Below are positions 1 through 64,000 of a DNA stretch of 64,000 nt, one piece after another. The notes under the pieces were generated by a model that was not told where the DNA came from, searched no databases, and worked only from the letters and a program-made list of their open reading frames with translations. The position numbers and the translations under genes are program-made. Within the stretch, counting starts at the first letter, position 1. Each line of letters opens with the position of its first letter. The DNA lies in contig NC_091277.1 of the NCBI RefSeq assembly GCF_042100115.1, positions 2,728,001 through 2,792,000 of the forward strand, written 5' to 3'. The DNA is from Alternaria dauci. Lineage: Eukaryota; Ascomycota; Dothideomycetes; Pleosporales; Pleosporaceae.

Positions 1-3000
1 CCAAACACTCACCACCTTCTAGAAGCCCGCCGCTGCTGGAAAGTACCGTGACATTGTCCTTGCACGTGGCGCAGACAAACCGCCGTGCGACGGAATCTCT
101 GCACCAGGCCACTCCCGAGTATTCACCGACAACTTAGGAACTCTACACCCTTGGATCTCTACAACCGCTGCCAATCTCACCAAGCAACCCCTCTGCCAAA
201 CCCCAAACCCAAATCTGTATCCTTTACCTACACACTGGCGAACCGCTGCTGACGCCCATGCGCCTGCACGGCACCTGCACCTGCAATTCCTCGTGCTCCG
301 CACACTAACCTGTCTGCTCCGCTGTGAACTCAAAGGGTCTTGGTCGGCACCACACCCAACATGCTTCATCCCTACCCGCCCTGCTAGCCACCACCAGCCC
401 GTCTACGACCATCCCCCCAGCGCTCAACATGGTCGTTTCGAACCGTGAGCCAGTCTCTCGGCCAGGTCGGCAGAATGCGTCACCCTTGGCCGGACTGCTC
501 TCGGCTGTTTGACTGCCTTGGGCCCTCTTACACAAGCAATCAACTAACCAGCCCGCCGCTGCCATTAGCCTGCGCTATATGCGGTACCTACTTTTGTCAA
601 CGTGTTGGGACGACTTACATGTGCGTTGCGTATTGATGCTCTGTAGTAGCCTACACATTGGGGGGCAAATCTCTCTCTCTAGCGCCAGCACCCAAAGCCA
701 CCGCAGAGATATTCGGCAGGTCTTGAACTTACTTTTGCTACCCCATGGTCTACATGGTTGCGCATCCTGGGGTAACACGACCTGTTGCTTGCTAACGTGC
801 GTCAGTGTTACTGCCCCTCTACACCTCCCAAGAGCCGACGATCCGAAATGTCGTGCTTGTCCACCAACCAGGACAAAACTACAAGATAGCCCAACCCCCA
901 CGGCCACGGTCGCCTCACAAGCCTCACTCACACTGCCTACACGTCCCGCTCATCTCAGGTTGCATATTCGAAACATGCAGCCCGTCCCGTGACGATGATG
1001 CATCCGAGCACCGGAGTCTTCTCATACCGTCTGCTGAGTGCGTCTGCCCTACACAAGGCCAGCCATCCTTGTATACCGTTGCACCCAGCTCGCTTCATGT
1101 CTTGAGCGCTCGTTTCATTGGACCCTGCAGCAGCTCATCCTCCCACGTCGTGCTGAATGAGGGATCCCGCCCTACACACTGTCCCATCTCATCCCGCTTG
1201 CGTGTGTCACTCAAAGACACCTCATCACCGCCCCGCCGAGCACTTGCGAAAGCATCTGAAAGCGTCCGAAAGACGTCGTTGACGGATTACGACGACGCCG
1301 ACCAGTACGCGCTTACACCCGTAACTCTTGCGGGCTGACTGCGCTGCTCGGCGAGGGCGGCATTCGTTGGGGCGGCGCTCCCGCTGTCGCTTCGCTTGTC
1401 CACCAACGCTGCCAAGTGCCACACGCGGAAGGCCCAACCGGTGCAACTTCCGACTTGCGAGTGCCAGAGCGTGGCTACGTGTGCGACGTCACTCTCCTGC
1501 CCATCCATCGCCAGACGGCCCCAAGCACGGGGTGCACCTCATCTCAGCCCTCGAATGCCAACCGCCAATCCAATATTCTCTTGCTACGCACGGTACCTCG
1601 AGCTGAATCGTCGTCGCTCCCGACGCGGAATCAAACGCTCCTTGGTCCCTCTCTTGCAGCAAGTGTGGCGAGACGACGCATCGTCAGATTTCACCAACCC
1701 CAACGTCGTATCAGGACTCCAACTCCAATCCCGGCTAGCATGCTTCACCGCCAACTGCCGCCAGACGTGACGTACCCGGTATAATAATGTATACTATTTG
1801 GTAGCGCGCGACTATGCATCACCGTCTAGGCTGCTTCAAGATGACTGCACAATGCATCTTCCGATCTTATCGATGCAGAACCCGGAATACAGCCAGTGCT
1901 CCTCCGCTGGTTCACTGTACCATGGGAAGACTGGGAAGAGCTCACAATTGCACACACTTCAACACGAGTATTGCCGTCATGCCGATTGCGGGGTAAAAAG
2001 CAATCTTGGTACGAAAGCACGTATACTAATTCAGATAACAAGTAAGCTTTCTGTACCGACTTCTCAGCCATGTCCAAGAAAGAGACAGTCACGCCAGCTC
2101 ATCGCACACCCAAACGCTCCCGCAACCAGGTCGTGAACCAGCGCTGCCCGCCACAGCACTACGTGGTCGAAACGGCCCTTTCTCATGTTCACATCTGCGC
2201 GTCATTCCTTTTGGCGTCAGGCACGTCTGCCTCGAGCGACGAATCCCAACCACGTACCTCCACCTCTAACGTCAGTAGTCTGCATCCCTCGCTTAAATAT
2301 CCACCTTACAATCATCGAATCACAGCCACCAGTAATGCATTGTTGTCAAGGACCCATGGGAAATCATTTATCCCAGCGGGTAGTCACAATTTTTTCGAAA
2401 ATTGTCCGAAAACAACCATCGCTTGTGGCGCCTCACAATGGCTCCTTCGAATCCACTCTGCATTGTCCAACTCGCTCTTACTCGCATGTTACCCACATCT
2501 CCGCTTCGAGCTTCATGCATGTTGCATTTCAAGCTTCAGCGCTAGAAATTCTAGCGCAGGCTCGGTCCTTTTATTCCAAGTCACGTTATCGGGCCGCTAA
2601 ACGCATACGCAGGACCATCATCGGCAACTGCCCTGGGATTACAACTTCATCTTCGCTGATGTGCGACATGGATGGGGTGGCGGAATACCGATTCCAGACG
2701 TGCCGATTCCTGAGTGCTTGACGAAGGACGGACCAGACACGACGCTGAGATGATGATGCATTCTCGGTGCAATAGCCAGGGCGTGTATCGGCCCTATATC
2801 CATGGGCAACACGAGCGCGAGTCCAGTGACGTCAACCAGGCAACGTTGAAATCATTCCCTCTTGCATTGCCGACACCTGCAACGCCAAACATGTGCGAAC
2901 TTGTGTAGCTCTGCATACCGACACGAACTATTTTATAGGCGCGATGCGATCGCGAACGATAAGGCTCCTGGTCTACACTGTACTAGACTCTCTAGCCTCA

Positions 3001-4086
3001 ACCCGCATCTCGGGATAACTATATCCAGCAGTGCGATATGCGAAACCGCGCGTCACCGACCTGGCACACTCGCGGCATGGCACATGTCATCCCGCCCGAG
3101 ACCCTGGTGTATTGTGACGACAGATATGATCGAGAGTATCAGCCCATGGTCTTCGCTGCCGGTTCCGGAACCGCATATCACTTCTACACATATCTAATCC
3201 CCTCCTCCCCTCTCCCCGAACGGATCGACCTTCCCTAACGGTTTCCTTTCGAGATGAACGCGACGATCAGTTAGGCCAGACGCGGTAGGTGCGGAATTGT
3301 CGTGCGTCGTTATGGGGTTTGTGAATGGCATGTTGTGCGGATTTAGTATAGATGCGGTATGGGGCTAGCTGCGTCATGACATCAAGTGATTGTCGGTATG
3401 CACGTGGATTGAGTAATGTTGCGTTGTATGACGGCAGAAGGTACTGTCTACTTTCCTTTCTCTCTTCATTGTTTCATCATCTCTCCTTTCCCCTCTCCTC
3501 AATAGATACGGAGTATGTCCGATGAGAGGCGGCGCGGATGGATACTCGCGGTGCTTAATTGCGTACCGCGGAGGGGTTGACAGGGCTGGATGGATGTGTT
3601 GGTTGGTGTGTATCTTGCGGTCTGGAGAACAGGTCGCCATGCAGAGCATGTTGCGTGCGTAAGTATGGCAGCGCTGAGAGGTATTGACAAGCGATGGTCC
3701 TACTGATGTCATCTGGAAACATCGCGTCGTGGTTACTTCATGCTTTTCATTGATCAAACTCTCCAGTCTCTAGTCCACGTCTCTACATTTCAGTCTTGCG
3801 GCGTGATTTCTCCTACTCATCGCATCTACTTTCATCTTCGAAACAATCCTTGGTAGGACGTTGGTCTCAGAGGAAGATGACGAACACTACAGGATACAGT
3901 TCCCTAGGTTGCGATGACATCGATACATGAGCGTCAAGCAGCATGTCTCCGCTCCGATACTGAACATGAAATACCATGGACTCGTTGGAATAGCAAAACA
4001 GGCGTCATTTCCCATGACTGGACGATACTAGGACACGGGGATGTTGATTCGATCCATTCTTCGCTATACCGGAACGCTACTTCCAC
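1..4086. other. gene-free stretch at left edge
   Basis: No protein family is recognisable on either strand. Open frames up to about 180 codons exist, but they overlap in several frames, are rich in Ser/Pro/His/Arg, have no domain motif and show no credible splice-linked continuation. This is what moderately GC-rich non-coding DNA gives by chance. The stretch could hold the UTR of a gene left of the window, a non-coding RNA or long intergenic sequence. C/T-rich runs occur near 3180-3230 and 3440-3500. Confidence 0.5.
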
Positions 4087-6466
4087 TCAAAGATCAGGAT
4101 CCTCAAGGCTCTCCAAATACGCATCCGCTTCAGAAACCGACTTTGCCTTTGCCTTGTCCTTCTTCTTCCTCTTTTCTTTGGTCAGTTCCGTTGCTTTACC
4201 AACGTCCTTGGTATTCCCATCGCTCCCCTCCACCACTCCAACAGCCATCTCCTTCTCCTTCTGCTTCTCCTCCCTCTCCAACCCCCGCCAATCAACCACC
4301 CCATCCACCTCCGTAAAACCCACAAATCCCCCTTCCCTCCACGCATCCCCATGTATCTTCCTCCCCGCCTCTTCATACCCCTCCGACCCACGGTCCGGCA
4401 TACGCCCACTACTCCGCGCCCGCCCCCAGCGACAATACACCCATCCCTGCGTCAGCACACGCACACGTATGCCCATATCCTCATACCCGCGTTTTTGGTA
4501 AACCGGGGTCTCTGTAGTGTCACTAGCCGCAGCACCAGAAGTAGGGGAAGAAGGTTTCTCCCACCCTCCTCGTCGATACGTAGTGATGCCTGGCATGCAC
4601 ACGATTTGCGTAACTGGTACATCGCCGCGCGCCCGCCGTTTCTCGGACTCGTCCATCGCGCTGCGCCGCACGGTTTCTTGGTCCAGCGCTTCTTGGCTTG
4701 GTTTAAACACCGGATCAGAAGATGGAGCGGACAGCGAGGTACGCGGGTTGCGGAGGCGCATGGATACGTCGTTGAAACACTCCATCGACGCCGAAACGTA
4801 CACGTCTTCTTTGAACAGCGGGACGTGGTGGTAGAGCGTGTGTGGGGTGAGCGCCATGTGTAGGCTGAGGAGACCGGCGGTGGCGACGATGTGGTGCAGG
4901 TGTGAGAAGAGGGTTTGTAGTGACGGTGGAGCGTGTGGGGCGACGAGGGTGAGGAGGGGCGAGAGGTGTGTGTAGAGGGCAGTGATGATGGTGTTGACAT
5001 GTGCGTTGAAGTTTGAAGGTAGAGAGGTGGGTGTGGGGAGGTGGGCGCGGATGATGGCTGTGTATGCGATCTTCCGGTCGAAACCTGGGTTTGCATGTGT
5101 TAGTCCTTCTCTCTCTTTCTCTCTTTTTCTTGTCCGTCAAAGTTGATAAGAACTCACCATCCCGATCCTTCATCTCCGCCTCACACTTCCTAATCTCCTT
5201 CACGCCCTCCTCGCTCCCCCCAAAAAACTCATGTCGCAATACCTGTTCAGAAATCACATTCCCTATCACCCCACAAACAAGCGCCCGCATACTTTCCCCA
5301 TCCCCAAACACCCCATGCCACCCACTCACACCCCCGGGACCCCCACTCGCCACACACTCCACCACCCTCACCGTCTCAGCACTCAATGTACGATAAAACC
5401 CCCGATCGACCACTACATCCCCCCCTCCATTCCCGTTCCCACTCTGAGACGATACCAAGAACCTACCATCCACCCCCCCTTCTGGAATAAATGCTTTCGA
5501 GAACCTCTCAATACAGCTCATGAGGTACCAGATGCTATCCCGTATCTCAGTATCGCGAAACGCGTAGCCTGGTTCGAGAGGCAGGTCTTGCCGGATACGT
5601 GCAGCATCGGAAGATAGGTCTCGGGCGCGGAGGTTGGGGTGTGTGGTCCATTTTTGGGATGGGATGGTGCGGCGCCAGTTTGGGGGGGAGAATAGGGCGG
5701 TGGTAGTAAAGGTTTGAAGGACGGGGGAGCGATGGGAGTGCAGGGGTGGGGAGGGGGGAGGTGTGGTCCAGGGCATGTCCATGGGTATGGATGTATCGGA
5801 GTGTGTGGGTTGGTGTGGTGTGTCTGGTTCTGCTTCTTCGCTCTCGCTGTTAGTTTCGCTGGCGCTGTCGCTGTCGGTCTCGGTCTCACTGCCTACAGCG
5901 ACCATGAACGTATCCGCACTCGCAGTCCTGGGAATCGGCGTCTTTTCCACTAGCACCCTCGCTCCCTGTCTTCCTTCCTGTGTATACACTTCCATCTCCG
6001 CCTTCTTCACAATCGCATCGTTCTTCGCTCTTGCGTGCTGGATGGCTGCTAGCTTTTCCCTTTTCGTATCACTATCGGGTTTCGTAGCTAGCAGCTTTTC
6101 CGTCTTATCGAGCGTCTTGTTCGAAGCGAGGGCATGTAGCACGGCGCGGGTAGGTCTGCGGATAGGTTTATGTGGAGCCGTAGAACGCACGTCGGTATGC
6201 TCAGCTTCGATGCGTAATTGTTCTTGGAGAAGTTGGTCTTGTGCTTGATGCTCTTCTTCCTCTTCTTCGTCTTCGTCTTCACTCTCTGATCCAACACCGC
6301 CATACCCAGCAGTCTGGTACTCACTCGGATCATACTCCTCCATCGTCCTCTTCCGTTTCTCAGCAGAGCGGCCGGCAGACGCTTCTCCACCGTCACGTTT
6401 CTTCCCCGCTGTCGCTACTTTCGCCGGCGAACTAAACAACCCGACTACATTCTGGAAAACGTTCAT
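4087..6466 (-). CDS. acidic, Lys-rich-tailed protein of unknown function, one intron
   Basis: The ATG at 6466 opens exon 1 (6466-5158). A 73-bp intron (5157-5085; GTGAGT donor, CTAAC branch, CCCAG acceptor) joins it in frame to exon 2 (5084-4087), giving 768 residues. Residues 1-40 are basic (Lys/Arg clusters), followed by an Asp/Glu-rich run around 60-75 and a second Ser/Glu acidic block around 190-215. A folded, non-repetitive middle contains the segment ending IWYLMSCIERFSKAFIP. The last 60 residues are Lys/Glu-rich. No signal peptide or membrane segment is seen. The charge pattern suggests a nuclear or nucleolar protein, but that is inference and I do not recognise the family. The convincing splice junction and long coherent frame make it a real gene. 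Confidence 0.8.
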
Positions 6467-7056
6467 CTTGCGCGTTTGATCCGATCCTGCAACACCACTA
6501 ATACTGAAGCACGACGAGTAATCCTACAATCCCCGGTAACGTTTTTTAAATAAAGGTGATGTCTAGATACAAGGCAGATATCGTCGAGCAAAAAAGAGAG
6601 AAAGACGAGTTCTTTGCGCTACCGCGCTGTTGTATGTGTTATCGCGGCGCCCGCCTTTGTTCTTTGTCGGCCTTGTGACCGACCGCATGCGGCCAAGTTT
6701 GTGAGAGAGGCAGGCGCGCATCCGGATAGAGAACACGCTTGTTCTTGTGAGGAAAGCAGGAAACAAAGACACCAGTATGGAGTCTGCGCTGCGCGAGAAT
6801 GGTGTCTTCGATGGGGTTGGTGTTCCATCGTATCGCGCAGATGCCAGTTGGTGAAGATGTGCAGAGTCAAGTTCCATTCGACAGAATGAGAGAAAAAACA
6901 CTATCATTACCTCTTCCCAGAGATTAAAGATCCCGCTATGCAATGAAATCGAAAGTACGCCTGGCTCACCCCGAATACCTCTAGAGCTGTATGCAACGAA
7001 AACGCTAGAATAACAAAAAAAAAATGTAACAAAGAAAAACTTCCAATTGAGGATTT

Positions 7057-8444
7057 CTATAATATAGACTGCGGTGTCCAGTTCTTGTAGAGACAAGAGC
7101 ACAAAGTACTCGCATCCTGCGCCCTGAGCCTCGCGTCCTCGCCAGACGAACTCGTACAAGCCGGTATCCCTTGTCCACCCGCAACGCTTTGTTCGATACG
7201 CGCAGCTGCCCGTCACGTTAGTCGTATACTCTCGATTAGAACCAGAAAGGGAGTCATGCTTACCAAACGGCCACGCGTTATTCTCCAACCTCCCCACCGC
7301 AATCGTCTGATCCGGATACGTCTGCTCCATTTTCGTATACAGATAGCCATTCATATTCGTCGCGCCGTAGTCGCACTCAAAGTCGCCTCTCCTGTTCCCT
7401 ATACTGCCCGTTACATTGACCGTTTTTGATCGCGAAATCGAGAACCGGTAGCGCTCCGTGTCTTGACCCGCGTCTAGCAGTTCCAGATCCTCGTTCTGGA
7501 ATGTGGTATCGAAGGTGTCGTCTTGTGCGCCTGACGAGATTTTGTACGAGCCCGACGAGCCGGTAATGTCCCAGTTGAGGATCGTGAGCGACTTTTGGGG
7601 GTCGTCGTAGTAGTTTGTGTTGGGCGGGCAGGACCAGGTATCCGGGTCGGCGGTACAGCCGGTGTTGACGGTGTCGAGAAACAGGACGAGCGACCAGCTG
7701 CCGACGGGGAAGTTGGAGGGGACGGCGGGGGAAGACGAGGCTACGGATGAGGGGGCGTCGGTCGTGGTGGGAGAGTTGGAGTTGGAGTTTGTGTCTGACG
7801 CAGGCGCGCTGCCGCTGCCAGCTGGTGTTGAGTCGCCTGTGGATGTGGAAGCTCCAGATGAGCTGCTATAAGCTTTGTCAGCCCCAGATGTCATTGTAGA
7901 CAACACGAAGAATGTTGACATACCTCTTGTGATGCTTCTTCAGTCCCAGGGCCAGCCCAACGCCCAAGGCCACAATCAGCGCAATGACGACAGCGGCAAC
8001 CACAGCGATTCTCTTCCATCCCCAGGCACCGATCCCGCGTCGTCTCCGCTGCCGGACGTGCCCAAACTTCTCTTCATCCCTATCGCTCCACACGCTGACG
8101 CTGAGATTGCTCCCGTTGTGCGGCCGGTCCTCGCTGCTCTCCCTCGGCGTGTTCAGCCTGCCGCCCGTCAAGGCAGAAATGAAGCCACCCTTCTTCTCGT
8201 TCTTGTGCACATGTCCATGCTGTACCGGTCCGACATGCTGATGCGAGGGGTCGTTGCAGAATGTGCTTTCGGTCGTGACCTCGATCTTGGCCGTCTTCGC
8301 GGGCGCGGGCGCAGGTGACTTGCCGCGCTTGGCTTCGAGGACGATGGAGAGACGCTGGCCGGCCGGCGTCGAGATGCGCTTTGCTGGCCGGTCGTCCTCG
8401 GTCGGATAGTATGATTTTGCGCGCTTGGAGCGAATGAAGTTCAT
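7057..8444 (-). CDS. type II single-pass membrane protein with Ser/Thr stalk and extracellular domain
   Basis: Three exons: 8444-7924, 7865-7264 and 7205-7057, with two 58-bp introns (7923-7866, GTATGT..TATAG; 7263-7206, GTAAGC..CTAAC..GGCAG). The product is 423 residues. Residues 1-144 are a charged cytosolic region with a Cys/His-rich patch (FCNDPSHQHVG near 62) and a basic run RQRRRR just before the membrane. Residues 145-168 are one Val/Ala/Leu transmembrane helix. A Ser/Thr/Pro/Ala stalk (about 175-225) follows, then a globular domain starting NFPVGSWSLVLFLDT with N-glycosylation sequons and a Cys-rich C-terminus (LCSCLYKN). The last intron matters: without it the frame runs on into a nonsense tail. 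I recognise this as a lineage-typical fungal membrane protein but know of no function. Confidence 0.8.
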
Positions 8445-9642
8445 TGGGTCGGTGAGGGCCGCTGGCGAGCGAGCTATATTGCTTGTGAAGTGAAAAAGGC
8501 GTAAATGCTATTCCGTCCGGCAGAAGGAACCGTCGACGTGCTCGCAGCTATGCTCGCTCGTGCGGGTGGCTTGCCGCTATATGTCGCACTATAGCTTGGG
8601 AGCGGACGGGTGAAGGAAACGAACAATGGTCGAAAGTGAGTTGAGAGTCAGAGGGAAGATGTCAGGAGCTATCTGGTCTCCCCAACCGTGAGGCGCGACA
8701 CTGTGGCTCGCACCATCATGGCAAGCGAAAGCTTGAATGGGGCGACTCTTGTTGACATGCTCCTTCTCGGGCCTCGAGCACATGGCGCCTGCGCGCAGTC
8801 ACGCGCTAACGGCCGTTATAGTATCGAATTAAACCGAACGGGCTAGCAAGTCATTCCATTCTCCTGACCATCACTCATGTTGCTGGTCGTGGGTGGAGCG
8901 CCCTGGAGCTGCACGGTGCTGCGTCGGGAACGGGTGCGCCATGGGTGTAGTGGTTAGCTGGTGATCATGGCAGCTCGTCGGGTGCTCTTGTGAAGAGGAC
9001 AGGATGGTGGCGTGCTTCAAGGCCTGGGGTGCAGTGGGACGCATTCATTTCCTGGTGAGATGGAGCTGCAATTTCCATGCCATGCTCGCGACGTTGTGTC
9101 GCACGAGCAAAGAGCCTTCGTGGCGTCGTTTGGTGTCCCGAGTGAGGTGTTTTTGGGGTGGAGGATCTATTAGGGGCTGTCGGCCGCGAAGTTCCGTGTT
9201 CCTGGTGCCTGCATTCGGCAGCAGGGATCCGCGCCGAGCTTCTTGCGGCAAACCTGACCTGACTTGACCTCACTTCGCTATCGAGAGTCCTCCACGTGCA
9301 AAGGTGAAGATGGGACGGTCATTCTCACCACCTGAGAGAGGTAGCAGATGTTGATGTTGGCGATACTCGGTAGAGACGCGCTAGCTTCCGAACTCGCTCT
9401 CGGCACGTGTTTTCGCGTTCGCTCTTACCGCGTACTGTCTCTCACACGTCACAAACTGCGTACGCGACTTCCCGGAGACATGCTCTTGCCCACCGTTTCC
9501 CGTGACGTCTGCAAACGAACGCACTCCAGTTGAAAAAATCTCCAAAAGCGACTCGGCGCAAGTATCTAGGCCGCTCACCCACACAGCTCTGCATTGCATC
9601 ATTCCAGTCTCTCTGCTTGAGCCGACTACCACGAACCCAAGC
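8445..9642. other. divergent promoter region
   Basis: A 1.2-kb gap between two divergently transcribed genes (membrane protein on -, Clr2 on +). No coding frame is supported. A frame open from 9502 in phase with Clr2 begins with GTG, so it is read here as 5' leader. A tRNA A-box-like string lies near 8943 but has no B-box downstream. Confidence 0.55.
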
Positions 9643-11793
9643 ATGTCATCCAATCGGGTCGTAGTGCCCCTCGTCCCTGGTTGCTCTGACGGCGATCCGC
9701 TCCACGTCCCCGCGCCAGGTGTATACACTCGCGTCGACCCTCCAACCTTGTACCTAGAGAAACTCGGACAACAATGGATGGAAGCTCGAAAAGAGGCCAA
9801 GCCTGGCGTCCAGTACATTCTCGAAGCCCTGCCGTTTGGATACACGCTATGGCAGCGTCCTCGGCCCTCCAACCCAGCTCATGTCGACCGCTATCTTTAC
9901 GGGCACCCTGGTAAGAAGCCGTTCGACTCCCCGAACCGCTTCTTTCCACACTTTGAGTACATGATGGAGAACGATGGCATTGGCATGGGCTGTCCGTGCA
10001 AGATTTGCAGCGGCAGTGCAGGCGTTCTCCCCGGAGCTACCCCAAACAGCTCGCGCACGCGGACACCGAGTGTGACATCGCGCAAGTCCAACTCCTCGGC
10101 GCCACTTTCGAGTCGCCCTTCTAGTTCACAGAGCAATCGACAGCAATCTAGTGCGCTTCCTGGTCTACCAGCACAGCAAAAAGGTCGCCCCAAGAAGATC
10201 AATCCGGGCCTAGACAGGAGCAACGTCGATACTGAAGGTACTCCAGATGTCTACCGGAATCTGATTGATAAGCTCCGCAGACACCAGCAAGTAGATGAGA
10301 CGATCGAGGAGCCCTTGAGTCCTGACTGGAGGGCCGAGCAGGTGTTGCTACCCAAGGTGCTTGAGAACATCAAGGCCCAGGAGCAATGGGTGCCGCGCAC
10401 CGGCGACATCGTCTTGTACATCCGCGATATGCCTGACGGGGTCGATATCATCCGTAACGACACCGATACCAAAGAGTTCTGGCTTTACGACGAGCGTCTC
10501 CAGAAGAACCTTGGTGCTCCGCCGTGGGAGGCCGGGCTTGTCACCGAGACCGCCATTGGTACCACTATCGCTGACCTTGTCGATTCTGATCAGCAACAGA
10601 GCGTTTCCAATACAGGCGTGCGGGTTGAACCGATTCCAGATCCAAACGACGTAAATAAGTCTCTTTCCAAGCAGCACAAGTATGTACGACTGCGACAGAC
10701 ACGCCCCTTCGTCCTTTGGGGCGATCTCTTGCGTCGCATCCCCCAAGAGACCTGGCACGTCACCATCAAGAACGCTCTGGCCCTTTCCTCGACCATCTCT
10801 CTCATGGGCAAGCACCGCTTCCGAGGGACATGGCCAAACGCAATTATCTATTGTCACGGTATCTACATCGGTGCTGAGATGCTTGGTGTTGGCGATACTG
10901 TCCGTCTCCTGCCCAACAGGCTGTCCGGCCAGACCAAGTGTGCCGACATCTTGAGCATCAAGTCTATCCGGCTGAAATGGACAAATCTCGACAAGGCGTC
11001 AACCAATGACTACGACGAAGGCCGGCCATACAACACCGAAGTCTGGATCTACGGCTCCGCTTACACAAACGACAGCGCACGCTGCAACAAACTCTGGATC
11101 ACCGAGCACAATGCGGAACCTCCGCGCGTAGCACACGATTACGCGGAATGGTTCCCCCTCCACCCCCCAGACAAGGAACTCGCGATCCCATATTCCCGCG
11201 TCCTCGGCCGCTTATACGAGCGAGACGCCATGGCCTTCTTCCTCAAGTCCGACTACGGCGATTTCCCCAAACTCGATATCGGCCGGCAAGCTGTCGTTGA
11301 AGCCCGCGCTTTTGCACGGAAACATGATCATCGTATCGCAAAAGATGCAGATGCGACGTGGTACTGGGGGGATGACCGCGCTGATGCTTTGAATCTGAAG
11401 TTTATCAATGGCCGCGAGGTGTCCAGATTCGATCCGGATCGTGATGTTAAGGATCTGCGTAGACAGCTTCGGGTTCTGGATGGTGAAGGGAAGGCGGCTG
11501 AGCGCGGTGCTGCGTTGTTTAATAGCAAAGGTCTTCGCATGTTCATGGCACCGAGCTTGCCGTTGAGATCGAGTGCACTGGAGGCATTGGGTGATGGTGG
11601 AAGTAGCCCTTCTACTGCGAGTGACAGCGGTGGCGTCTCACGCAAACGCACGCATGTTACTGACGTGGAGGATGACGATGGTGAAGAAGATGAAGACGAC
11701 ATGAACGACGAGATCCGGGAACACACGAGAATCGTCGACGAAGATCGTGAGCGTCCTGGCAAGAAGGCGAAAGTCAAGGTGGTGATCGGTTAG
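9643..11793 (+). CDS. clr2: transcription-silencing protein Clr2 homologue
   Basis: An uninterrupted 716-residue frame. The first in-phase ATG is at 9643; the open frame extends upstream to 9502 without an ATG. The segment around residues 91-122 (KKPFDSPNRFFPHFEYMM, then CPCKIC at 117-122) matches my memory of the conserved N-terminal block of cryptic loci regulator 2. In fission yeast Clr2 is a subunit of the SHREC nucleosome-remodelling/histone-deacetylase complex (Clr1, Clr2, Clr3, Mit1) that silences heterochromatin. A Ser-rich linker (about 125-200) precedes the long C-terminal Clr2 domain. The tail has an Asp/Glu run (EDDDGEEDEDD) followed by basic KKAKVK, a likely nuclear signal. The role in this organism is inferred by homology. 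Intron-free structure and balanced codon use suggest an intact gene. Confidence 0.85.
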   Translation: MSSNRVVVPLVPGCSDGDPLHVPAPGVYTRVDPPTLYLEKLGQQWMEARKEAKPGVQYILEALPFGYTLWQRPRPSNPAHVDRYLYGHPGKKPFDSPNRFFPHFEYMMENDGIGMGCPCKICSGSAGVLPGATPNSSRTRTPSVTSRKSNSSAPLSSRPSSSQSNRQQSSALPGLPAQQKGRPKKINPGLDRSNVDTEGTPDVYRNLIDKLRRHQQVDETIEEPLSPDWRAEQVLLPKVLENIKAQEQWVPRTGDIVLYIRDMPDGVDIIRNDTDTKEFWLYDERLQKNLGAPPWEAGLVTETAIGTTIADLVDSDQQQSVSNTGVRVEPIPDPNDVNKSLSKQHKYVRLRQTRPFVLWGDLLRRIPQETWHVTIKNALALSSTISLMGKHRFRGTWPNAIIYCHGIYIGAEMLGVGDTVRLLPNRLSGQTKCADILSIKSIRLKWTNLDKASTNDYDEGRPYNTEVWIYGSAYTNDSARCNKLWITEHNAEPPRVAHDYAEWFPLHPPDKELAIPYSRVLGRLYERDAMAFFLKSDYGDFPKLDIGRQAVVEARAFARKHDHRIAKDADATWYWGDDRADALNLKFINGREVSRFDPDRDVKDLRRQLRVLDGEGKAAERGAALFNSKGLRMFMAPSLPLRSSALEALGDGGSSPSTASDSGGVSRKRTHVTDVEDDDGEEDEDDMNDEIREHTRIVDEDRERPGKKAKVKVVIG

Positions 11794-12184
11794 AGGCCCG
11801 GCGCACTTGTGTCTAGTCCTCTCGATTGTGGTAACTTGGCGGGGCTCAGAGAGAGATATAAGTTCATGGGAGATGGCAATATGACTTGATGGGATGGAGA
11901 TGGATAATAGGAGTGGCTTCCGAGATGAGTGTGTGCGGGTGGGGTGCTGTTGATATACCCCTAGTACTGCGAACATGACTGTATGGCCTTGTGAATTCAT
12001 AGGTTGTAGCGGATATGTGTGCTGGTTGTTAGTGAAGTTATGAATGGTGATGCATGGTAGCTGCGATGGTGCTAAGACTATGGCGGATTTGTTTACTTGC
12101 TTTCTGTCGCGACTCCTAGTACTGAGCAGTGATTCGAGTCGCTGCAGGTCGATGTGACTCTACTGTGTACCTCCCGCTCGCGGC

Positions 12185-12507
12185 GCAGTTGCTGGGTCCG
12201 GATTCGCTAAGGAACCTGTCTTTAGTCCTTGAGGCTGGTCTTGCTTTGGTGATTCTGGATCTGGGACTCTTGGGCGCTCTTTGCGGCTTGGTTCTTTGGA
12301 CCAGGCTATCAGGGGTATGAACCAGGTTACGGCACTGACGTGTCTCATGATAAAGCCTTCTTTCCACGTAACCGCGTCGTCTTTCAAGCCTTTTGGCTGA
12401 ACAGCTGCGTCTTCTCTCTAGGACCGTCCTTTGTCGCGGGCTATGTGCTTGAATGCTGACCATATTGCGATGCCTGTCAAGACAAGTGTCAAGATCTCAG
12501 TGCTCAC
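12185..12507 (-). pseudogene. decayed copy of the 3' end of the CorA-like gene
   Basis: Read on the minus strand from 12507, the frame gives STEILTLVLTGIAIWSAFKH, closely parallel to SAEVLTIVLTGVTVWIAIKY encoded by the last exon of the CorA-like gene at 17444-17925. About 100 bp further on, a second match appears in another frame: VPDPESPKQDQP here against VSDPELPRRTAP there. A stop follows the first block and the frame shifts between blocks, so this is a non-functional fragment. Nothing upstream (12508-12610) matches the rest of the CorA-like protein, so only the final transmembrane helix and tail were duplicated or retained. The remainder of the gap 11794-12610 holds nothing recognisable. 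Confidence 0.65.
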
Positions 12508-12610
12508 TTTTGAGAGTCGGTAACGGCTCCTTCTGACATCCATATAGAGTTCGCTAGTAAGAGAACTTAACGAGTTTAGATAGTAGCAAGCTTTATTTAC
12601 TGCCTCTGCG

Positions 12611-13906
12611 TTACACTTTCTCTGCGTTATCTACATCCGTCCTTGTGAGGGGTGCCCTCGACTTAAGCTGGCGATCTCGCAATGTCTTTAATGGTCCGCG
12701 CCCTGCGAGGCGCTTTCTAGACTTCCTTGTTGAAAGGTGTCGGTCTGGGAAATCCTCTTGTTCCGGATTGCAATGTGGAGAACTACAGTCGCAAGGAATG
12801 CGGTACCCAGACATGAGATCAAGTGGATTACTCGATCCAATCGGTACCCGATTTTCAGTATGCATTGTGCACTTGCGCTCCGGGCGATTGAGTTTTACTG
12901 TAGTGAAGTCATCCAGCGCTGTTACAAGGTCCATGAGCAGATGCTGAAGACGCCGCACTCGATGGTCAGGTACTATGACGTTGAACTGGGGGTACTGTTG
13001 CTGCTCAGCTGCGATGGACTCCTCCTCTTCGTTCAGTTTCTTCAGCTTCTGCTCGCGCTCAATACTCTCCTCCAAAGTCATCTTGTCCACCTTCGTAGCA
13101 TCATCCTGATCCCGAGCTTCTTGCAATCTTTTCCTTTCTAATTCTGTCATCTGACCCTCTTCGTGGTGAATGATATAGGCTCTCTTGGTCTCGTAGGCTT
13201 GCGGATTGGATTCTGTCGGCCATTTGCTGGTATACAAGCTTCGGAATCGACGGTAAATGATACGCTGAAATTCTTCCTCATACCATTCAAAGAGCTTGTG
13301 CAAGCCCGGCGAGTCTCCATGCTCCGATTCAGAGGCTGGCTTGTACTTCTTCTGGAACTCGTTCCACCCAATTACTCGCAGCTCTCGGGTGGTTTCAGTA
13401 GTCTCAGCATCCTTATGTTCAACGGCTTCGGTAAGGTATCCTTGAGCAGCCAGTATGTCGCCTTCGAACCAGCGCATCTCGCGGCTTTCCCGCCCCTCGT
13501 AGTCCATAGAGATGAACTCATCCTGTATCTTCCAAAGAAGTTTCTTTAAATTCTCCGCCTCTTTGCCCCTGATGTGTGCGAAGAAGTGTGTCGTTTCGCG
13601 AATGATGTGAACGCCAGCAAAGTACGAGCCGATGAGGTAAGACGTGAACTCGCTGTTCCATCCGTCACCGTAGGCTGCGCAACGCTTGGGACTGTAGTTG
13701 TCTTCATCCAGAATGTCGTAGAACCAGTTGGCCAGGTCCCATGCTGCGATGATGAGGGGCACGGAGTATCGAGCCAGCGTCTTCTTATTCGCACGAGCTT
13801 GAGTGCGATGTTCGTTCCATCCGGACATCCAGGCAGTCGATAGCGCGGCAAGTAAGGCGGCAATGCCTGTTACAATGGCTGCGACAATAGATCCGTCGAG
13901 TGCCAT
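12611..13906 (-). CDS. membrane-anchored protein of unknown function
   Basis: A single-exon frame of 431 residues from ATG 13906 to the stop at 12611. Residues 5-28 (GSIVAAIVTGIAALLAALST) form a hydrophobic N-terminal segment that reads as a signal anchor. A conserved-looking helical domain (about 45-260) contains AAWDLANWFYDIL and TSYLIGSYFAGVHIIRE. Residues about 262-310 are highly charged and coiled-coil-like (ELERKRLQEARDQDDATK). The C-terminal 100 residues have a short Cys-rich patch (CDCSSPHCNPE) and a basic tail. I recall fungal proteins with a similar 'YLIGxYF..VEIIR' block, but no function is known to me. The 3' end abuts the decayed CorA-like fragment. Confidence 0.75.
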   Translation of the reverse strand: MALDGSIVAAIVTGIAALLAALSTAWMSGWNEHRTQARANKKTLARYSVPLIIAAWDLANWFYDILDEDNYSPKRCAAYGDGWNSEFTSYLIGSYFAGVHIIRETTHFFAHIRGKEAENLKKLLWKIQDEFISMDYEGRESREMRWFEGDILAAQGYLTEAVEHKDAETTETTRELRVIGWNEFQKKYKPASESEHGDSPGLHKLFEWYEEEFQRIIYRRFRSLYTSKWPTESNPQAYETKRAYIIHHEEGQMTELERKRLQEARDQDDATKVDKMTLEESIEREQKLKKLNEEEESIAAEQQQYPQFNVIVPDHRVRRLQHLLMDLVTALDDFTTVKLNRPERKCTMHTENRVPIGSSNPLDLMSGYRIPCDCSSPHCNPEQEDFPDRHLSTRKSRKRLAGRGPLKTLRDRQLKSRAPLTRTDVDNAEKV

Positions 13907-15292
13907 CTTCCTCTAGCAGAAGCTTACTGCTCGAAGACGAGAATCGGACGGGTATTAGGAGTAGGCGCGAGTGGTGGATATCGAGATGGGATGACTGCTT
14001 ATGAACTACAGCTGAGAGCTACTACCACTTCGCGCCCGTTGATCTCCTCGAAGATCAGCTTGCAGATATGAGCCTGGATTGCGCTAGTCATACACAACGT
14101 ATGCAGTTCAACTCTAGACATCGCCTTTTAGGACGCTAGAGTCAGCCACGTTAGATCCAGGGTTCGACTCAGATTGTACTTACTGCGAGCTTTCGACGTA
14201 TTGCAGCCGCGACACAGGTTTCTAGAACTTTATTATTATCTCGTGAACAAGTTCCACCTGCTGGCAATGTCGAGGCGATATAGTGCTTAGCGGATGCGGC
14301 TTCACCTTTGCACGCAGCTGCAACACTATTCAACGCAGACCGGTTAGCATGGGTCTGGAACGTCTATCGTTCCTTGTTGACTGGTGATAGCATCGGTCAT
14401 GAATTCAGCCTCAGCTGAGAATCACAGCTCCCAGCAGTGCGCATGAAGATCTCGACGATCTCATGCGCCAAGGAATGTGGTGGAGATCGGATGCGGCATC
14501 TAGACATCGGCCGGCGCCGACTAAACGGGATCGAGGCCCGCTGATCAGCGCACGCCACATTGGTACCATCCCATCTGATGGATGGCGCACTGCCGCTTGG
14601 AATAAGCAAACAGTATCAGTAGCTTGTCTACCCGCCACCTTGAACGCAGGCCATGTCGACATTCGTACCTATCAGCCCCAATGTGTATATGGGTCTAGAC
14701 GACTTCCTGCGGTTATCCTTAGTGTGAGGAAGTATTGTCCGATGGCGACGATGATGAACGGTAGTTTAGTGCGGCTCTCTGATTTGTCTATGAATTGCAG
14801 TACCATGGATCTCTTATGTCCATCAGCCAAATAAGTCACTCGGTTAACACTAGAGTTCCAAGCAATTGTAGAACCTCTGGACTAATCAGTCCAATCGGTT
14901 GCTTTCACGTGAGCTACTTAAAGTTCTAACTAAGTCAGCCCGTCCCGCTGTGGTGTTCTAGCGCCCCGATGCCAGCGAAGTAACTTACTTGGTTGATAGA
15001 CCCACCGCATGGATCGCCGAGTTGGCCACCAGGGTTCGATTTTGCAGTCAGCCAACGAGAAAAAGTATTTTAGCGATGCGTCTTCGTGGCTTTTGTAACT
15101 AAACGAGGTCTAAGACAAGCTATAGATCTTGATAAATTGAAACTCTCCGAGAGCCCTGGTGTTGGCCGACTTCCTTTCGAGTAATGTACCAAACAACAAG
15201 GCTGGGAATTTGAGTGAGTCCACTTCGAAGTAGAGTCAGATTTACCCACTAATATGCTTTGATAAGAACAGAGATATCACCCACTGAGAGCA
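13907..15292. other. intergenic, divergent promoters
   Basis: 1.4 kb between divergent genes. Short frames (at most 123 codons) overlap on both strands and lack family features. Two GGTTCGA strings (near 14161 and 15033) recall tRNA B-boxes, but no A-box or acceptor-stem pairing accompanies them. Nothing else is recognised. Confidence 0.5.
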
Positions 15293-17209
15293 ATGGCTAT
15301 TCCACCCAGCAAGGTTCCCAGCAACGAAGTCTATGAAACGGAACCGGCGAGAAAGCACTCCTTTTGGAAGCTTTTGAAAATCGCTCTCGCCTTCGTCACA
15401 GTGTTCTTTCCTTTGGTTTTCATAGCAACGTTGTTGTGTCTTTTCGTCACGATCCCGGCTTGGACGATAAAAAATCCGCCTGAAGAGAACGCGAACCTTC
15501 CTTATCACGCTCGAGATGCCTCGCTCCTCACAACAAAAATATTGATGAACAGGGTTTCAGTTACTAGCTCGTTTGCATCCAACGTCGGCCAATTTGCTGC
15601 TGCTCCCTTTCTACTGCTTTTCTCATTTCTTGTAGCGCTCGAGCTAACAAATCGACGCGAACTTATGGATCAAGATGTGACGAAGCTTCTACAAGGCGAT
15701 CAAACATTTTTCCTCAACTGGACTGTACTTCGGTTATGGCGTGCTCGGAACACAAAGATTGCGAAGGCGACGAGGATTGCTGGCATTGGGGCTGCAATAT
15801 CCGTGGTTCTTACGTACGTATTCGTACCAAGTATATCAGATTCTCAGCTTGCTAATCTGCGCAATAGTATTCTTCTAGTAGCCGGAGGTACCTATGCTCA
15901 CTAAGGACTTCAAACGGAGCTGACAGTATTAGACAAAGTATTGCAAGCAACCCTTGATGAAACGGTACAGCGAGTTTACGATGAGAACTCTGCAGAACCT
16001 GACTTTGTGGATCCGGATTACTTTGGCGGCTTCAAGATCAACGAAGCTCTGTGTGCGCCCACCGAAACAGTCATAGATATCTACGATGAAACAGTTCCCC
16101 CTCCCTGCTCAATCAACGGGTCCACCGACCCTTGGACGCTCCCAAACGCTCGATCAGCATACCAAGTGCTCGCTACAGGATTACTGAACCAAACAGGCCA
16201 CTATCACGAAGTGGATTTTGTTGCTCTAGAAACTGCGTACGATGCAGGCGCATTCAGGAACACGCAGCTCATCACGCACATCCACAACGTCAGCGGTGAA
16301 CAGCACATTCTCTACTTCAATCCATGGTCAGCCGCAGAAGACGAGGATCCCAAAACCACCAGCAAAGTGCCGCAGTTCGTAAGCCAGGATCTGGAAAGAG
16401 TTGGTCTCGACTACATCGCCACAACAACTTCTATTGTGACCAAGTGCGCTGCCATTACTCCGAACTGTGGAATTTACAACACCACGGGTCCTTCAATACC
16501 ATATCGCTGCTCCGATAGCTTCTACGGCGACTTGAATGAGATACCGACAAATGGGTTAGAGCGTCTCAAAGGTTGGAACACGACGTTCTTTGACTTTCGG
16601 GACGACTCTTCGCGACACGTTTCAATCGCATCTCAGCTGAACCCTTTCAGTTACGAGATTACAGCCGTGGTAGACAGTATCGATCTTGATGGCCTTATCG
16701 ACTTGAAAGATCCACAGGTACCCCAGGGCATTGTCGTCAAGGTCGGTGATGGTCGCGTGGGATTTGCGCTTTCTTGCAATTCCACAGTCTACGACGTTGT
16801 GTATTCGCTCGTAGATGGTGACATCCTCGCCTTCAACACAACACTAGCGGCTCCTAGTACAGCAGCCATTTTCAAAGCACCAGTTCAAGCGGGGTTTGGT
16901 AGCTATGAGCTGTTTGAGAAAGCTGCAATGTCCGTATTGCTGACTCAGTCGACTGTTATGGACGCGATGGAACTTGCCTTTAGCCAAACCTTTCTGGCGC
17001 TTGCGGCGGGTGTATACGCCCCGACTCCTTCCATTGAACAACGTTGGCGCTGGGACATGACGGTAACGGAGATTGGAAAGGCGCCATTCTACATTTTAGT
17101 CGTTTGCATGTTCTTGTACGCGACTGTCGTTATAGTCTTCACAGTGATTGCACTCGTTCTTTTCTGGAGGACTGATGTGCGAGAGGTACAGGCCCAGTTG
17201 GTTCCGTAA
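15293..17209 (+). CDS. multi-pass membrane protein with large ectodomain, interrupted by one in-frame stop
   Basis: The ATG at 15293 begins a frame that is open to 17209 except for one TAA at 15902-15904. An in-frame 54-bp intron (15814-15867; GTACGT, GCTAAT branch, AATAG) is likely, because removing it restores a continuous helix (SVVLT joined to ILLVAGG). The readthrough length is about 619 residues. Helices are at about 26-56, 100-118 and 155-180. A roughly 400-residue ectodomain follows with many N-X-S/T sequons and Cys, then a C-terminal helix (FYILVVCMFLYATVVIVFTV). The TAA lies in TYAH-stop-GLQTEL. The phase is preserved across it and coding sense resumes at once, which suggests a point nonsense change (CAA>TAA would suffice). 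The alternative is a 45-bp intron 15888-15932 that removes the stop, short but possible. Function unknown. Confidence 0.65.
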
Positions 17210-17443
17210 GGCTAGGGTGATGTTTCAATCAAAATCAGTTCGGTCAATCAACTTCACAGCGGAGATTTGTAACTTCATTTATTTCACGTGCTATTCTTAA
17301 GTATCATATTAGATGGAATACTACTACTGCAGTGTAGTGGTCTTGTCTGTAACTACTAACTAGCAAAGACAATCGGTCACATGGGCAGTGTTGCACATGT
17401 GCATACTCAGTTGCAAATGGCTGCACTATATACTCTCGCTGAT

Positions 17444-19217
17444 CTACGTAGCCATATCTATACCCAAAGAAGACCCAGATGCCACCTTCCCGTCATGCTG
17501 CCGCGTCGCTGCGGCTCCTGGCGGTGGGGTAGTCATGTCAACTAATCCGATCGACGTGCCCCCATCTCGTACTAGCGGTGTTTGTGCTACATTTGCTGTG
17601 TCGGGATCCGCCGAGGAATCTGTGGTTGATGCTTGAGGCGCGGTCCGTCTTGGTAATTCTGGATCCGAGACTTTTTTGCGGCCCTTGCTTCCTTGCTTTC
17701 CTGTCAAGCTCTTCAACCAAGCAAGCACCTTGTTCAGGAGTTTTGTGGTCCAAGCATACAACTTTTCTGGTGTGCTCTTGAGCCCAGCAAGCAAGTTTTT
17801 CGGTAGGTTCTTGGACCAAGCAAGTACTCGTTTTCGCCACACAGATTCTTCGTCGGGGTTTATGTACTTGATCGCTATCCATACTGTCACGCCTGTCAAG
17901 ACTATCGTCAAGACCTCTGCACTGGCTGATAAGAAGGGTTAGTGAGTGTTGGCCTTGGTTTCAGCGTGGAATTCAGTCAAGTAATACTGGTTTCGTCGCA
18001 TTTGTGGGAGAAATCGAGATCCACTTACCAAATATGCCGCTGATCTTGCCTTTGTGGTAAGTGCCATCGCCACTAGGAACTTGGAGCTTCTCGAGCCCCT
18101 CGATCTTGAGAGCGAAAAGTGCAGTAAGGAATGCAAGTGGAGTGAATACGATGGTAATGACGGTGAATCCAATGACTGCAGTACTCAAGATGAGGCTGTT
18201 GTGCGTTTCCCTGATACTAGCGTATGTGCGCTTCAAGTTGAGCATGTCCTGTATGGTCTTCTCAATCCTGCCGGCATCATCGTCGATTTTGGTTACTCGT
18301 TCCGTATACTTGTTGACCTTTTCTGGCATACTCATAACTTGATTCCACCGTTGTGAAAATCGACCATCATCTTCCTGTCCGCATTCTTCGAGGAATGATC
18401 CCAGTACACGCCTCTGTTGTTCGAGAACGTGCTTTATCATGGCGAGCTCACTACGTACGTCGGAGATAACGTGCATAAAGTATCGTTCGCGGTGGTACTC
18501 GGAGCCACCAAAGTCAGAATTTTCTCCAGGACGCGTCTTGACGTAATCGCTAACTTCTGACAAGAGACTGACAACCCTTGTTTCAAAGAGATCCAGTGTG
18601 GGTGGGTACTCGAGGCTGCCTTGAGTGTAGCTCTTGCCAAATCCTTCGATGAAAGTATTGATGATGAAGCCGAGGCTGAGATTCGCATCCTGCTGCCAAA
18701 GATTCTTTTCTGGCCCTGTTTCCTCGTTTGTAAGGCTTTCATACAGGTAGTCAGACCCTTCCGGTTGAGGAAAGGCGGATACGACGACGTTGCCCAACCT
18801 GTAGAGCCACAGCTGCGGGACCATAAGGACGAACGCATTCTTGTCTATACTTTCATTCTTTCCGTCTCGCTCATTATACGTGTCGAAGGTATCAGTACTG
18901 TGTGAGACCACCTGGTCGTGATTACGTTCCCGTAGAGCTTCAGGCGAGAGTCCTGGATAATACGATTCGTCTAACGTGTGTGCTAGATGGTGGAAGCGTA
19001 ACAAAAAATCATATGGCTTCAAATAGTTTTGAAGTTTCTTGTGCTGTTTTCTTGATTCCTCCTGTTGTCCAATCGTCGTAAGCTTGAGATAGGGGAACTG
19101 AGAGTATAAGCATCGACCTGAGGGATAAGTATGGTTTTGATCACTAACGACTATAGTCGAACGAATTGAATTTCGCTTAGCACGTAGTTCGTACTGTATC
19201 TCATAGAAGGCTTGTAA
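17444..19217 (-). CDS. CorA-like magnesium-transporter-type protein, C-terminal part
   Basis: Exon 18029-(up to 19217) is joined by a 103-bp intron (18028-17926; GTAAGT, CACTAAC, ATCAG) to the last exon 17925-17444. The product has a long soluble domain (DESYYPGLSPEALRERNHDQVV near its start), a helical coiled region, then two membrane helices: SLILSTAVIGFTVITIVFTP and, after the intron, EVLTIVLTGVTVWIAIKY. This two-helix hairpin behind a helical stalk is the CorA-superfamily layout. Many fungal members fuse it to ankyrin-like N-termini and lack a demonstrated transport role. I do not see a clear GMN motif between the helices, so Mg2+ transport is doubtful. The 5' connection to the frame at 19260-20337 is unresolved; the open frame upstream of the internal ATG at 19022 extends to 19217 and still looks coding. 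Confidence 0.65.
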
Positions 19218-19259
19218 TTAGCACGAACTTCAGAGACATCATAATCTTAGCCGGGTCTA

Positions 19260-20337
19260 TCATACATCTGTACCGTCCGGTGGATATTGCAGATCATGGC
19301 AGTCGTAGGACGACTCTAGGTACCTCAGAAGAGGATCTTTTGATATGCTCAGGGAGTTTTTGAGGGTTCTGCTGTAAGCGAAAGAAGCCGGAAGGTCAAG
19401 GATATGTATGATAGTCTGTAGAACATAAGTAGGTCGCTTGATCGCTGGGAGGATATCCTTACGTCTATCATTAACATCTGTTAAAGTTAGCCTAGCGGTA
19501 TCTCCAGAACAAAAGATGTCCACAAACATTGTTCATGTTGATATGGATCCAGGTCACATCCAGATGCAGGGTGGCTTCTAGGCCAGAGTCTCCATTTCGT
19601 CTCTTCCAAAGTGATGCGTACTTGTCTTTGAGTGTTCTCTTCTCGAAGTCTTTAAACTGCAACTTCTGTTGGTGAAACTGCAACTTCTGTTGGTGAAATT
19701 CAGTTTCTATAGTTCGGGGCGTCCGGCCGAAGTAGGATAAGCTGATACAGCTCTCGGGTAGTAATTTCAAGAAGAGATGAACACTTGTCAGGAGTTCCAC
19801 CTCCGATAGAGCGAATATCCTAGTGTTCATTTCATCCACATCAAAACCGTTGTTCCGTGGATCTGCCCCGCACAACAGCAGGAGGTCCACTGTCTCAGGG
19901 ACACCTACCCGGATGGCTCTTGAGAGTAGAAAGTCATTTTTGTCCGGCTTTTTGATGTTGATCTCCGATGATAACCACCCAGCGTGATCTCGGTTGCCCC
20001 GAAAGATGGCAAGAATACTTGCTAGTATCGCCGATTTTACATCTTGAACAATATGGGTGGTTGTCTCCGCCTCCACAATCAAACTGTCTAGTTGATCCCA
20101 GAATAACGTGATTCCACCAGCGTCTTCTATGTCCCTCCTCAAAGCACTTTTAGAGAGTGCTTTGAAGGTACTCAGCTTTTCATCAAGTCTTTTCACACTC
20201 TCCAATTCTTGCAATGTCATTCGTTTGGATTTCCAACGACCACGAAAGAGTGTCATGGTCGAGATATCTGATAGCAATTTTAGTACATTGCGCGATCTGC
20301 GATAGAAGCGGACATACCTTTGTTGAAATTGGCACAT
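19260..20337 (-). pseudogene. N-terminal part of the CorA-like locus, probably frameshifted
   Basis: From ATG 20337 a 281-codon frame ends at 19492. It contains helical segments (LESVKRLDEKLSTFKAL), a possible ankyrin-like stretch (VPETVDLLLLCGADPRNNG) and LHLDVTWIHINMNN, a motif I associate with the region ahead of the CorA-like domain in fungal ankyrin/CorA proteins. Straight after MNN the sense moves to the neighbouring frame (19529-19260, beginning FVDIFCSGDTARLTL). A single-base indel near 19525 is therefore likely, unless an unrecognised intron lies there. The gap 19218-19260 joining it to the CorA-like exon was not resolved. Together with 17444-19217 this is probably one gene, and its integrity is doubtful. 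Confidence 0.45.
19654..19695 (-). repeat. perfect 21-bp in-frame tandem duplication
   Basis: Two identical 21-bp copies encode HQQKLQF twice inside the N-terminal part of the CorA-like locus. Frame is kept. The perfect identity suggests a recent slippage event. Confidence 0.85.
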
Positions 20338-21572
20338 CTTGGGTCTCTAGGGGTTAATGTGAAGTATTCTTCCATAGATGCGTCAGTGCCGGAATGCTAG
20401 GTGTTGCGGGGAGTGGAAAGAAAGGCCGTCATCCTGGGCGACTGCCCTACTTATCCAGCTCCTTCGATAATCTCACCAGCAGTGCTTATCGCGAGTACGC
20501 GATTCGACCAGGTTCATGCAAGTTGAGCGTATCATCATCAAACACTCAACGCCATCATGCACCCTCGCCCAATAGTGAGTTCCAGCCTCGCGCGTGGGTG
20601 GGGGGCGATGTGATCAATTTCCAGCTGAAAATGACCGGCGGTGAAACAGGGGCGGAGCTGTATTTAAGCAACCGCAAGCCTCTCGGTGGGGTTCTGGGGT
20701 CCGTTTACTCCAACAGAGCTTCCACCGTCATGAAGTGCGATACTAAATATTTGCTGGCTTTATCCTGACAGACGCACGCGATGCAGGTTCTGGCATATAC
20801 AGAATATTTGATTTGCCCTGGTTCGTCTTCGGGCGCATACTGAAGAGGGGGTCCGGAAGAATAGGGTGCTATTCGCGGATGGATTGTCAGCCCCCAACTC
20901 ATTCAACTTCCAGTCGGAGCATGCACAGCCCCGGCGTCTGACGAACCATAGGGTTTAATTGGCCTCTGGGGCTTGTTTGCCTCAAGCCGCCAGAAGCCTT
21001 CAAGGGGTCTTGGGTCTATTGCTCTTGTCTGCAGTCGGGAACCTGGAAGGCTCGATCCGAAAGCGGACTAGTTGTATATGACGTCACCGTGCAAATTGCA
21101 ACGAACCTTGGGAGTCGCTCACGCAGCGGCTTTCAGTTTACAAAACACTAATCAACACTGTCAGACACACCACATTGTCATCTCGAGATGCAATATGTTG
21201 CGCAACGACAGACGGTAGGCTTGTATGAGAAGCTATCTAGCCATCGAAGTAACGGACCCTACTCATACATCGTCGTCTTGCAGCTCAGCCCGCCATTCCG
21301 ACGCACTTCCAGCAGATCGTGGCTTGTTCACAAACACCAAAGCCATGCAATCAACTGTTCCCTGAAACATAACCCAATAATCATCGCGATACAGTAGACC
21401 TCCCGAAAAGCGACGCTACACTCTCGAGGCCTCCACCAGGAGACTGTAAAGCGACTTTACATACTCGTGGTGAAGGGCATCCCACGACCCCGCTCTTCAG
21501 CTTTCAGCCTCAGCATCCACTTTCCGAAGATTAACGAATCACAACCACTAGCTCGCTCTCCTGTCTTATTAG
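20338..21572. other. intergenic, shared promoter region
   Basis: 1.2 kb between the CorA-like locus (-) and the HET gene (+). The 5' exon and start codon of the HET gene may lie here but could not be placed. No other feature is recognised. Confidence 0.45.
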
Positions 21573-23720
21573 AGGCTGCTGTTGGCTTGTTCGAGAACCG
21601 GTTTTCTCTCACCAGATTCCAAGGTTGTGCCTGAGCTATGGACTAATAGCGGTGAGACCGACACCTGGACATACCTAATTAACGCTTCCTATCCCCGCGA
21701 GAATTACTGCGGTCGAAAATCCCCTAGATCAAACTATGGAGCGAAGAACAAAAGTCCGAACTCTATCGACAACGACGTTTATGCCCCCTTTTCTGAAGCT
21801 TGCGGATCGAGAGACGGCCTCCGCGAAAAGCTACGACTCATCAGCGATTGCCAGGACCGAAGTTTTCAGCCAGAAAAGGCCATTCAGAGGCTTCGCTTCC
21901 TAAGTCTTCCAATAGCCGCACAACACCCTCTACCGGCGACGACGCACGATGAGGTAGCAAAAACATGCACTCGCTGTGCAAAATACCTATTGTTCAATGC
22001 TGCTTGCGATATCAAAGACAACAACACGTCCGAACAGATCTGCACGCTGCAACTGACAAATCCGGGAGATCTGCAAAGCTGCAACCACTACGTTGCTGTC
22101 TCGTATTGCTGGCAACAGCCAAAAAGCCTTCCTGAACAAGAGACGCCTGCACCGAGTTACAATATCCTGAATGGCAACCAAAAGAGAAAATGCCGCGCTC
22201 CACCTAATGTTATCCGGCGCGCTATAGACTTTGCCATCTTCAAAGGCTATCGGCTTCTTTGGATAGACCAAGAGTGCATCGACCAGAACGACATTCAAGA
22301 CAAGTCATTGCACATCCAAGCCATGCATTTGATCTACAGACAGGCTTCCGATGTGGTCGCGATTCTCAACAGCGTCTTGTCAAGCCAGGTGCAAGCAGAT
22401 ATGCTGGAATACAAAAGTTTTGCCAGAACGGAGGAACAATATGCTTTACGTCATTGCAAAAGCTCGCAGTCCCGGATGGAGATGAAGCGTAACGTCGCTA
22501 TGCAAATCGTACAGCTCGCTGAGGCTCTTGCAAGTGACCCTTGGTACACGCGGGCCTGGACGTACCAGGAAGCATTCCTTGCGACTCGGCCCGTCTTCCT
22601 ACTGGTCCCCTGCCATTCCCATCTGTGCGCGCCGTCAATACAGATGGCCGTTGGCTCTCAGCTTGTGGTCTATGACACCGAAGTCTTATCGGTCTTGGAC
22701 TCGCTGCCGCCTTGGCTCGAAGACGCAACACTTCTTTCTCTTCATCCCTCTCAACGGGATTACCATCAAAAAGAGCTAGAGAACCATGGGCTTTCTGAAA
22801 TGCTACACAAAAAGCTCTTCATTGATTTAGAAGTTCTTCGGGACTCAGTACCAGAGTGGAAAAGTTCGTCGGTTTACGTGGCTCTTGAGGTCCACAGGCT
22901 GTCCGCTCTCGATGCGATACAACCCCTTCTCCGGCATGGCATTACAGACTGTCTCGATTTGATTGCTATATGCGGGAACCTTTGCAACTATAGTATTCGC
23001 CTTGATACAGACATGGTTCGCAAAGCGCATATAGGACTGAGCGTGGCTTTGTTCTCGCTCGCACTGCTCAACGGAGATGTAAGCCTTTTGCTTGCGCTCA
23101 ATGGGAATGCACCTTACTCTGTCACTGACCGTTCGAAGGCATTACCTTTTGCCAGTATAAACGAGGTCGTGACAGCACCCAACAAGGACGTGTTAATCGG
23201 TTGGGTTCCGCAATCGATTTGTAATTGCCGTATACGTTCTCCAGCATTATGGTCGGATAGCCTTTTGACGAGAGGAATCCTTTGGCGTGTTGAAAACATC
23301 GATATGAGTGCAATTCGACAACGTTTTGTTGAACACGAGGACTCCATAATAAGACAAAACTGTCCGGACAGTATCATTCAGAAAGTGATTGACGCCGCCT
23401 ACCATTATCTCAATGAGAAGAATGAATTTGCTCTTGTTCGAGCTATTCAAACTTCTCGGTGGGAGAATCAAAAGCAACGTATAGTCTTGACAATTATGCG
23501 CTACGGCCGTATTCCTATCGCTGTAACGAAAGACCGCGCACTTTCACGTTACAAGCTACCACCAGGAACGGCTTACCAGTATTGCGATTCAAATACTGAT
23601 ATCGGCGACTGTTCGCCAAACTTTAGTGCCTACTGGGCTGCATATGTGTTCACACCATACCGAGTCCTCATCGAGGCAGAGAGCCATAATGGAACTCCAC
23701 AGTTTTTACTCGTGTGGTAG
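21573..23720 (+). CDS. HET-domain (heterokaryon incompatibility) protein, start unresolved
   Basis: A frame of about 715 codons ending at 23720. HET-domain hallmarks in order: YVAVSYCWQQ (about residue 170), RLLWIDQECIDQND (about 225), HIQAMHLIYRQASDVVAIL, and DPWYTRAWTYQEAFLA (about 325). HET proteins trigger programmed cell death when genetically different hyphae fuse, and many family members have other or unknown partners. The C-terminal 350 residues are not assigned. The frame is bounded upstream by a TAG at 21570-21572 and has no in-frame ATG before the one within QAMHLIY, which is inside the domain. Either a 5' exon supplies the start (a TTAG at 21569-21572 could be an acceptor) or the start has been lost. 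The domain itself looks intact, with no internal stop. Confidence 0.8.
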   Translation, partial: RLLLACSRTGFLSPDSKVVPELWTNSGETDTWTYLINASYPRENYCGRKSPRSNYGAKNKSPNSIDNDVYAPFSEACGSRDGLREKLRLISDCQDRSFQPEKAIQRLRFLSLPIAAQHPLPATTHDEVAKTCTRCAKYLLFNAACDIKDNNTSEQICTLQLTNPGDLQSCNHYVAVSYCWQQPKSLPEQETPAPSYNILNGNQKRKCRAPPNVIRRAIDFAIFKGYRLLWIDQECIDQNDIQDKSLHIQAMHLIYRQASDVVAILNSVLSSQVQADMLEYKSFARTEEQYALRHCKSSQSRMEMKRNVAMQIVQLAEALASDPWYTRAWTYQEAFLATRPVFLLVPCHSHLCAPSIQMAVGSQLVVYDTEVLSVLDSLPPWLEDATLLSLHPSQRDYHQKELENHGLSEMLHKKLFIDLEVLRDSVPEWKSSSVYVALEVHRLSALDAIQPLLRHGITDCLDLIAICGNLCNYSIRLDTDMVRKAHIGLSVALFSLALLNGDVSLLLALNGNAPYSVTDRSKALPFASINEVVTAPNKDVLIGWVPQSICNCRIRSPALWSDSLLTRGILWRVENIDMSAIRQRFVEHEDSIIRQNCPDSIIQKVIDAAYHYLNEKNEFALVRAIQTSRWENQKQRIVLTIMRYGRIPIAVTKDRALSRYKLPPGTAYQYCDSNTDIGDCSPNFSAYWAAYVFTPYRVLIEAESHNGTPQFLLVW

Positions 23721-25060
23721 ATTTCTAGGATTGAAACAACTCCTGTAACCGCATATCAAGAAGATGGTCCTCAACAGGACACTGGGATAATGCCTACCAC
23801 GACTGACATCTTCAGTCTAGGACGGCCGAGCAAGATGAAAGTGGATGAGAAGTTCTTCTTTGGTGACTCCAAAAAGCTTGTCACGAGGTTCTCGCCATCT
23901 GAGGAGATCTATCGACTTCACTGTTTCTAGCCAGGACGCGAGCGTTGTCTACGACGCGAACCATGTCCAGGAGCATCATGTATATCTGTACTCCAACAAA
24001 CGCGGTACATCTGCAAACAAAGAGGAAGACCACGTAACCGCTGTAGGAAGACCTAATCGACAATGTTGACGCCGTATCCCTACCACCGCGAAGTCGGTCG
24101 CTATCACATCGCAAATGTAATATTGTCCCCGTGAACGCCTATCAGGTGAACTGTCATCTTGTACTCGTGTAGGAAGGCGTGTACATCATCTTTATTACCT
24201 CTCCTGCATTGATGGACTAGATACCAAGGCGCCACAGTGTGTTCATAGCTATGGGCGTATGTTATAGAGAGTGAGGAGCAGTAGCGCGAACATGTACATG
24301 CAATCCGCGCCGTCGCTGAAGCCGCACCTGTTGCCGCGACTTTTAGAAAAGGATTGCGACTAGCAAAACATCTTGCTTCAACGGCGTGAATACGATTGAT
24401 CCCTTGTTCTCCGCTGTTATCTATAGATAGTCAACAAGGGAGATCACAAGTGAGCAAAAGCTACGATAAGCAAGTCGTCGGCCCTATTACTACCTAGTAC
24501 CCCCCGCATGATCTCCACCTCTAGATCTAAGTATCCTCTACACGATAAGCGCGCTCGACGAACATGTCGCTCTTATTCTCACTTTGCTTACATGTTCATC
24601 TCCTAGTCTTGGGGCCGTGGGTACGCTACTATATCTATCGCTGACGTCCTTGGAAGCTGTGCGTATATATCAGCAGCTCACTAAAGTCCGGATGAGACAG
24701 TAGTCGTGGGCACAATTCGGTGTGATGAGCACGCGTCGGGTCAGCAGGTGATGAACGAGTGTAGTATGAAGGAGCGAGATCACACTTTCAAAAGATCTTG
24801 AACTAACGAGCAAGCCACGTCGCCGTGGTCATGTAATTGGGTATCAATCTTCAGCTCATATCCCATCTATCCAAGTTTGAATCCATCCCTCCATTCATGC
24901 GCATGCATTGTCATCATAAGACATGTCGACATCCAACCTAGAAAAGAAAAAAACTTAGAACAAACGCCGGTGATGCAATCTATCGTAATCCCAAACCAAA
25001 GGAGATAGATAGTAAAAAGGTGGTCGTCCATATACCAAGCACCATCTTTCACAACTCCGA
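23721..25060. other. intergenic
   Basis: 1.3 kb between convergent genes (HET on +, coiled-coil protein on -). It should hold both 3' UTRs. The longest frames (74-77 codons) show no family features. Confidence 0.5.
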
Positions 25061-27475
25061 CTAAGCCGCCTCAGCCAGCGCCTCGCCCAACGCTTCAGCA
25101 TCATAATCCTGCACAACGACCTTAGTCGGCGCATCTGGCACCTCATCAAAGAAGCCCCAAATCGGCCCATTCTGATTAACGCCGCTCGGCCTCAATTTGG
25201 GCTTCTTCTTCCTCTCCCCCTCTCTCGTCGTCCCCTCGCTTGCCTGCGAGTCCAGTGTCGCCTGCGAATCCTGGGTCGACTGCGTTTCCTGACTAAGAAT
25301 CGACGGCGCACGGTTATCCGCCGTGGTGGCGTTAGAAATAGCAGTCGCAGGCGGAGACACGACGGGCGCAGGACTTGCACCCCACTTGCCAAACACCCAG
25401 CCGCCGACTTTCTTTGTGAGTCCTTGGCTACCAACCTGCGGCCCATCGCTCTTCCTTGGCCCCCGCTTCTGGCTCGCAATGTTCGCGTACAGCCTGTCTC
25501 GCTGCGCCATGCTGCTCTGATTCGTCTTATTGCTCAGAGTGCCGTGCGCGGTCGCAGTCCAGGGTGTGAGTTCAGGGCCGACAGAGCCAGCGTTGCCTGG
25601 GGTAGCGAAGCGTGCAGCGTTGGAGTAGAGGAGCTGCGAGGGACGGGACTGCAGAGTGTGGATATCCATGCCCGAGACTGAGATGAGGGACTCGTGGGAA
25701 GCGTGGCGGCGCAGCGCGGGGCGCATGGCCGTCATGGGGGAGACGAGGTCGTCGGGTTCAAAGTCGCCTGTGGATGTCATGAGCGAAGGCTCGGCGGTTG
25801 ATAGCGACGACTCTTCGCTCTCACGCTCCTCGGGGATGGCGGCTTGCGGCTCCGTCTGCGGGAAGTACGGTGACAGGGTGAAGCTGGCATCCGAGAAGGA
25901 GTTTGCGGGGCTGACAGCGGAGATGACGGCCGATGCAGGACTGCTCTTGGTTGTGAAGGCAATCGGGGTACTGGAGCTGCGCATCGTCGACAGACTGGGT
26001 GGCATGAGGCCGCGGGACTTGCGGCGGAGATGTTTGCTCCCGCTCTTGGCTACCTCCAAGGTGCCAGACGAGCGTCGCATCATCGGAGGCATGCCGTCGG
26101 GATCGGAGCTGTAGTCGTTGGACTTGACCGGGCCGAACATGGGGGACTGGAAGTCGATTGAATCAGGGGGACTGGTGGGGCGGGACGAGTCGTACGCCTC
26201 GCTGAAGACGCGGTCGTACATTGACCCGCGGTGCGAGTCTGATACGGGTGAGCCCGCAAAGGAGCCTGGTGTGAGAGTGGATGCCTGAGACCATCTGTGC
26301 GAGTTTGGCACAGTGACGGCCGTGTGTTCCAGTATCGTCGCCGTGGACGAGCGGTCGAGCGTCGGGGGCGGGTCGAAGTGTGTCGGGGTGAGCGAGAAGC
26401 GCTTCTTCTTGGGCCGTCGCTGTGCAGGCGGCTTAGGAACGTTGCGAGTGACTTTGGGCCCGTGGTAGTGGTGGTGTATGTGCAGTTCCTGTTGCAGTGA
26501 CGCTTCTTGTTCCATCTCGAGTTCCTTCTGCAGCGAAGGGCTCGTGACGTCTTCGGATGAATTCGATACCGGCTGGTGGACTTTGAGTTGGTCCCGCAAG
26601 CGCTCCACTTCTTCGTTTGAGTTGCCGAGCAGCTCGCGCAGTTCGAGGATTCCGTGTTGCAGATTGGCGTTGTCGAGCAGAATGTCCTTGACGAAGTGGG
26701 AGACGACGTTGGGCCCGCCCTTGTCGGTCCCTGCCTTGGCCTTGAGCCTGCCGGCGGCCGAGTGCAGGTTCTCTTCGACGGCCATGCGGCGCTCCATGCG
26801 AGCCACGACCTCCATGTGTCGCTGGCGCTCGGCGCGGGACTCCTTTTCGATGCGGTCAATCTGGTCCTGGAGGTCTCCTATGGTGCGCTCGGCCACCTTC
26901 CAGCGCTGGATGGCGGTGCGCTCGTCGACGAGTTTGGCATCCAGACTGCTCTGCAGCTGCGACTGTTCTCTCTCGAGGTCGATGAGCTGGCGCTCGAGGA
27001 GCTGGGTGCGCGCTGCGAGCGAACTAAGGCGGTCGATCTCATCCTCGGTGGAGCGCAGCGTGTCTTCCAGGGCGCGGATATGGGCATCGGACTCGGCCAC
27101 GGCGGTGTTGAGCTGCTCGAGCTGGTCCAGGAGGTCTCTGTTGGCCTTGATCGTCTGCGCATTCTTGGCCTCGAGCTCGATCTTGTCCTTCTCGAGCGTG
27201 TTGATGGTGTGCAGCATCTCCTTGCGTTCGCGCTCCGAGTCGGCGACATAGGCTTCGTGGCGGACGAGCAGGGCCTGCAGGGCAACGGTTAGCGGCATGC
27301 GCGACGTGGGAGCCGCAGCAGGGCAGCCGATCGTGGAGAGAGAGAGAGAGGAACTTCATACCTGGCCCAGCTGTGCCGCCTTTGACACATCTCTCTCGAG
27401 CCCCTCTAAGAGTCTTCCGTTGTGAGCCAGGAAGGCGCAGTCCTGGCTCCCACAGCAACACCGAGGCCCTGGCAT
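25061..27475 (-). CDS. long coiled-coil protein with N-terminal Cys motif
   Basis: Exon 1 is only 114 bp (27475-27362; 38 codons starting MPGPRCCCGSQDC). An 87-bp intron follows (27361-27275; GTATGA, GCTAAC, CTGCAG), then exon 2 (27274-25061). The product is 775 residues. Residues about 20-215 are near-continuous coiled coil (for example ERERKEMLHTINTLEKDKIE). A second short coiled coil (about 225-285) ends in a His-rich HIHHHYH motif. The remainder is Ser/Pro-rich and probably disordered, with a conserved-looking C-terminus (GPIWGFFDEVPDAPTKVVVQ). I recognise the N-terminal CCCG..DC plus coiled-coil layout as a Pezizomycotina-wide family, but its role is not known to me; a cytoskeletal or scaffolding role is inference. 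The internal ATG at 27298 falls in the intron and is not the start. Confidence 0.8.
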
Positions 27476-28968
27476 GCCACCAAGGCCGCCCGTGTCCATG
27501 TGTGCGACCCCTCTGCGGGCGTAAACAGCGCCTTGAGAGCCTGCACGTGCTGTGTTGTTGTTGTTGTGAGTAAAAACTGCGTGTGAAGAGCGTCGATGGC
27601 GCCGCTCATGCTCCCTTTAATTGTTGGGCGGGGAGCAGCTGCAGAGACGCATAGGGAGAGCGGTGGGAGTGGAAAAAGAAAAGCACGGCGGCGTAGGGAA
27701 ATGGAGGTGTGGTCAGTTAGTCGACGGCGCGTCGAGCGATTTGCTGTTCCTGACTATGTGCCCGCCCGCCCGCCCACTCGACACCACTCACTCAACCAGG
27801 TGTCCCTGCCAGCACAGCAGCCCCGCCAAGCCCCCTGCCACCGCTCTTTCCCACCCGCTGTTCCCTGTTTCTGCCTCACCACTACCCCAATTCGATGATG
27901 CGTGCACACACTCACTCACCAACACATGTTCGCGCCCATCTTTTCCAACTTCTTGCACGCATCGTGTACTGATATCGCGCGTCTGGCCGGCGACGTCAAT
28001 GGCGCTCGGACGCACCGTTGGGCAGACCCCTGCGCAGAATCTACTGCCGAGTAAGATTGCCCACGCGAACGCCCAATATCTCGCAATCTTAAGCTCAAAA
28101 CAAACATACTTGGCTTGGCGTGTGCCTTCCCGTGACTTTGACAGAATCAGTCACAAATGTGCGAGAAGGGTGAGAATATAGAATACGTGTCGATGAGTAT
28201 GAGTTAGGTCTGAATAGAGTTCTCATGCGAAACCATCTTTCTCTTCTGTCATCACGTCATTCATATCACGTGCACCTGTCCGCCTCACTACCCAACTACG
28301 ACTCCTCACCGGATAGCTTCCAAAACTAAAGCAATACGCACCACTCCGCCGAAACAGACGTTTCATCCTCTGCACGCTGCTGCAGCCCCGAACACGCGGC
28401 GCATCCAGACGCCAGCCGACTCTCCCAAGAACCCCACGTCTTCCCCACACCCACCACGTCAACGCGCCGACATCCCGTCGCTTCCGCCCTTTAGCCTCGT
28501 CAACCAACTCCGCGCTGAGAAACCAGCTGTGCGCTACACTGTCCACGCTGGTCTGGGTCTCATGGTTACTGTTGAGACGCCCTTTTGGTTTCGTCTTCTG
28601 AGAGCAAACTTCTTTTCACGTGCATCATAAGAGGAACAGGACAGGGCGGATGCGCTGCTGCATCGCTTTGGTGACGCGATAAGAGGCTATCGCCATGTAT
28701 GCATGGCGAATGATGGGAGATACTACGCCGCACATGTCTGGGGATTGGGCTATGGAACACTCGACGGGCTGCTCGTACACGATCTCGACAATGCTAAAAG
28801 GTAAACCACTAGTGTCTCCCTCGATGTGCGCCTGTTACTGGCTATACAAGAACGTTATTAGATGCACGGACACGGCGTCTGACATGTTGATTGACTACAT
28901 CGGTACGCTAAACAAGTCGATGGTTTGACCTCTCCGTCGTTGATCCACAGACGTGACATGTTCGACGT
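27476..28968. other. intergenic
   Basis: 1.5 kb upstream of the coiled-coil gene (-), containing its promoter and leader, with a short (GTT)n run near 27553-27567. Frames up to 186 codons on + are low-complexity and out of phase with any splice model, so none is supported. Confidence 0.5.
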
Positions 28969-29215
28969 CTATCTGAATCCACCGCAACTGCCACTTGTCT
29001 ACAGTCGATGCGAGTCAGCACAAGGAAAGATTATGTTGCCGTGTTCGCAACAGCTTGGAAATACCTACACTGTTGCCGCAACCGGTAGGGTCATCGGAAA
29101 AGTTCTGGGCAGCTTGTCGCTCAACCAACATTCCCATCTGCTTGAGCATTACGGCATCCTCTTGTGCTGCGACGAGAGCCCCGAGAAATATCCAGCAGAA
29201 AGAAGAGAACTTCAT
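28969..29215 (-). CDS. putative small secreted peptide, 58 residues, one intron
   Basis: ATG 29215 opens with MKFSSFCWIFLGALVAAQ, a good signal peptide (charged Lys, hydrophobic core, Ala-x-Ala-type cleavage). Exon 1 (29215-29069) joins through a 70-bp intron (29068-28999; GTAGGT donor, TGCTGACT branch, CTGTAG acceptor) to exon 2 (28998-28969), which ends SGSCGGFR-stop. The mature peptide would be about 40 residues with two Cys (one possible disulfide), Gln/Asp-rich and without recognisable homology. If the donor is taken 3 bp later (GTATTT at 29063) other endings are possible. Small secreted peptides are common effector or signalling candidates in such fungi, but the function here is unknown and the call rests only on signal peptide plus splice signals. 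Confidence 0.4.
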
Positions 29216-30074
29216 GCTCCGAGATGTATCGAGAGATGGTGGGACGTGGAATGTAGATCGAATAGCTGCTTGGTGAGAGGACAATGTTTCGGCTGATGTG
29301 CCTTGTAAACCATAGTAGGGCAACCACTGTTTTATATTCGTAAGATTCCAACAAGTAAACGTCGCAATGCTAATCCAACTGATATTGAGTAGCAACACGG
29401 CATACAGTACAATCTATAGCATGGTACGGCCGTAACTTTCAATATTGCTTGCTGACAGCCGTGTCCAGATTCATCTGCATACGACCGAAATGCAACCGAA
29501 ATGCAGACAGCCTGGTATTGATAGGTTGCATCTACCCTGAAGTGTCCTGCTACTGTATCGACTACCTATACTGTGGTAGAAAAAATCTGTATCATGAGAC
29601 ACTATAGAATACAACACTAAAGAAAGCGAGTATGCTAGCTAACTAGAGCCTCGTTGCTAACCCTTGGACTGTGCTCACAGATTTCGGGCCGATAGATCAC
29701 TGTTCTCTCAAGGACTTTTGAACCCTAGCTTCGCGAGTGCGGACCTTGCAGCATTTGCTCGAACGTTTTATTGTCTATTATCAGCGCATTGACCGGTGTA
29801 GACGAGATCATCAGTCCACCTGACTGTCTATTCTCCCTCTTTTCCTCTACATCAACAAGCCGTCCGAGTTGCCTTGCGTTTCGGTAGTAGTGCATATGTA
29901 CCATGCATTTCATTAGCACAGTCTCTCTATTTGGATTCTTTGCACCCACCATCACAGCGATCCCAAAGTCCACAAATCTGGACGGACTTGGCACAGGAGA
30001 GAAAACGGTGGATTTCAGCTCCAATCCACGTTGCCCATTGTACGAAGGATATCCTCACACAAAACAGGTCATAG
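29216..30074. other. intergenic
   Basis: 0.86 kb between divergent genes. It probably holds the GH18 5' exon or leader. A 99-codon minus-strand frame (30024-29725) starts with a non-ATG codon and has no family signature. An 11-bp tandem (CCGAAATGCAA twice, near 29486-29506) is visible. Confidence 0.45.
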
Positions 30075-31234
30075 CTGTCTAACCTTGTGCCAAGTTCGTC
30101 TACCCTCCCAACCTCAACACCTGCATCCCGGTTTCTACCGTCGCATCAATGTGCACACTTGTTATCACTAGCAACTGGACCGCGCCTGATTGTATATCAT
30201 CAGACTTTCCACGATACTGATGGAACTTACAACTCTCTTCTGCCTCTGCTCACTAATCATACGGGTGTCACACACGTCATCATCGCGGCTATACATTTGA
30301 ATGAAGAACCCAGCGATATTACTTTGAATGACCATCGTCCATTTGACGACAAGTTTCATGCTCTGTGGGTTGAACTTGGATTTCTGCAGGCATGCGGTGT
30401 GAAAGTACTAGGTATGCTTGGAGGAGCAGCAAAGGGGTCGTATGAACGATTGCGCGGGACCCAAGCCAACGTAAGTCGTCGGTTCGTACCATTTTTGTTA
30501 TCCTAATTTTTAATAAGGATACGTGCTAGTTTGAAAACTATTACCTACCGTTGCGCGACACTCTTCGTACAGCCAAGCTCGACGGTATCGATCTCGACAT
30601 CGAGGAAGACATTGACATGGACACAGTGACACGGCTGATAGCGCGGCTGCGTCTCGACTTTGGGCCAGACTTCCTCATCACTCTCGCCCCCGTCGCATCG
30701 GCCCTGATCCCCAATCCTTTCATACAAAACGCACGCTATCCGCTAAACCCGCGCCCCCAGTGCAACACTGTACCCAATCTCTCGGACCCCACGCTTCCGC
30801 ATCTCAGCGGGTTCTCGTACCCAGCATTGGAGCGCAGTGTGTATGGGCGCGAGATTGCGTGGTACAATACTCAGTTCTACGGCGGCTGGGGGAATGCGCG
30901 GTCGACGAGCTGGTACGACAAGATTATTGAGGCAGGATGGAACCCGGAGCGCGTCGTCTTGGGTACCATGACTGATCCGCAAGATGAATCGGGCTATGTG
31001 CCCATGGATACGCTCATCAATGTTACTGTTACGCTGCGTGAGAAATACAGAGGTTTGGGAAGAGAGTTTGGCGGCGTAATGGGCTGGGAGTATGTTAATA
31101 GCAGGATTGACGATTACGACCTCGAGGGTGTGTGTACGGCTAGCTCGTTGAGCGTCGAATCTTCGGGAACGGACTGGGTTGCGAGACTGGGTAGTACTTT
31201 ACGTGCGCAAGAATCGTTTGATCCTACAGGTTAG
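30075..31234 (+). CDS. GH18-family glycoside hydrolase (chitinase-like), 5' end unresolved
   Basis: Exon A (up to 30470) joins through a 59-bp intron (30471-30529; GTAAGT..GCTAG) to exon B (30530-31234). The TIM-barrel begins PRLIVYHQTFHDTDGTYNSL. It has THVIIAAIHLNEEP (strand 2), VKVLGMLGGAAKGSY (strand 3) and the GH18 catalytic motif in LDGIDLDIEE, where the final Glu of DxxDxDxE is the proton donor. It continues with LITLAPVASAL and AWYNTQFYGGW. The family hydrolyses chitin or related beta-1,4-GlcNAc linkages; no signal peptide is visible, so this member may be intracellular. The frame is closed by TAG at 30072-30074 and has no ATG before the barrel. A 5' exon must exist or the start has been lost. 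The C-terminal 30 residues differ from what I expect and could hide a further intron. Confidence 0.8.
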
Positions 31235-31553
31235 ACGGACAAGACTGGCTATTCAGAACAAGGACTATAGGCATCTGTGCAAGAGTCGCTGGTTGAAAGA
31301 TGTTTCTATTAACAACTCGGAGACATTTAGCTCTAGCGGAGACATATGCGCTTCACAACGGAGACTTTTCTACTACGCGAACCCGACTGTGCTGAGAATA
31401 CAGTCAGACCGGGCATGACACTGCAACAGGAACATGAATAGCTGAACCAACGCTGTACTTTGCAAGCGTAGAATCCATCGCCGATACGGTATAAGTACCT
31501 AGGTATCCTAGAGTCTTGATTCTTTTGTCCCCGACCATTCTCACACCAACAGT
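31235..31553. other. short intergenic gap
   Basis: 319 bp between two plus-strand genes. Nothing beyond presumed 3' UTR and promoter is seen. Confidence 0.5.
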
Positions 31554-32467
31554 ATGGCTTCGTCTACCCCCATCTCGAAAACCGGACTCAACGATGACAA
31601 CGTCATCTTCGCCGCTAACGAGAGCGAAGTCCAGCGCCTCGACGCGCAGCACACAGTCATCTTTTCCGCAATGCCCCGGCTCGTCCTCGCTCCCATCGAC
31701 CTTGCCAAAGGCGGATATCGCGTCTTAGATCAGGCCACCGGAAGTGGTATGTAGCCCCATCTCCTCGCTCTTCCATTGTTCAAAAAGCTAAGGAAACGAA
31801 ACAAGGCATATGGCTTCGGGATGTGCGCCGCGCGGACGGAGGCGCGCTGAATACATGGATAGGCACCGATATTGAGGACGGTTATTTTCCGAAAGAGAAG
31901 CCGGAAGATACTTCGTATCACCACCAGTCCATGACGGAGCCGTGGCCGCCGGAATGGAAGGAATCGTTCGATCTGGTGCATTCGCGCATGGCGCTGCCGG
32001 GTGTTGGGCTTAGCTCACTTGAAGACGCGGTTGTGAATCTCGTCGGATTAGTGAAGCCCGGTGGCTGGATACAGCTCGTTGAGATACAGTGGCAGGACTG
32101 GGATGCTGGGCCCGTGTTTACTGAATTCAGACAATGCATGCGGCAGGTGGTGAGCACGGTTACGAACGGTCAGGGCGTGGATATGATGGAGGGTCTTGCA
32201 GCGTTGTTCGAGAAGCTGGGGCTGACGGGTGTGCAACATGCTGTTATTGCTGTGCCGGTGGGAGCCAAGGCGAAGGAAGATGTGCGTGAGCTTAGCTTGC
32301 AGAGTATGTTTGCAACGGCTTCATTTGTTACGGTTACGCGAGAGAAAATGGGGTTGGTCAGGTTTGGGGAAGATGTGGAGCCGTTGGGGGCGAGGCTGGT
32401 GGATGAGCTACGCGAGAGAGGCGGGTCTTATAACGTCTTTGCGCTGTGGGCTCAGAAGCCTGTTTGA
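31554..32467 (+). CDS. SAM-dependent methyltransferase
   Basis: Exons 31554-31746 and 31806-32467 with a 59-bp intron (31747-31805; GTATGT..ACAAG). The product is 284 residues. Motif I is YRVLDQATGSG, split by the intron just before IWLRDV. An acidic residue ends the next strand (TWIGTDIED), and FDLVHSRMAL plus LVKPGGWIQLVEIQWQDW give the later Rossmann motifs of class I methyltransferases. The layout resembles the LaeA/TdiE-like methyltransferases frequent near fungal secondary-metabolite genes, but no polyketide synthase, NRPS or terpene gene is present here, so the substrate is unknown. The ATG at 31554 is the first in-frame start and has a reasonable context. Confidence 0.85.
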
Positions 32468-32743
32468 TATTGAGAGGAGGCGCGCCTACGTCACTCGTTG
32501 GTACTAGTTACGCTCACGTCGCTGATGCTGAAGTTGAATGTGGAAGATGATCATTCGGTGGTGTGATTGCGATAAATACATTATGCGCGTACATACATAG
32601 ATCTCGGTATTGCCGCAACTAGAAATAGCTCAAATAACAAAGGAAAGTGCGTCAAGATGAGTTCTGCTTTACGGAAACTGCCAACAGCTCCTACTGCGAT
32701 CCCAAACCCCATAGGTCACGACAGTCGAGCAAAGTCCCGAAGA

Positions 32744-34610
32744 CTAAACACCAGAGTCCTCCTGCTCAATACCAACTAGATCGGCATGACCTGTCCACCC
32801 GTCACAAGTGCTAGTAAGTGTGTCGTTATTCGTGATGCCCGCGATCGCGTCATACTGCTCAACGAACTGCATCGCAAAGCCCTCCGACGTATGCCAACCG
32901 ATATGGCAATGCATCAACCAAGCTCCAGGATTGTTCGTCTCAAACGCCAGTACCAAGTACCCCGATGCAGGAAGCATAGCAGTATCACGGCGGGGAGGAT
33001 TGGCGAGGTTGAGCGTTGTCTCCCCATCAGTATACGTACCCGTTCCCTGCGCAATGACGTAGAAATCATGGCCGTGCAAGTGGATAGGGTGAGGCACAGC
33101 GAGCGTCGTGGAGATGACAACGTAGACCCATTCATTAGCGTTGGGTAGGACGAATACGGCGTTAGACGTCTCGAATTCAGTTTCGCCTCGCATGATCTTC
33201 GAGAGAGTTGGGTTTTCCCATTCAGAAATGAAAGTTGTGCTGTTCATCGTCCATTTGAAGAGTAGATCGGTGTTGAGCCCGACGGCGACGGGCTCGTCGG
33301 CTGTAGCATCGGCCGTGGAGCCAACGGTCTTGGAGACATATGGTACAATATTGGCGGTTTCGTCGTCACAGCTATCCTCGTAGTCGTAGGCCGAGGTAGT
33401 GGGAGTACCGGGTGCATCTCCGTAATAAATGATGCCGCGAATGTCATCGGTGTTATCGTTCTCTGAGCAGGCTGACTGGGGAATCGCACGCATCCAAAAG
33501 TCAGTCACATCGGTTTGGTCGGCGGTTACGACAATATCATAGCGCTGACCCATGCCGATATCAATGACTGTGGCTTCGTAGGGCTCGATAGCAACCAGAT
33601 CAGAGCCGATCACCGTCATCGTGTGATTGTCGATCATGAACTTGAAGTGTGTATCGACCGCGGCGTTCACAAGGCGGAACAGATACGACGTGCCAGCGAC
33701 GAAGGATTGGTTGAACCGGAAGCCTCCGTCCTCGTACGTGTTTGTTCCATTGATGAGTCCATTGTCTAGGGTTGGCGGTCCAGAAGTCTCGGCGGAGTGG
33801 TAGAGCTCATCAACAGTCTGCATATCGTTAGTATGATCCAATCAATGTACTTGCTTTGAACGTGAACATACCTGATGATCCCAATCATTGAGCATCAATA
33901 CACCAAGATCTTCATCGTAGTTGGCGGTGGCGGGTCCGTTGATGATGATGCCTCCGAAGACGCCTTGCCATGCTTGAAGTGCGAAGTGGGAATGATACCA
34001 AGAAGAGCCGTATTGCGTTGCCCGCCATGTGTACGTCATTGATTCGCCTGGGGCAGTTGGGCATTGCGTGATCGAGCCTAGTGGTAGAAGTTTAAAATCA
34101 GCATCGCTCTCAAAGATCGTTTGCGGAGAAGGATCACTTACTAACGCCGTCCTGGTCATTTGTGTTCATCTGCCAGATGCCGTGAAAGTGGATGCTCGTG
34201 CCGTTGTTCGAAGTCGTGAGCGAGTTTGTGACATGGACAATAACAGTATCGCCCCAGTCTGCGATAAGAGTAGGGCCAGGGATTGACCTGAGCGTACGCA
34301 TATGGAGTTAGTGTTTGTCGCACGTGGATTTGGTGGCGATTTTCTCTTACCCGTTGACAGCCATGGCCGAGCGCGATACACCGTCTGGTGCAACAGTGAC
34401 ATCGGTGATCTCCAACCAGTATTCACGAGTCACCCCAGTATCGGGGACGTCGTCGGTTGGGTCTATATCAATGGAATAATCGCACCACTCTGAACGCGTC
34501 GAAGCGGTGTTTCCGCTACAGGCGGCTCTGGGTCGTAGGTCCGAAGTAAAGGGAAAGGCAGTAGCATAGCTAGCTAGAGCTGCGACAGTGTAGATACCAC
34601 GAAGAAGCAT
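32744..34610 (-). CDS. secreted ascomycete laccase (multicopper oxidase)
   Basis: Four exons: 34610-34351, 34287-34142, 34077-33872 and 33817-32744, with introns of 63, 64 and 54 bp, all GT-AG. The product is 561 residues. It begins with a signal peptide (MLLRGIYTVAALASYATA). Copper-binding motifs are complete: HFHGIWQ (L1), WYHSHFALQAWQG (L2), HPIHLHGHDF (L3) and HCHIGWHTSEGFAM (L4). The residue ten after the L4 Cys is Met/Leu-type, expected for type-1 copper. The C-terminus ends DSGV, the DSG-x plug of asco-laccases that is processed and blocks the solvent channel. Such enzymes oxidise phenolics extracellularly (lignin or tannin attack, melanin, detoxification). There are several N-glycosylation sites. 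The gene looks intact. Confidence 0.93.
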
Positions 34611-35668
34611 GACGGCGACGAAAGGTGGAATGCGACTGCGCTAGCAAAATGAATGGCAGAACCACAGCAAATGTTTCCGAACAGGAAATAAGAAAAGAGC
34701 GTATAGCAGTAGAAGCGAGTGTGAACGAAGCTGGATGATCTGCGGTACGGGTAGAGTGACGAACCTATATACCTTCAGTATCAGCATACTTGTAGTCTTC
34801 TACCTGCAAGCTAGCTGCCTCATCACCCTGCAGGCGATAGTCCATGTTCGTTGTTGAGCCTCAGATTGCCCCTTTGCTATCCCAGTTGACGTTCACCGCC
34901 GCGCGGCATGATACTGAGGCACCGAAGACCCCCACATCGCCTCGCCACTAAGTCGCTTCAGTCAACTCCATCTGAAAATAAACTCTGTCTAGCCCACATA
35001 CAGTCGTGCCTGTTGCGATAAAGCAGATTGAAAGTTCAGGAGGCTTTTCGCCGACGGTGATGAAATGGTACGCGCAATCCATGAGAACCATGAAACAATT
35101 CCAGGTTGTTGACAGAACGTTCATGCGACAGTGGCAGGGACACCAACTGTGGCTGAGAATCGCGACGCAATCGGGCCTAAGGACACGGGTAGTGGGCCGC
35201 ATTACCCGCCAAGCTGCCGTTCGGCTGATGACGACTCAGGAACACGAGCAATGTGATTGGATGGTATAAACAAACACCCGCAAGCAGTCGTCACGGACCA
35301 GGTGAGTCCGATATAGCCAGCGTTCATGGCTTGCGAATCTGGGCGCCGGGGCTTGTGGAGCGGATGCGTCCGCCAATAGTGCGAATCTTCCTGTGTACGT
35401 GCGTCGGGCGTCGGGCGTCGTAGGCATCGGATGTTGGCCGAGATAGCCTCGCGACGTTACGTCGGCTTCATGATTCGAGAGATAGGGCGCAGAGGCCTCG
35501 CGGCGTGCTTGCGTTGCCTGCCTGTATTCAGGGAGAGAGCTCTTCCACAATGGGGATCGAGTTGTTTAAGAGGATCTAGGCTGCAGAGATGATTGACCGT
35601 CACCCAGCTCTCTCCACATTCCTTTGATAACACATCCTCTTGTCAAGTCCGCATCTATTCTTTGCAAG
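34611..35668. other. divergent promoter between laccase and secreted-protein gene
   Basis: 1.06 kb shared by two divergently transcribed genes for secreted products, so they could be co-regulated. A TATA-like site serves the laccase side. A GTCGGGC duplication lies at 35402-35415. No coding frame is supported. Confidence 0.5.
34766..34773 (-). promoter_or_regulatory. candidate TATA box of the laccase gene
   Basis: Minus-strand TATATAGG about 155 bp upstream of the laccase ATG, a plausible distance given a leader of around 100 bases. The sequence match is the only support. Confidence 0.35.
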
Positions 35669-36342
35669 ATGCGTCCCAACATGCGAAAGCTCTTGGCTGC
35701 CTCTCTTCCTCTTGTCGTCCTCGGTGCGCGCAAGCGCGATGTGTCTCCATCCGCAACATTCCAACTGTACGCATACGGCGATGGCTTTGGTGGCTTGCCG
35801 CTCTTCTATGCGGACGGCGTCGCATACGTTGGCAATCCAAGCCTTTCAGATAGTCCGGAGGCTGCTGTCGTGACCTGTAAGTTCTTAGCCTGCACTCGTC
35901 GTTCTGTACTTGCTTTTCGGTCAATGTTTTGTTTTTCGATTGCGCGTGTTGGGGTCCACTGACGTCATCAGTCACAACGAATTCTGATCACCACTTCATC
36001 GGTAATCCGAACGTCACCACCGGAGATGTTACGCCCTCATGGTCCAACGTCACCCTCTACGTCCCCGAGCGCTCCTCGGGGAACAAGCGTGTTGGCTTCC
36101 TTCCGCCGAACAATGGTACAGGCAACGCTACCACGCACACGTCTGGCTTCGCATTCTATGGGTCCACGGCTATGCTTTACAACGAGGACGGTAGTATCGC
36201 GACCCTGTTCAGCGGGGTGCAGTCGGAGACGACTGGCATATTCGAGTTGTTTTGGAACGAGACTACAGACGCAACGCCTTTGACGCTGCGTAGGGTAGCT
36301 CCTAGTAATGAACACAGCAACACAACCTTAGAGGCTCGCTAG
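35669..36342 (+). CDS. secreted protein of unknown function
   Basis: Exons 35669-35876 and 35972-36342 with a 95-bp intron (35877-35971; GTAAGT..ATCAG). The product is 192 residues from MRPNMRKLLAASLPLVVLGA, a clear signal peptide (a second ATG at 35681 would also keep it). The mature part starts at about ARKRDVSP, possibly with dibasic processing, followed by FQLYAYGDGFGGLPLFYADG, a block I recall from a widespread family of small ascomycete secreted proteins. Many N-glycosylation sequons (NVT, NGT, NAT, NTT) are present and no Cys is seen in the mature part. Function unknown. The gene looks intact and is divergent from the laccase. Confidence 0.8.
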
Positions 36343-36750
36343 TAGGGAGTTGAAGCATGTCTTGAAACTACTTAGGAATCTGTATTAGTTGTTCTTTCTG
36401 TGTAACGATATCTGAGTTGAAAATTTTCTAGTAGAATACTAAAGCGTTATCCACGCATTGAGCGATCGCGTGCATTAGCTGATCGTCCGCTGGTACCGAT
36501 GATTTTCGAACCTATCAGGATCGGCAAGGAAGCGATAGAGGACTTCCGAACTCAGCTCTCGGAGGTGAAGCTGGAACCCCATCTCAGCTCTCGGGGCTGG
36601 AGCTGAAACCCCACCTCAGCAACGAGAGCTATAGAAGCTAGCTGCTAACCCCTCTCTTCCCTTTTCACAATTATTACAAGCCTGTACCTAAAGCAACTTT
36701 TCGACAGCAAGTCCGATACCCAAGATTTCAGCGAACTATGACAAGACGCA
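36343..36750. other. intergenic with short tandem duplication
   Basis: 408 bp holding the 3' UTR of the secreted-protein gene and a 32-bp tandem duplication. Just upstream of 36751, in the frame of the NACHT relic, coding-like sequence (SDTQDFSEL) ends at a TGA (36739-36741), so the relic may extend further left. Confidence 0.45.
36551..36614. repeat. 32-bp imperfect tandem duplication
   Basis: Two adjacent 32-bp units, each starting CTCAGCTCTCGG and ending in AACCCCAT or AACCCCAC, plus a partial third. Differences are few. No function is evident. Confidence 0.75.
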
Positions 36751-37994
36751 TTGGACAGAAATGATAATACAGCCCCCAAGCGAACGAAAAGAGAAATGGA
36801 CCTTGTCTCGACCCTCACGACCCCTAAAGCCCTGTTAAAACATCTTGATAAGAATAAAAAGTTATTTAAGCTTTTCAGATCCAAGCATGGAAAGCTTACT
36901 GGCAGGCTTAGAGCTTTCATGAAACCCTTTGTGATACTGTCTGAGATGATATCTGCCGCCGTTTCTGCATCGGGATTCGCGCTAGCGTCTACAATCCTTG
37001 GGGTTGTATGTTTCGTTCTTAAGGCAGCTGATGGGGTATCTGAGGTTTACGCATGGATTGAAGAGCTTTTCGACAAGCTTCGGGATCTTACCACCTGTCT
37101 CGACAAATACGTACAGCTAGGCCATTCGAGACAAAGTTGTTGATATACTCGGCTGCCTTCTCGAAATCCGTATTTGCGCTGAGAACGCAACTAAGGACGG
37201 ATGATGGAAGAATTATGCTGCGCTTCGTTTCCTCGGCGGCGATGAACGTGTGAAAGCCGCGTTTAGTAACCTTGCCAGCTTACTTCAGAGTGCGCAATCA
37301 CTCGTCATTGCAATTACGTATGCCACCAACCAGAAGATGGACAAGCGAATCGAAGAGATAGGAGCTCTGAGCGAAGCGATACTGGGTGCTGCGAACAAAG
37401 CAGAGGACGGGAAGAGGCGCAAAGAATGCATGGCATGGATCTCCAACATTGACTTTACTGCGCAACAATCTGACAACTTGGGGCGAAGACAAGCGAATAC
37501 TGGAGAGTCGTTCTTGCAAAACCCTATCTTCACGAGTTGGGCGAATGGCCCTACAATATTATGGGGACTCTTCTGTCAGGGCGCTCCGGGCGCCGGTAAA
37601 ACTGCCATGTCTGCTGCTGTCATCGATCATCTTTCGCGTCTGGGCTCTGCGGGCGAGGTCGGAGTTGCGTACTTCTACTGCAACTACAGATCACGCACTG
37701 AGCAGACGCTCCATAATCTCCTCTCAAGCCTTCTTCGGCGTCTGGTACAGCTTCGCAGCATAACCCCTTCGTGTGTCATTGACGCCTACAATAAATTCGG
37801 CCACAAGCGGACATTATCGTCAGAGGAGTGTGTGAAACGGATTGATTTAGTCTGCAAAGAATTTTCGATTACATACATTGTCGTCGACGCCATCGACGAG
37901 TGCCAGAAGGACGTGTCGCGAAATTTGTTCAAAAGCATCCGATCCGTCCAGAAGCAGAGTAACATCCGGTTCATGATGACAGCGCGTTTCATAA

Positions 37995-38008
<14 letters not shown>
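36751..38008 (+). pseudogene. truncated NACHT (NLR-type) gene with Goodbye-like N-terminus
   Basis: Segment 1 (about 36751-37130) encodes a helical N-terminal region (KPFVILSEMISAAVSASGFA, VYAWIEELFDKLRDLTTCLD) resembling the fungal STAND 'Goodbye' domain. The frame then slips by one near 37125-37132: coding sense continues as RDKVVDILGCLLEIRICAEN, reaches a TGA at 37202-37204 and goes on as WKNYAALRFLGGDERVKAAF. Segment 2 carries the NACHT ATPase: Walker A GAPGAGKT at 37580-37603 and Walker B-like TYIVVDAIDEC. Homology stops at FMMTAR; the remaining NACHT, winged-helix and repeat domains are absent, and the frame ends at 38008 inside the 3' end of the cutinase gene. Three lesions (shift, stop, truncation) make it a pseudogene of an innate-immunity-like receptor of the incompatibility type. 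Confidence 0.8.
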
Positions 38009-38823
<815 letters not shown>

Positions 38824-39636
38824 AGCGGATGGCAGTGTTTCGAATAAGACTTCAATGTAGAAAAGAGGACTTAGGGTTTATTCGAAAGATCGTGTAGGTA
38901 CGAATGAGCTTTGGATATGCGGTGCAAACGTCCTGGCTTGACTACGGTACTTATATTCTGTGCTTTAAGGTGTATTGAAAGCTTAGTAGGGCTCAAAGTG
39001 TAATTGTACTCGCGTCAGCCACTTGGCAATGGTGACCGTAACTTCTCAGAAATCCGAAAGATCTCGGAAAGTCTCCGTTGATGTGAGGTCTTAGACACAT
39101 TTTAAGACTCGGCCCGTTCTCGGATAGATACGATCGCGTCTCTTGTGGGACACAGTAGTCGAATTGTAACATATTATTCAATTGGTGTCTTAGTCCAGCT
39201 ACTGTGCGAATGTTCTAGACGCGCGGCCATCGGTGCGATCGCGCCCAAGGCCGAAAATTTTCGGGGATTTCACTACCGTAATCAGTGAGCACATGTAGAG
39301 ATTCAGCATGGATGGGCCTGGAGGGTTCGGCCCGTCTTTGGACGAACATACCAACACACAGGCTGCTCATCCCGAAATTTTACGGACCTGTTTACATGAC
39401 GTTCGTACAGCACTAGACTTGCGCTGGTGTCGGGTGTATCGGACGTACAGTACTTGGTCTCGTCATAAGAGGCTGATCTCCAACACAGCCCCTTGGTGCT
39501 TACCAATATTCGCCCTGACAAGCCGCCGAAGTTGCTGAGTGATCGCAGAGGAATAGAAACAATCGCAGTCATATGTATAAATATACATAGCAGAATGCAC
39601 ACACTGGGTACCCGGTTAATATCTCAGTTCATCAGC
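38824..39636. other. divergent promoter region
   Basis: 0.8 kb between cutinase (-) and a secreted-protein gene (+). A strong TATA element serves the plus side and an AT-rich CTTATATTC lies near 38949. No coding frame is supported. Confidence 0.5.
39576..39585 (+). promoter_or_regulatory. candidate TATA box
   Basis: TATAAATATA, 61 bp upstream of the ATG at 39637. It is a very good TATA match at a spacing fitting a short leader. Confidence 0.5.
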
Positions 39637-40364
39637 ATGCAGTTCTCCATGAGGATCCTTCGCCTTGCAGCACTTCTGCTGCCTGCAGTAAGGGCTATTA
39701 ACATGACCTTCTACAACCCACAGTGTGGGGTTGACTACGCTTTTGGCCCGTTCTACGAAGAGTAAACTACCTCTTCCGCTCGTTGTCTCCCTTCCACCGT
39801 TCTCTAACCCCGTGATAGGCTTCTCTTCCAAGCAGAAACCCCTACATCAGGATCCAACTTCACAGACTTCTTTACCCCCAATGGTACTCTGGCTGTGTTA
39901 AACAACACCGCATCAGGTATTGAGAACGTTGGGGTGCTGATGGATGCTATGCTACCGGATGATGGGTCGGTTGTCTGGAACGTAAGTTGCTCCCCTCCAG
40001 AACAGTGCTTGAACAAGAAGCTAACGTGAACGCTCAACATGTAGCACTACCCAAACATCACGTTTGTTGCCAATGAAACGGATACAATCAAGACTTACCA
40101 GCTCAATGGTATCCTGCACATAGTCGCGGCGGGCGAATGTAGTACAACTTAGTACGTATACTCTTCTGAGACACCGGTGGATCTTATCCATTCTCCACTT
40201 CCAAGCTTGACTCTGACATGGAACTCAGTTTCTCGACCCGCTTCACGGTAACGAAGAATTTGATGACTGGCATTCCGAACTTGCAATCTCACTCTGGAAG
40301 CTTGGTTGAATACAATGGTTTTCGTGTTGATGCTTCGGAGGACCCGTGCTTCGCGCGATACTGA
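39637..40364 (+). CDS. secreted glycoprotein of unknown function, four exons
   Basis: Exons 39637-39761, 39819-39981, 40045-40151 and 40229-40364, with introns of 57, 63 and 77 bp; donors GTAAAC, GTAAGT and GTACGT, all with AG acceptors. The product is 176 residues. Signal peptide: MQFSMRILRLAALLLPAVRA. The mature protein begins INMTFYNPQCGVDYAFGPFY and carries at least five N-glycosylation sequons (NMT, NFT, NGT, NNT, NIT) and three Cys (PQCGV, GECST, DPCFA). No known domain. Four exons splice into one frame that ends at a stop just after DPCFARY, so the gene model is strong although no family is recognised. It is divergent from the cutinase; a host-interaction role is possible but only inferred. 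Confidence 0.75.
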
Positions 40365-40419
40365 GCATGAGTTGTGGAGTGGAGAGGTCGCGGCATGTCA
40401 ACCAACCGTAGGGTTCCAC

Positions 40420-40920
40420 CACATAGCACCCAAAGTTCTGGAATTAGGTGCAGACATAGAAACCATAGGCCCATGCGCACTTCACGAGGCAGCCTTGGCT
40501 TGCGAAATGCTGCCACTGGAATAGCTTCTGGAGAATGGAGTTGACGTGAACGCGCCGGGCGACAAATATGCTAATGCCAATATCACTACTGTCTTAGTAA
40601 ATGCAGCCAACAGAGAGTACTCTTTCCAGCCTTATGATACCTTGGAACTGTTGATTAAATATGGTGCGGATCTGGAAGTGCATAGCCCAGCAGTCCTTGA
40701 ACTTGCGATTGCGAATGACTGTGACGATGATGTCATAATGTTGCTAGGCGGCATCGTTGAGGTGCGTAAGGACACCGAAGATTCAGAAGAGGACAGCAAG
40801 GAACAGGGCGGAGAGCAAAGTGAGGAGGGGGACAGAGCATCCTTCTCCTTGCGAATTCTCCTATATAAAAGAATCTGTTCGTTCAGATCGTTAAGAATTG
40901 TGGACCTCGGGAAGTTGTGA
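40420..40920 (+). pseudogene. ankyrin-repeat relic with in-frame TAG
   Basis: The frame encodes ankyrin-type repeats: VLELGADIETIGPCALHEAA, LLENGVDVNAPGDKYANANI and LLIKYGADLEVHSPAVLELA. It is cut by a TAG at 40522-40524 exactly where the ankyrin pattern expects a residue ahead of LLENG (a CAG>TAG change would explain it). The last 50 codons turn acidic (EDSEEDSKEQGGEQSEEGD) and end at 40918-40920. No start codon or promoter-proximal domain is attached, and the fragment begins right after the secreted-protein gene. It may be the distal part of the same NLR gene as 36751-38008, or an independent fragment. Confidence 0.65.
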
Positions 40921-41143
40921 CTGGCTCAAGCTGATGCGTCATCGCAGTACTATAGGATAATGAAATAGATAAATCAGACGGAAACCATAGTATCGTGAGC
41001 CGAAGGCGCACAGAAGAGGATGGGGAGGATAGTGAGGAAGACAATCAGAAGCAATGTACAAGAGACGATACCAATTGTTAAGAAGTAACAGAAACGCCGC
41101 ACAAAAACCCTCACATCCCTCTCTGATTGCCGCGACATGTTAT

Positions 41144-42368
41144 CTATTGACCGTCCGCATTCTCATAGCAAGGGAACCAGCACTCGAAGTTCTGCGTATT
41201 CGGAGCACTTCCGTCGACGACCTTGCAGAAGGGCAGCGGTTGCCGATTTGGGTCCGTATCGGGGTCAGTCCATGGGCCCCGACCATTACCCTGCATATCG
41301 GAGTCCCAATCGAAGAGGTTCACATTGACATTGTTTTGGCCCGGTGCGTACTCAAACTCCAGCGTGCTACCAAAACTGCCGGTGCGCTTGACCTGCAGGT
41401 CATTGGGAAGGCCCTGAAGGTTGCATGTGTCGCCGTCGTTGGGCAGGTTGCACCCAGCTGACGCCGTGTCCTGGTTTGCCCAGTCGCTGAGCTTGACGTC
41501 CTTGATCGTCGCGTCGCCGTCGCGCGTAAAGGCGACGCTACACTGGTAGAGTTCTGCGTAGACTGTGTTGGACAGCTTGTACTTGTTGTCATCACCCGCG
41601 CGGTTGTAGTAGCTGCTAAGTTTGCCTGTAGCGAAGGTCTTCTCCGAAAGCTCGAATTGCATGCCGTCGGAACCGCAGACACCCCCTGGATTAGGGTTCG
41701 GCTGACAGAATTTGAGCTTAGTCTGATCAGCACCCGTGATATCGAACTCCACGTCGAAGTAGTCGTCGCGGACCATGCCCTGGTTCCTTACAATCGCACC
41801 CAGCTTGCCGCCGATAGATCCGTTCTCGCCACTTGGCATGCAGCGTAAACTGTTTGGTGCCAGTCTGTTTGGATCGCCAAATGGATATTGCTGGGACAGT
41901 GCAGGTGGCCACTCATCACATTAGTATTCCAGCGGACCTGCTGTCTTATCGCTGAACTTCTGACTGAACGGAAATTCACCACAGGGGCTATAGCCTCCAG
42001 CAGAACAGCCAGAGGCCTGTCGGTTCCTGCCATTCTTACCGCTGTTGCCTCCGGGCCCGATGTACACGACCCTGTTTGGATTTTGTATTGGTGGATTGGT
42101 ATACGGAGCCTACCGCAGACATGGGTTGGTTCTCGTTGAGTTGGTTGAGCTGGCAAACACTTACCACGCAATTGATGTAGTAACACGCATTGTTGCAAGC
42201 ACCTTCTCCACCAACACAGGTAATTTTCTGAGGACCGAAATCCTTCCCAGCGCGCTTCTCAAACATCCTGTCTGCCCGTCCAGGTGCCACAATGGCAGGC
42301 ACGTTGTTTCCCTGCTCCAAGCCCATCGATACTTGGAGCAGCAGAGCAATGGCCGCGATGTAATGCAT
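41144..42368 (-). pseudogene. secreted NucA/NucB-like nuclease gene with one nonsense codon
   Basis: Exon 1 (42368-42165) begins with a signal peptide (MHYIAAIALLLQVSMG) and ends CNNACYYINCV. A 55-bp intron follows (42164-42110; GTAAGT..GGTAG), then exon 2 (42109-41144). Read through, the product would be 389 residues. The NucA/NucB-like core is CDEWPPA..RCMPSGENGSIGG, typical of a fungal group of secreted putative deoxyribonucleases. A Cys-rich C-terminal region (FCKVVDGSAPNTQNFECWFP) completes it. A single TAA (41921-41923) lies directly before CDEWPPA; the residue there is usually Gln in relatives as I remember them, and CAA>TAA is one C-to-T step in CpA context. Everything else is intact, so inactivation looks recent. 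Enzymatic activity of this family in fungi is little studied. Confidence 0.7.
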
Positions 42369-43162
42369 AGCGGGTGACGGAAGGGACTTCCTTTGACGAA
42401 GAGGGTATCGAAGCCTCCGAATGCTGGTGAAACTTGCAAACTGCGAACAAGATGTGAGAAAGAAGAAGAATGATAATCAGGGCAAGTATGAGGTCGGAGA
42501 ACAGTGCTGGTGGTGAAGAGTCACAAGTTCGACATTCCAACCTCTTTATACCATCGCGACAACATCTTCAAATCAGCCCATCCCATCATCATCGTCAAGG
42601 TACTTCGATCCTGGCGGCTAAACCTGGGGGCTACATACTGCGTTTCAGCAACACCTCATACTCTCGAGATGCTCATGCTCGACACAGCTTTCAGGATTCC
42701 GTCAGCATAGAGTTAGTGTCGAAGTCAGCCAAGTCAATAAGCCCCGAGATGTCTTGCGTACAAAGGACGCCTGCCAACTCACTGGTACTCCTACATGCGA
42801 GAGTATTCTTGTACTCTGCAAGGCCGCCAGCAACCCGGGCTGCGCACGACTAGATATAACGAAGGAAGGATCGCAATCCCCGCATGCGATCGTGAGTAGT
42901 GTAGTCGTTATTCGCTGCGCTGGAAGTGTTTGCAGTTTGAAGTCCCTAGTCTGAGCTTACGGTGCAGGAGGTCAAAAATAAGGTGCGGCGCAGCGGGTGG
43001 CCCCACGTAAGCATCCGCTCCGCCTCACTGCATGCATGCGCGAACGCCAGTGACGTCAGAGAATAGTAAGACCATTAAGGGCGCAACTTGGCCGCAACAA
43101 CAACTCGGCAGCCTTTGCAGCTTTCGCATTCCAAATCATATACACCACTCCATAAAACGAAC
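42369..43162. other. divergent intergenic region
   Basis: 0.8 kb. Frames up to 127 codons on + lack any signature. Presumed promoters of the nuclease relic (-) and the gene at 43163 (+). Confidence 0.5.
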
Positions 43163-43776
43163 ATGTCCGATCCACCCTACGCGCTCTTCGTCCTCGACAA
43201 AAGCATCACCAACGAGGTGATTACCACCAGATCCATCCATCATGTGCCCGACACTAACAACCATAGTATCTCAACTCCGTCCTTGAGCGCGCTTACCATG
43301 GCGACAGCGACTCGGGCTGGAATTTCTGGGTCGCAACCGATTCCTACGATGACTTGCCCGCATGCCCCGAAGTTCACAAGCCCCCTCACGCCGGCGGCAC
43401 TGAGCCACCGGTCCCATCCTCCTTTGTCTCACCCTGGCTCGGCAAGACGCCCGAAGACTGCGCAAAGTGGCTACAGGCGATGCCGCGCACCGAGTCCACG
43501 GATGAGAAGAAGTACGTCGTCGACACGCCTGTGAATCCACAGTACTTTGTATTCCTGAACGAGTTCTCAAAGGATGAGGACTTAGTGTTTGTCGCGCGCG
43601 TTGTCAAGCAAGATGGGGAAGAGATAAGAGTGGAGTATTTTCCGCAGTCTACAGACGAGGTACAGATGATGATGTGGACGAATTGGCAGTTCGACGAGAG
43701 AGCAGGCATGTACCAGCGGCTGTGTCTTAGCAAGAAGAAGCCAGATCGAAGTCAGTACAAGGGACTAAAGGCCTAG
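43163..43776 (+). CDS. small cytosolic protein of unknown function
   Basis: Exon 1 (43163-43216) joins through a 50-bp intron (43217-43266; GTGATT donor, CACTAAC branch, CATAG acceptor) to exon 2 (43267-43776); 187 residues. The splice is supported because phase 0 is kept and the sense continues ITNE joined to YLNSVLERAYHGDSDSGWNF. No signal peptide or membrane helix. Later features: WLGKTPEDCAKWLQAMP and the block FVFLNEFSKDEDLVFVARVV. I do not recognise the family. It is the last intact gene before the AT-rich island, whose left border is about 400 bp downstream. Confidence 0.7.
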
Positions 43777-43829
43777 AGGTAGAGAGTAGTGAATACTTAC
43801 TAAAAAACAAATGCGTTTATTTCTCTAAA

Positions 43830-43952
43830 CGTACTTCTTTGCACGTATATCTTTACACGTATATCTTTACACGCACTTCTCTACCCGCACTTCTTCGCCT
43901 AAACTTCTTTATATACACTTCTTTATATACACTTCTTTACCTATATATCTTA
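43830..43952. repeat. 14-bp minisatellite
   Basis: About eight and a half 14-bp units of the type CGTATATCTTTACA / TACACTTCTTTATA in tandem, with substitutions but almost constant length. The array sits in the 3' flank of the gene at 43163, at the left border of the AT-rich island. Confidence 0.8.
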
Positions 43953-44066
43953 CGTATGGAGGCGGCTTCCGATCTTTTAGCGGACCGTCATCCATTTGTT
44001 GTTGTTTTTTATTCGTAATCTATTCCCTGAAATTAGCAACTACTTAGCACCTAATCCCTATACTAA

Positions 44067-44126
44067 CTGCGACCGAACCAACTACGACCAAACCGACTAC
44101 GACCGAACTAACTACGACCGAACTAA
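44067..44126. repeat. 15-bp tandem repeat
   Basis: Four units of CTACGACCGAACTAA, the last two identical and the first two with a few changes. It lies inside the transition from normal composition to the RIP-degraded block. Confidence 0.85.
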
Positions 44127-44142
44127 CTACAGTGTCTGTGCA

Positions 44143-44173
44143 CGTAATGCCTAGGTTCGCGTAATGCCTAGGT
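44143..44173. repeat. 14-bp direct repeat pair
   Basis: CGTAATGCCTAGGT occurs at 44143-44156 and 44160-44173. These are the last bases of ordinary composition before the AT-rich island. Confidence 0.8.
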
Positions 44174-45509
44174 AATAACACTATAACCTTCTAAGAAAAG
44201 AAGCTGTAACGCTACTAAAAGTTATAATAAAATTATATAAAGCTAGGTTTATACTATATAGCCTTATAAAGGTTTTAGCTTATTTAGAATATTTTTTAAG
44301 GGTATAGATTAACCGCGTTCTAGTCTTTTAGGGTAGAGCTACTAGTATAACTACTAGGGCTTATTTAAAAGCTATAGTATTACTAATATACTTCTAACAC
44401 TTTATAGCTATCTTAGGAGCTTATAAGGCTTTATACTTACTCTTTTAGGATAGTTATATAGCTTTTTAAGAGTTATAAAGTACTTTTTAGCTATCTTTTT
44501 AGCTAACTCCTTCCTCTATACTTCCTAATATCTCTCTTATTTAATATACTTTACCTTAAGTAATTAAAGCTTATAATAGTAGGTTTACTCCTTTAGCTAT
44601 ATTATCTCTATATTTTAAAGTTATTATAATATAGCTTATTATTATTATAATACTTTATTATCTTAAGCTTATTAAATATACTTAGGTAACTAGAAAATAG
44701 CTCCCCTATAATACCTCTAAGTACCCTTAGGCTATAAGGTATAAAACTTATTATTATACTTCTTTTTAGTAGCTAAAGACTCCTTAAGGTCCCTTATCTC
44801 TCTTTTAAGGATACTATTTTAAGCTATAATATAGTATAAATATTATTAAAACTTCTTAATATTCTTATTACTTTAATCTTTTACTATATAGTATATAATA
44901 GACTTAATCTTAAGCTAGTCTTCTCTACTAAGTATAGAAGTTAAGCTTTTATCTAAATCTAATACTTCTTTAGTAAACTTCTTAAGTATAGTATCTAAGT
45001 TAGGTAAGTATATATTAATTACTTTAAATAATCTTTTAATAAGTAGATATTTAAAAGTACTACTCTAAGCTCTCTAAAAGAGTAAGAAGAAGTCTCCTTT
45101 ACTAATAAGTAAACTATAGCTTAATTAAAGAAAGTTTATTAGTTTAGATAAATAAGTAGTTAAGAGAGGCTTAAATATCTTAATATTAAGTAGTTAAAGT
45201 GTATAGGTAGTATAAGATAGAAATATAGCTAATAGGATCTTATTATTATATAGGATCTATAGCTATTAAGGAGTAGTAATTAATAGCTAGTTAAAGTATA
45301 CCTTTTAGTCTCTTTTTTAAAAAACCTCTTTAAGATAAGTTAACTTAAAAGTATTATTACTCTAACTAAAAAGAGGTAAGGTAATTAAGACTAAGTAGTT
45401 ACTTACTTTAATAGTATCTATCTAGCTAAGTTAAATAGCTCTATTAGCTCCTTTAAAGATAAGTAAAGGACTTAGAACTAAGCTATCTAAATAAATATAA
45501 ATTAAAATA

Positions 45510-45995
45510 GTATTATAAGGTAATAAGAAGGATCTCTCCTTAACGTAGGTTATATAGTAAGAGACTATTAGGTAACTACATTAGAAGGTAATAATTAGTA
45601 TAGGGCGCTAGTTACGTAATAGATATCCTACTAAGAGGAGCTATCCTACTAAGGATAGGATAGTAGGCCTATATAAGATATTAACTATTATAACTATCCC
45701 TTAGAAGATTATAACTAATAGGATAGTAGTAATAGTAATAGATAAGGTAATAGGAAAAATAATATATTATATCTTATTATTATATTTTTTATAGTTAACT
45801 TAAATAGTTTATCCCTTACTTAGATTATTAACTAGTTATTCTATTATTTATAGAATTAGTATTATTTATCTCTTAGTTATAATTATAACTCTTTTCTACT
45901 TAATTATTCTATACGCTACCTTATAGACTATTACCTAAGCCTAACTTACCTTAGTATAGACTAAGTTTAGAGAAGTATAGTACGACCTTATATAA
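45510..45995. repeat. long direct repeat, copy 1 (probable LTR)
   Basis: Shares a series of long near-identical blocks in the same order with 58968-59455, for example AGTATTATAAGGTAATAAG, GGTAACTAcATTAGAAG and the 60-bp stretch following TCTTATTATTAT. Differences are mostly transitions and small indels. It is probably an LTR of the same family as the gypsy element at right, here solo or belonging to a degraded copy. Confidence 0.65.
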
Positions 45996-46909
45996 TAAAT
46001 AGTTATCTACTTAATTAAGCTATCTTAAAGAGCTAAAGTTACTCCTTTTTAGTTATAGAGTACCTTATTAAATACTTACTTTATTCTATTAAGTATTCTA
46101 AGTTAAAATCCTATTTTAATTATATTAAATATATAAGTTAGTATAAGGTTATACTTTATAATCTTTTTATATAAAAGCTTAAAGTATATACTATACTTAG
46201 CCTCTAAATTAGCTTTATACTATAACTAGTCTATCCCCTAACTATACTAAGTAATAAGGTTATCTAAATACTTATTTATAAAGTAAGTAACTTATCTTTT
46301 TTAACCTCTTTTCTAGCTAAAGATAAAGTAAATTAATATATTATTATCTTTATAGGTAGTAAATATTACTTAGTAAGTATCTTAATATATTATATAAGCT
46401 TAGCTTTATATTATAAGTAGAGGGATTAATAGCTAATACTATAAGGTTTTATTTTACCCTAATATCTTTAAGTAAGTATATATTAGTTAATATTATACTT
46501 AGTAATAACTTTTATATATAAGAACTTATCTCTTAGCTTATATAATTTAATTTTTTTAATTACTTATTAACTTAGATTTATATTAGTAGAATTATAATAT
46601 ACTAAAGTTATAGTATTATAGTATTCCCCCCTAGGACTTAGCGATAGGGCCTATAGTATAATCTGATATTATATTACTAAGAAATTTTAAAACTAAGCCT
46701 CAACTATATTAGTATATCTAGAGGTCTCTTTTTACCTATAATACCTTTCTATCTACTCTACCTATATTATACTATATATATACTTATATCCTAGATTCTT
46801 ATTAACCTTAACTAACTTTATAAAATAGCTATACTACCTTAACGTCCTTACTATTATAATTACTACTAATACTACTTAGAGATTAAGAAGCTCTATTATA
46901 TTATAGTAA

Positions 46910-46969
46910 TTATAGTTATAGTTATAGTTATAGTTATAGTTATAGTTATAATTATAATTATAATTCCCT
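46910..46969. repeat. hexanucleotide array (TTATAG)7(TTATAA)3
   Basis: Seven perfect TTATAG units followed by three TTATAA units. It may be a RIP-altered form of an older hexamer with C or G (for instance CTGTAA-like on one strand), or simple slippage. Confidence 0.9.
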
Positions 46970-48977
46970 TTAAGTAGCTATAAAGCCTATATATTAGTAG
47001 TAGTACCCTTATATATTACTACTATAGCTACTATAGCTATTAAAGCTATTATAGCTATTATACTATACTTATTACTATTATATACCTAAATCCTATTATA
47101 TTATATCCTAAGCCTTCTATATTATTAAATTAATTATCTACTACTTATACCTATCTTAGCTCCTTAATAATATCTATAATATATAGTAGCTAGTCCTTAA
47201 AGTCCTTATTATAGACCTCCTCTAAGTACCTATACTACTTATTAGTTATTATAGTACTAGTAACCTATATATTATATATATACTAGACCTATATATCCTA
47301 AAGAAGAGTAAATAACTTATTAGCTTTATTTATACCTTTACTAGCTAGTATAATAGTAGTACTTATAAAGAGGACCTTCGTAATAAATACTAAGTCCCTA
47401 AGTATATAGTTAAATTCTATTTTAGTAAACCTATAAAATAGGCTAAGAGATTAAATATAAGTTTAGAACTTATACTTAAGGTTACTTTTAAGGGGGTTAA
47501 TCTTAATAATAACTTTATACTTACTATACTACTTAATAGTAGCTACTATAGTTACTAAGAGGGCTACTAAGCCTTCTAAAACTAAGCGCTTTATACTTAT
47601 AATAATATTATATATAATAACCTTTATATTAGAGATACTAGAGTTACTAGAGTTACTAAATATATTAGATATATTAAAGTATAGGAGTTAAGAGAAGAAA
47701 ATTTAAGTTACTTAAATATTTCTTTATTCTTAAGTACTATAGTTATAAGCTTAGGTATAAGCTATAGACTATAATTTAAAAATTCCTCTTCTCTTTAATA
47801 TTACTATAACTTTCTAGAACTACTTAAAGTTTAAGGCTTTAGCTTTAACTTATTTATTATTAAATATATATAGCTATATATAGTAAAACTAAGTATTTAG
47901 GAAATATACCTTTACTATAATTTATTATAGTATCTTTTAATAGTATTATACTTATATCTTTTATTAGTATATTTATTATTTAATTAGTATTATATTATTA
48001 GGGGTAAGTATTATATAAACCTAACTATTATATATATAAATATTATATATAATTTACTAATAATTTTCTTTATTTTCTAAAAGTAGGGGGGTATTATTAA
48101 AATATAAATTTAAAAAAGTAAAAAGTAGCTATCCCTCTACTTATTAGTTATAAAAGTTAATAAAAAAAAGATAAAGTAATAATATAATTTAAACGTTAGA
48201 CTAATTAGTATTTTAGAGTAGTAAAGCTCTAATATCTATATATAAAAACTAAAGTTAAAAGAATTTACTAAAGGTAACTAAAAAGATACCTATTAAACCT
48301 TAGAAGGCCTAATAGGGATTACTAGTATTAGTTAGTAATATAATTATAATTTATTATAAAGGGAGGAGGATATAGTATTTTTACTATAATTAAGCTTACT
48401 TAGAATTTTATATATTTCTATAAAAGCCTAGTTAATTCTAACCTTTATACTAATCCTAACTTACTTTAAGTATCCTACTATATATAATTAAATTATACTA
48501 TATATAATTAAATTATACTAAATATAAATATATAGAAAATAAAATATTATATATTTCCTCTTTATCCTTATCTAGGAGGTCTTCTAGCCTAGCCTAAAAA
48601 CCCTAGCTAAATAGGTACTAATTTATATATCTATAAGTATACAATATACTTACCTTATATATACTAAGGAGCTACCTAAAGTAGTCCTTAATAAGTTAGA
48701 TAAGTAATTACCTAAGTTCTACTACCTCTTATTAACTAAAATAGTAGATAATATTAATATTATTAATACCTTTAATATTAGTAATATTAAAGTAGAAGAG
48801 ATAGTAAAGAAGAGTAAAATATAGATACTATAAGATATAGAGGAGGTTCTCTATAAGGATTAGATTAATAATACTAGTAGTAGTAAAGTCCTTATAGTTA
48901 ACTATCTTACTATCTTAGTATTAGGAAAGAGATTAAGTTAAGAGAATCAGACCTAGATATAATAGGAAATAAGAAAT

Positions 48978-49224
48978 ATTAATATAATAAGCTAAAGCCT
49001 AATTAACTTATTCCTTAATAGTATCTAAGTTATATATCTAAGGTATATAGTTTATAGTTAATATATCTAAATAATACTTAAACTAAACTCTTAGACTTTA
49101 GACTAAAGGATAATCTAAGCTAATATTAATTAACTTTTAGGATAAGGTAGCCTATAGTTCTCTTTCCTATTAAATATAGTAATAGTATACTTATATATTA
49201 GCTCCCTAAGCGTAGCCCCTTATA
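48978..49224. repeat. 5' LTR of the chromovirus
   Basis: Starts at about TATAATAAGCTAAAGCC and ends near CGTAGCCCCTTATA; aligns collinearly with 55246-55490. The first bases read TATAAT where TGTAAT would be usual, consistent with TG>TA RIP change. Confidence 0.75.
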
Positions 49225-52200
49225 TTTTATATTTAATCCTAATTAGTAGAGCCTTACCTTAAGACTTTATTAATGTAACGTATATTAAGCTCCTTAACTA
49301 CCTCTTCTATTATAGATAAGTAGGTTAACCCTCTATATAAGATTAGTATTACTCTATTACTTAAAAGGCTTTTAGATAATAACTAAGTATAAGCTATTAT
49401 AAGATTACTAGCTTAGGATAATAACTTTATAAGACGCTTAGTTAACGTATAACTAGCCTTATATAATGCTAGCGCTAAATATATATTAGGTAGCTAGTAG
49501 ACTCTAGTCTATAAGTAAGATACTATTTAGAGAAAAGCCCTACGTAATACCTTAGTATTACTAAGGTATAGGTCCTACTACTTATAAAAAATACTATAAG
49601 GTAGTAAGTAATAATAATTAAGAAAAGCCTATAATCTCTTTTAAGGCTAAAGGGGTAAGTTTAGTTAGCTATAGTACTAGAACTATCTAAAGACTACTTA
49701 GAGTTATTAGGAAGATAGTTATATAAGCGCCTACTATATAAGTCCTATTAGTCCTCTATTAAATAGGGTATAGGCTATAATACTAAGTTAAAATACTAAC
49801 TAGTGTAAGAATTATAAGTATAAGGTAACTAGGTTACTAAAAGCTATAGCTACCTAATAACTACTAAAGGTTATTTAGAAGGGCTTTATTATAGAGAATA
49901 AACTATAGAAGCCTTATATAGTAATAAGCTACTAAAGCCCTACTAGTCTTTACTATAAAGGAGTAAGCTACTACTTAGTAATTTATAAGAAACTAGCTAT
50001 TAGTATAAGAATAATTAATAAGTAAATACTAATTAAGAAGCTCTATAATAGATATAAGTATAGATATATAAGGAAATAAGCCTTTTAATAAAGAATTAGA
50101 TAATAGATAATATACTTAATCTTAATATTAATAAGCTATTAGTATATATATTAGCTAAATACCTTATAAGAGTATTTAATAAAGAGATATAAGAAGATAT
50201 TATCTAAATATTAAAGAGTAATAATTAAAAGGATATTATAATAGCTCTAATAATTAATAAGATTACTAGATATACTAAAGAGGCTAGAAAGTTACTTAAG
50301 GGCTTACTAAAAGCCTCTTAGAATATAATAATAGTAATACTAGTAGTTTTAACTTAGCTTATATAGATAATAGTACTTATAACCTCTTAGTTAAAAGTAC
50401 TAGAATAATAAAAGTACTAACTACTAAAGTTTATCTATATACTTAAAAGTTATTTAAACCTAACCTTCTTATTTATACTCTTAGAAGTATATATAAAGAT
50501 AAAGTACTTTTACTTAAAGCTATTTAATAAAGACTAAATAAAGTACTTTTTCTTTAGATATAAGATAAAAGCTAAGCTATATAATAACTACTAAGATATA
50601 CTAAATAGAATAAAAATTACTTATATAGTAAGTTATTACTTTAAATAAGCCTTAGATATTATCTTTCCTTAAGTAAAGTAATACTAAGAGTATAGTTTAA
50701 TAGAAGACTTATAGTACTTCCTTAACTAATAATATAATAACTTATACCTAAAGGTAAAAGCTTTAGACTAGCTATTAAACTTATAATAAAGAAGACGCCT
50801 AATCTAAGACTACTATATAGAGTTTAATAGGTTAGAGCTTTAATTAGGTATATAAATTAGTAATACTTAAAAGAAGAGTATATTCTTAAAGGGACTTAAT
50901 ATAGAGATCTAGAAGGTATTAGTATTAGTAAATAAGGACCTCTCTTTTAAATAGTTTATACGTAAAGTAACCTAAGTATTAGATAGCCTCTACTAGGTAA
51001 ATATAGTAATACGTAGTTAAAAGGAGTTTAGTTAGTAGTATAGTTAAAACTCTTAATAATAGAACTATTAGAACTACGTAAGAACACCTTTACTACTAAA
51101 GGATATAGACTAAGAACTTATAAAGGCTAGTAAAGTAAGTGTAAAGGATAGGAGACTAAATAGTAATTAGGGAAAGTACTATAGCTATAGTAGAGCTAAG
51201 TACTTTATAAGGAACTATAAGAAGGGAAGTAAGCCTAAGAGTACTAGGGTAAATAAAGTAACCTAGTATAAGTACTTATACGCTTATAGCTATTCTATAA
51301 AGATACTAGATAGTAGTAATATAAAGGATTTAGGAAAAGAGTAGCTCTAAACTAAAGTCTTAGTTTAGAGCCTCTAAAGATAGATTAGTAAATATATAGT
51401 AAATAGAACTAGTTTTAATATTAATATATAAAAATATAACCCCTTACTATATACCTAATTATAAATATAGTCTATAACGCTACTATATTAATTAATAGTA
51501 AGTATTTATATTATATATTAGTTCGTAAGAAGTTTACTTACTAAAGCTATCTTAAGTACTTTATAGTTACTCTTTAGATAATTAAAGGGATTAATAGAAA
51601 GTTATTTAGAATTTAGGAAGTATTTTAATTTAAGTTTAATATATATAGCTCTTAAGAGGTTACTTATATATATATTATTAACTATATAGATAAGGATATT
51701 ATCCTAGGGAAGGGGTAGATAGACTACTAAGATATTATAATAGCTCTAGTAAAGAAGAGCTTATTTATCTACTTAATAGGCCTTTAGGTAAAGTATAATA
51801 AAAGTATTATAAATAAGAGAGTAGCTAGCTAAGTTAATACTACTATATTTATAAGTCTTATAAAAAGATTAAAAAACCTAGAAAAGAGAATCTAAGTATT
51901 TACTACCTTAATTATAGATATTAATAAAGCTTTAGTACTAAAGAAGATAGTAGATATAAAGTTAATACTACTAAAGTACTATTAGACCTACTATAATCTC
52001 TTTAACCCTAAGGAAGTAGAGAAGCTTCTCCTATACTAAAGACTAAGAGTAAACTATAAGATTAATTTAGAGCTAAAAGATAATTAGTAACCTTAGCTAC
52101 TTTAAGGTTTACTATATAGTATATTAAGAAGAGAACTTCTAGTACTCTAAAAGGAGCTTACTTTACTACTAGAGAAAGGGTTTATTTATATAAGTAGCTT

Positions 52201-55200
52201 ACTAGCTTTATTATTAATTCTTTTTACTAAGAAGCTTAGAAGAGGATTATATTTATATATAAATTACTAAGTACTAAATATAATTACTAAGAAGGATTAA
52301 TACTTATTACTACTAAGATAAGAAACTCTTAATAACTTAAGTAAAGTAAAGTAGTTTACTAAACTAAACGTAATTATAGCCTTCTATAAGATTAGGATAG
52401 CTAAGAGTAATAAATAAAAAATAGCTTTCTAAATATACTTTAGACTCTTTAAGTAGTTAGTAACTTTATTTAGTATAGTTAACTCTCTAAGTACTTTCTA
52501 ATAGTATATTAACTAGACCTTAAGAGAGTACCTTAATAAGTTCTATTTAGTCTACCTTAATAATATACTAATTTATATAGATAGTAGCTTAAAATAATAT
52601 AGAGACTATATCTAAAAGGTCTTTAGTAAGCTCTAAGATATAAGTCTATATATAGATATTAAGAAATATAAATTTAATATAAAGACTATAAAGTACCTTA
52701 GCTTTATTATTAACGCTAGGAAGGGTATTTAGATAGATCTAGATAAGGTTAAAGCTATTAAGGACTAAGAGGCTCTTAGGTTAGTAAAAGGTATTTAATT
52801 ATTTCTTAGCTTTATAAACTTCTACTAAAGGTTTATTAGAGACTTTACTAAAATAGCTACCCTTATTACTTAACTAACTAGAGATATAAGCTTTACTTAG
52901 GGATCTAAAGAATAATTAGTATTTAATAAGTTAAAGGAGATCTTCCTTATAAAGTTAAACCTTACTATATTTAACCTTAAACGTAATATAGTCCTTAAAT
53001 ATAACTTATTTAGTTATATAGTAAGAGGAGTATAATATTAATATAATAATAATAGGATACTATATCCTTATATATACTTCTCTAGGAAGAATAACGCTTA
53101 TAAGTATAACTATAAGATTTATAATAAGGAGCTACTTACTATTATCTACTACCTTAAGGAATAGGATACTAAACTATATTTAGTAAAGAGCTTTAAAGTA
53201 ATTACTAACTATAAGAACCTTAAGTACTTTATAAAGCCTAAGATATTAAGTAAGTACTAAGTATATTAGGTAATACTACTAAGCTAATTTAATATAGAGA
53301 TTCTATATTAGCTAAAGAAATAGAATATAAGAGCTAATATACTTTTATAAAGAGAATAAGACTTACCTAAAGATATATTAGATAAGTATCTTTAGAAGTA
53401 TATAATATAAGTCTTAAAACTAATATCCTAGTACTATAAAGAAGTTAGTAGGGAATAAGATAATCTACTAGCTACTTAGGTAATATTAGTAAAGATATAT
53501 ATAGGATAGATAAGAGTCTACCCTAACCTAACTAAAGAGTAATTAGAAGGATAAGATACTACTACTACTAAGAGTAGTATAGACTAAGTAGAATAAGATT
53601 ATAGAATATTAGAAGAATAAGTAAGGTTAGAGAACTTAACTATATAAGGAAAGGAGCTAGCCTAAACTAATAAACTTAAGAAGTTATAAATAGAAGCTCT
53701 AAAAGTTAATTAGTAGTATAAAGAGGTTTTATAAGTAGTACTAGGTTAGGAATAAAAGTTCTATCTTAGCTTAGGCGTAAAGTACTTAATCTTAAAGTAT
53801 TTAGTAAATAACTAAAGAGTATTATTATACTAAAGTAGAAAATAAGTACTTAATAATAAGAACTTATATACTTAAATTATTAGTAAGATATATAATTCCT
53901 TTTTAGCTAGCTACCTAAGTAAAGAGATTACTTATTAAATACTTATATAGGACTTCTTCTAGCTAAGTATAATAAATAGTACTAAGTATTATATATAGAA
54001 TTATAATATATATAAAAGAATAATACTTTAGAGTAAAAGAGCTTAAGAATTATTAAAACTATTACCTATCTTAGATTACTTTTAGAAGGAAATCTTAATA
54101 GACTTTATTAAAGGATTACCTATTAGTAAAGGTATAAAGAACCTTATAGTAGTAACTAACTATCTAGGGAAAGGATCTATCTTTATCCTATTACTTAATA
54201 TAAGAATAGAGATAGTAGTCTAAGTATTCCTTAGGTATATAGTTATATACTACTAGCTACCTAATATAATTATATCTAACTAAGGTAGTTAGTTTATAAG
54301 CTTATTATAGGAGCGCCTTTATAAGATCTTAAAAATTAAGTAGTAACTATTAATAGCCTTTTACCTATAGATAAATAAGTTAATAGAGTAGATAAATAGT
54401 ATATTAGAAGTATATATCTAAGTATTTATTAGCTAGGTATAAGATAACTAGGTACCTCTTTATCTTATAGCTTAGATTATAATTAATAGGAGGGATATAA
54501 TATTAATAAGAGTATCTTTATTCTTCTTATAATATAGTTACTACGTAGACCTACTATAGCTAGAGGTACCCTATAGTGCTAATTATAAGAAGTATAGTAC
54601 TAAAGAGTATTTAGAATATAAGAAAGCTAAGGCTATTATAGCTAAGTTCTAAGAAGTATTTAACTTAGCTTAAGCTAGTATAGCTAAAGCCTAGGTTAAA
54701 TAAGAGAAGTAAGTAGATAAGTACTATAAAGAGGCTAAGAACTATAAGGTTAGTAATAAGGTCTAGCTTAGGCTTAATAAGTAATATAATACTAGTTATA
54801 AATTATATAAGCTTAACTAGAAAAATACTAAGTATATAGTAATTAAAGTAGTTAATAGCTATTTAGTTAAGTTAAATACCTTACTAAGCTACTATCTTAT
54901 CTTTTATATTAACTAACTCTACCTTACTAGTATAGACCTACTACTAAGCTAAGTATAAAATAACTACTAGCTACTACTACTACTATAAGTAAATAGTAAT
55001 AAGGAGTAAGTTATAGAAAATATTATTATAGAGTAGCTTAGGTACTAAGGCTATAAATAAAAGCTTTACTATAATATTAAATAAAAAAGATACTATAAAA
55101 AATTATTTAAACTAGTAGAGCTATTAAAAGAAATAAAAGTACTAAACTAATAGTTAACTTATATAAAAAACTTTTAAGATAATAAAAGATACTTACTAAA

Positions 55201-55228
55201 TAGTCTCTAGTAGTTTCTACCCTTAAGT

Positions 55229-55245
55229 AAAGAGGAGGAGGAGGG
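55229..55245 (+). other. polypurine tract
   Basis: AAAGAGGAGGAGGAGGG-type tract immediately before the 3' LTR; in LTR retrotransposons it primes plus-strand DNA synthesis. It fixes the element's orientation as plus. Confidence 0.75.
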
Positions 55246-55490
55246 TATTATAATAAGCTAAAGCCTAATTAGTTTATTTTTTAATAGTTTCTTAGTTATA
55301 TATAAAAGGTATATAGTTTATAATTATTTTATCTAAATAATACTTAGACTAAACTCCTAAACCTTAGATTAAAGGATAATCTAAGCTACTACTAATTAAC
55401 TTTTAAGATAAGGTAGCCTATAGTTCTTTTCTTTATTAAATATAATAATAGTATACTTATATAATAGCTCCTTAAGCGTAACTCCTTATA
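55246..55490. repeat. 3' LTR of the chromovirus
   Basis: Collinear with 48978-49224, ending CGTAACTCCTTATA. The two LTRs differ at many positions, almost all explained by RIP-type transitions plus small indels, so age cannot be read directly. Confidence 0.75.
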
Positions 55491-58400
55491 GTCTATCCTA
55501 AGAACTATAAGAGAAGAGGAAAGGAATAAAGATAGTATAGTAAAGAAGAATTAAAATTATAATAAGAATTAGAGAATATAGCATAAAAAAGTATAAGATA
55601 AATAGTTAGTAAATTATACTAGGAGGGAGGACTTTAGTATCTAGTTTAGGATTTATAGGTCTACTTATTAGGGTTATATATAGGTTTTATTATATAGTAG
55701 TAAGTCTAAGAGTTATTCTAGTTAAAGAAGAGGAGGCCTTCTTCTTAAGTAAAGGAGGGATATAGTAAAGAAACTAAAGGAAGTATAAGTAGTTAAAGAA
55801 CTATTAGGCTTAAGGATAGTATAGGAAAAAGAGGCCTTATAAAAACTAACTAAATAGTATTTAGCTATAAAATAATAACTATAAGATATGCACTCCTTTT
55901 AATATTTCTATATCTATTTACTATATTAAGTACCTATTCCTAATAGAGAATTAGTAACGAAATACTCTACTATAGCCCTCTAAGCCTTAAGCCTATAGAT
56001 CTTATAAATAATCTTAGCTTTCTAACTAAAAGTACCCTTACTAATAGTAACCTTATACTAAGTCTTAAGCTTAGTAATCTTAATTATAATTATACTATAC
56101 TATATCTTAAGATTAGTATTAATAGGCTTCTACTTATATTAATATAGATTAGTATAGCTTATAATAAGCTATATAAGACTAGAAAAAAGTAAAGTAAGTA
56201 TTTATAGCCTTCTTAAGAGTACTAAAGCCCTTATTAACTAATTCTACTTCTTCTTAGACCTTCTTAGCCTTAATTAGGGCTTTTACCTCCTTCTTAGTCT
56301 TAATTACGTCCTTAGAGTATAACTTATTATTTCTATAGTACCTAGAATAAGGAGTATTAGGATTATTACTACTAGTAATAATACTACCTAGGTAGGCCTT
56401 ACTAGTATAAAGCTATAAATACTTATAGTTAGGGGTAAAAGTCCTAAGGTATAAGTTAGCTTAGATAGGCCTATAATAAGCTATAATAGGCTAAGATAAC
56501 TTTATAAAGGCTAACTTAGGCTTAGTAGCCTAAAAAGAAGTAATAAAAGCTAACTTATATCTTAATAGCCTTCTTTATACTATAATACTCTTTACTAAGC
56601 TAGCCCTCCTACTTCTTAAAACCTTTAGCGTCTAGGGTAGGACCCTATATAGTAGTAGAGGTAATAGTATTATTATTAGGAGGCTTATAACTATAGTAAA
56701 GAATATAAATAATTTAATAAATCTTATTAAAGTTAATATCTATATCTATATAAAGTTATAATATATTAGTATACTCTATAATAAGTTTATAGGGTTAAGG
56801 TACTATATATTAGAGCTTTATAGCTTAGTATTTAGTTTAGTAAGAAATAGTACCTATACTTATAGGACTTAACTATAGTAGTACTTCTAGCTATATTCTA
56901 AACCTTAGTAAAGAAGACCTTATAGTTATTTTTATTTATATTAAAGAAGTTATAGCTATACTCTCCTAAAACCTTATACTTACTTAACTCTTAGCCTAAT
57001 AAGTAACTAGTATATAGATAGTAAGTTATATATATAATACTAGAGGTATAGTAGTTAGATATAAGTAGCTTAGAATAAGGTACTATAAGAGGATATAGCT
57101 TAGAATAAGGTAGTATATAGTAGATAAGTATAAAAGAATAGCTTTAGACTACTAGACTATATACCTCTAAAAAGAGTAGTAATAACTAAGTAGTTATTTC
57201 TTATCTAGAATAGTATATATAGTATATAATACTTCTTCCTTACTAGTCTCTCTACTAGGTAAAAGTAAGTCCTTATAATAAGTAAATAGGTAGGTAAAAA
57301 AGTTAAGAATATAGTAAGGGGTATAAAGGTAGAGTAGAGGAGGTTATATTAGTCTTAATCTAGTTATCTAGGTCCTATTAGTACTAGAATAAGCTAAAAT
57401 ATACCTCCTTACTTATTAAAGAGCTAAATAGCCCCTATAGGCCCCTAAGGGCCTATAATAAAGTAATTTAAGCTTAATAGGGCCTTTATAAGATTAAGAA
57501 AAGAGTAGAGAATTACTTATAATATTAATTATTAAGTAGTAAGAAGATAGAGAAAAGATAATAGAATAGTTAAAAATATACTAAAAGCTTAGGCTACTTA
57601 GAAACTAAGCTAGTAAAGGTAATAGTAAGGTAGTAGTAAAGGTAAAGGTAAAGATTTTAAACTAAATAAATTCTTAAATTTACTTACTTATAGAATTATA
57701 AATTTACTTCCCTATATACTACTAGCGCCCTTAGTAGTTAGGTACTAGGTAAGGTAGCTAACTAACTTAGAATAGGCTACTTAGGGGTAACCTATACTTA
57801 ATTAAGTTAATTTAACCTAAGGAGGGGGATAATATTAGGAACTAGATATATCTAGTACCTTCTAGTCTAGAATAGACTAGGATAGACTTAAATACTCCTT
57901 CCTTTACTATTATAGCTTAATAGCGATTTATCTCTAGTCTACTTAAGAATAATACTACTATTTATACTAATTATTATACATCTAGTATCCTATATTACTA
58001 TTATCTAATAATAAGATACTAGATTTAGAAGAGGAAGAAGACTTAGAGAATAAGGAGACTCTAGGGGGGAAGAGAAAGTAGAATAGTAGTAAGAGTATAA
58101 TAAGAGAAATAAATTAGAAGCTAAAAGACTAACTTAAGGAGGCTATAGTATAAATAGTAGTAAGTATATAAGAGCTCTATAAAGTAACTTAGAAAGAGGT
58201 TACTATATTACTTAAAGAGTAGTATTATAGAAAATTTACTTAATATATACTATATATAAGTATTTAGGTAATAAGAAATATTATCTTTAAAGCTATTATA
58301 ATAACTATAATAAAGTATATATAAGACTAAAAAATACTTCTTAGCTATTAGCGCTCTTAGTACTCCTAAGGTAATTACCTATTTATTAATAATATTCCTT

Positions 58401-58967
58401 AACTACTATAATATAAAGATTTTAACCTTTTTAGACTAGCTAAAGATAATAATTATTTTACTAGATTATTAGATATATATCTAGTACTTTTATAAGTATA
58501 ATTATTAATATATAATAAATCTAGGCTTATAGTAGAAGATATAAGTTAGTTTAAGAACCTAGTAATAATAGTTAAGATAAGTTAGGCTCTAGGTATTACT
58601 TTTAAAATATAATATAAGTAGATTATAGCTACTCTAAGTACTAAGTATAAATAATTAAAGAATTTAGTCTAGTAATAATAAGTATTTATAAGAAAGTATA
58701 ATTATAAATATATAATAGTAGTAAAGGAGTTCTTCTTTAGCTAGTCCTATTAATATATAAATAAGTCTTTAGCTATAAAGGAAGATAACTTAATAAATTA
58801 GAAAGAGTTTAGTAAGTAACTAAATACTAGGAAAAGATAGTATATAATAAAAGTAGAGTTTAGTATTAGAGTATTTATACCTTTACTATAAAAGTTAATT
58901 AAGAATATATATATAAAGTTAAGCCTAATAGTTATATATTTTATATAGTAGGTAAAGATACTAGTAT
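55491..58967. other. degraded repeats between the two gypsy elements, unresolved
   Basis: No frame could be followed. The segment 56180-56340 looks like minus-strand Lys-rich coding relic. A purine tract at 57819-57829 followed by AATATTAGGAACTAG suggests the 3' end of another LTR element. Nested insertion is likely but not demonstrated. Confidence 0.4.
57819..57829 (+). other. second polypurine tract
   Basis: AAGGAGGGGGA followed by TAATATTAGGAAC, the arrangement of a purine primer next to an LTR start. No matching LTR copy was found in the window. Confidence 0.4.
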
Positions 58968-59455
58968 TATAAGGTAATAAGGAATTATTCCTTTATATAA
59001 GTTATAAGGTAAGAGACCTTTAGGTAACTATATTAGAAGATAGTAATTAATATAAGGTAAGGAATATATAACTAATATTATACTAAGAAATACTATTAGG
59101 CGCTAGTATATAATAGTAGCCTTAGCCTAATAGATAGGTATTAGGTTTATTAGGCTAAGACTAGGGATAGTAATAATAGTAGTAATAGTAGAATAAATTA
59201 TAATAAGTATAAGAATATATTAGATCTTATTATTATACTTTTTATAGTAAACTTAAATAGTTTATCTCTTATATAGATTATTAACTAGTTATTCTATTAT
59301 TTATAGAATTAGTAGTAATTATCTCTTAGTTATAATAATAACTCTTTTCTACTTAATTATTCTATATCTTACCTTATAGACTATCGCCTAAGCCTAACTT
59401 ACTTTAGTATAGACTAAGCTTAGAGAAGTATAGTAAAACCCCTATATAATACTTT
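58968..59455. repeat. long direct repeat, copy 2 (probable 5' LTR of gypsy element 2)
   Basis: Collinear with 45510-45995. Gag-like sequence of the second gypsy element begins a little downstream, so this copy is placed as a 5' LTR. Confidence 0.6.
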
Positions 59456-62400
59456 AACTACTCTAGATATTAGTAGATATTTAACTAATAGATTTACTTA
59501 ATTAAGATTTAATATAGTATCCCTAAGAGTAGTATAGAATAATAAGGCTTAGGGTCTAGGACCCTTAATTCTAGTAGCTATACTAGTTAATAATAAGATA
59601 CTTAATATATCTAATTTAGACTTAGAGGAAAACCTTAGTAATAGAGAGCTATAAAATCTTAAGTAATAGGCCCTTATTTAGGCTTAATAAATAGTTAAGA
59701 TATAGAATATAATTAATTAACTTATAAGCTAGCTAATAGCTACCCCTAATAAATAACCTATTTCTACTAAGAAACCTAAGATAGCGTTACTAGAGAAATA
59801 TAGTAGAGAATAAGAAAAGCTATAAGTATTCCTTACTAATATTAACTTATATTATAAGTATTCCTTACTAATATTAACTTATATTATAAGTATAATAAGG
59901 TACCTAATAACTAGGAAAAGATCTTTATAGCTAGTATATATATAAAGGATAAGGCTTCTAACTAGATATAACCTTATATAGATAACTACCTACTAAACGT
60001 AAAGTATATAAGTACTAAAGAAGGAACTTATACCTTATTTTTAAGTTAGATAGAGTTTAAATAAGAGATAAGATATATCTTTAGAGAAGTAAATACTTAG
60101 AACTAAGTAGAGAAGAAGATTACTTACCTAAGGTAGGCTATATTAGTATTAGTATATATAGTAGAATTTAAGTAACTATAAATATAGATTAACTAGGATA
60201 ATATAGCACTTTAAATAGTATTTAAAGTAGGCCTTAAAGAAAATATTAAGGATAGCCTTATATACTATAATAAGCCTAGAACACTATACGCTCTAATTAA
60301 GCTAGCTACGCGTATAGATAATAGGCTTTAGGAATAAAATAACTAGAAGAAATACTTCTAACCTAACCTACTAAATATAAAGAGGTAACGTAGAAGGTAT
60401 AATAGAGATAGTAACGCTATTATAACTAGTAAGGTATAAGAAAAAGCTAAAGATAAAAGGACCTAAGGATAGAGATAAGATAATCTCTCTAAGGAAGAAT
60501 GCTAGAAGTGTTATAATAATAAAGTATGTCTCTAATATAGTAAAGTAGGATACTTCGCCTAAGACTATAAGGAAGATTAGGTTAAATAGGCAGCTATTAA
60601 GATTAGGATAATTAGATAAGGTACGCTATACCTAGCTAGACTAGAGTTAGATAATAACCTTAGTAACCTAGACCTTTATAAGGAAGTACGTTTAGTAGAT
60701 AAGGAAGCTTTTATAATTATTCTATAAGTTAAGAAGGATAATAAGGTCTTAGCTATAGATAAGCTAAGGACTATAGACTAGAAAGTTAAGGGTAAGGACG
60801 TTCTAAAACGTCTAGCTAACTAGTAGTATTAGATATATAGAGATACTACACACTATACTAATAACTATAGGATTTAAAGTTAAATTATAATTACTAGTAA
60901 AAATACTAAAGTAATTAGACGCTAGGTAGTAATCTAATAACCCTACTTTAAAGATTTAGAAGTTAAGGGTAAGGCCTAAGAAACGTCTAAAGAAGAGGAA
61001 GATACTAAGGAATATAAGAAGATATATTAGTATAATTATAAAAGTAATTACTAGTTCTATAAGGAAGATAAGGAGAAGTGTAGGATAGACTAAGACTAGT
61101 ACTATTACCTAAGCCTATAGGCAGATAAATATCTAGCTAACAACTACTATATCTATAAACTAGAGAAGGTAGAAATATATAAATAACTCCTTTAGACGTA
61201 ATATAAGAATAGGTATAACTTCTATTATAAGTAGCTTAAGGAAGTATATAAGGTAAATAACTATTACTATTATACCCTAGTATTAAATATCTATAAAGTT
61301 ATAGACTATAAGATTTATAAAGCTAAGAAGGCTTAACTAAGGAAGAGAATTACTAGGGAGGAGATTCCTTATTAGAATATTTATTAGAGCTTCTATTATA
61401 ACGATAGGTACTTAACGCACTATAGCTTAAAGAATAATATAGGCTACTTTCCTAGGTATAGGAAAGGTAAGTAGTTAAAAAACTAAGATACTATTAAGGA
61501 TAGGGTTATACTAATAAAGGTATACTAAAAAGGACCCTTAGGAAGGTACAGGATACTAATAGTTAGGTAAAGTAGCTACTTATAACTATATCTATACTAG
61601 GTTAAGATATCTAGGCGCTTATAGATAGTAGGGCTATAAGGATAATAATCTTACCTAGAGTAGTAGAGAAGTACGGGATACCTTACTAGGTTAAGAAAAA
61701 ACTAGTACTAGTAGTACTAGCTAACGAAAAACCTATAGAATATAGAGGTAGTATAATAAGGTTAGAGACAAAACTAATAAAGCTATAGATAGTAGGTATT
61801 AAGTGCCTTATAAATATTAATATTATAGATCTAAGAGGACTAGATATATTAATAGGTTATAACTAGCTAGATACCTATAACCCTACTATTAATTAGCGAA
61901 TATAGATAATACTTAGAAGAGAACCTATATATAAGGTTACTAGAGTACGTAGAAGAGTAAGCCTAAAGGACTAGAGCTTAACCTAGGATAGGAGGTTTAG
62001 TAAGATCTTACCTTATAAGATTATAAGAATCTATAAGAAGGACCCTTAAAGAGTAAGAGTTATATAGATAAGATAAGTTATAACTATAAAGGAAGGACCC
62101 TTACTACTAGAGATACTAAGAGAGTATTAAACTAATAAGTTTAGAGAACTCTTTAAGGAAAATAAAGCTATAGATTTAGTAAACTATTAGGATTAGGATT
62201 ATAAGATTATCCTAGATAAAGGGGTAAAGCTAAGCCTAGGACTAATATATCCTATATTACCTAAGCATAACGCTAAGCTAAGGGAGTATATCTAGAAGAA
62301 TCTAAAGAAGGGATTTATCTAACTAGGATTAGGCCTAATAGCCTTACCTATCTTATTTATAAAGAAGCCTAATAGGAAGTAGTGACTATATATTAACTTC

Positions 62401-63590
62401 TATAGGTTAAATAGCGTTACTTAGAAGAACTAATATCCCTTACTACTAATAACTAAGCTTATAGATTAACTCTAGGGAGTTAAGTAGTTTATAAAGTTCG
62501 ACGTTTAGGAAGGATTTTACTAAATTAGGATTAAGGAAGGATATAAATAGATAATAGCGTTTAAGATAAAATATAGACTATTTAAGTATATAGTAATACC
62601 TTTTAGGTTAACGAATGCCCTAGTAACGTTTTAATTAGTTATTAATAACGCGCTCTATAAATACCTTAGGATCTTTATTATAGCGTATATTAATAATATG
62701 TTAGTTTACACTAGCGGGACGCTAGAAGAATATATAGAGTATATAAAGAAAGTGCTAAGGAAGCTTAAGGAATATAAGCTATACCTATAGCTAGGGAAGT
62801 GCGAATTCTATATAAAGGAAATAGAATACCTAGGCTTTATAATATCTATAGAGGGAGTAAAGATAAACCTAAAGAAGATAGTAGCTATATAGGAGTAGCT
62901 AACGCCTAAAATAGTTAAGGATATATAATCCTTCCTAGGATTTACTAACTACTACTAGAAGTTTATTAAGGATTACTTAAAGATTATAACACCCCTCTCT
63001 AAGATTATAAAGAAGGAAATTAGTTTTAAATAGAATAAAGAATATTAGGAAGCTTTTAATTAAATTAAGTAGATATTCCTTAAAGTACTAGTACTAGAGA
63101 TATATAACCTAAAATAAGAGACGTAAGTTAAGACTAACGCGTTAGATTATACACTTAGAGCTATATTATTATAGTAGTACCTAGATAAGAAGTAGAGACT
63201 AGTGTTCTACTACTTAAGGAAGTTCTCTAGAGTAGAACTTAATTACGATATTTATAATAAGGAGCTACTAGGAGTAGTTAATTCCTTTAAATAGTAGGAA
63301 GTCTATTTACTAAGACTACTATACTAGATTAAGGTTTTTACTAATTACTAGAACTTAGTAGGTTTTATAATAATAAAGAAACTTAACTAATAATAAGTCT
63401 AATAGGCTAAGATACTAGCTTAGTTTAACTTTAAGATAACTTACTATATAGGAACGCTTAATAGAGCTGCGGATACTTTAAGTAGGAGATCTAACTTACG
63501 CGAAGATAGTTATAAAGAACTATATAACGCTATATTTAAGAAGATACCTAATACTATAGAGGTAAACAGTACTACTAGTATAGGGTTAGA
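58968..63590 (+). mobile_element. second, less mutated Ty3/gypsy element, 3'-truncated
   Basis: After the LTR-like repeat comes a gag-like region (59.6-60.5 kb), then a zinc knuckle relic near 60497-60565 (ECxKCYNNK..YFAxDYK). A protease motif reads ALIDSRAIRIIILPRVVEKY near 61617-61680. Reverse transcriptase carries AYINNMLVYTSG near 62683-62718, and RNase H ends near 63500 (LNRAADTLSRRSNLREDS). Integrase and the 3' LTR are missing because the element runs into the minisatellite at 63593. CpA, TpG and longer frames become more frequent to the right, so it was less heavily RIPed than the chromovirus. Confidence 0.75.
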
Positions 63591-63592
63591 GG

Positions 63593-64000
63593 TAGGATAG
63601 TAGCTATAGGGGTCTACCCCTAGGGGTAAGATAGTATCTATAGAGTACTACCCTTAGGGGCGAGATAGTAGGCGTAGAGTGCTGCCCCTAGGGGCGAGAT
63701 AGTAGGCGCGGGTTGCTGCAAGTTACTGCAAGTTGCTACCCCCGGGGGCGAGATAGTAGGCGTAGAGTGCTGCCCCCAGGGGCAAGATAGTAGCCGTAGA
63801 GTGCTGCCCCCGGGGGCGAGATAGTAGCCGTAGAGTGCTGCCCCCAGGGGCGAGATAGTAGCCGTAGAGTGCTGCCCCTGGGGGCGAGATAGTAGGCGTA
63901 GAGTGCTGCCCCCGGGGGCGAGATAGTAGCCGTAGAGTGCTGCCCCCGGGGGCGAGATAGTAGCCGTAGAGTGCTGCCCCCAGGGGCGAGATAGTAGGCG
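63593..64000. repeat. GC-rich 34-bp minisatellite, continues past the window
   Basis: About twelve units of 34 bp, each with a core such as GCCCCCGGGGGC (a perfect 12-bp palindrome in many copies) followed by GAGATAGTAG(C/G)CGTAGAGTGCT. Units near 63695-63745 carry an insertion with TTGCTGCAAG duplications. The leftmost two units have TpA where later units have TpG or CpA. The array is abruptly GC-rich beside DNA that is mostly A+T. Confidence 0.9.

Follow-up and report, generated by a model that had tools for sequence, protein, structure and literature searches.

Telomere-linked helicase (TLH) genes and the yeast Y' elements are terminal and oriented, occur in tandem at some chromosome ends, and combine a helicase with internal minisatellites. 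Among other elements, Starships carry a DUF3435 tyrosine-recombinase captain at their 5' end, and Helitrons encode a Rep/helicase protein.

The nearest published case found for the locus described here comes from Colletotrichum higginsianum. There, DHX_G198 and two related families are helicase repeats of 11.3-18.5 kb located at all 24 subtelomeres, in one orientation to the telomere repeats and between the telomere and unique DNA (PMC5576322). These families contain RecQ-like/DUF3505 domains and occur as single copies, and the A/T content of DHX_G198 (42%) is the lowest given there for TE families (PMC5576322). The MoTeR and FoTeR elements are reverse transcriptase (RT) elements set in telomere repeats; FoTeRs measure 4.3-7.3 kb, and a signal of repeat-induced point mutation (RIP) was called for them in five of seven Fusarium isolates (PMC8381367, PMC12857005).

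The unit of about 25 kb found at the chromosome ends of Alternaria dauci is like the C. higginsianum families in location, orientation and helicase theme (PMC5576322), and differs from them in its CCHC and AAA_11/AAA_12 helicase, a putative SNF2-like protein, tandem units, a fixed terminus and scarred edges. It differs from TLH and Y' in its length of about 25 kb, its several genes and the lack of a RecQ-type match in the ORF pieces scanned. With MoTeR and FoTeR it shares the position at chromosome ends, the tandem arrangement (MoTeR) and the truncated copies (PMC8381367, PMC12857005), but it has genes on both strands and no RT match in its 10 ORF pieces. Judged from its sequence, the unit thus resembles known subtelomeric helicase elements, minus their RecQ or RT hallmarks; within the open-licence PMC literature, no paper was recognized as describing it. 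We regard it as quite probable that the locus studied is the scarred edge of this subtelomeric unit, derived from a founder mutated by RIP at its edges, then multiplied, and distributed by both end-joining and recombination.

The window and the distribution of the terminus

The window is the whole stretch of DNA that was analysed, 64,000 nucleotides long (C6:2728001-2792000), in an assembly of 34.9 Mb and 10 contigs. Contig ends bear TTAGGG tracts, among the tracts listed, and the right end of C6 stops within a unit, without a telomere. A Clr2-like gene of the window encodes a product with 83% identity to an Alternaria alternata protein and 78% to an A. panax protein. The AT-rich block that precedes the unit (Table 1) has a GC content of 0.19-0.33 and a RIP substrate index of 0.27 in its first 500 bp and of 0.00-0.15 thereafter. 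The 14-bp array at its left border was considered as a third RIP-graded array and found unconvincing, being too irregular.

Table 1. Features of the window at and around the edge of the subtelomeric unit (window numbering)
Feature	Position	Strand	Remarks
14-bp array	43821..43946		left border of AT-rich block; TATATA replaces CACGTA in some units
AT-rich RIP-saturated block, decayed RT-bearing retroelement remnant	44001..63550	.	flank joined to window copy
RVT_1 match	62431..62844		C6:2790431-2790844; holds 5 TAG and 4 TAA
Fixed proximal terminus of subtelomeric unit, ATACTATAGAGGTAAACAGTA...	63551..63588	+	42 copies, differing flanks
Putative joining point at the fixed terminus, ATACTATAG
34-bp units 1 (63589-63622) and 2 (63623-63656), RIP-saturated	63589..63656	+	start of 34-bp array; state common to 14/14 edges read
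GC-rich 34-bp array, clean or lightly mutated	63657..64000	+	runs on past window to ~64,640
54-bp variant unit within 34-bp array	63691..63744

The terminus, ATACTATAGAGG..., occurs 42 times with at most two mismatches, and all 42 copies have the same orientation relative to the telomere. They lie at 19 of the 20 contig ends, so that the unit is terminal and oriented as a subtelomeric helicase element is. Genome-wide, the 20-base pattern TACTATAGAGGTAAACAGTA gave 37 exact, 4 one-mismatch and 1 two-mismatch matches; allowing three mismatches added 3 more, against 2 in a reversed-pattern control, which is the control level. In the search of all 20 contig ends with up to two mismatches, no terminus was found at C7 right. 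In contigs of known length, no terminus lies more than about 255 kb from the end of its contig, and at C3 right the units are placed some 120-250 kb inward. A query with the array (63734-64000) returned 216 matches, and those listed cluster near contig ends with a spacing of about 25 kb.

Several loci depart from this arrangement. At C9:92-1004, the very start of the contig, 34-bp array matches occur in reverse orientation and without terminus, as a fold-back or an assembly artefact. On C3, a TTAGGG tract follows a unit from 3325556 onward and the contig runs about 119 kb more, to 3445196, which represents an interstitial telomere or a misjoin. About 21 kb without a further terminus (C4:3421070-3442401) lie beyond the last tail of C4 right. 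The terminus at C8:50948 is accompanied by no helicase or SNF2-like copy in the next 25 kb (C8:26231-50948), a degenerate or different unit. Finally, four termini, at C1:55756, C3:3193723, C4:105545 and C5:2870964, read TAAATAG for TAAACAG; three of these (C1, C3 and C5) lack an associated helicase copy and probably represent RIP'd stubs that older copies left behind.

Organization and gene content of the unit

The unit at C6 right starts at C6:2791551 and measures 25,118 bases up to the following terminus (2816669). Its parts follow in the order terminus, 34-bp array, interior of about 21 kb, 22-bp array, AT-rich tail of about 1.5 kb and telomere-like 19-bp array, the 34-bp array being the centromere-facing (left) edge. 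Where left ends were read over their whole length (C1, C2, C3 and C6), TTAGGG comes after the 19-bp array. The interior at C6 right, with a GC content of about 0.5, normal CpA and near-absent RIP, includes about five gene regions, and ORFs lie on both strands.

A Pfam scan of 10 ORF pieces, a subset of the ORFs of the unit, brought AAA_12, AAA_11 and zf-CCHC alone to the cut-offs; these domains, with four zinc knuckles, occupy a 1272-aa ORF stretch and identify an SF1 helicase. A second long ORF we take to be SNF2-like, by our own reading of its motifs; Pfam gave no SNF2 match in the 10 pieces, and a homologue search with this ORF returned none at E ≤ 0.001. Helicase copies of full length number at least 33, of which 28 are stop-free and 5 have one stop; for the SNF2-like ORF, 33 of 33 full copies are stop-free along 1045 aa and a contig end truncates a further copy, the counts for both genes being lower bounds. 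The homologue search with the helicase gave three hits, two of which look like true relatives (one with 35% identity across 91% of the query, the other, from Curvularia clavata, with 30% across 58%), the third covering just 5%. Sequence searches of the PDB with two ORFs yielded 0 hits each, and an AlphaFold model of an unlabelled ORF from C4R, made without alignment, was unusable (mean pLDDT 34.9).

Both long ORFs at C6 right contain in-frame coding tandem repeats, at about 78.8-79.45 and 85.0-85.7 kb in window numbering. The open frames of the two ORFs differ among copies, spanning 1191-1844 aa and 1439-1531 aa, a variation perhaps caused by copy-number change of these repeats.

The same 10 ORF pieces contained no match to RVT domains, which would mark a MoTeR, a FoTeR or a terminon, nor to RecQ-type DEAD/Helicase_C, DUF3505 or DUF3435; DUF3723 appeared below threshold only (E 0.028, 13.6 bits against a cut-off of 22). 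A Helitron-type match was likewise lacking in these pieces, which were read without introns, so that a split domain could escape. Retroelement and Starship were rejected as identities for the unit, no matching domain being present in the 10 pieces.

Junctions and the spread of the unit

The 14 edges read place the terminus next to about 11 distinct contexts: it borders on RIP'd blocks, on GC-normal DNA, on 19-bp repeats, on a preceding unit's tail or on the array that belongs to an older stub. At the three junctions with 19-bp repeats that were read, the 70 bp before the terminus contain no TTAGGG, a further difference from TLH and Y'. One preceding tail ends at position 851 of the 1340 bases, five end at 1026, and one each at 1266 and 1320. 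The tail breaks fall at the start of the next terminus, with alignments overlapping the terminus by up to about 8 bases, and 2-3 bases are exactly shared at four of the breaks. Stub edges measure 114 bp at C4L and 236 bp at C9R; a single unit comes after each, and the matches show no remnant of the older unit at either place. As read from these junctions, the truncated tails and the stubs fit a process in which the fixed left end would be joined to eroded chromosome ends.

Some junctions are shared, namely those of C4L at 53k and 130k and the five tails ending at 1026, and the flanks of C2L and C8R are related. Recombination, and not new joining, therefore made part of the copies.

Two other accounts of the spread were weighed. 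The bolder one, according to which the unit would be autonomous, non-retroviral and the representative of a new class of element, appears doubtful. On this account it would attach itself by its fixed left end to chromosome ends that are broken or eroded, would supply its own subtelomere, and would persist in RIP-competent fungi because RIP only ever reaches its edges. It is unlikely that tandem units and spread came wholly from recombination after telomere failure (attrition-induced or break-induced replication), with no end-joining of a mobile element; such a model has been published for Magnaporthe (PMC8381367) and agrees with the head-to-tail arrays, the shared junctions and the near-identity between ends, but homologous copying does not set one terminus beside about 11 contexts, two of them GC-normal. 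The combined course that we prefer has both components: new units would be attached, by the fixed left end, to chromosome ends that had broken or eroded, and established units would additionally be copied by recombination between ends.

Base changes at the two edges

The sequence-only reading of the window had described a 34-bp period with the variants TAGAGTACTACCC and CCCCTAGGGG, and all of these were borne out, the variants being located at 63641-63653 and 63617-63626, respectively. In the window copy, units 1 and 2 are devoid of CpA, TpG and CpG and contain 7 and 8 TpA, respectively; units 5-8 have 3 TpA and 3 CpA+TpG each, and units past the edge generally about 3 TpA and 2-3 CpA+TpG per 34 bp. 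Compared with the CCG form of the clean unit, unit 2 differs at nine positions, eight of them C:G>T:A (among these two cases of CG>TA and a single C>T at CpC), the ninth a transversion. The 11 differences of unit 1 are seven C:G>T:A changes, two A>G, one T>G and one G>T. RIP, named earlier as the source of the variants, is thus supported for most of them. The changes had also been described as precisely TpG>TpA and CpA>TpA; the TpA variants are real, and CG>TA, a C>T at CpC and non-RIP changes occur as well.

The switch from saturated to clean is a step at 63656/63657, without slope. Units 1 and 2 are saturated in 14 of 14 edges, read in 13 loci, whatever the flank, and TpA is down to 3-4 in 13 of 13 third units. 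The earlier description of the array as clean from the third unit on holds to that extent, but unit 3 of the window copy retains CCCCTAGGGG at 63685-63694, and 51 of 288 interior units (18%; 13 array copies) have extra TpA. Evenly scattered TpA had been put forward as evidence against a RIP boundary; scattered TpA is present at low density but is uneven, given the constant saturation at the edge.

At the far edge of the unit, next to the AT-rich tail, TpA per unit of the 22-bp array climbs from 0-1 to 6 over about nine units, nearly monotonically (Spearman 0.83 for the last 24 units at C6R). A similar pattern occurs in five of five copies read, that of C1L being slightly more mutated. The gradient is a graded RIP front, inherited and copied between ends. 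A monotonic change along the array, proposed earlier as the mark of spreading RIP, is thus absent from the 34-bp array and nearly realized in this second one. In Leptosphaeria maculans, RIP reportedly leaks from a repeat into single-copy flanks, which resembles the 22-bp front, whereas the Alternaria front is frozen and recurs as a copy at several chromosome ends. A stretch of about 250 bp in the tail has seven dispersed relatives with 87-91% identity and is a plausible and likely trigger of RIP.

It seems distinctly unlikely that units 1 and 2 are instead a conserved functional TpA-rich terminus, for example a putative binding site for joining or replication, and not a product of RIP. Their saturation at every edge, their retention in all terminus versions, which differ by 2-8 bases, and the A>G, T>G and G>T changes of unit 1, which are foreign to RIP, argue for such a function; the preponderance of C:G>T:A in unit 2 (8/9), its complete loss of CpA, TpG and CpG, and the graded RIP front at the far edge of the same unit argue against it. 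Because 4 of the 11 differences in unit 1 are not of the RIP kind, some of the edge may stem from a terminal sequence that had diverged, and not from RIP.

Light mutation between copies and RIP elsewhere in the genome

A comparison of 13 full or partial copies, repeats included, revealed 39 variable sites in 152,849 base-copies. Two coding tandem-repeat stretches of varying copy number (about 75.4 kb and 79.2-79.43 kb) accounted for 25 of the 39 and were left out post hoc. The remaining 14 sites are all C:G>T:A, and 12 of them are CpA>TpA, a bias with P of about 4e-6 when 25.5% of C precede A and sites are treated as independent. When every site in every copy is included, C>T at CpA makes up 17 of 52 changes. 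A separate alignment of five full units over 64.7-85.1 kb, with overlapping data, gave 14 of 14 C:G>T:A and 13 of 14 CpA>TpA. Since 12 of the 14 copy differences are CpA>TpA, RIP or a CpA-biased relative of it would appear to be still active, weakly.

In Zymoseptoria, a mitotic CpA>TpA mutation dependent on DIM-2 has been reported (PMC8016269), and by analogy a DIM-2-type mitotic mutation is a possible source of the 12 CpA differences. RIP itself depends on RID and takes place before meiosis. Four PF00145 matches in three regions of the Alternaria genome are candidates for RID or DIM-2. The DNA methyltransferase domain at C7:1027395-1028549 has one internal TAG, reflecting an intron or a broken gene.

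C:G>T:A changes, mainly CpA>TpA, and loss of CpA and TpG were found in the AT-rich block, in unit 2 and in the differences between copies. Genome-wide, 112 RVT_1 matches were identified, 31 stop-free by our count and 81 with stops. A single element provides 26 stop-free RT-domain matches with equal top score, 19 of them in a 1391-aa open frame. Older repeats are thus destroyed by RIP, and some recent amplifications are spared.

That the unit is actively protected from RIP, by its subtelomeric position or its own gene products, and is not merely young, is quite improbable. Its 33 or more long copies are an ideal RIP substrate, yet only 14 variable sites occur outside the tandem-repeat stretches; however, weak RIP suffices, as another element has been spared to the extent of 26 stop-free RT domains, and the prevalence of CpA>TpA among the copy differences means that any protection is incomplete.

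Inheritance of the scarred edge

The first 106 bp of the window edge were compared with the last edge of each other locus. There are no differences at C6L and C4R, two at C1L, eight at C4L_130 and six in the other eight. C6L has the edge of the window next to a different flank. The 500-bp flank at C4R_3395 is not RIP'd (GC 0.53, substrate index 1.14), and neither is that of the outer C4L_155 edge (GC 0.51, substrate index 1.02). Because the window edge is identical to the C4R copy beside un-RIP'd DNA, the variants were inherited and not made locally, and the flanks at C4R and C4L_155 imply that spread from the transposon of the window cannot explain them. The earlier proposal that RIP spread locally from the neighbouring retroelement into units 1 and 2 and then faded, drawn from the saturated flank and the TpA-rich first units devoid of CpA and TpG, is hardly credible and was overturned by the identical edges at C4R and C6L and by the saturation at all 14 edges.

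Its counterpart in the sequence-only reading, late expansion of clean units after RIP, fared better and is broadly supported, although the entity that multiplied is the whole 25-kb unit, scarred edges included. A length threshold for escape from RIP, also suggested there, is inapplicable, since the array forms part of a long unit with at least 33 near-identical copies. An assembly collapse at the array edge is unlikely, given that the same edge was assembled at many loci.

We infer that the variants of units 1 and 2 came down from a founder that had been RIP'd at its edges prior to multiplication. In this founder, RIP would have hit both edges and spared the then single-copy interior. The unit would afterwards have multiplied over nearly all chromosome ends, scarred edges included, during a period of weak or rare RIP. 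The abrupt step between units 2 and 3, as opposed to the graded far end, is a point against this proposed founder history.

Significance for chromosome ends and genome defence

The unit has largely escaped RIP, the mutation defence that ruined the older repeats of this genome. The RIP fronts frozen in its two tandem arrays serve as a clock mark, separating events before from events after RIP faded. The unit also offers a large natural test of how long repeats survive in a genome where older repeats were mutated wholesale, and it is a candidate cap for broken chromosome ends that would need no reverse transcriptase.
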